The notes under the pieces were generated by a model, which was not told the DNA's origin, did not search any database, and saw only the letters and a list, made by a program, of their open reading frames with translations. Below are positions 1 through 28,420 of a DNA stretch of 28,420 nucleotides, one piece after another; positions within the stretch are counted from its first letter, which is position 1; every line of letters begins with the position of its first letter. Source of the DNA: a virus; IMG/VR virus record IMGVR_UViG_3300042261_000798, positions 1-28,420 of that record, one strand, 5' to 3'. The translations under genes and the position numbers were made by a program.

Positions 1-821
1 CCAGCATAAGTTCCTTCGGCAACCAACCCAGTTTTTACAGATACTTTGGCCGCATCTGCTGCTTGCTTGGCTTGAAGTGCTTGTGCTTTTAATTGTGCTT
101 GTGTGAGTTTGGATTCACTGTCTGCTGTTCTCTTCTGAGCATCAGCGACCTTCTTCTTCTCTTGAGCAGTCTTAGCCTGGAGGGAAGAAATGTTGTCTTC
201 TTTAAGTTTCTTCTCTTGCTCTGTGTAAAATTGTTTGAATGACATAATATTTCCCTTAGTTTCTGGCAACGGTCTAGTCTTTGATGATGCTGCTTTGTTA
301 TATTCATCCTTAAATGCCTTAACATCTCTATTAACAACATCTTGAACTTTATTTTCAAATATAAAAATTATTTCTCTTTGTATTTTTTGGAGATTTGGGT
401 CTTTGGATATGTTGGGTTTATCCGAGGAAAGGTCAGATATAAAATTAATCATATCTTGGATAATAATATCATCTTTTTCTTTAGTTATGTATTTTCTAAT
501 GAAAAATATCCATCTATAAAATTTAAATAAGTTATCATCATCTCTTCTATTTTTTAAATCATCTCTTATAAAACCTAAATCTTTACCTTTGATTGATTTT
601 GAAAAAGAATTTGCGGCATCTTTATGTAATTTCCAATCTTTTACTCTTTCCATAACTTTTTGATCAATATGTGCTTTTTCAAATATATCATTTATAAAAC
701 CTTGAACAAACGATTCTGCCCCAGTATTCTTGGTAATATCTTGAGCAATAGCACTTAGTGCGTTTTTTGGCGCATCACTGACTGCATTACCTATTGCGTC
801 ACCAAGACCTTCTTTGAACAT
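1..821 (-). CDS. Late-type phage protein, 3' end beyond window
   Basis: An open frame of 273 codons reads from ATG at 821 down to the left edge without a stop, so the C-terminus is outside the window. The start overlaps the stop of the upstream gene as TAATG, with AAGGGA about 8 bases upstream, so translation is probably coupled. The N-terminus is GLGDAIGNAVSDAPKNALSA-like and amphipathic; the middle (about residues 60-170) is charged; from about residue 195 the chain is a K/Q/A-rich coiled-coil-like stretch (AQEKKKVADAQKRTADSESK). An internal ATG at 245 begins MSFKQFYTEQEKK and has its own AAGGG. N-termini of the type M-x-F-K-Q-F are common on T4-like virion proteins, as I recall. No enzyme motif is visible. 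A structural or scaffold role is inference from the late operon only. Confidence 0.75.
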   Translation of the reverse strand, partial: MFKEGLGDAIGNAVSDAPKNALSAIAQDITKNTGAESFVQGFINDIFEKAHIDQKVMERVKDWKLHKDAANSFSKSIKGKDLGFIRDDLKNRRDDDNLFKFYRWIFFIRKYITKEKDDIIIQDMINFISDLSSDKPNISKDPNLQKIQREIIFIFENKVQDVVNRDVKAFKDEYNKAASSKTRPLPETKGNIMSFKQFYTEQEKKLKEDNISSLQAKTAQEKKKVADAQKRTADSESKLTQAQLKAQALQAKQAADAAKVSVKTGLVAEGTYA

Positions 822-1993
822 TATAAGTCCCTTAATTCCTCGTTAGTTAACTTTAAGGAACCAGAAAGTATCTCAATGGCTTCTTGAAGTTGCTCTGAGG
901 AAATATCATCATTAGAAACTTTTGTAGTTGGTGGTACTGAGAGTATTTCTTGAACTTTTTGAGCCAACTCATAAATCTGCGTTTCTTCCATTGAACCTAA
1001 ATTTTTACAGAGTTCATTGGCTTCTTGACAATTCATCAAAGCTTCCATGAAATCTGACTCCATTGAAATCTTACCTTCTTTGTATTGTTGAGCAAGGATA
1101 TTAGCTAAACCATCCATATCAAACTGTGTTGGTTCACCACCCATATCTGGTGGAAGTGGACCAGCACCTAATTCATCAACATCATCGTCTCTTGCAGCAG
1201 CTAATGCTGCTTCATCTTCTGGGGAAGGTGGTTCTGATGTACCCATTTGATCTGCTGGCAAAGGTGCCATACTGACTGATGGAACATCATCTACATCACT
1301 TACACCAATAACTCCTGGTGTTTCTGGAAGTCCATCAAGAGAATTCTCAGGAAGGGTTGCTGGGTCGCCAGTTGGTGATGGTATTGGAGTTAAATCAGTA
1401 GCAGATGCTTCAATACCTTCTGGATTTAATGGATTTCCATCTAAATCTGTTGGAGTGCCAACTGGAACAGTTGCTTCATCAATTGCGCCTTTTTTAAACC
1501 CCTTAACTAAAGGCGAACTAATGGCCGAAACATATGCCTTCTCATAGAAAGTAGAAGATTCTTGAAATCTTGTAAAGCGATGAAGATCAATCTCAAGATC
1601 ATCTCTTTTTAAAAGGGTATTACCGAGAGTAGTGAATCGTTCAATACCTTCGGTTACAACTTCAAGTTCTTCAGTGGTTTGAAGTCCGATAACCATCTCA
1701 CTAGAGACATTTGCAGAAACGAGTTGGAGATGTTCTAGAATGGTGTCAATCTCTTCTACACCATTATTCTTTAATTGACTTATAACAGAAACGAGGATTC
1801 TGGAAACTTTTGGTGAAGCCTTCTCACAGAGGCTATACATGACATTCTCACAGAACTTCTTGTAGTTACCATCTTCAAAGATGCGGACCCGCTCTCCGTC
1901 ATTTTTAAACTCACACTTGCAAAAGTTGCAACTATATTCATTAAAGTTTGATGATTCTTCTAAGTGGGTGGAACCGCAAAATGGGCAATTCAT
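821..1993 (-). CDS. Zinc-ribbon protein with long acidic disordered region, unknown function
   Basis: This 390-residue protein starts with a four-cysteine zinc ribbon: C3-P-F-C6 and C22-N-F-C25, with a further C27. A helical region follows (about 35-170). Next comes a long segment rich in Pro, Asp, Gly and Glu (about 180-300) that is probably unfolded, and then a helical C-terminus (about 305-390). The start is set by AGGAG eight bases before ATG. A TATAAATA late octamer lies 25 bases upstream at 2019-2026. The gene is the first of a pair with the downstream partial gene, which it overlaps by one base. The zinc ribbon suggests nucleic-acid or protein binding, but I do not recognise the family. 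The late promoter suggests a virion or assembly protein; that is inference. Confidence 0.8.
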   Translation of the reverse strand: MNCPFCGSTHLEESSNFNEYSCNFCKCEFKNDGERVRIFEDGNYKKFCENVMYSLCEKASPKVSRILVSVISQLKNNGVEEIDTILEHLQLVSANVSSEMVIGLQTTEELEVVTEGIERFTTLGNTLLKRDDLEIDLHRFTRFQESSTFYEKAYVSAISSPLVKGFKKGAIDEATVPVGTPTDLDGNPLNPEGIEASATDLTPIPSPTGDPATLPENSLDGLPETPGVIGVSDVDDVPSVSMAPLPADQMGTSEPPSPEDEAALAAARDDDVDELGAGPLPPDMGGEPTQFDMDGLANILAQQYKEGKISMESDFMEALMNCQEANELCKNLGSMEETQIYELAQKVQEILSVPPTTKVSNDDISSEQLQEAIEILSGSLKLTNEELRDL

Positions 1994-2018
1994 AAGATAC
2001 TCCTGTTTCTGTGATTGT

Positions 2019-2026
2019 TATTTATA
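2019..2026 (-). promoter_or_regulatory. T4-type late promoter TATAAATA
   Basis: An exact late octamer on the minus strand, 25 bases before the start of the zinc-ribbon gene. It lies just past the stop end of the preceding gene. Confidence 0.7.
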
Positions 2027-2881
2027 TTATGACGATGTTTTTAAATACATTTCTTTAAGCAAATCCATCATAAAATTAATGTTTGCTTGTTTGCTGGCTT
2101 CGTCTTGTCCAGCAAAAAGGTTCATTTTTGGAAAAACCAACTCAAAAGCAAGACTGTAACGATAACCTTCTGTCTTAAAATGAATTCTTCTAATATCATC
2201 GATATAATCTACAAGACCGTATTTTGCTGCCCAAATCTTTAAGTTCTCTGGAAGAGGCTTATCGGAATTAAGTAAAGTAATAGCTTTTATCATTTCCCCA
2301 ATACAAGGAATTGATATAGATGTTGGGATGTGTGGTTTATGGTTAAAGATAACCAAATCTACTATTGATTCGGTATTAAGGTCAGTCTCATAACTCTTCT
2401 TGAGTTCATGAAATGCATCTTTAAGTTTCTCATCTTTGGAACGTAAAACTATAAGAATGTTACATTTATGAAAATGCTTCTTTAAATCTTCGGTTAACTT
2501 AAAGGTTATCTCATTTAACTTTTCAATTTTGGTTGTGGATAGAACTTGGGCTAATTCAAGTTTCTCCAAGTCAATTGGAAAAGACTTTAAGCCGAATATT
2601 TTTGTGGTTATGTAGTTTCTTTCCTCAAAAGAAAGGTTATATTTCTTTTGGATGGAGAAGTTTTCTGCATCTTTGTCCGCATTTGTTATAATACCAATGT
2701 CAACTACATCATCAAAAATAGTAGTATATTGTGGGTTCTTAATGACCGTATCGCAGAATTGCTGAATTCTGTCATATTCATCATATGTGATGGGGTTAAA
2801 TTCCCCGACAAACAAGACAACATTGTATTTTGTGAATGTTTCCCCTGTCTTGTCTGTATAGAATTTTTTAAAGGTGTCCAT
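2027..2881 (-). CDS. Degenerate nucleotidyltransferase-fold protein
   Basis: The protein has 284 residues when started at the ATG at 2881, which overlaps the upstream stop as TAATG. A start 13 codons earlier (2920) is possible but would overlap the previous gene by 40 bases. Residues 20-37 (VVLFVGEFNPITYDEYDR) match the beta1-loop-helix of cytidylyltransferase/NMN-adenylyltransferase-like enzymes, whose usual form is G-R-F-N-P-x-T-x-G-H. Here the HxGH histidines are absent (T-Y-D-E-Y). A segment near residue 90 (LSFEERNYI) resembles the LS-x-E-x-K helix of those phage enzymes. T4-like phages often carry a gene of this fold near structural genes. Catalysis seems unlikely; a structural or binding role is inferred. 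The N-terminus MDTFKKFYT also resembles T4-like virion-protein starts. Confidence 0.7.
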   Translation of the reverse strand: MDTFKKFYTDKTGETFTKYNVVLFVGEFNPITYDEYDRIQQFCDTVIKNPQYTTIFDDVVDIGIITNADKDAENFSIQKKYNLSFEERNYITTKIFGLKSFPIDLEKLELAQVLSTTKIEKLNEITFKLTEDLKKHFHKCNILIVLRSKDEKLKDAFHELKKSYETDLNTESIVDLVIFNHKPHIPTSISIPCIGEMIKAITLLNSDKPLPENLKIWAAKYGLVDYIDDIRRIHFKTEGYRYSLAFELVFPKMNLFAGQDEASKQANINFMMDLLKEMYLKTSS

Positions 2882-3234
2882 TATAATATGTTTAAATCCT
2901 TCAACAAGATATTTATACATTCCTTGTGTTTGGTTTTGAGAAATGGGGTTTTTGTTAATTCCCTACCAACTATCACCATTTTCTGTCTACTTGTTAAAAT
3001 GTCTGAATTGTTAATGCCGTAAAACTTGAGTAGCTTTTTAAACATCAATGTTCTGAATTTAGCATCGGTTGATTGTTCTAAAAACCTAGCAACTATCTCA
3101 AGTATAGGTTTTAAGTCTTGATCTATGTGTTTTAAAGCATCAATAACTTCCAACATCTTTTCATTTGGAATAGGGTCAATTTGCTCAACCTCTGCTTTAA
3201 ATAATTCATTATCAAGTTTCTGTTTTATGTCCAT
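2881..3234 (-). CDS. Hypothetical protein, first gene of a late operon
   Basis: A 117-residue, mostly helical, mixed-charge protein without recognisable motif, signal peptide or membrane segment. The start is well supported: GGGGAGA lies five bases before ATG. A TATAAATA octamer sits 24 bases upstream at 3259-3266, making this the promoter-proximal gene of the minus-strand late operon. Its stop overlaps the next start as TAATG. The gene is divergent from the UvsY-like genes, with only 50 bases between the two starts. I do not recognise the family. Confidence 0.7.
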   Translation of the reverse strand: MDIKQKLDNELFKAEVEQIDPIPNEKMLEVIDALKHIDQDLKPILEIVARFLEQSTDAKFRTLMFKKLLKFYGINNSDILTSRQKMVIVGRELTKTPFLKTKHKECINILLKDLNIL

Positions 3235-3258
3235 AAAGTCTCCCCAAAAATGGTATAA

Positions 3259-3266
3259 TATTTATA
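3259..3266 (-). promoter_or_regulatory. T4-type late promoter TATAAATA
   Basis: An exact late octamer on the minus strand, 24 bases before the 117-residue gene. It lies in a TATAATA/TATTATA inverted repeat within the 50-base divergent region shared with the UvsY-like operon. Confidence 0.7.
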
Positions 3267-3284
3267 TATTATAAAGGATTTCGC

Positions 3285-3755
3285 TTGAGTATATTTGATA
3301 AAAATATTGAGGAAATTGAAACAACTTTGAGGACACGGCTTATGGACCTCCATAAGAAGTATTCTGAAATATTTGTTATCAATGAAGATCAGTTAAATAC
3401 TGAATATATAACCACCATTTATAAAAGCCATTCTATTCGCTCCGAGTGGCTCAAGGCAAAAATGGATGCTACCAAGCTTAATAGGGAACTTCAAAAACTC
3501 TATTCTAAATTTTATGGACAAGCCAAAGAAGGTGAAGTCACTATCGTTCGTCCAGATGGTAAAGAGGTTAATAGAACCTTCTCAGGTGAATCAGAAATAA
3601 GAGAATGGATTTATACGAACGAGAAATATCAAAAATTGAAACTCTGGAGTGATCACCAAAAAATTCTTGTTGAGTATTATGAGAAACTTTTAGAAGCAAT
3701 ACAAATGAAAACCAGAATACTTCATAATATTCAAACATATGATAGGGTTTATTAA
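3285..3755 (+). CDS. uvsY: UvsY-like recombination mediator, copy 1
   Basis: UvsY loads UvsX recombinase onto ssDNA that is coated with gp32. This 156-residue protein fits the family's size (T4 UvsY is 137) and layout: an N-terminal helical segment with a conserved-looking W (SEWLKAKMDAT, about 53-64), a basic middle (NRELQKLYSKFYG), then a C-terminal helical pair (EWIYTNEKYQKLKLWSDHQK then LLEAIQMKTRILHNIQTYD) that resembles the T4 end ALDAIKSRGFAIKHIQDM. The start codon is TTG at 3285, with AAAGGA upstream; no ATG is nearby. It overlaps the next, related gene as TAATG and lies two genes before uvsW, as in T4 where uvsY and uvsW are neighbours. The assignment rests on remembered motif similarity plus synteny. 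Confidence 0.65.
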   Translation: MSIFDKNIEEIETTLRTRLMDLHKKYSEIFVINEDQLNTEYITTIYKSHSIRSEWLKAKMDATKLNRELQKLYSKFYGQAKEGEVTIVRPDGKEVNRTFSGESEIREWIYTNEKYQKLKLWSDHQKILVEYYEKLLEAIQMKTRILHNIQTYDRVY

Positions 3756-4204
3756 TGGATATTTTCAAGTTACTTGATTTTACCATTGATGAGATTGATA
3801 CTTTCTTTGAAGACAAAGCAAAGGATGTAAACGATTTATTCAATATTCCAGTGGATGAAATGGATATTAAAGACGATTATCAAGAAACTTTTAAGGCAAC
3901 TGGTGAGTGTCTTGTTAAGTGGATGGATGAGAAATGTATATTGTCTTTCCTTTATAACGAGAAGAACAGACTCAAAGGTAAGATATATGAGGATTTGAAG
4001 TTTAAAAACGGGTTAGCTTTAAAGAAAGCTGACATGGATGAATATGTTTATAAAAACGAAAAGTGGCTTAAAATAACCACCGCATTTGACTACCAAGAGA
4101 ACATTTGTGCAGTTCTTGAGAATAAATATAAGTTCCTTAACTCTAAAATCTACATCCTTAAGGATCTTAGAGAGTTTCATAAAATCGAGATTGGGGTTAA
4201 ATGA
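3755..4204 (+). CDS. UvsY-like recombination mediator, copy 2
   Basis: A 149-residue protein that appears to be a diverged sister of the preceding gene. Its segment DEYVYKNEKWLKITTAFDYQ aligns with REWIYTNEKYQKLKLWSDHQ of copy 1. Both have a W-containing helix and a basic helix before it, and both end with a helix of the type K-x-x-x-L-x-S-x-I-x-x-x-x-D-L. The end ILKDLREF resembles the UvsY C-terminus as well as copy 1 does. Copy 2 lacks an insertion of about 15 residues carried by copy 1 around RPDGKEVNRTF. Start and stop are both coupled: TAATG with copy 1 and ATGA with uvsW. Either copy could be the working mediator, or the two could form a mixed ring. The function is inferred from family resemblance and position. 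Confidence 0.6.
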   Translation: MDIFKLLDFTIDEIDTFFEDKAKDVNDLFNIPVDEMDIKDDYQETFKATGECLVKWMDEKCILSFLYNEKNRLKGKIYEDLKFKNGLALKKADMDEYVYKNEKWLKITTAFDYQENICAVLENKYKFLNSKIYILKDLREFHKIEIGVK

Positions 4205-5652
4205 GCGAAATAAAATTTATAAAGCTGAACAACATATACGGCAGAGTTCTCACAGAAGATGTAAGTCTTCTTGAGGCTATGTTTCGTCGTTTTGCTGTTC
4301 GTGTACAAAACTACTTTTATATGCCCCAATACAGAGCAGGGGTGTGGGATGGAAAGATTCACTTTGTTGAAAGAAGCGGTAAATTCTACTTGGGTCACTT
4401 TGAAAAAGTTTACTCTTATGTTAAAAGCGAGGCAACTACAATAACTATAGACCCCGAGATTAAGGGCGAGACAGTTGATAAAGACCAGTTGGTAGCTGAT
4501 TTTAAAACAGCAGTCGAAGAACGCATTAATCCCGAGATGATTCCAAGACATTATCAAATTAGAGGAGCTTTAAAGGCACTCTATCATAAAAGAGGTATTC
4601 TAGAACATTGCACAGGTAGTGGTAAGTCTCTTACTATCACTTTGGTTTGTAATTATCTTCTATGGAAGAAACCATCACATAAGATTATGCTTCTCGTTCC
4701 TTCAATAAATCTTGTTGATCAAATGAAAGATGATATGATGTCTTATGGTATCCCTGGAGACTTAATAGGTAAGTTTTATGGTTATGAGAAAAACCTTGAG
4801 CCACCAATAATAGTTAGCACTTGGCAATCAATGATGAATAATCCGCAACTTGCAAAGATGTTTACTGCTATTTTGGTTGATGAAGCACATGGCCTCAAGT
4901 CTGATGAAATTAAAGGAGTTGCTTTAAAAGCAGTAAACGCCGAATATAGACTTGGCTTCACTGGAACCCTTCCTGAAGATAAAGCAGAATATATGCTCGT
5001 TGAGGGGGTTACTGGTAGAGTTTTAGATCAAGTTCTCCCTAAGCAACTTATTGCAGAAAAATCAATTTCTGATTTAACCATTAATATGATTCGCCTTAAT
5101 TACCCTCAAAGTATCGTGGATCGTTTAAGTCAAGATACTTATGATGCTGAAAAGACATTTATTGAGAACGACGAATCCCGTAATAAACTTTTAATAAATG
5201 TAGCTAAGATACATGCTGACAATGGACAAAATGTTTTGTTATTAGTAAAAAAGATTGACCATGGTAAGAAGCTTGTTGAAATGCTTGAAGCTAGGGGGAT
5301 TAAATCTCCTTTTATTTACGGTGAAACTCCCCCCGAGGAAAGACAACAACTTCGTAGAGATTTAGAAAAAGCTGGCGGTAATATTGTTGTGGCGTCGGTT
5401 GGTGTATTCGCGGTTGGTGTTTCTATAAACAGACTTCATGTTGTTATTTTCGGATCGGCTGGAAAATCTAAAATTAAAACACTTCAAGCAGTAGGAAGAG
5501 GTCTTCGTCTTCACTCAACTAAATCTAAATTACAACTTTATGATGTATCTGAGAATTTAAAGTTTTCTAAAGACCATACCAATGATAGAAAAAAATACTA
5601 TAAGAGAAACGAATTCCCATTAAAAGAAAAAATTATAGATTTAAATGTTTAA
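4201..5652 (+). CDS. uvsW: UvsW-type DNA/RNA helicase
   Basis: A superfamily 2 helicase of 483 residues (T4 UvsW has 503). In T4, UvsW unwinds R-loops and branched DNA and drives the switch from origin-dependent to recombination-dependent replication. The N-terminal domain (1-100) has the UvsW-type start with YRAGVWDGKIHF. The ATPase motifs are HCTGSGKS (136-143, motif I), DEAH (227-230, motif II), TGTLP (254-258, motif III) and QAVGRGLR near residue 430 (motif VI). The ATG overlaps the UvsY-like gene by four bases, and the end overlaps the glycosyltransferase by eight bases. All key residues are present. Confidence 0.95.
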   Translation: MSEIKFIKLNNIYGRVLTEDVSLLEAMFRRFAVRVQNYFYMPQYRAGVWDGKIHFVERSGKFYLGHFEKVYSYVKSEATTITIDPEIKGETVDKDQLVADFKTAVEERINPEMIPRHYQIRGALKALYHKRGILEHCTGSGKSLTITLVCNYLLWKKPSHKIMLLVPSINLVDQMKDDMMSYGIPGDLIGKFYGYEKNLEPPIIVSTWQSMMNNPQLAKMFTAILVDEAHGLKSDEIKGVALKAVNAEYRLGFTGTLPEDKAEYMLVEGVTGRVLDQVLPKQLIAEKSISDLTINMIRLNYPQSIVDRLSQDTYDAEKTFIENDESRNKLLINVAKIHADNGQNVLLLVKKIDHGKKLVEMLEARGIKSPFIYGETPPEERQQLRRDLEKAGGNIVVASVGVFAVGVSINRLHVVIFGSAGKSKIKTLQAVGRGLRLHSTKSKLQLYDVSENLKFSKDHTNDRKKYYKRNEFPLKEKIIDLNV

Positions 5653-6736
5653 AAAATTCCAAAATAATTCTAGATACACCATTAGTGCCGTTTCACAAGG
5701 AAAAAGGATAATTATTAAGCCAGGTGAAATTGTATCTGGACCAGACGAACTTTCGCAGTATAATGGTCTAGCGGAGGTGACTAAAAAGACATCGTATAGC
5801 ATGGATATAACACCTATGAATATTTTAGATATGAATAGAGCCGAAGTAGATGCTACTATTGATTTAGTCAATAACCTAGACACTACTAAGTCATATACTG
5901 GTTATCAAAAGAAACCAGAGCATAAGACATTTTCTATTATTACATTAACACACAATAAGAAAACTTATATAGATATGCTTAATACTTTAAAGATACAAGA
6001 AACTAATAGTACCTTTGAGTTAATCCCCGTCTTTAATCATCAAAATGAATTCAAAAGTTGTGCTCAAGCATTAAATCATGGAATGTCTCTTGCTAACAGT
6101 GATTATTATATTATTACACACCAAGACCTTTTGGTTCCTAAGTATTGGATTCAAAAATTCAAAGAACACTTTGACCGATTCGAAAAACAACACACTAAAT
6201 TAGGATTTATTGGAATTGCTGGAACTGGAAAAACTGGTAAAGCATCATCATCCGACTATGGTGCTTTATATCTCTCAAACTCTTCTGCAAGTATTACTGG
6301 AAGAGATATTACCTTTGCTACCATGATGCGACAGCAATGGGGTTCTTATAAAGAAGTACAATGCTTAGATGAATGTGCTATGGCATGTAGAGCAGATTTG
6401 GGTATTAAATACGATGAGGTTAATTTTGACCATTATCATTTTTATGGTGCCGATATTTGCCTTTATGCTATTAGTAAAGGATATAAAAATTTCGCAATTG
6501 ACTCTGATTGTATCCATCTATCTGATGGTCAACAAAATCTTGTTCATCCCGCACACCAAAAATCATTCCTAGAGCATGGGTCTAGATTGTTTAAAAAGTG
6601 GAGAGACAAAATACCTTACTTTAGGACTACAACATCAGCATTCTATGGACCTGAGAAAATATGGTCGCCTTTAATCTTTCAAGATGTTAATAGAAAATAT
6701 GGAACTAAAGTTCCTTTGGAGATTCGTGTCATGTGA
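5645..6736 (+). CDS. GT-A fold (family 2-like) glycosyltransferase
   Basis: A 363-residue protein with a GT-A nucleotide-sugar domain. FSIITLTHNKKTY (about 96-108) is the first beta-alpha unit. SDYYIITHQDLLVPKYW (about 152-168) carries a DxD-like metal site (H-Q-D). DECAMACRADLGIKYDE then DHYHFYGADICLYA forms the acceptor-side half seen in family 2-like enzymes. Residues 1-60 form an extra N-terminal segment of unknown role. The start overlaps uvsW by eight bases and has only a weak A-rich ribosome binding site, so coupling is likely. Together with the second glycosyltransferase and the deoxysugar genes it suggests that the phage glycosylates DNA, virion or host surface; the acceptor is unknown. 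Confidence 0.8.
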   Translation: MFKKFQNNSRYTISAVSQGKRIIIKPGEIVSGPDELSQYNGLAEVTKKTSYSMDITPMNILDMNRAEVDATIDLVNNLDTTKSYTGYQKKPEHKTFSIITLTHNKKTYIDMLNTLKIQETNSTFELIPVFNHQNEFKSCAQALNHGMSLANSDYYIITHQDLLVPKYWIQKFKEHFDRFEKQHTKLGFIGIAGTGKTGKASSSDYGALYLSNSSASITGRDITFATMMRQQWGSYKEVQCLDECAMACRADLGIKYDEVNFDHYHFYGADICLYAISKGYKNFAIDSDCIHLSDGQQNLVHPAHQKSFLEHGSRLFKKWRDKIPYFRTTTSAFYGPEKIWSPLIFQDVNRKYGTKVPLEIRVM

Positions 6737-6849
6737 TAAATACAAATCCTTCCTAGTCAATGAGGAAGTAAAGTTACATTGAATATTTTTAAGCTTTATT
6801 GAGATTCCTTTAGAATAAAGGATTCCACAGTGTTATATGTAAGGTTATT

Positions 6850-6898
6850 GTAGCCTTATACCCAGGAGTGGGGGTTTGGAGAACCTATAATACGCTAC
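6850..6898 (+). ncRNA. Candidate structured RNA: compact three-way junction
   Basis: Forty-nine bases can be assigned to nested pairs with almost nothing left over. GTAGC (6850-6854) pairs with GCTAC (6894-6898). TTATA (6856-6860) pairs with TATAA (6886-6890). Inside are two abutting hairpins, CCCA-ggag-TGGG (6861-6872) and GGTT-tggag-AACC (6873-6885). It does not match tRNA dimensions or a riboswitch consensus that I know. It lies upstream of the late promoter at 7042, so it is not part of the late mRNA as predicted. Existence as a stable RNA is inference. Confidence 0.35.
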
Positions 6899-7041
6899 GC
6901 CAGTAATGGTCTAGCCAACAAATTGCTTTGACAATAACTCAAGCCAAACGGGTTATTAACACGCAGAAATTACAAATTCATATGGCATTAAATTTTTCAA
7001 CCTCCACAACTTAGAAGTATTGTGTACCTTAGTAACTTTAA

Positions 7042-7049
7042 TATAAATA
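7042..7049 (+). promoter_or_regulatory. T4-type late promoter TATAAATA
   Basis: An exact late octamer 20 bases before the ATG of the 758-residue gene. Transcription would begin about six bases downstream, giving a very short leader (AGTAGCAAAGTAGC repeat) without a clear Shine-Dalgarno sequence. Confidence 0.6.
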
Positions 7050-7069
7050 AGTAGCAAAGTAGCAAAAAT

Positions 7070-9346
7070 ATGAATGAAATTAAAAATAAGTTTAATAAAT
7101 TAATTAGTGAGGCTTTTAATACAGCCTCGTTAAAAAATATCCCTCCAGTTCAAGTAACTAAAGTAACTAAAGTAACTGAAGAAACTCCAAGTGACTCAAA
7201 GGAATTAAAGACCCATAGGACTTTTATGGGTGAATTAAGTGAGTTAATTTTTCCCCTTTGTGTAACTGATTATTTTGTAACTAATAAAACTACTTCTGAG
7301 GATATTTTTAATGCTATTGAGCATATTAATTTAACTAAAGAAAAGCAATTTGTATTATTTGATAGTGAAGTTAGTGAAGTAAGTCCTCTTTTTCTTAGTA
7401 AAAGTGAAGATTTTAAGGCAAGAATTGCTGCTAGTAGAAAAGAAAAAGAGGTTAAAGTAAGTGACTCTGAACCATCTATTAAAGAATATTCTGAAGCAAA
7501 GTCTGAAGAACTCTTTAAGGAACTTGGAATTAGCTCTGAAGTAACTTTGATTAAGGAAAAAATTCTTAAACATTTCATTAATTTAAATGATATGACTAAA
7601 TCTTCATTAGAAGGTACTGAGGATGTTAGTGGATACACTTTAATTTTCCTTGCACATCAATATCGTTCAAAGCAACATTCGGAAAAGGGTCAAAGAGAAT
7701 CTGATGCCATTAAGTGGTACAGACAGCGTTCAAATGGCATTGCTAAGGAACTTAATAAGCCAGAATTAGCATTTGCGGACACTAAGATAATTAAGCAAGG
7801 TAGAGGTGGTGTGTCGGTTGCTATAAGGTTCATAATTGTTCCACACGGAACTTTAAACGAAGAGACAAGCAATAAAGTTGCTTTCAATATGGAAGATAGT
7901 AGCGATAGTTTAAGAATTACATTAAGTGTTGAATATAGTGATAATTTTTTAAACGACTTAATGAGTATCATTGGTAATCATAATCATGAAAAATTTCAAG
8001 AAGTAATTAATATGATTGAGGTTTATTTAGAGAACCTTAAGGATGTACCCGAAATTATTGAGGCTCGCAAATATCTTGAGGATTTAACCTCTAATGGTGA
8101 AATAGATGTTATTGATTTAAAAATCCGTTCGTCTGGATCTATGGGTTCACATGAGGGTGGTCTTATAGGTAACATCAAAAAAGACGCCGACATGAAGATT
8201 ATTGAATTTGATGCATTAAGTCGTAAAGGTATTAAAGACACCAAGGTATTTAGTTTCTCATTAAAAGCGAGTGACCGTAAGGATGTTGGTACTATTCAAT
8301 TTAATGAAAAATGGAAGGCAGAATTAACTTGGGTGTTTGATTTATGCGACTTAAATTTCGATAAATTGAATTGGGACAGACATATTACTAGCGGTGATTC
8401 TGATTCTATCATGAAGAATATGAAAAGTTACTTTATATCAATTCAAAAATCCGAGAATGAAAAACTCGTTAAGTTTATGTTCGCTTTATTAGATTTATTT
8501 GCTCATGGACATGAGGATTCAACTTTAATATCAATCTCTCAATCTCGTAAGGATATGAAGGTTTATAGTACCTTAATTTCGGAATATATTCGCGCTAGAA
8601 AAATATTCGTATCTGTGTTGGATATGAACGATCCATCCAGTGTTGATACATATTACAAAAGGGTTGAAAAGAGAAAGGGTGAGGCAAAACGTGGTAGAAA
8701 ACCAAGTCAAGACATCCAGCAGTTCCTTTTGCAATTAACCGACGAATCAGATGATAGTTTTGGGGTTCTTAGATTAGTCCAGGCACATTCAAGAAGAAGT
8801 GCGGCTAAAATGGATGAGGGCAGAGGTCGCCCAGCAGCCGAGGTGGTATTCAACCCCTACAAAATAGTGATTGATGATGAACTTGATGATTTATGTAAGA
8901 AACTTTCAGAAGACTTAAAGGATGAAACCCGCAGAAAGTGCTGGTCAATCAATAGAATCTTTAGAAGAGTTTTCTTAATGGATAAGTTAGTCATCAAAAA
9001 TGAAAATAACTCAAAGTTACTTGGGCAGTATAAAGAAATCATCCAAAGTTTTGAAAGTCTCTTAAAACACTATAGTCACGACGATGCTTTACATGATGAT
9101 GAAATTGATTATAGTCTTATTGAAAGAATTAAACAAGAACAGACTTTCAATCTTCCTGACCATTATTCGGGCGAGTATGCTCAAATCAGAGAATATATGA
9201 TTAATGCAAAGAAACTTGACGATGAAAACAAAGGACAACTTGCACTCTTTTATGGAACGGTTCTTGTATATGCTCGCCAGAAGTGTCTTAAAGTTATTCA
9301 ACAGATAGAGAATTTGTCATCTCAACAATTGAATCAATCTCCGTAA
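7070..9346 (+). CDS. Orphan 758-residue protein, possible nuclease-like core
   Basis: I do not recognise this family. The N-terminal 180 residues are charged and low in complexity, with a VTKVTKVTEE repeat near 29-38. A central region has GSMGSHEGGLIGNIKKDADMK (356-376), then FSFSLKAS (394-401) and TIQF (408-411). A D followed by S-L-K and an I-Q motif is the layout of some PD-(D/E)xK restriction-like domains, with S replacing the usual acidic residue. Two AT-hook-like motifs follow: KRGRKP (540-545) and RGRPAA (585-590). The C-terminus is helical. It has its own late octamer 20 bases upstream but no AGG-type ribosome binding site. The 3' end overlaps gene 46 tail-to-tail by 53 bases. A DNA-binding virion or late nuclease is a guess. 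Confidence 0.85.
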   Translation: MNEIKNKFNKLISEAFNTASLKNIPPVQVTKVTKVTEETPSDSKELKTHRTFMGELSELIFPLCVTDYFVTNKTTSEDIFNAIEHINLTKEKQFVLFDSEVSEVSPLFLSKSEDFKARIAASRKEKEVKVSDSEPSIKEYSEAKSEELFKELGISSEVTLIKEKILKHFINLNDMTKSSLEGTEDVSGYTLIFLAHQYRSKQHSEKGQRESDAIKWYRQRSNGIAKELNKPELAFADTKIIKQGRGGVSVAIRFIIVPHGTLNEETSNKVAFNMEDSSDSLRITLSVEYSDNFLNDLMSIIGNHNHEKFQEVINMIEVYLENLKDVPEIIEARKYLEDLTSNGEIDVIDLKIRSSGSMGSHEGGLIGNIKKDADMKIIEFDALSRKGIKDTKVFSFSLKASDRKDVGTIQFNEKWKAELTWVFDLCDLNFDKLNWDRHITSGDSDSIMKNMKSYFISIQKSENEKLVKFMFALLDLFAHGHEDSTLISISQSRKDMKVYSTLISEYIRARKIFVSVLDMNDPSSVDTYYKRVEKRKGEAKRGRKPSQDIQQFLLQLTDESDDSFGVLRLVQAHSRRSAAKMDEGRGRPAAEVVFNPYKIVIDDELDDLCKKLSEDLKDETRRKCWSINRIFRRVFLMDKLVIKNENNSKLLGQYKEIIQSFESLLKHYSHDDALHDDEIDYSLIERIKQEQTFNLPDHYSGEYAQIREYMINAKKLDDENKGQLALFYGTVLVYARQKCLKVIQQIENLSSQQLNQSP

Positions 9347-11114
9347 AGTTATTTCTTTTTACTAGGTTGATAAGTCTATCAAAAGATTCTCCAGCGATTT
9401 CTTTGCGATGGGTAATTATATAAATGCACTTATCTGGGTAGGACTTCTTAAACCCAACCTTTAAGAACTCAAGGAAGTTTTCAACACCCTCCGAATCCAT
9501 GGAGGTATCAAGAACTTCGTCAAGCACGAGGATATTGGTTTCAATTGAATTTTGCATTCTAGAAATATCCATAAGTGCCAAAAGAACACTTAAGTCTAAT
9601 CTCTTCTTTTCGCCGCTTGAGAAAGAGTTATAAGGTCTTTCTTCGCGGTTTCTTGAAAGGATTTTCTCTTCAAGATTCATATTAAAAGCTAATGTATATT
9701 CAGACCCCATAATCTTAAGATATTCATTTACCTTGCTATTAAGGATAGGAAGAATCCTTGAAACAACAAACTTACGAAGACCCTCTTCGCCAAGTATTTG
9801 ACGAACGGTAGTATAGTGTCTTAATGCATTTGATGCACTATTAAGTTTTTCTTCATCTTGCTTTGCCTTAACTTCAAGAGCTTTAACATCATCTTCGGAT
9901 ACACCACCTTGCTCAATTTTTCTATTAATCTCATTATCTAATTCTGTTTTCTTATGAGAAACTTTTAATTTATCCATTTCAATAGATTTAGTAAAGGACT
10001 CTAAATGTCTAAAGTATTCATTTATTAATCCAAGTTTCTGTTCAAATGCGGTTTTCTCTTTTACTGCAACGGACCCCTTTTGTTTACGGTCAGTCATAAT
10101 TTCTTGTTGCTTCTGAATATCCGATTTCAACTCACCAATATATTTCTGAATATATGGGTTATCTGATGGGGTATGACAGGTTGGACAGTGTGGGACAGAC
10201 TCAATATGAGATAAAGCCTCTTTAAGTCTGCCTTCTTCGGTTTGGGCAATTCTAATGTCAGTTCTTAAATTAGTAATAAGGGTTTCTTTTTCCTTAATGC
10301 CCTTTTCAGTTTCAAGTTTTTCTTGAGTAGTGTAGGTATCAAGTTTCTTAATTTGTTCTTCGGTATTCTTAATTCTCTCTAATACTTTCGTTATCTCATC
10401 TTGAATGAGTTTTATCTTTCCTTCCTTCTCTGCTTTTTGTCTATTAATAACATCTTGATGTCTTGCTAAAGTGTTCTTAGAAGCCTCAAGGTGTTTTAAT
10501 GTTGATTGAAAAGCAACTTCACAAGCCTTAACATCGGTTTTAAGGTCTAGGTGACGGTTCTTTGCCAAGTCAGACATTCTTCCATAGATAGCGGAGGAAA
10601 GAACATTCTCAATAACTTCTCTTTTCTTTGCTGCTTCCATATCAAGGAAGGGAACGGATGAATTAACATTAAGAACAATGATGTTATTAAAGCATGTATG
10701 ATTAATACCGATTTTCTTTTCAAGCCACTCTTGGTTTCGTCCATTGGCATCAAACTTCTTTAATTCTTCGTCTTCACCGACATAGATTTTAAGGTCATTT
10801 GGTTTAATCGTTCTAACAACTTTAATTCTCTCACCATCAATCCTAAAGATAACCGTGACAGCACAATCTTTTTTGTTTATTTTATTAACAAGTTCCCCGA
10901 GGATAACTTTACCACCTCTTAAAACTTTACCGTAAATACCAAATGAAAGCGAATCTACAATCATTACCGACTTACCACATCCATTCCTAGATCCAGAACT
11001 TTCAACTTTACCAGTAACAATATTAATACCTGTTTTATAATCAAAAGTGACTTCGGCATTACCGAAGCTCATGAAGTTTTTTATAGAAACACTTTCAAAT
11101 ATTATTTTAGCCAT
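9294..11114 (-). CDS. 46: gp46 recombination nuclease subunit (Rad50/SbcC-like)
   Basis: The ATPase subunit of the gp46-gp47 complex, which resects DNA ends for recombination-dependent replication and takes part in host DNA breakdown. It has 606 residues (T4: 560). The Walker A motif is GSRNGCGKS (41-49). Long coiled coils (about 200-300 and 330-430) flank a zinc hook CPTC (310-313). The ABC signature SSGEKKRLDLS and Walker B ILVLDEVLD lie near 510 and 545, followed by the switch histidine in ITHRKE. It overlaps gene 47 by eight bases. Its 3' end is overlapped by the convergent 758-residue gene. Confidence 0.97.
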   Translation of the reverse strand: MAKIIFESVSIKNFMSFGNAEVTFDYKTGINIVTGKVESSGSRNGCGKSVMIVDSLSFGIYGKVLRGGKVILGELVNKINKKDCAVTVIFRIDGERIKVVRTIKPNDLKIYVGEDEELKKFDANGRNQEWLEKKIGINHTCFNNIIVLNVNSSVPFLDMEAAKKREVIENVLSSAIYGRMSDLAKNRHLDLKTDVKACEVAFQSTLKHLEASKNTLARHQDVINRQKAEKEGKIKLIQDEITKVLERIKNTEEQIKKLDTYTTQEKLETEKGIKEKETLITNLRTDIRIAQTEEGRLKEALSHIESVPHCPTCHTPSDNPYIQKYIGELKSDIQKQQEIMTDRKQKGSVAVKEKTAFEQKLGLINEYFRHLESFTKSIEMDKLKVSHKKTELDNEINRKIEQGGVSEDDVKALEVKAKQDEEKLNSASNALRHYTTVRQILGEEGLRKFVVSRILPILNSKVNEYLKIMGSEYTLAFNMNLEEKILSRNREERPYNSFSSGEKKRLDLSVLLALMDISRMQNSIETNILVLDEVLDTSMDSEGVENFLEFLKVGFKKSYPDKCIYIITHRKEIAGESFDRLINLVKRNNFTEIDSIVEMTNSLSVE

Positions 11115-12222
11115 TGTCTTCCTTTATTGATAACTGATATAATTCTGTAAGTATAGTTTTAAGATTATTTTTGTCAATACCTTCTTCCTCAACAAGAACG
11201 GAATTAACATATTCATTCATAAATCCTAAAGAATCGGTTGCCTTACCAACTGAATGTTGATGCTTCTCAAGAAGTTGTTTGGCTTCATCAGTTTCAGCTA
11301 TATCCTCAATAACTTGGTTATCTATTTCAAGCTTTATTGGTTGTAAAGATTCAACTTTTTGAATCAATTTAATAAGAGATGATTCTTGAACCTTTCTTTC
11401 AATAATAAGTTTAACGAAATTACCCTTCGCTTGTTTTATTTTCTCAACATCCTTATTAACGAAATCCTCAACCGTTAACTTAATGAATTTTGGTGAATCC
11501 TCGTTTGGAATAAAAGTAGTTTCGTTTGTATCAACATCGTAGATGTGAATACCCTTTATATCCCCGTAGTCACCCCATGTTAATTGATATGGGCAACCTA
11601 AGTAACTAATTCTTCCATCTGTTGATGTATTTCTAATATGGAAATGTCCAGAGAAAACACGTTTAAAATTCTTAAAAGTACCTTGTGTTACTCCGTGTTC
11701 AGCGGGATACCCTCTTTGCATCTCAAACCCATTAATTTCAAAATGCCCTAAGCAGAGGTCATATTTAGTCTCACCAGAAGAAAACTGCTTGAATTTGACT
11801 TCTGCCTCGCTCTCTGGGGATAACCAAGGGAACATGATAACCTTTTTGGTCCCTATAGTCTCTTCGGTTACTTTATCAATAATAGTGACATTAACATATT
11901 CTCTCAAAGCTTCAATTGAGTTAACATCAATTCTATTATGATAATATTGATCATGGTTTCCAACGAGAATCTTCCATTTAACTTGAGGAAGTTCTTTTTG
12001 ATACCAACGGAACACAGCGAGAACCGAATTTAAAGTTCTAACATTAATATTATTTCTATTATCAAAAAGATCACCTAATATTCTCATATCGGTGATCTTC
12101 TGCTCCTTTATAACTTTGTAAAGGGTTTTATAGAAAAATTCGTCAATAATCGCAAGATATTTTTCACTATTAGTTTTACAACCATAATGAATATCTGAAA
12201 TTAAGCCTATCTTATGGGACAT
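11107..12222 (-). CDS. 47: gp47 recombination nuclease subunit (Mre11/SbcD-like)
   Basis: The metallophosphoesterase partner of gp46. At 371 residues it is close to T4 gp47 (339). The phosphoesterase motifs are present in order: ISDIHYG (8-14), GDLFDNR (about 50-56), GNHDQ (about 93-97), and GHFHIRN (about 196-202). The C-terminal part is helical and would bind the gp46 coiled-coil base. AGGAG lies seven bases before ATG. The gene leads gene 46 with an eight-base overlap, so the two subunits are translationally coupled. A possible promoter is present in the 55-base gap behind gene 55. Confidence 0.96.
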   Translation of the reverse strand: MSHKIGLISDIHYGCKTNSEKYLAIIDEFFYKTLYKVIKEQKITDMRILGDLFDNRNNINVRTLNSVLAVFRWYQKELPQVKWKILVGNHDQYYHNRIDVNSIEALREYVNVTIIDKVTEETIGTKKVIMFPWLSPESEAEVKFKQFSSGETKYDLCLGHFEINGFEMQRGYPAEHGVTQGTFKNFKRVFSGHFHIRNTSTDGRISYLGCPYQLTWGDYGDIKGIHIYDVDTNETTFIPNEDSPKFIKLTVEDFVNKDVEKIKQAKGNFVKLIIERKVQESSLIKLIQKVESLQPIKLEIDNQVIEDIAETDEAKQLLEKHQHSVGKATDSLGFMNEYVNSVLVEEEGIDKNNLKTILTELYQLSIKEDNG

Positions 12223-12277
12223 ATCAACTCCTATCCCATATATTTTACTTAACTTTAATGAATGTTAAACACCAAAC
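12223..12277 (-). promoter_or_regulatory. Possible promoter of 47-46
   Basis: On the minus strand TTAACA (12268 to 12263) is followed after 15 bases by TAAAAT (12247 to 12242). It resembles the other sigma-70-like sites here but has a spacer one base shorter. Weak support. Confidence 0.3.
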
Positions 12278-12733
12278 TTAATCGTCAATATTCATATTAT
12301 CAAAAACAGAAATTTTTGGTGGGCTACCATCAGTTCTTTGCTGATTTTTAATGAGAGCATCTTTAATAAATGAATGTTTCTTCTCTCTATTAATAGATTG
12401 CAAGAAAGCATTATGAATGATAGTGGTACAATAGGCGAATGCATCGCTGCCTTTGAGAATATTAAAGCTCTTTGAATACTTCAATAAAAACAAAAGTGCA
12501 TCTGATTTCATCTCATCAATGTATGTGTAATTTTTAAAGCTGGCACCTGATGCATAATGATCAACATGTTTTTTAAAAAGTTCCCCGAGTTTTTCGGAGG
12601 CAATACCCGACTTGATATAATTCTGCAATTCTACAGTATATTCCTTCTTATCAATGTAATATCTGGATTTTTCCGCAATAGGGCGTTTCTTCCTAATTTG
12701 ATTTGTTATTCTTGGACCTTGTTTTTTTGGCAT
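12278..12733 (-). CDS. 55: gp55 late sigma factor
   Basis: gp55 replaces the host sigma factor on RNA polymerase and recognises TATAAATA late promoters. In T4 its activity depends on gp33 and the gp45 clamp. The protein has 151 residues (T4: 185). The core FKNYTYIDEMKSDALLFLLK, then AFAYCTTIIHNAFLQSINRE (about 64-118), matches the sigma region-2-like part of T4 gp55 (YTQSWKQEMIADGI, then AYITQACFNAFVQRIKKE). The C-terminal tail (KISVFDNMNIDD) may serve as a clamp-binding end, as in T4, but the match is loose. AGAGG precedes ATG. It lies upstream of 47-46 on the same strand and is divergent from a glycosyltransferase gene. The many TATAAATA octamers in this window support the call. Confidence 0.88.
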   Translation of the reverse strand: MPKKQGPRITNQIRKKRPIAEKSRYYIDKKEYTVELQNYIKSGIASEKLGELFKKHVDHYASGASFKNYTYIDEMKSDALLFLLKYSKSFNILKGSDAFAYCTTIIHNAFLQSINREKKHSFIKDALIKNQQRTDGSPPKISVFDNMNIDD

Positions 12734-12761
12734 AAAACCTCTTTCTATCCAATTTTTTGGA

Positions 12762-12781
12762 GTTATAATTTAAATTATAAC
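12762..12781. promoter_or_regulatory. Perfect 20-base palindrome between divergent genes
   Basis: GTTATAATTTAAATTATAAC reads identically on both strands and carries a TATAAT box in each direction. It lies between gene 55 (minus) and a glycosyltransferase gene (plus), 28 bases from each start. Another TATAAT is at 12783-12788. It could be a pair of overlapping -10 boxes, an operator, or both. Confidence 0.5.
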
Positions 12782-12808
12782 ATATAATATAACTTATAGA
12801 GGAACTTT

Positions 12809-13900
12809 ATGTCACTAGAACAAGCTCAAAAAGATTTACCGAAGATGTTTAAATCCCCAAATAAGAACCCACCTTCTGTGATTATTAACTATCCGTCCGA
12901 TAAAAACGGATGTGGGTATTATCGAAGTATAATGCCTTTTAGCTATTTAATGTCAAAAGATAACTTTGATAGCCCATTTTTGTATGGATTTAATTTTGAT
13001 GTTAATTTTATACAGAGAGCAAAATGGATTAGATTTCAACGTCAAGTAACCGAAGCTCAAAAAGCCATTTTCACTGAATATAGAAATATAATTAAAAAGC
13101 ACAATTTTCAAACTAAACTAACATATGATATTGACGATTTAGTTCACGAAATTGAGGAATGCAATGTCCCTGCCTATCAATATTACACAGAAACAAGAAA
13201 AAAGAATCTCATAGATTTATTTAATTTATCTGATTTGGTTACTTTCAGTACCCAATTTTTAAAGGATTATTATGAAGAACGCTATGGTATCAAACACTCA
13301 AAAGTCATTCCCAACTTCCTTCCTAAATGGCTTTGGAACGGCTGCGGTCAGCGTGATAAGTATAATAAAGGCAAAAACGGAAAGCTTAGAATCCTTTGGA
13401 CGGGATCTGCGTCTCATATTGGTAAGGGTGGCGATATGGAGTTCCTATTGCCTCTCATTAATAAGACTATAAATGAATTTGAATGGTTGTTCCTTGGAAC
13501 TTGTCCACCATCTTTACTTGGTAAGGTCCAGTTCTATGATTGGGAAGAGTTTTATACATATCCAAGACATTTAGATTCAGTTGATGCTGATGTTGGCATC
13601 GTGCCAGTTAAAGACCACATTTTCAACCTCGCTAAATCGGATTTAAAACTTTTAGAATACTCCGCAGTTGGATTGCCTTCAGTATGCTCATCCATTGGTG
13701 ACGGTATGGGTCCATATGATCTAGTTCCTAATTCCACTGTGGTTAAAAATAATATTGACGATTGGTATCAAGCCTTAAAGGCACTTGAAAAGGACCATAA
13801 TTTAAGAAAAAAGACTTTAGAAGCTGGTCGTACAGAACTCAATAGGCGTTGGTTAGACAACCCAGAAAATTGGGGTCTTTATTCCTCGCTTTACATGTGA
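12809..13900 (+). CDS. GT-B fold (GT4-like) glycosyltransferase
   Basis: A 363-residue glycosyltransferase of the two-Rossmann-domain type. The N-terminal acceptor domain includes DKNGCGYYRS (31-40), a form common in phage GT4-like enzymes. TKLTYDIDDLVHEI (about 102-115) and SDLVTFSTQFLKDYY (141-155) follow. The C-terminal donor domain begins at LRILWTGSASHIGKGGD (193-209), and the nucleotide-sugar site is SDLKLLEYSAVGLPSV (277-292), with E283 in the expected place. GAGG lies before ATG. The donor and acceptor are unknown. With the GT-A enzyme and the deoxysugar genes it suggests a phage glycosylation route. The promoter of the next gene begins inside its last codons. Confidence 0.85.
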   Translation: MSLEQAQKDLPKMFKSPNKNPPSVIINYPSDKNGCGYYRSIMPFSYLMSKDNFDSPFLYGFNFDVNFIQRAKWIRFQRQVTEAQKAIFTEYRNIIKKHNFQTKLTYDIDDLVHEIEECNVPAYQYYTETRKKNLIDLFNLSDLVTFSTQFLKDYYEERYGIKHSKVIPNFLPKWLWNGCGQRDKYNKGKNGKLRILWTGSASHIGKGGDMEFLLPLINKTINEFEWLFLGTCPPSLLGKVQFYDWEEFYTYPRHLDSVDADVGIVPVKDHIFNLAKSDLKLLEYSAVGLPSVCSSIGDGMGPYDLVPNSTVVKNNIDDWYQALKALEKDHNLRKKTLEAGRTELNRRWLDNPENWGLYSSLYM

Positions 13901-13917
13901 AATCTTGGACATACAAT
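13890..13917 (+). promoter_or_regulatory. Sigma-70-like promoter for the 103-residue gene
   Basis: TTTACA (13890-13895), 16-base spacer, TACAAT (13912-13917). The -35 box lies inside the end of the glycosyltransferase gene. RNA would start just before AAGGAG at 13927. Confidence 0.55.
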
Positions 13918-13939
13918 TTCCAACATAAGGAGATTACAA

Positions 13940-14251
13940 ATGCCTAATAAAGTTCCCAAAGAGGACAAAGTTCCTAAGCCAAAGATGCTCTTCAAGCTCG
14001 TTATTGAGATGTATGATAACGGTCATGTTGGCAAGGATATGACGGAGTATCGTCTTGATGAAGAAATTCAAAAGCGTCGTCGTTTCAACCATGAGACTTC
14101 AAGTGACTTCCGTGAGGCTATTCGTGCAGAGTTAGCACAAAATGATGATGTCCTCGCAAGAGACATCCTTATTAGTCTTGGTATTGATCCAAAGGTCTTT
14201 GCTCAAAAGACATTGAATCTTCCAGTGACGAATCCAGAAGAGACAAAGTAA
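13940..14251 (+). CDS. Small charged protein, solitary gene, unknown function
   Basis: A 103-residue soluble protein with a K/P-rich start, a basic patch (EIQKRRRFNHE) and a helical C-terminus ending in NPEETK. No family recognised; it does not resemble T4 RegA in the parts I can compare. It has AAGGAG eight bases before ATG, its own sigma-70-like promoter and a strong terminator directly after it, so it is probably a separate short transcript. Its codons favour CGT for arginine and AAG for lysine more than its neighbours do, which hints at high expression. Confidence 0.75.
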   Translation: MPNKVPKEDKVPKPKMLFKLVIEMYDNGHVGKDMTEYRLDEEIQKRRRFNHETSSDFREAIRAELAQNDDVLARDILISLGIDPKVFAQKTLNLPVTNPEETK

Positions 14252-14263
14252 CTGTCTAAGTGC

Positions 14264-14271
14264 TATAAATA
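14264..14271 (+). promoter_or_regulatory. Late octamer abutting a terminator
   Basis: An exact TATAAATA whose last base is the first base of the terminator stem. If used, RNA would start about 14277, inside the left arm, leaving only seven of thirteen stem pairs. That could let late RNA escape the terminator and reach the polymerase gene. It may also be a chance match. Confidence 0.35.
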
Positions 14272-14310
14272 ACCCCACTTAAGATTCAACCCTTAAGTGG
14301 GGTTTCTTTG
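14271..14310 (+). terminator. Rho-independent terminator before the polymerase gene
   Basis: A perfect 13-base-pair stem (AACCCCACTTAAG with CTTAAGTGGGGTT, 14271-14283 and 14292-14304) with an eight-base loop, followed by a T-rich tract (TTTCTTTG). It closes the 103-residue gene. Confidence 0.9.
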
Positions 14311-14335
14311 TCTAAGGAACCCTGTATATTATTAC
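14308..14335 (+). promoter_or_regulatory. Sigma-70-like promoter for DNA polymerase
   Basis: TTGTCT (14308-14313), 16-base spacer, TATTAC (14330-14335). It begins in the T tract of the terminator, and GGAG with ATG at 14351 follows. The -35 is the same as that of uvsX. Confidence 0.5.
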
Positions 14336-14350
14336 ACTGGAGATAACTGA

Positions 14351-16966
14351 ATGTATTCAAATGTTTTTATGGACCATCGCCGCAGCGAAATTAATTTATG
14401 GGAGTATGAAAATGGTGTGAAGGTTCACAAGAAACTTCCCGCTCCTCTCTATTTCTACTATAAAGACAAGGCTCTTAAAAACTCTGAGTTTACAACCATT
14501 TATGGTGATCCAGCAAGAAAAATTGAATGCAATACTTGGAGTGAATATAAAAAGAAAGTTGAGAAACTTAAGGCCACTGGTCTTGAGTTATATGAATCTG
14601 ATGTGCCTATTGAAACTAAATTTATTATTAGTCACTACTTGGGCCAAGAACTCAAAGTTCCTAAGTTCGATATTTGGTATCTTGATATTGAGGTACATTC
14701 AACAAAAGGATTCCCAAAACCAGAGGATGCCGAAGCACCAATTACTATTTTAACTATTTGGTCTTCTAAAGATAATAAGTATTACATCTTTGCTGAAAAG
14801 GACTTTGATGCGAAGTTCCTTGACGATGCTGGTGAGGCTTATTCAAAGTTTATTTTTGATTCGGAAGAGAAGCTTTTACGAGCCTTCATGAAATTCCTAT
14901 TGAATAAACACCCAGATTTTCTTTCTGGTTGGAATAGTAACTTCTTTGATATTCCATATATAGTCAATAGAATTAAGAGAGTTTTTAACGAAGATGCCGC
15001 AACTGGTTTAAGTCCAATTGGTGTTGTTAGAGAAATTGAGCAGACTCTTAAGAACGGGAAAGTTAAGAAAACATATATGATTGGTGGTATTTCTACCATT
15101 GATTTACTTGAAGTCTTTAAGACATATACTTTCTCTGCAAGACCATCGTGGAAACTTGATAGTATTGCCGAAGAAGAAGGTGTAGGTAAAAAGATTGCCT
15201 ACGAAGGTACTCTTATAGACCTTTATAAAAACTGGCAACAATATGTTGAATATAATGTGCATGACGTTCGTTTGTTAAAGAAACTTGAGGCTAAAAAGGG
15301 ATTCTTAAACATTCTATTTTCTTTCTGCTATGGATGCCATGTTCCATTTGATTCCTATCAAAAGACAGTTCGTGTTCTTGATGGTGCTTTCCTATCAAAG
15401 CTTGCAGAAGAAAACATAGTTTTACCAGATGTTAATAGAGACTTGGAAGCAACCAAGTTCCCAGGTGGTTATGTTAAAGACCCAATTAAGGGACTTCATG
15501 AATGGACTGTATCATTTGATGCAACCTCGCTTTATCCTTCTATTATGATTGGCTGGAATATTAGTCCAGAAACAAAGGTTGGTAAAGTAGAGGGTGGTAG
15601 TGTTTCAGATTTAAGAAAACTTATTGGTGGCAAGGAAGTTGAAGATTATCAAGTTCGCTTTAGTGGACTTGATATGGGCATTAAGGAATTAGCAGAATTA
15701 ATCAAAGATAATAAATTTTGCTTAGGTGGTAACGGGGCGGTTTATAAACAAGATAAAGTTGGTATCGTTCCAAGATTCGTTGATGAATGGTTCAAGAAAA
15801 GAAAAGCATACAAGAAGATGATGCTTGAAGCCGAAAAGGCTGGTGATAAAGATGCCAAGGTTCTTTACGATAGCTTGCAGTTAAACTACAAGATTCTTAT
15901 TAACTCTGTGTATGGATATCTTTCCACACCATATTCTCGATTCTATGACCTTGATAATGCTATGGCAGTTACTCTTACTGGTCAATCTATCACCAAGACG
16001 GTCAATGATACTGTCAATACGTATTTTGCACAGAGATTTGAAGAGTCCAATTTGGCCGCTAAATACAAAGGTAAAAACATTGACGATGTATGTATATATG
16101 CCGACACTGATAGCTTGTATGTTGATATTGGAAAGATTGTTGAGTCTTTAAATATTGAGAACAGGGACTCTACCGATCCCGAGAAGATGAAACCTGTTAT
16201 TGATGTTATTAATACTGAGGTTGTTCCGTTTATCTCTTCGGTTATTAATAAGTCTATGACGATATTAACTGAGAAGAAATATAACTGTGTTAAGAACCTT
16301 ATTCAGTTTAAGGTTGAAAAAGTTGCTCGTCGTTCAATATTCCTTGAAAAGAAGAAATATGTTATGTGGGTTGTTTACGATGGTGAAGCTAATATGGCTA
16401 TTGATAAACTTAAAGCTACTGGTATTGAATTGGTTCGTTCATCTACTCCACCTCTCGCTAAGACATATATGAAGAAGTATATCTTTGAACTTCTTAAGAC
16501 AATGGACAGAGGTAAGTTTGTTCAGCATATCAAGGAAGTGCGGCAAAAATTCATGGAAGCAGATATTGTAGATATCTCGTTTCCAAGCACAGCCAATAAC
16601 TATAACAAATATTTTGAGAAATTCCTTGAATTGGGTAGATTTAAGTCAACCCCTATCCATATTAGAGGTGGTGTTATCTATAACGATTACCTTGAAGAAC
16701 ACCCTGAATTTAAGCAATCTTATGATGCTATTTACGAAGGTGACAAAGTTAAGCTTATCCATATGAAGAAGGGTAAAGATTGGTCAACCGATGTTCTTAC
16801 CTACAAAGAGAAGTGGCCTAAAGATTTCAACATTGATGAATATGTTGACCGCGAGAAACAATTTGAGAAGGCTTTCCTCAATCCTTTAGAGAAGTTCTTT
16901 GAACTTCTTAATTGGGAAAAACCTTCTCTAAATCAAAGTGATATTGATAGTTATTTTAAGTGGTAA
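14351..16966 (+). CDS. 43: gp43 DNA polymerase (family B)
   Basis: The replicative polymerase, with 871 residues (T4: 898). The 3'-5' exonuclease motifs are DIE (112-114, same numbers as in T4), NSNFFDIPY (195-203) and YNVHD (301-305). The polymerase motifs are DATSLYPS (390-397, motif A), NYKILINSVYGYLS (about 512-525, motif B) and YADTDS (583-588, motif C), followed by KKKYVMWVV. The last residues, QSDIDSYF (862-869), fit the canonical clamp-binding Q-x-x-I-x-x-aromatic-aromatic box and would bind the gp45 homologue. GGAG lies eight bases before ATG. It is convergent with a late gene, three bases away. No intron, intein or frameshift is seen. Confidence 0.98.
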   Translation: MYSNVFMDHRRSEINLWEYENGVKVHKKLPAPLYFYYKDKALKNSEFTTIYGDPARKIECNTWSEYKKKVEKLKATGLELYESDVPIETKFIISHYLGQELKVPKFDIWYLDIEVHSTKGFPKPEDAEAPITILTIWSSKDNKYYIFAEKDFDAKFLDDAGEAYSKFIFDSEEKLLRAFMKFLLNKHPDFLSGWNSNFFDIPYIVNRIKRVFNEDAATGLSPIGVVREIEQTLKNGKVKKTYMIGGISTIDLLEVFKTYTFSARPSWKLDSIAEEEGVGKKIAYEGTLIDLYKNWQQYVEYNVHDVRLLKKLEAKKGFLNILFSFCYGCHVPFDSYQKTVRVLDGAFLSKLAEENIVLPDVNRDLEATKFPGGYVKDPIKGLHEWTVSFDATSLYPSIMIGWNISPETKVGKVEGGSVSDLRKLIGGKEVEDYQVRFSGLDMGIKELAELIKDNKFCLGGNGAVYKQDKVGIVPRFVDEWFKKRKAYKKMMLEAEKAGDKDAKVLYDSLQLNYKILINSVYGYLSTPYSRFYDLDNAMAVTLTGQSITKTVNDTVNTYFAQRFEESNLAAKYKGKNIDDVCIYADTDSLYVDIGKIVESLNIENRDSTDPEKMKPVIDVINTEVVPFISSVINKSMTILTEKKYNCVKNLIQFKVEKVARRSIFLEKKKYVMWVVYDGEANMAIDKLKATGIELVRSSTPPLAKTYMKKYIFELLKTMDRGKFVQHIKEVRQKFMEADIVDISFPSTANNYNKYFEKFLELGRFKSTPIHIRGGVIYNDYLEEHPEFKQSYDAIYEGDKVKLIHMKKGKDWSTDVLTYKEKWPKDFNIDEYVDREKQFEKAFLNPLEKFFELLNWEKPSLNQSDIDSYFKW

Positions 16967-16969
16967 TTA

Positions 16970-17947
16970 TTATTCGTTTTCACTCTTTTGAATTTTTGGA
17001 TTATCTTCTTCACCATCCACAACTTCTGGATTATCAATTTTATTTGTTCCAATATTATCTGGATCTTGTAGTCTTGGATCAATTGGACTTCCAGAAACTT
17101 TAGATGGTTTAACTGTTTTATTTGATCCTCTAGTTTGTTGTTTTGTTTTAGCGGGTTTTTTTGTTTGATTTTGCTGACTACCAGCAGCGGGTTCCTCTGT
17201 GGGTTTTGGGGGTACTGCTGGTTTACTACCAGCAGCGGGTTCCTCTGTGGGTTTTGGGGGTACTGCTGGTTTACTACCAGCATCTCCTAAATCCTTTTTC
17301 GCATCGCTTTGTGATTTCGCTTTTATTTGGTTTAGTATATCAAGGTGTTTTTTGTTTCCTGCTTTAGCTCCCTTAATAATTTCTTCCCACCCCTTTTGTG
17401 CTTGTCTGTAAATATCATCAGAAGCCGCATCACCGTCACTTGGTGCTGGTGTTGCTCCATCAGATGATGGAGGTGCTGATGCCGCTGGTGCTGGTGCTGC
17501 TCCATCAGATGATGGAGGCGCTGATGCCGCTGGTGCTGGTTCATCAGGATATATAGTATTTATTAGGGTATCTGCTGCGGTAATAAATGTTTGTGCCTGT
17601 TTTTTATTATCAGTCATTGCCTGTTTAAGTCTTTTAACCAACTCTGGATCACCGTGTTTTTCAATTTTTGATTGAATATCATTAAGCGCCTTTTGTCTAG
17701 ATTTTAATTTTCTTTTAACAATTTCAAGAGCTTGTTTAATCTTTTCGTCGTCTGCTTTAGTAGCCGATTGGATTTGTTTTGTATATTTGTCGAATCTTGA
17801 ATCTTGTTTAAATACATTCCAAGCTTTACCAAGATTTGCCATTAACCCCTCGTTTAAAAGCAACCCTCTAGAAAAAACAGTTTGTAACTCTTGAATTTCT
17901 TTAAAAGTTGAGTCATATTGTTCAATTAATAAAGAGATATCGGTCAT
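16970..17947 (-). CDS. Late gene with Pro/Ala-rich tandem repeats, unknown function
   Basis: A 325-residue protein with a helical N-terminal half (1-135: LLLNEGLMANLGKAWNVF, then a charged coiled-coil-like stretch) and a probably unfolded C-terminal half. The latter holds two tandem repeats: APAASAPPSSDGA-type units of 15 residues and an exactly duplicated 16-residue unit GSKPAVPPKPTEEPAA. The tail is K/Q-rich and then acidic. A TATAAATA octamer lies 18 bases upstream of ATG, with AAGGAT in between, so it is a late gene set among early replication genes. No motif identifies its role. A virion or scaffold protein with a flexible linker is the simplest guess. Confidence 0.85.
   Translation of the reverse strand: MTDISLLIEQYDSTFKEIQELQTVFSRGLLLNEGLMANLGKAWNVFKQDSRFDKYTKQIQSATKADDEKIKQALEIVKRKLKSRQKALNDIQSKIEKHGDPELVKRLKQAMTDNKKQAQTFITAADTLINTIYPDEPAPAASAPPSSDGAAPAPAASAPPSSDGATPAPSDGDAASDDIYRQAQKGWEEIIKGAKAGNKKHLDILNQIKAKSQSDAKKDLGDAGSKPAVPPKPTEEPAAGSKPAVPPKPTEEPAAGSQQNQTKKPAKTKQQTRGSNKTVKPSKVSGSPIDPRLQDPDNIGTNKIDNPEVVDGEEDNPKIQKSENE
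17181..17276. repeat. Exact 48-base tandem duplication
   Basis: Two identical 48-base units, 17181-17228 and 17229-17276, encode the repeated 16-residue Pro-rich unit of the late gene. No base differs between the copies, so the duplication is recent or kept even by recombination. Confidence 0.95.
17454..17543. repeat. 45-base imperfect tandem repeat
   Basis: Two 45-base units, 17454-17498 and 17499-17543, encode the Ala/Pro/Ser repeat. They differ only at a few bases, mainly near the unit ends. Confidence 0.85.
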
Positions 17948-17965
17948 GGTAGATCCTTTTTAAAC

Positions 17966-17973
17966 TATTTATA
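17966..17973 (-). promoter_or_regulatory. T4-type late promoter TATAAATA
   Basis: An exact late octamer on the minus strand, 18 bases before the start of the 325-residue gene. Confidence 0.7.
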
Positions 17974-17980
17974 ATTATAC

Positions 17981-18008
17981 TTAACATTCCTAGGAAACCT
18001 TCTATAAT
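17981..18008 (+). promoter_or_regulatory. Sigma-70-like promoter for the 51-residue gene
   Basis: TTAACA (17981-17986), 16-base spacer, TATAAT (18003-18008). The spacer contains the ten-base palindrome TTCCTAGGAA, which could be an operator. AAGGAG and the ATG at 18027 follow. Confidence 0.6.
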
Positions 18009-18026
18009 ATTAATAAGGAGATTAAC

Positions 18027-18182
18027 ATGTCAGACAGAGAGCCTTTTCTTAATAGAGTTGGGTGGTTTATTGGTTATAATGCAGCCAAGATTCATTCTTG
18101 GCTTGAAGATGCATATAATTCAACTGTGAGATTTATTAAAAATATCCCAGACAATATTCGTTTATTCTTTCTTAGATTCTAA
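18027..18182 (+). CDS. Small protein, 51 residues, possibly membrane-associated
   Basis: A short open frame with full signals: a TTAACA-N16-TATAAT promoter, AAGGAG eight bases before ATG and a stop before the uvsX promoter. The product (MSDREPFLNRVGWFIGYNAA onward, ending IRLFFLRF) is rich in aromatic and hydrophobic residues with scattered basic ones. It has a possible amphipathic helix in the middle and a hydrophobic C-terminus. No family is recognised. Small early phage proteins of this type often inhibit host functions, but nothing in the sequence shows that here. Confidence 0.7.
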   Translation: MSDREPFLNRVGWFIGYNAAKIHSWLEDAYNSTVRFIKNIPDNIRLFFLRF

Positions 18183-18195
18183 TATTAATTTGGTT

Positions 18196-18223
18196 TTGTC
18201 TTATAGGGGGTATATGGTATAAT
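18196..18223 (+). promoter_or_regulatory. Sigma-70-like promoter for uvsX
   Basis: TTGTCT (18196-18201), 16-base spacer with a GGGGG run, TATAAT (18218-18223). AAGGAG and the ATG at 18249 follow. Confidence 0.65.
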
Positions 18224-18248
18224 CCATATCATTATAAGGAGTAATTTT

Positions 18249-19436
18249 ATGGGCAGAAAACCAAAAGACACAGCGGGAGCCGCCGACGAACCAGAGAACG
18301 ACAAAAAATCATCATCATCTTCAAGGAAAGACCTTTTAAATGAGTTTATGAAGTCCATGGGTAAGGATAATCAATTTGAAATTTTCTCAGAGAGTAAACT
18401 TACAAAAATTGATAGTTATGTCTCAACTGGTTCATTATCGTTAAATAGAGTCATTTCGGGAAGTTACTTTAAGGGTTTCCCACATGGTCGTATTACTGGT
18501 TTAGCTGGTAAGAAGGGTGTAGGTAAGTCATTTGTATGTGGTAATGCTCTCCGCGAAGCTCAAGCTAATGGGTATCTTTGCTTTGTGTTTGAATCAGAAA
18601 GTTCGCTTGACCGCGATTTCCTTGTTCGCCTTGGTGTAGATATTGATGAACTTGGTTTCAAGTCCGTTACTACTGTTAATGAATTTAAGACACTTACTTT
18701 AAATATGGTTGAATCTATCCACAAGATGGACCCCGATCAAAAGATTTTCATTGTCATGGACTCCTTGGGTAACTTAGGTACTGAAAAGGAAATGAATGAT
18801 GCTCGTGAAGGTCATACTGCTCAAGACATGGGTTTGAGAGCTAAGCAACTTAAATCTGCCAGCCGTGTTCTCGCTAACGCCATAGCATATAACAATGCTT
18901 GTATGGTTGTTACTAACCACACATATGACCAACCAGGAGCAAACCCAAGTATGCCACCTACCGAAGTGTTTTCTGGTGGTGAAGGCTTCAACTATATTTG
19001 CTCAACTATTCTTAATCTTAAGAAATCTGTTAAAAAGGAAGAAGTTAAGCAAGCAAGCGGCGAAACCGAAAAAGTTGCAACCCACTTCGTTATTAAAGCA
19101 ACCACAACAAAGAACCGTTTGGTTCCCGAAGGTTCATATGCAGAGATTCTTGTAAGCTTTAAGAATGGCTTACATAAGTGGTACGGATTACTTGATGATG
19201 CTCTTAATTATGGTTTCTTTGAGAAGTCTGGAACCAGAGTTATTGTTAAGCATCTTGACGGTAAATCTTTCTTTGAGTCTCAACTTTATAAATTAGAAAA
19301 TGCTGCTGTTTGGGAAGCAATTATTAAAGACTTGGATATTAAAGTCCAAGAAGCAGTTGCTTTCAGTAGTGTTTTAGATGCGGACAAAGTAGTTGACGAG
19401 TTGGAAACTGAACAAGGAGAAGAAGATACAAAATAA
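18249..19436 (+). CDS. uvsX: UvsX recombinase (RecA-like)
   Basis: UvsX forms filaments on ssDNA and carries out strand exchange, starting recombination-dependent replication with UvsY and gp32. It has 395 residues (T4: 391). Walker A is GKKGVGKS (87-94), Walker B is IFIVMDSLG (about 167-174), and a DNA-binding loop region lies near 180-200. The N-terminus carries an extra low-complexity piece (SSSSSRK, residues 21-27) before the core, and the C-terminus is acidic (DELETEQGEEDTK), as in T4. AAGGAG precedes the ATG. The next gene, the helicase, has a separate promoter. Confidence 0.96.
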   Translation: MGRKPKDTAGAADEPENDKKSSSSSRKDLLNEFMKSMGKDNQFEIFSESKLTKIDSYVSTGSLSLNRVISGSYFKGFPHGRITGLAGKKGVGKSFVCGNALREAQANGYLCFVFESESSLDRDFLVRLGVDIDELGFKSVTTVNEFKTLTLNMVESIHKMDPDQKIFIVMDSLGNLGTEKEMNDAREGHTAQDMGLRAKQLKSASRVLANAIAYNNACMVVTNHTYDQPGANPSMPPTEVFSGGEGFNYICSTILNLKKSVKKEEVKQASGETEKVATHFVIKATTTKNRLVPEGSYAEILVSFKNGLHKWYGLLDDALNYGFFEKSGTRVIVKHLDGKSFFESQLYKLENAAVWEAIIKDLDIKVQEAVAFSSVLDADKVVDELETEQGEEDTK

Positions 19437-19442
19437 CTCCCA

Positions 19443-19470
19443 TTGACATCCATTATGTTGTGTGTAAAAT
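19443..19470 (+). promoter_or_regulatory. Sigma-70-like promoter for gene 41
   Basis: TTGACA (19443-19448, consensus), 16-base spacer, TAAAAT (19465-19470). It starts seven bases after the uvsX stop. Confidence 0.65.
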
Positions 19471-19500
19471 GTGATAAGATGGAACCAAGGAGTTATATAG

Positions 19501-20943
19501 ATGAAATCAGACGATAAAACAGAATTATATATTGTAAAAGGGTTAATCAGCTTTGATGACTTTCTTGCAAGGTTTATAGACAAAATTGACTATAAGTTTT
19601 TCACTAAAGGTGCTGCGGTAGTTGTCAAAGCTGTGCAACAATTTTATGTAAAGCACCACAAGAAGCCATCCATTCAGATTCTTTGTGATACTGAGATACC
19701 TCAGATACTCGCAAAGAAGCCCGAGCATATCCAGCAATGCATTGATGTTATTACAACTGCCTCTTTGATAAAGTTTGATAAAGAGGACTATTATGATTGG
19801 CTTAGTGAGTTAACTAAAGAGTTTATTCAAGAAAAAAGAATTGAATTAGCTCTCGTTGAATGTGTTAACTTAATGGAAGCTGGTAAGAGACAAGAGGCTA
19901 TCAAAAAGGTTATTGATGCCTCTCATATAAACTTTGATGAAAGTTTAGGTCTAGATTATTGGGAAGATATTGACCAGCGCATCGAGAGAATGAAGTCACC
20001 AGACCAAGTTATTCCAACTGGAACTAATTCTCTTGATGAGCATATTGGTGGTGGATGGCGTAGGAAAATGTTAGCTATCTTTGGTGCTGCTACTAATGTC
20101 GGTAAAACATTAATCCTTGGAGATACATCAAAGAAACTCGTAGAAGCTGGGTTTAATGGATTATATGTTACACTTGAAATTAATGAAGATATTTTAGCTA
20201 ATCGAATTGATGCTAATATCACCGATATTAATATGAAGGATTTAAGCACTAATCCAGATGCTATTATGCGCGATCTTAAAGAACGCAAGCAGATGGCAGA
20301 AGCAGCGGGAAAGCCATTTGGTCGTTTAATAATTAAAGAGTATCCTCCAGCCACTATGAGTAGTAATCAACTCTTAGCATTGGTTAAAGACTTAAATGTT
20401 AAAAGAAACGGATTTAAACCAGACTTTATAGTAGTTGACTACCTTGGGTTAATGATTCCCAACGGTAAGGGATTTAGCGATAATACATATGGTAAGCTAA
20501 AGACGGTAGCAGAAGAATTACGAGCGGTTGCTGTTAAATTGAATGTACCTATTTTTAGTGCAGTTCAAGTAAATCGTTCTGGTTATGAAGAATCAGAAAT
20601 AGGTCTTGAGAAAACATCAGACTCAATGGGTATCCCCATGACTGCTGATATTATGATTATGGTTAGTAGAACAGAAGACCTTGCTGCCGCAAATCAACTT
20701 TATTATAATATTGCCAAGTCAAGATTCAGTAAGAACGGTTCTGGGTTCTTGGTTTCTGTTGATTATGAACACATGAGAATAAATGATTTACTTGATGGCA
20801 ACACAATAGAAAACCAACAAAAACGTATTAAGGAGAATATACAAAAATTAAAGAAATCAGACTCTCCAAAAAAGAATGGAGATAGTAACCCACCAAGCAC
20901 AACTGGTAATGATGATGATATTTTAGAAGACTTTAAGGAATAA
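19501..20943 (+). CDS. 41: gp41 replicative helicase (DnaB-like)
   Basis: The hexameric 5'-3' helicase that unwinds the fork and works with the primase gp61. It has 480 residues (T4: 475). The N-terminal helical domain covers about 1-150. The RecA-like domain has TGTNSLDEHIGGGW (173-186), Walker A GAATNVGKT (195-203), Walker B FIVVDYLGLM (about 305-314) and the DnaB-type QVNRS motif. The C-terminus is acidic (DDDILEDFKE). AAGGAG precedes ATG. No primase gene follows; the next gene codes for a small helix-turn-helix protein whose ribosome binding site lies inside the end of this gene. Confidence 0.96.
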   Translation: MKSDDKTELYIVKGLISFDDFLARFIDKIDYKFFTKGAAVVVKAVQQFYVKHHKKPSIQILCDTEIPQILAKKPEHIQQCIDVITTASLIKFDKEDYYDWLSELTKEFIQEKRIELALVECVNLMEAGKRQEAIKKVIDASHINFDESLGLDYWEDIDQRIERMKSPDQVIPTGTNSLDEHIGGGWRRKMLAIFGAATNVGKTLILGDTSKKLVEAGFNGLYVTLEINEDILANRIDANITDINMKDLSTNPDAIMRDLKERKQMAEAAGKPFGRLIIKEYPPATMSSNQLLALVKDLNVKRNGFKPDFIVVDYLGLMIPNGKGFSDNTYGKLKTVAEELRAVAVKLNVPIFSAVQVNRSGYEESEIGLEKTSDSMGIPMTADIMIMVSRTEDLAAANQLYYNIAKSRFSKNGSGFLVSVDYEHMRINDLLDGNTIENQQKRIKENIQKLKKSDSPKKNGDSNPPSTTGNDDDILEDFKE

Positions 20944-20947
20944 TATT

Positions 20948-21214
20948 ATGCCAGTAAAACAAATGACTTATGAAGAATTAGGAAAGAAATGTGGTATGAC
21001 CCCTAATAAGGCACATTTAGAAGTAAAAAGAATATACAACAAGATGGTTAAAGAATTAGTTTATACTAAGCATATAAATATTTGGGACTGTGTTGTTGGA
21101 TTAAAAGATTTCTTTGGGATGTCCGAAAGGGAGGCGGTAGACAAACTCAACAAAGAATTCAAAGAACTTCTAAAGAAGGACGCAATTCAACGATATGGTA
21201 ATTGCAAATATTAA
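20948..21214 (+). CDS. Small helix-turn-helix protein, sigma region 4-like
   Basis: An 88-residue protein. Residues 6-37 (MTYEELGKKCGMTPNKAHLE, then VKRIYNKMVKEL) have the spacing of sigma-70 region 4 (in general form T-x-E-E-I-G-x-x-x-G-x-S, then R-x-x-x-L-x-K-L). The second half (IWDCVVGLKDFFGMSEREAV) is another helical unit. It follows gene 41 by four bases and is in the same transcript. It could be a transcription regulator, a coactivator in the manner of T4 gp33, or simply a DNA-binding protein. The family is not firmly recognised. Confidence 0.75.
   Translation: MPVKQMTYEELGKKCGMTPNKAHLEVKRIYNKMVKELVYTKHINIWDCVVGLKDFFGMSEREAVDKLNKEFKELLKKDAIQRYGNCKY
21073..21080 (+). promoter_or_regulatory. 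Internal late octamer upstream of gene 32
   Basis: An exact TATAAATA within the 88-residue gene, 219 bases before gene 32. It is not close to a start codon. T4 gene 32 also has a late promoter, so this could supply late gp32, but a chance match is as likely. Confidence 0.25.
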
Positions 21215-21215
21215 A

Positions 21216-21231
21216 GTCCAAATTCTTGGAC
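21216..21231 (+). promoter_or_regulatory. Inverted repeat after the 88-residue gene
   Basis: GTCCAA-attc-TTGGAC forms a six-pair hairpin two bases after the stop, just before the gene 32 promoter. There is no T tract, so it is a poor terminator. It might be an operator or part of a long gene 32 leader. Confidence 0.35.
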
Positions 21232-21232
21232 A

Positions 21233-21260
21233 TTGCACCGTTAATTAGCTCTGCTATAAT
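21233..21260 (+). promoter_or_regulatory. Sigma-70-like promoter for gene 32
   Basis: TTGCAC (21233-21238), 16-base spacer, TATAAT (21255-21260). The leader of about 35 bases ends with AAAGGA before ATG at 21300. Confidence 0.65.
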
Positions 21261-21299
21261 ATACAAAAGCAAACGACATAGAAAACGAAAGGAAAAACT

Positions 21300-22271
21300 A
21301 TGAGTAAATTTAAGAGTATCAAAGAACGCTTCAACGAAGTGTCAAACAAGATTAAAGCCAAAGAGGGTGGGGAAGGAACCTATGATGATTCCTGGCGCTT
21401 CAAGCCAACTCTTCCTTCTAATAAACCAAAAGTAAATTATGTGCTTCGTGTTCTTCCAAACACCCATGTTAATGATGGTATGGATGAACCTTGGTTTGAA
21501 TCGTTCGTCCACATTTTCACCCGTAGCAATGGTAAGAAGGTTTATACTCCTTGTCCAACCACCGATGGAAAAGATAAGAAGTGCCCAATCTGCGAGAAGG
21601 CCCGTACTTACTGGACAAAGGTAAATGCTGGGGAAGCATCAAAGTCAGAAGAAGACCTCGCTAGAGCATATAACCGTAAGCAACGTTATCATATCAATGT
21701 TCTCGTTGTTGATGACCCTCGTAAGGGTACTGAGGAAGACCAGACAGGTAAGGTTCTTGTGTGGGAAATCGGACCTCAAATCTATGAGAAGTTTAAGGAT
21801 GCCTTCTTTGATCAGAAGCTCCCATTCTTTGATCCATTTGAAGGTTTCAACTTCAACTTAGTTATCAAGAAGAAGGGCGAGTATAACAACTATGATTCCA
21901 GCCACTTTAGCGCGGCTTCTAGTGCAATTGGAACCGAAGATGAACTTGAGGCTATCCATCCACAGATTCACAACTTGGCTGAAAAGGTCGCTGGTCGTAT
22001 GCGTAGTTACGATGATCTCAAGAAGTTACTTGATGCACCCGCTGGTGATCCCGACGCAGACAACACTGAAGGCAGGGAGACTGATTCTGGCGAAACTGTT
22101 GCCCCAGCACCTAAAGCTACAGAAGTTACTGCTGCTCCTAAACCAGCCACCTCCGCTCCCCGTGTAAGTGCTGCTAAAGCAGAAGTCGAAGCCGAGGAAA
22201 AAGAAGATGACAAAGATGGTGAGATTGATTTAGACAGTCTTTCTGACGAAGATTTGTTCAAATCTAACTAA
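21300..22271 (+). CDS. 32: gp32 single-stranded DNA-binding protein
   Basis: Coats ssDNA during replication, recombination and repair. It has 323 residues (T4: 301). The basic N-terminus (KFKSIKERFNEVSNKIKAK) serves cooperativity. The OB-fold core contains the zinc ligands H71, C85, C95 and C98; the spacing C-x9-C-x2-C is the same as in T4 (C77, C87, C90). The C-terminal part is an Ala/Pro/Thr-rich linker (about 255-300) and an acidic tail (EEKEDDKDGEIDLD and DLFKSN) that binds partner proteins. It uses many C-ending codons, consistent with high expression. It is followed by a strong bidirectional terminator. Confidence 0.96.
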   Translation: MSKFKSIKERFNEVSNKIKAKEGGEGTYDDSWRFKPTLPSNKPKVNYVLRVLPNTHVNDGMDEPWFESFVHIFTRSNGKKVYTPCPTTDGKDKKCPICEKARTYWTKVNAGEASKSEEDLARAYNRKQRYHINVLVVDDPRKGTEEDQTGKVLVWEIGPQIYEKFKDAFFDQKLPFFDPFEGFNFNLVIKKKGEYNNYDSSHFSAASSAIGTEDELEAIHPQIHNLAEKVAGRMRSYDDLKKLLDAPAGDPDADNTEGRETDSGETVAPAPKATEVTAAPKPATSAPRVSAAKAEVEAEEKEDDKDGEIDLDSLSDEDLFKSN

Positions 22272-22287
22272 TAAAGTTTAAATGAAG

Positions 22288-22329
22288 AAAAATTAAACCC
22301 CTTGAGGAATCTCAGGGGGTTTAATTTTT
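22288..22329. terminator. Bidirectional terminator between 32 and the endonuclease gene
   Basis: A 19-pair stem (22288-22306 with 22311-22329, one G-T pair) with a four-base loop. The core is AAACCCC/GGGGTTT, and T tracts leave on both strands. It ends gene 32 rightward and the endonuclease gene leftward. Confidence 0.92.
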
Positions 22330-23048
22330 GCCGCTATAAATCCATAGCATTTTTTTATTCTTTTAGCCACCAAATTACATATGCAACTATAAGTATATCC
22401 ATTATCAATACAAAATTGCTTTAGGTTTTCCACAACTAATTCCTTACCGTCTTCTGATGAAAGAATATATTCCTTCTTTTTCTTTTCTTTTTTTAAATTA
22501 CTCATTAATAATTTCGTTTCAATTGAATGGGTTTTCCCAAAAAAACCATTCTTTGTCCCCTTATGTGATTCTTTAATTTTTTCAATATGATTTTTCTTTA
22601 ATTTCTTTCCTAATTTTCTTAATCGCATAATTTTCTTAGATTCGTCGGTATGGTGTCTCCTAAAGAAACCATTATTTTTTCCAAAGAGAACTGGTGGATT
22701 TTCTCCACCCAATGTGGTATTTGTTAGTATTCCACCATCTTCTATTCTTTTCAATTCGGAAATTATTTCACCTTCAATTTTTAATGCCATTTCATTAGAT
22801 AAATTTTTGTAAATAATAACAACATCTGGGTTTTTATCCGTTTCTTCAATTATGCTTTTAATTTTTGTTGCTTTTCTATTATTCTCTTTTGAAAGGATTG
22901 AATATTGAAAATGATCAGCATATCTATAATCTTTTCCTTTTCCAACATAAAAAGGAACATAATCAAACTCAAAATTTCTAAAAACGAAAGTTTGTTTTTT
23001 TCTTGTATCTAAAATCAAATAAACATAATATCTGGTGTCATTACACAT
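22293..23048 (-). CDS. GIY-YIG homing endonuclease
   Basis: A 251-residue free-standing homing endonuclease. The GIY-YIG domain covers about 1-115: YVYLILD (8-14), FYVGKGKDYR (33-42), H46, the catalytic acid in IEGEIISE (91-98) and N110. Two NUMOD3-like DNA-binding units follow: GKNNGFFRRHHTDESKKIMR (123-142) and KNGFFGKTHSIETKLLMS (about 166-183). A C-terminal helix-turn-helix-like region (NLKQFCIDNGYTYSCICNLV) comes last. Such genes spread by cutting phages that lack them. It sits between gene 32 and the deoxysugar genes. It has a late octamer, and its ribosome binding site AAAGGA lies in a long hairpin. Its last codons and stop lie in the shared terminator. Confidence 0.9.
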   Translation of the reverse strand: MCNDTRYYVYLILDTRKKQTFVFRNFEFDYVPFYVGKGKDYRYADHFQYSILSKENNRKATKIKSIIEETDKNPDVVIIYKNLSNEMALKIEGEIISELKRIEDGGILTNTTLGGENPPVLFGKNNGFFRRHHTDESKKIMRLRKLGKKLKKNHIEKIKESHKGTKNGFFGKTHSIETKLLMSNLKKEKKKKEYILSSEDGKELVVENLKQFCIDNGYTYSCICNLVAKRIKKCYGFIAAKIKPPEIPQGV

Positions 23049-23102
23049 AAAAATTTAATCCTTTAATCAATATTTATAAACAATTCAAAGAATTAAATTT
23101 TC
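23049..23102 (-). promoter_or_regulatory. Hairpin hiding the endonuclease ribosome binding site
   Basis: On the minus strand, GAAAATTTAATTCTTT (23102 to 23087) pairs over 16 positions (two wobble pairs) with AAAGGATTAAATTTTT (23064 to 23049), which holds the ribosome binding site and ends at the ATG. The 22-base loop contains the late octamer. RNA from upstream would fold and block translation. Late RNA would start near 23065 and lack the left arm. Confidence 0.75.
23071..23078 (-). promoter_or_regulatory. T4-type late promoter in a hairpin loop
   Basis: An exact TATAAATA on the minus strand, 22 bases before the endonuclease ATG, inside the loop of the ribosome-binding-site hairpin. Confidence 0.7.
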
Positions 23103-23112
23103 TTGATATAAT
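23084..23112 (+). promoter_or_regulatory. Sigma-70-like promoter for the dehydratase gene
   Basis: TTCAAA (23084-23089), 17-base spacer, TATAAT (23107-23112), then AAGGAG and the ATG at 23129. It overlaps the hairpin region of the divergent endonuclease gene. Confidence 0.5.
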
Positions 23113-23128
23113 ACATAAGGAGAATAAG

Positions 23129-24142
23129 ATGAAAAATCTAATAGTTACAGGGGCTTGTGGTTTTATCGGTTTAAATTTCCTAAAGGAACTTAAAAACATT
23201 AGAAACCAATACAAAGAGATAATTTCCATCGATAGATTAGATTATGCTACCGAATACAATATAGAAGAATATAGAAAAACTTGCGCCAATTTAAATATCA
23301 TTAGAATTGATGGAGACATTAATAACATCACTAGTGATATTATGAGTTTATTATCTTTTGATGTTCTTAACTTCGCCTCTGGTAGCCATGTTACTAAAAG
23401 TCTATACACATCAGAGGTTTATAAAGAAAATGTCCACTTAGTCCCAAATCTTATTGATAGAATTGGTTTTAAAAACATTGAAACCTTTTATCACATTTCA
23501 ACTGATGAAGTTTATGGTGAAATTGCTCTAGATAAAACAGGTCAAGAAAACTGGTTTACTCCAAATACTCGAATTTGTCCAAATAACCCATATTCAGCAA
23601 GCAAGGCTGCTCAAGATTTATATTTAAATGCTATGAAGCACACTTATGGAATGGATGTGAAGTATATTAGATTAGCTAACCAATTTGGACCTTGGCAGCA
23701 TCCAGAAAAAATGTTTCCAAAGTCAATTCTTAGATCATTTGATGGACAACCAATTCTAATTCACGGTGATGGAAGGCACATTAGGCAATGGACCCCCGTT
23801 GTGAATAGTGTGAAGGTAATTAGAGATTATATTTCTGGTAAACTTCCTTATAGAGATGTGCTTCATATTGCAATGAAGCAGCCATTAGTAAATAACCTTA
23901 CAATAGTTGAAGAATGGATTGATATACTCAAGAACCACTTTGGAACAGAAGCAAGATTTGAATTCATCCCAGACAGATATGGTAACGATTCAATGTATGC
24001 TCTCAGTACCGATGCTGATGTTGATTTATACTTTGAAACACCAGTTTACTTAGAATTCAAGAATACAATAAGGTTTTATAAAGATAACTTGGCTCTTTAT
24101 AATAAAGCAGAAAGCCAACACTTAAAAGCGGGAGTACAATAA
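23129..24142 (+). CDS. rmlB: NAD-dependent sugar-nucleotide dehydratase, RmlB-like
   Basis: A short-chain dehydrogenase-type enzyme of 337 residues that probably converts an NDP-glucose to the 4-keto-6-deoxy sugar, as dTDP-glucose 4,6-dehydratase does. The NAD site is GACGFIG (8-14). FASGSHVTKS (82-91) resembles the RmlB SHVD-S segment. The catalytic T125-D126-E127 in STDEVYGE and Y155-x3-K159 in YSASK are all present; the T-D-E triad separates dehydratases from simple epimerases. AAGGAG precedes ATG. Its stop overlaps the next start as TAATG, and the partner has the later steps of the pathway. The exact sugar is not shown by the sequence. Confidence 0.82.
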   Translation: MKNLIVTGACGFIGLNFLKELKNIRNQYKEIISIDRLDYATEYNIEEYRKTCANLNIIRIDGDINNITSDIMSLLSFDVLNFASGSHVTKSLYTSEVYKENVHLVPNLIDRIGFKNIETFYHISTDEVYGEIALDKTGQENWFTPNTRICPNNPYSASKAAQDLYLNAMKHTYGMDVKYIRLANQFGPWQHPEKMFPKSILRSFDGQPILIHGDGRHIRQWTPVVNSVKVIRDYISGKLPYRDVLHIAMKQPLVNNLTIVEEWIDILKNHFGTEARFEFIPDRYGNDSMYALSTDADVDLYFETPVYLEFKNTIRFYKDNLALYNKAESQHLKAGVQ

Positions 24143-25410
24143 TGGAAACAATACCATTTGATTTAATCCACAATTGGTGGAATGGAAAAGTTAAAGTCAG
24201 AAAAATGAAACCATATGAAGATGGAAGAGGTTTACTTGGTGAAATAATTAGACCAGATTCCGACTCATTTAAAAATTTAGTTAATACCTACATTAGTGAA
24301 ACTAAGCCATTTATTCAAAGAGGACCACATGAACACAACCTCCAAGATGATGATTTTATAACTTGGAATTCAAGAATGATTTATGAATTCTATGACCCAG
24401 AATCAAAAGAATCAAAATATTTTATTACGGAACCAAAAGGAATTTACAGTCTCTATGTGGAGCATGGTATCCACCACGGCTATAGAAACTTAGATGCCAT
24501 TGATACAGCTTATACCTTAAATAGTCTTAATAGACCTTTTAAGGGATTTGGAAGAAACGACGAACCAGATGAAATTCGTCACGAAAAGAAAACAGTAAAT
24601 AATAAAATTTTATTTATTTTTGGTGCTGGTGGTAGATTAGGTAAATCTTTAACTGAAGTTGCTTTTAAACAAATGGGAGAACACACATACGATGTTATTC
24701 CTTATTTTGATAAGCTTCTTAGTATAGCTGAAACTGAAGCATTCTTTAAGGCACTTGATTATGCCTTACCAAACAGAGATATAACCTTTGTAAATTGTGC
24801 TGCACTTACTAACACAAAGGACTCTGGGCCACTTAATGCTGAGTGGAGATGGTCTAATGTCAATCTACCACAACTTTTCGCAAATAAATGTGCCGAAAGA
24901 AATTGGAAGTTTGTTCAGCTATCAACAGATTATGTCTATCAAGAAGTTAAAAAGGGTATTGTGAATTTTTATGTTAGTACATATACTCAATCTAAAAAAG
25001 AGATGGAAAGTATATTAAATCAAACAAACGGTATTCATTCTCTTTCAACTACGGTACTTAGAGTTTCAAATCTTTTTAGTCAAGCACCCGAAGATGTTAA
25101 TGTATTCACCAGACTCCAAAAGATAATTGACGAGAAAGGTGGTATAACAGTTGACCCAGAACTTGAAATTGCTCCAACTGATGTTGATAAACTCAGTTTA
25201 AAGATAATCAATCTTTTTATAGAGGGATTTTTCATTATTAATGGTATTAAATATGTTAATGTAATTTCGCCATCATATAAAGTTGATGAATTTGTTTATA
25301 AGTTCCTTAATACCAAAGACAAAGTGGTTGCTTGCGAGAGCGGCAAGATAAATCCGTGGGCAAATTCATTTAAAAATGATCCTTACGCAATCAAAATTAA
25401 CTTGGATTAA
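24142..25410 (+). CDS. RmlC-like epimerase fused to RmlD-like reductase
   Basis: A 422-residue, two-domain protein. Residues 15-140 form an RmlC-like cupin (4-keto-sugar 3,5-epimerase): DGRGLLGEI (27-35), R60-G-P-H63-E-H with the catalytic-type histidine, and VEHGIHHGYRNLD (106-118). After a short linker, residues 153-422 form an RmlD-like reductase: KILFIFGAGGRLGKSL (155-170), STDYVY (261-266) and Y281-x3-K285. In bacteria these are usually separate proteins. With the preceding dehydratase the pair could make a deoxysugar such as dTDP-rhamnose from an activated hexose. No RmlA (thymidylyltransferase) is in the window, so the substrate may come from the host. The two glycosyltransferases here are possible users. 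Confidence 0.8.
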   Translation: METIPFDLIHNWWNGKVKVRKMKPYEDGRGLLGEIIRPDSDSFKNLVNTYISETKPFIQRGPHEHNLQDDDFITWNSRMIYEFYDPESKESKYFITEPKGIYSLYVEHGIHHGYRNLDAIDTAYTLNSLNRPFKGFGRNDEPDEIRHEKKTVNNKILFIFGAGGRLGKSLTEVAFKQMGEHTYDVIPYFDKLLSIAETEAFFKALDYALPNRDITFVNCAALTNTKDSGPLNAEWRWSNVNLPQLFANKCAERNWKFVQLSTDYVYQEVKKGIVNFYVSTYTQSKKEMESILNQTNGIHSLSTTVLRVSNLFSQAPEDVNVFTRLQKIIDEKGGITVDPELEIAPTDVDKLSLKIINLFIEGFFIINGIKYVNVISPSYKVDEFVYKFLNTKDKVVACESGKINPWANSFKNDPYAIKINLD

Positions 25411-25421
25411 AATTTAAGGAG

Positions 25422-25429
25422 TATAAATA
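25422..25429 (+). promoter_or_regulatory. T4-type late promoter before the membrane gene
   Basis: An exact TATAAATA 18 bases before the ATG at 25448. RNA would start about 25435, at the last base of the left arm of the hairpin at 25431-25445. Confidence 0.65.
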
Positions 25430-25430
25430 T

Positions 25431-25445
25431 GGCTCAGGTAGAGCC
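25431..25445 (+). promoter_or_regulatory. Hairpin at the start of the membrane gene
   Basis: GGCTC-aggta-GAGCC, a five-pair GC-rich stem ending two bases before ATG, with the only SD-like bases (AGG) in the loop. It can form in RNA read through from the deoxysugar operon but not in late RNA that starts at its left arm. Confidence 0.55.
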
Positions 25446-25447
25446 AT

Positions 25448-26098
25448 ATGAAACTTGAGTTAGAAACATTAATTCCGTTATTACTAATTGGGGCTTTTGT
25501 TGCTACTATATATTTTAATAACTCAACCCCATCGGTGTCGCCTAATGGTTTTGCTGTTGTAAAGCCAACTAAAGATATACAAATCATAAGAGACACAGAT
25601 GATATTAAAGAAGACGATAATAAAGTTAAAATCACACATGTCGATCATCCAGAAGATGCTCTTAATTTTCGCCTTTGGCATGATTATGTCTTGCTCCCTA
25701 TGGGAGAGGACGGAAAGCCCCTCATCCCAACCAGAAAAAACGAAGACGGAACAACAACACCAATCTGGAAAATTGACATCACAAGGAAAGAATATATCTT
25801 CGACCCAGGATGGGACTTCGGGGCATACGCAGGATACCTTGGGGGATCAAAAGAAGGAACCGAAGTCAAAGACTTTGACGTTGGACTCAGAATCTCCCCA
25901 CTCCGCATCTGGAACACCTTCGCCGTTGATGGACTCGTCTCAAATCAAGCCGCAGGGGTCGGAATCTCCTGCTACCCAGCCCCAGCAAGATACGGAGAGT
26001 TCTGGAATCATGTGGGGTTTGGTTATGGTCGCGTTATTTCTTATGACGATGACTCTCAAAGAAATCTATTCTTCTTCTCACTCTCTACGAGATTTTAA
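25448..26098 (+). CDS. Membrane-anchored or exported late protein, unknown function
   Basis: A 216-residue protein with one N-terminal hydrophobic segment (about 7-24: TLIPLLLIGAFVATIYF), which may be an anchor or an uncleaved signal. A polar region (25-75) and a Gly/aromatic-rich part follow (about 110-216, with alternating residues: GWDFGAYAGYLGGS, VGFGYGRVIS), ending in the aromatic STRF. The last part looks like short beta strands, as in small barrel proteins. It stands between a late promoter and a holin-like gene, so a lysis or envelope role is plausible but unproven. Bases 25680-26000 are much richer in C-ending codons than the neighbours, and the +1 frame is fully open there. Confidence 0.75.
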   Translation: MKLELETLIPLLLIGAFVATIYFNNSTPSVSPNGFAVVKPTKDIQIIRDTDDIKEDDNKVKITHVDHPEDALNFRLWHDYVLLPMGEDGKPLIPTRKNEDGTTTPIWKIDITRKEYIFDPGWDFGAYAGYLGGSKEGTEVKDFDVGLRISPLRIWNTFAVDGLVSNQAAGVGISCYPAPARYGEFWNHVGFGYGRVISYDDDSQRNLFFFSLSTRF

Positions 26099-26423
26099 TA
26101 AAGGAAAAAATATGAGTATAGACATTGAAAAAATGGAAAGCTTCGTCTCCCAAGTTAAGGGAATGAAGTCCCCTCGTTGGGCATCAAGAAAGATGCTCGT
26201 TACTATGGCCGTGGTTGGTGCCTTAATTTGGTTGTTTAAAGGTTCTTTAGCAACCATTCTCTGGCAAGTAACTGGTTTAATTGGTCTTTGGTTGCTTTGT
26301 ACTACCGCAATCGATATTGCTGAAAAGCACTATCAGAGTCAAGTCAAATTAAAGGTGTTAGAAAACCTTTCTAAAGATGGATTGACTAAAGAAGAAGTTG
26401 AAGTCGTTGAAAAAATGACTTAA
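25638..26423 (+). other. Candidate overlapping lipoprotein-like frame
   Basis: In the +1 frame relative to the 216-residue gene, ATG at 25638 begins MSIIQKMLLIFAFGMIMSC, which has the shape of a lipoprotein signal peptide (I-M-S-C lipobox). About 100 Ser/Thr/Pro/Gln-rich residues follow, then a hydrophobic stretch (GIMWGLVMVALFLMTMTL). The frame stays open into the downstream membrane gene, so any product would be a 261-residue fusion. No good ribosome binding site is seen before 25638. It is listed as a hypothesis, not as a gene. Confidence 0.2.
26112..26423 (+). CDS. Small two-helix membrane protein, holin-like
   Basis: A 103-residue protein with AAAGGA seven bases before ATG. Two hydrophobic helices (about 26-41 KMLVTMAVVGALIWLF and 46-65 LATILWQVTGLIGLWLLCTT) are separated by a short turn. 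The N-terminus is charged (MSIDIEKMESFVSQVKGMKS), and the C-terminus is hydrophilic and charged (QSQVKLKVLENLSKDGLTKE). This is the size and layout of many class II holins, but other small membrane proteins look the same. It follows the 216-residue late gene by 13 bases, so the two are probably expressed together. No endolysin gene is in the window. Confidence 0.8.
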   Translation: MSIDIEKMESFVSQVKGMKSPRWASRKMLVTMAVVGALIWLFKGSLATILWQVTGLIGLWLLCTTAIDIAEKHYQSQVKLKVLENLSKDGLTKEEVEVVEKMT

Positions 26424-26433
26424 TAAGACCCTC

Positions 26434-26461
26434 TTGAAACTTCAAAGGTTGGACTTATAAT
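26434..26461 (+). promoter_or_regulatory. Sigma-70-like promoter for 45-44
   Basis: TTGAAA (26434-26439), 16-base spacer, TATAAT (26456-26461). AGAGG and the ATG at 26482 follow. Confidence 0.6.
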
Positions 26462-26481
26462 GGATTCCAAAGAGGATTCCT

Positions 26482-27228
26482 ATGGACTATATTGTAAAAG
26501 CCGTATTTAATGAAGATCAAGCTGGAGCATTATTCGCCGCCTTAAAGGACTTACAGCGTGTCCAATGTGACCGCTTCGCCCTCCAATTTGGTGTAGATAA
26601 GAGAATAAAAATATCCACACAGACCGAATCAAAGGCAATTGCGGTCATCCTAAACTTTGAAGATGGATTCTTCACAGACATGGATGTTACTCAAGACCAC
26701 AAGTTTTCTATTATGAATGTTAACGAAATAGTATCGGTACTCAATATCTTCTCAAGCGGATTCACAATGAAACTTTCTGCTGATAAGATGGTTCTTTCAA
26801 CAGAAGAATCCGAATTACTCTATTACAATGGTAATGCTAAGCTTATCCGACCAGGACCACAATCCCTTGAAGGTGAGTTACCATATCTCCAAAAGATTGA
26901 ATTTAATATGGAAAAGTACAAGTCATTTGTCAAGGCACTTCCAGTTCTTGATCACGGCTATACGATTTTTAAAGGCACTTCTGGAGCAGATGAAATTCAT
27001 ATTAGCATTACTGACAAGGATATTAAAGCAAATACCTTTACCCAAAAAGTAAAGTGCGAAACACTTAAAGATACTTTCAAGGTAGTTGTCAACAAGCAGT
27101 CTTTACTTTCTATTCTTGGTTCACACAACTTCACAAAATTGAATATAGGTATCTGTAAGGATATGATTCATATTGAAGGTTCTAATGTGGCTTATAAAGC
27201 TTCATTCTTTCTAAGAACAGTAGTCTAA
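26482..27228 (+). CDS. 45: gp45 sliding clamp
   Basis: The trimeric ring that tethers the polymerase to DNA and, in T4, also activates late transcription by contact with gp55 and gp33. It has 248 residues (T4: 228). It shows the two-fold repeat of clamp-type domains, with a halfway join near 120, and few sharp sequence motifs. The call rests on length, this pattern (LLYYNGNAKLIRPGP near the join; the end YKASFFLRTVV) and the position directly before the clamp loader gene 44, as in T4. The polymerase here carries a C-terminal clamp-binding box, which fits. Confidence 0.88.
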   Translation: MDYIVKAVFNEDQAGALFAALKDLQRVQCDRFALQFGVDKRIKISTQTESKAIAVILNFEDGFFTDMDVTQDHKFSIMNVNEIVSVLNIFSSGFTMKLSADKMVLSTEESELLYYNGNAKLIRPGPQSLEGELPYLQKIEFNMEKYKSFVKALPVLDHGYTIFKGTSGADEIHISITDKDIKANTFTQKVKCETLKDTFKVVVNKQSLLSILGSHNFTKLNIGICKDMIHIEGSNVAYKASFFLRTVV

Positions 27229-27237
27229 GGAGATATT

Positions 27238-28128
27238 ATGAGTGATGATCCATTTGTGGAGAAGTATCGCCCCTCTAAAATAGAGGATGTTTTAATTTCC
27301 GATTTTGACAGAGCCATTTTCTTATCGTATATTGAGAAGAAGTCTATCCCACACCTTCTTTTCCAAGGCTCACCAGGGCTTGGAAAGACTACTATAGCAA
27401 AGATTCTTGCAAGAGAGATAACAGAGGACATTCTTTATATTAATGCATCTAAAGAGACTTCTGTGGATGTTATTAGAGGTAAAGTTAATGACTTCTGTTC
27501 TACTACAGCCTTTGGTGACTACTTAAAAGTCATCATTCTAGACGAGTTTGATTATATGTCATTATCGGCACAAGCAACCATGCGAAATGTATTGGAAGAA
27601 TTCTTTGAAGTTAGTAGATTCATTCTAACTTGTAACTATTCCAATAAGGTCATGGATGCTATTAAGTCTCGTTGTCAGACCTTTCAGTTTAAACAAGTAG
27701 AACCCAAGACGATTGCAAAGAGGTGCATTGAGATTCTTAATAAAGAGAAAGTTAAGTGCAAGGAAGTTTCTCAAGTCGGTAAGCTTGTAATGAAATATTA
27801 TCCCGATATCCGTAAGACCATTAATGAGCTTGAAAGAAACTCCGTGAATGGGGTCTTTGAGTTTAATGCAGTCAATGTTGATGTTGGGGATATTCTTATT
27901 GATTTACTTAAGCAGAAGGATTGGGATGCTATAAGAAAGAATGTTGTTGGAAGTATAGACTACCCAGAGCTTTATAAGGTTATTCACGACAAAGCTGGAA
28001 CTCTTAATGAAGAGAAGAAGATTGACATAAGGCTTTTAGCTGGTGAATATTTGTTTAGACATAGTATAATAGTAGATCCAGAGATTAACTTTATGAATTG
28101 CATTGACCAAATTATTAAGGAGATTTAA
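27238..28128 (+). CDS. 44: gp44 clamp loader ATPase subunit
   Basis: The AAA+ subunit that, with gp62, opens and loads the gp45 clamp. It has 296 residues (T4: 319). The start FVEKYRPSKIEDVL (6-19) is typical of clamp loader subunits. Walker A is GSPGLGKT (44-51), Walker B with DEFD is 102-105, sensor 1 is near LTCNYS (129-134), and the arginine finger is S144-R-C146. GGAG precedes ATG, nine bases after the clamp gene. The next gene does not resemble gp62 in its visible part. Confidence 0.96.
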   Translation: MSDDPFVEKYRPSKIEDVLISDFDRAIFLSYIEKKSIPHLLFQGSPGLGKTTIAKILAREITEDILYINASKETSVDVIRGKVNDFCSTTAFGDYLKVIILDEFDYMSLSAQATMRNVLEEFFEVSRFILTCNYSNKVMDAIKSRCQTFQFKQVEPKTIAKRCIEILNKEKVKCKEVSQVGKLVMKYYPDIRKTINELERNSVNGVFEFNAVNVDVGDILIDLLKQKDWDAIRKNVVGSIDYPELYKVIHDKAGTLNEEKKIDIRLLAGEYLFRHSIIVDPEINFMNCIDQIIKEI

Positions 28129-28130
28129 TT

Positions 28131-28420
28131 ATGTCTAAAAAGAACACTAAAAAAACACAAACAAAGAAGCCAGTAAAAAATAAGCCAATTAAAAAGAAAC
28201 CAAATTGGAAAGGCGAGGAAGCTACTTTTTCAAGCTCTGTTTCTCTTAAGTCTCTTTCAATAGAAGATCGGAAAATGATTGGATATTCTAGTGATCCTTA
28301 TCAATCAGCCCGACTTTTAAATGATCCAGAAGAAATCGCTAAAGAGTCAAAACCAGATTATCAAGGACTTAAAACATCAGATTTTGAAGCGGCCTTAAGG
28401 TCCACTGGTCAGATGACAGA
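28131..28420 (+). CDS. Unidentified gene after 44, runs off the window
   Basis: The frame opens at ATG 28131, with AAGGAG nine bases upstream and two bases after the gene 44 stop, and stays open for 96 codons to the edge. The first 28 residues are very Lys-rich (MSKKNTKKTQTKKPVKNKPI), then the protein becomes mixed and polar (SLKSLSIEDRKMIGYSSDPY). T4 has gene 62 at this position, but the visible part does not look like gp62. The Lys-rich start suggests nucleic-acid contact. No function is assigned. Confidence 0.75.
   Translation, partial: MSKKNTKKTQTKKPVKNKPIKKKPNWKGEEATFSSSVSLKSLSIEDRKMIGYSSDPYQSARLLNDPEEIAKESKPDYQGLKTSDFEAALRSTGQMT

Follow-up and report, generated by a model that had tools for sequence, protein, structure and literature searches.

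A lipoprotein-like reading frame nested in a phage membrane-protein gene and continuous with a holin-like gene

We identified an open reading frame, nested in the gene of a predicted membrane protein and continuous with the holin-like gene that follows it, in a 28.4-kb stretch (28,420 nt) of an IMG/VR virus record, a T4-like environmental phage; the whole stretch is referred to here as the window. The DNA at 25599-26098 very likely encodes two proteins, one in frame 0 and one in frame +1; this is inferred from the sequence, and translation has not been shown. Frame 0 belongs to a 216-residue protein (25448-26098) with an N-terminal membrane anchor, a beta-rich domain and a C-terminal Phe. The +1 frame forms a single ORF of 274 residues from the ATG at 25599 (25599-26423), which carries a predicted lipoprotein signal, a linker, a transmembrane (TM) segment and then the entire sequence of a 103-residue holin-like protein (26112-26423; two TM segments, charged ends), as the overlap and the holin-like gene share one frame. 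All of these features, and the others of the cassette described below, lie on the plus strand. The +1 ORF is kept open in three homologues (the window, L083 and L002), and the constraint on both frames is supported directly by their sequences. The full explanation that we prefer, which joins dual coding, a read-through chimera and a late spanin-like cassette, is one that the evidence as a whole modestly favours.

Genomic context and relatives of the cassette

The window carries a T4-like replication module (DNA polymerase, UvsX-like recombinase, gp41-like helicase, gp32-like protein, sliding clamp and clamp loader), in which the 216-residue and 103-residue holin-like genes are placed between sugar epimerases and the sliding clamp. 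L002 was found via its clamp loader and L083 via a degenerate DNA pattern for DPGWDFG, with amino-acid identities in the 216-residue protein of 57% and 69%, respectively; both genes align with that of the window without gaps and are followed by the same holin-like gene. A further relative, L112, was found via an 88-residue neighbour protein and is located in a 143.7-kb contig, where the gene order is gp32, a 210-residue homologue (E 4e-41), a holin-like gene and the clamp. L112 is the outgroup in every gene compared. Its homologue carries the same domain end to end, without a large insertion and with ordinary codons (third-base T 43%), while 11 stops interrupt the matching part of its +1 frame and its holin-like gene lies in a frame other than that of the window's +1 arrangement. 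L112 shows the state of the locus without the nested lipoprotein, an absence that is evident in the sequence itself; gain of the lipoprotein in the clade is the likelier course than its loss in the outgroup, though this is unproven.

A filter for nested lipoproteins was passed by the genes of the window, L083 and L002 only (about 942 kb, 102 loci and the window), and no other nested lipoprotein was found in the 102 loci. Searches by tblastn with five cassette queries and three sliding clamps recovered no credible cassette homologue in 50,697 phage records, there was none in the genome contigs searched, and the holin-like protein, used as a probe of viral contigs, gave no match. The nested frame is the sole convincing lipoprotein in the window and L083 contigs. 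Of the small intact genes in the 143.7-kb outgroup contig, only the 216-like and holin-like ones have clear TM helices, and a six-frame scan (L117-L124) gave no convincing lipoprotein, though the contig may be incomplete. This contig may represent a spanin-less relative. No endolysin was recognised near the cassette or in the scanned part of the outgroup contig, not every gene of which was scanned. As a separate observation on the neighbourhood, a nucleotide-sugar epimerase/RmlD-like gene pair lies between gp32 and the cassette (23129-25410 of the window; L108); it is present in the window and L083, absent at that place from L002 and L112, and adjoined by a homing endonuclease, and it is possibly an inserted block.

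No cassette protein matches a known family. The frame 0 product is predicted to be a type II membrane protein with a beta-rich domain that is periplasmic or outer-membrane-like, a topology that has not been shown. Its anchor lies at about 25460-25516, with a hydropathy of 1.8-3.4 at residues 3-23 in the four homologues and a soluble or beta domain next, and a low-confidence AlphaFold2 model (52) has a helix at residues 2-25 and then strands. The protein ends in Phe with alternating hydrophobic residues, and fold searches of both products returned nothing significant, only weak matches to outer-membrane barrel-like folds. It has no conserved Cys: there is one in the window (residue 175) and none in L083 or L002. 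The short holin-like product is conserved in the four phages and, as in holins, is small with two TM segments and charged ends; it has no match in PHROGs, Pfam or the PDB, known holin families included.

Composition and constraint of the second frame

The +1 product begins with a predicted lipoprotein signal peptide (25599-25691) that has a Lys-rich n-region, a hydrophobic core and IMS before the lipobox Cys (25692-25694); the string KMLLIFAFGMIMSC is present in the window. A Ser/Thr/Gln/Pro-rich linker follows (25695-26000), which is the same stretch as a low-T segment of C/A-ending codons in the main frame, and then the first TM segment (26001-26057; hydropathy 1.92 in the window, 1.69 in L083 and 2.28 in L002). 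The S-C-S end of the lipobox, the polar linker of ~103 residues and the TM stretch are common to all three +1 frames, which all run in frame into the holin-like gene, giving an extension of 171 residues upstream of the short holin-like protein. By codon alignment, the Cys is kept through different codons (TGC in the window, TGT in L083 and L002) despite main-frame changes of Leu to Val and Leu to Phe. With synonymous codons redrawn, the hydropathy of the linker is 7.3 sd below expectation in the window (reported z -7.3 and -4.6); the L002 linker is the less polar (71% polar residues vs 88%), and contains one Cys where those of the window and L083 contain none. The +1 similarity between the window and L002 beyond that arising from shared codons was not significant, and the linker is therefore conserved in composition and not in sequence. 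An AlphaFold2 model of the +1 product was of low confidence (45) and, like that of the main protein, was used for gross secondary structure only, in which the linker is disordered and of low complexity. The charge and TM pattern of the chimera fits one topology, with the lipid outside, the first loop inside, then a hairpin, and the C-terminus inside. The hydrophobicity of the signal (z 1.0-1.8) and of the TM segment (z 0.96-2.2) relative to main-frame expectation is on its own no strong evidence for selection on the +1 frame, because the main frame predisposes the +1 frame to it.

We counted as a stop opportunity each Leu, Val or Ile codon at which a synonymous change creates a +1 stop. In the overlap, stop-making codons were used at 0/17, 0/23 and 0/17 such sites in the three homologues (0/57 in total), as against 34%, 39% and 41% in other genes and 5/10, 7/12 and 6/9 in codons 1-49 of the gene itself, before the overlap begins. 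The sites span 25 codon columns, and counting each column once gives P of about 6e-6. When synonymous codons were redrawn from the phage's own usage, the probability of a stop-free +1 frame in the window was 0.0011-0.00125, and under a null that keeps the third-base composition of each segment it was <=1e-4 in the window and L083 and 5e-4 in L002. The L002 clamp-loader comparison was misaligned, in the wrong frame, and was left out as evidence; it involves few codons and hardly affects the pooled background.

Codon composition changes along the gene in register with the predicted parts of the +1 product. In the window, third-base T falls from 39% in codons 1-49 and 54% in codons 50-77 to 11% in codons 78-185, where third-base C reaches 41%, and returns to 48% in codons 186-216; elsewhere in the window, genes have about 41% T and about 15% C. 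The best-fit low-T segment covers codons 85-186 (25700-26005), with 7.8% T inside and 46.5% outside, and the corresponding segments in the two homologues cover codons 80-186 and 81-182. As the Cys is codon 82 and the TM stretch runs from about codon 185, in all three the segment's start lies no more than 3 codons from the lipobox Cys and its end no more than about 4 from the beginning of the TM stretch. Such a segment suits a polar linker, because third-base T in the main frame is second-base T in the +1 frame, and hence a hydrophobic residue.

Divergence between the window and L083 is also reduced at third positions in the linker (0.23 differences, vs 0.42-0.56 in other genes), without a reduction at first and second positions. 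The same codon is kept at 60 of the 76 conserved degenerate residues of the linker (79%), compared with 50-61% in seven larger or adjoining genes and 42% in the short holin-like gene. The more distant pair of the window and L002 has the openness and the compositional shift, but little excess codon identity. Separately, in the holin-like gene (26112-26423) T/C changes make up an unusually large share of the third-base differences from L083 (17 of 25), and its codon identity is low (0.42) relative to all other genes.

These results bear on an original prediction, which had proposed a +1 frame open throughout from a start at 25638; the openness held, and the start was corrected to 25599 upstream, which adds the Lys-rich n-region. 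Its description of a lipoprotein-like signal, then a Ser/Thr/Pro/Gln-rich part and a hydrophobic part held as well, with the Cys placed as above, as did its observation that the frame runs on into the holin-like gene; the ORF extends to 26423. The proposed shift from T/A- to C/A-ending codons at about 25680-26000 was confirmed with slightly different borders, and its attribution to selection on the second frame is supported by the openness, the third-position conservation and the outgroup. Three results would have counted against the prediction. Stops were absent from the +1 frames of the two homologues that share the compositional shift; synonymous change was reduced between the window and L083, though not clearly against L002; and the possibility that the C-rich segment is a domain insertion failed, given that this domain is present in L112 with no large insertion, its codons there are ordinary and the +1 frame is closed. 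The alternative origin it had named, a transferred segment with foreign codon use, was likewise rejected on the outgroup, which has the same gene and the same neighbours with normal codons. The inference of dual coding remains limited to three sequences, all of them metagenomic contigs, and one outgroup.

Late control and translation starts

A T4-type late promoter box, TATAAATA, lies at 25422-25429, 19 nt upstream of the start codon of the 216-residue gene, and a box is also present before the L083 gene. Six of the nine such boxes in the window sit 19-26 nt upstream of a same-strand start codon, where 0.18 would be expected. The others in this position (2019-2026, 3259-3266, 17966-17973 and 23071-23078 on the minus strand; 7042-7049 on the plus strand) are likely late promoters of flanking genes, including that of a GIY-YIG/NUMOD3 homing endonuclease (22293-23048).

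The box overlaps the 5' arm of a hairpin (25427-25449; -13.2 kcal/mol, z -4.4) that covers the ribosome binding site and start codon of the 216-residue gene; the loop contains the Shine-Dalgarno, and the stem the start codon. L083 has the same promoter-hairpin layout (5979-6002, minus strand; -9.9 kcal/mol), and this layout is plainly seen in the sequence. The late-start form of the leader folds at only -1.4 kcal/mol, on an assumed and not mapped transcript start, and the leaders of five other late-promoter genes have no such hairpin and none stronger than -3.1 kcal/mol. L002 instead has a terminator-like hairpin (3038-3070) ahead of its 216-like gene; such hairpins, directly upstream of this gene in L002 and in L112 (about 11265-11300), separate it from gp32. 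In T4 genes e, soc and I-TevI, folding silences the early read-through transcripts, while late transcripts lack the 5' arm (PMC3014915; PMC2988022), and in gene e this control prevents premature lysis. By analogy, and from sequence alone, the arrangement points to late, lysis-type expression.

A separate Shine-Dalgarno precedes the holin-like start in the window, L083 and L002 (AAAGGA at 26100-26105 in the window, -5.6 kcal/mol; -8.7 in both homologues). The lack of a clear ribosome binding site that had been remarked for the +1 start holds only in part: the window has a weak AAGAGA (-2.9), L083 a strong AGAGGAG 6 nt before the ATG (-8.6 kcal/mol), and L002 an AAAGGA at long spacing (-5.6). 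Stops in the +1 frame occur just upstream of the +1 start in all three.

Proposed function, alternatives and known systems

We hypothesize that the T4-type promoter would switch the cassette on late, that, as in T4 gene e, the hairpin would keep frame 0 from being translated on early read-through transcripts, and that the late transcript, without the 5' arm, would escape this block. Frame 0 would then supply an inner-membrane anchor with a beta-rich domain in or across the periplasm, and frame +1 a lipoprotein whose polar linker is long and disordered and is followed by a TM helix. As no stop intervenes in three diverged phages, a ribosome starting at the lipoprotein would continue through the holin-like gene, and a lipoprotein-linker-TM-holin-like chimera is very probably the product if the +1 frame is translated at all; the short holin-like protein would also be produced, with translation beginning separately at 26112. 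It is possible that the chimera is tolerated and not used, since it would not be surprising for the final 14 or so codons to lack a stop by chance. The combination of late control with three products, a type II membrane protein, a holin-like protein and a lipoprotein capable of reaching the outer membrane, is best read as a lysis cassette, and we consider such a role the better supported possibility. In a spanin-like role, inner and outer membranes would be linked, with the lipoprotein as the outer-membrane partner, and the outer membrane disrupted at lysis; on this point we regard the evidence as evenly balanced. Translation, lipidation, outer-membrane sorting, the spanin role and use of the chimera are all inferred, with no expression data, and the outer-membrane steps presuppose a host with an outer membrane, the host being unknown.

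Among the alternatives, one holds that dual coding is real but that the lipoprotein has a different function in the envelope, for instance in excluding superinfection or protecting the infected cell. Lipoproteins of this sort are known from phages (T5 Llp, lambda Cor). The lack of a recognised endolysin beside the cassette and a linker with little sequence conservation beyond composition are in its favour. We consider it unlikely given the T4-lysozyme-like combination of late promoter and hairpin control, the fusion and adjacency of the lipoprotein to a holin-like protein, and the spanin-like nesting in a type II membrane-protein gene. Similarly unlikely is that the +1 product alone is a unimolecular spanin (u-spanin) like T1 gp11 and the main protein an unrelated envelope protein, perhaps an anchored outer-membrane beta-barrel. 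The topology of lipid anchor, linker and TM helix and the lack of a conserved periplasmic Cys fit u-spanins (PMC6139136), and the Phe end, alternating hydrophobics and weak barrel fold matches fit the proposed main protein. Against this, u-spanins end at the TM helix whereas the +1 frame goes on through two further TM segments, and the T1 gp11 family has a beta-rich periplasmic domain where the linker here is disordered and of low complexity (at low confidence).

It is very unlikely that there is no second protein, and that the odd codons reflect transfer, mRNA structure or translation speed with the open frame as a side effect. C-ending codons do by themselves lower the chance of some +1 stops, and only three sequences are available; but the composition-keeping null still gives P <= 0.0005 per sequence, the outgroup carries a native version of the domain that is homologous over its full length and uses ordinary codons, the segment borders match the lipobox and TM segment in three diverged phages, and third positions are conserved without the same at positions 1 and 2. 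Entry into the +1 frame by programmed frameshifting from the main frame (main anchor with a +1 tail), for which only the weak Shine-Dalgarno of the window's +1 start speaks, is as improbable, as it would make the conserved lipoprotein signal and Cys pointless and disregards the strong L083 Shine-Dalgarno and the +1 stops just upstream of the start in all three.

Returning to the preferred reading of a lysis cassette, the suggested link to nested Rz/Rz1 spanins is a good analogy: as in lambda, a +1 lipoprotein frame lies inside the gene of a type II inner-membrane protein, the lipoprotein is polar and Pro/Ser-rich, and a holin-like gene is nearby. The i-spanin-type feature of an N-terminal TM segment and then a periplasmic C-terminal domain is met, by predicted topology, as is the o-spanin-type feature of a lipoprotein signal with S-C-S in the other frame of the host gene, in three homologues. 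Unlike Rz1, however, the nested frame has no stop inside its host gene in any of the three, holds a TM segment and extends across the holin-like gene. Its start falls at about 0.23 of the gene length, where 0.4-0.5 is typical of embedded spanins, and the main protein is beta-rich, without detected sequence similarity and without a conserved Cys, whereas periplasmic Cys for disulphide-linked dimers are reported as near-universal in embedded two-component spanins (PMC6139136). T1 gp11 u-spanins share the N-terminal lipobox, periplasmic linker and TM helix, and the window and L083 linkers, but not that of L002, lack Cys as well; the difference lies in the location of the +1 frame inside another gene, the disordered linker and the two holin-like TM segments after the first. 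As in lambda S107/S105, long and short products would come from one frame with both starts upstream of the holin-like TM segments, though the extension here is 171 residues with a lipoprotein signal, compared with two residues. The overlap of the TATAAATA promoter with the 5' arm of the hairpin resembles T4 gene e, except that a membrane-protein gene and not a lysozyme is controlled.

Because the frame does not end in the host gene and the TM segment is not the protein end, we file the cassette in neither the embedded-spanin nor the u-spanin family; if its function is confirmed, it would be a new variant among nested phage lysis lipoproteins. A bolder reading, which we entertain without quite endorsing, is that a new lipoprotein-linker-TM unit arose in this clade by overprinting, in the +1 frame of a membrane-protein gene that was already there, and lengthened the downstream holin-like protein at its N-terminus by 171 residues. 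If this is true, the cell would make two versions of the holin-like protein, a short one and a long one tethered to the outer membrane, and a single polypeptide would combine permeabilisation of the inner membrane with disruption of the outer.

The origin of nested spanin genes is open. A published survey found no spanin family in which some members are embedded and others are not, and offered only as speculation the idea that loss of a stop codon gave lipoprotein spanins their C-terminal TM segment (PMC6139136). Here, four phages share one host gene and one gene order, three with the nested lipoprotein and one without, and that origin becomes testable since the set holds three phages with a TM-bearing, stopless lipoprotein beside one that lacks it. 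Gene callers will miss nested lipoproteins of this kind. More generally, the locus is a clear case in which the topology of the protein in one frame has shaped, segment after segment, the codon choice of the other.
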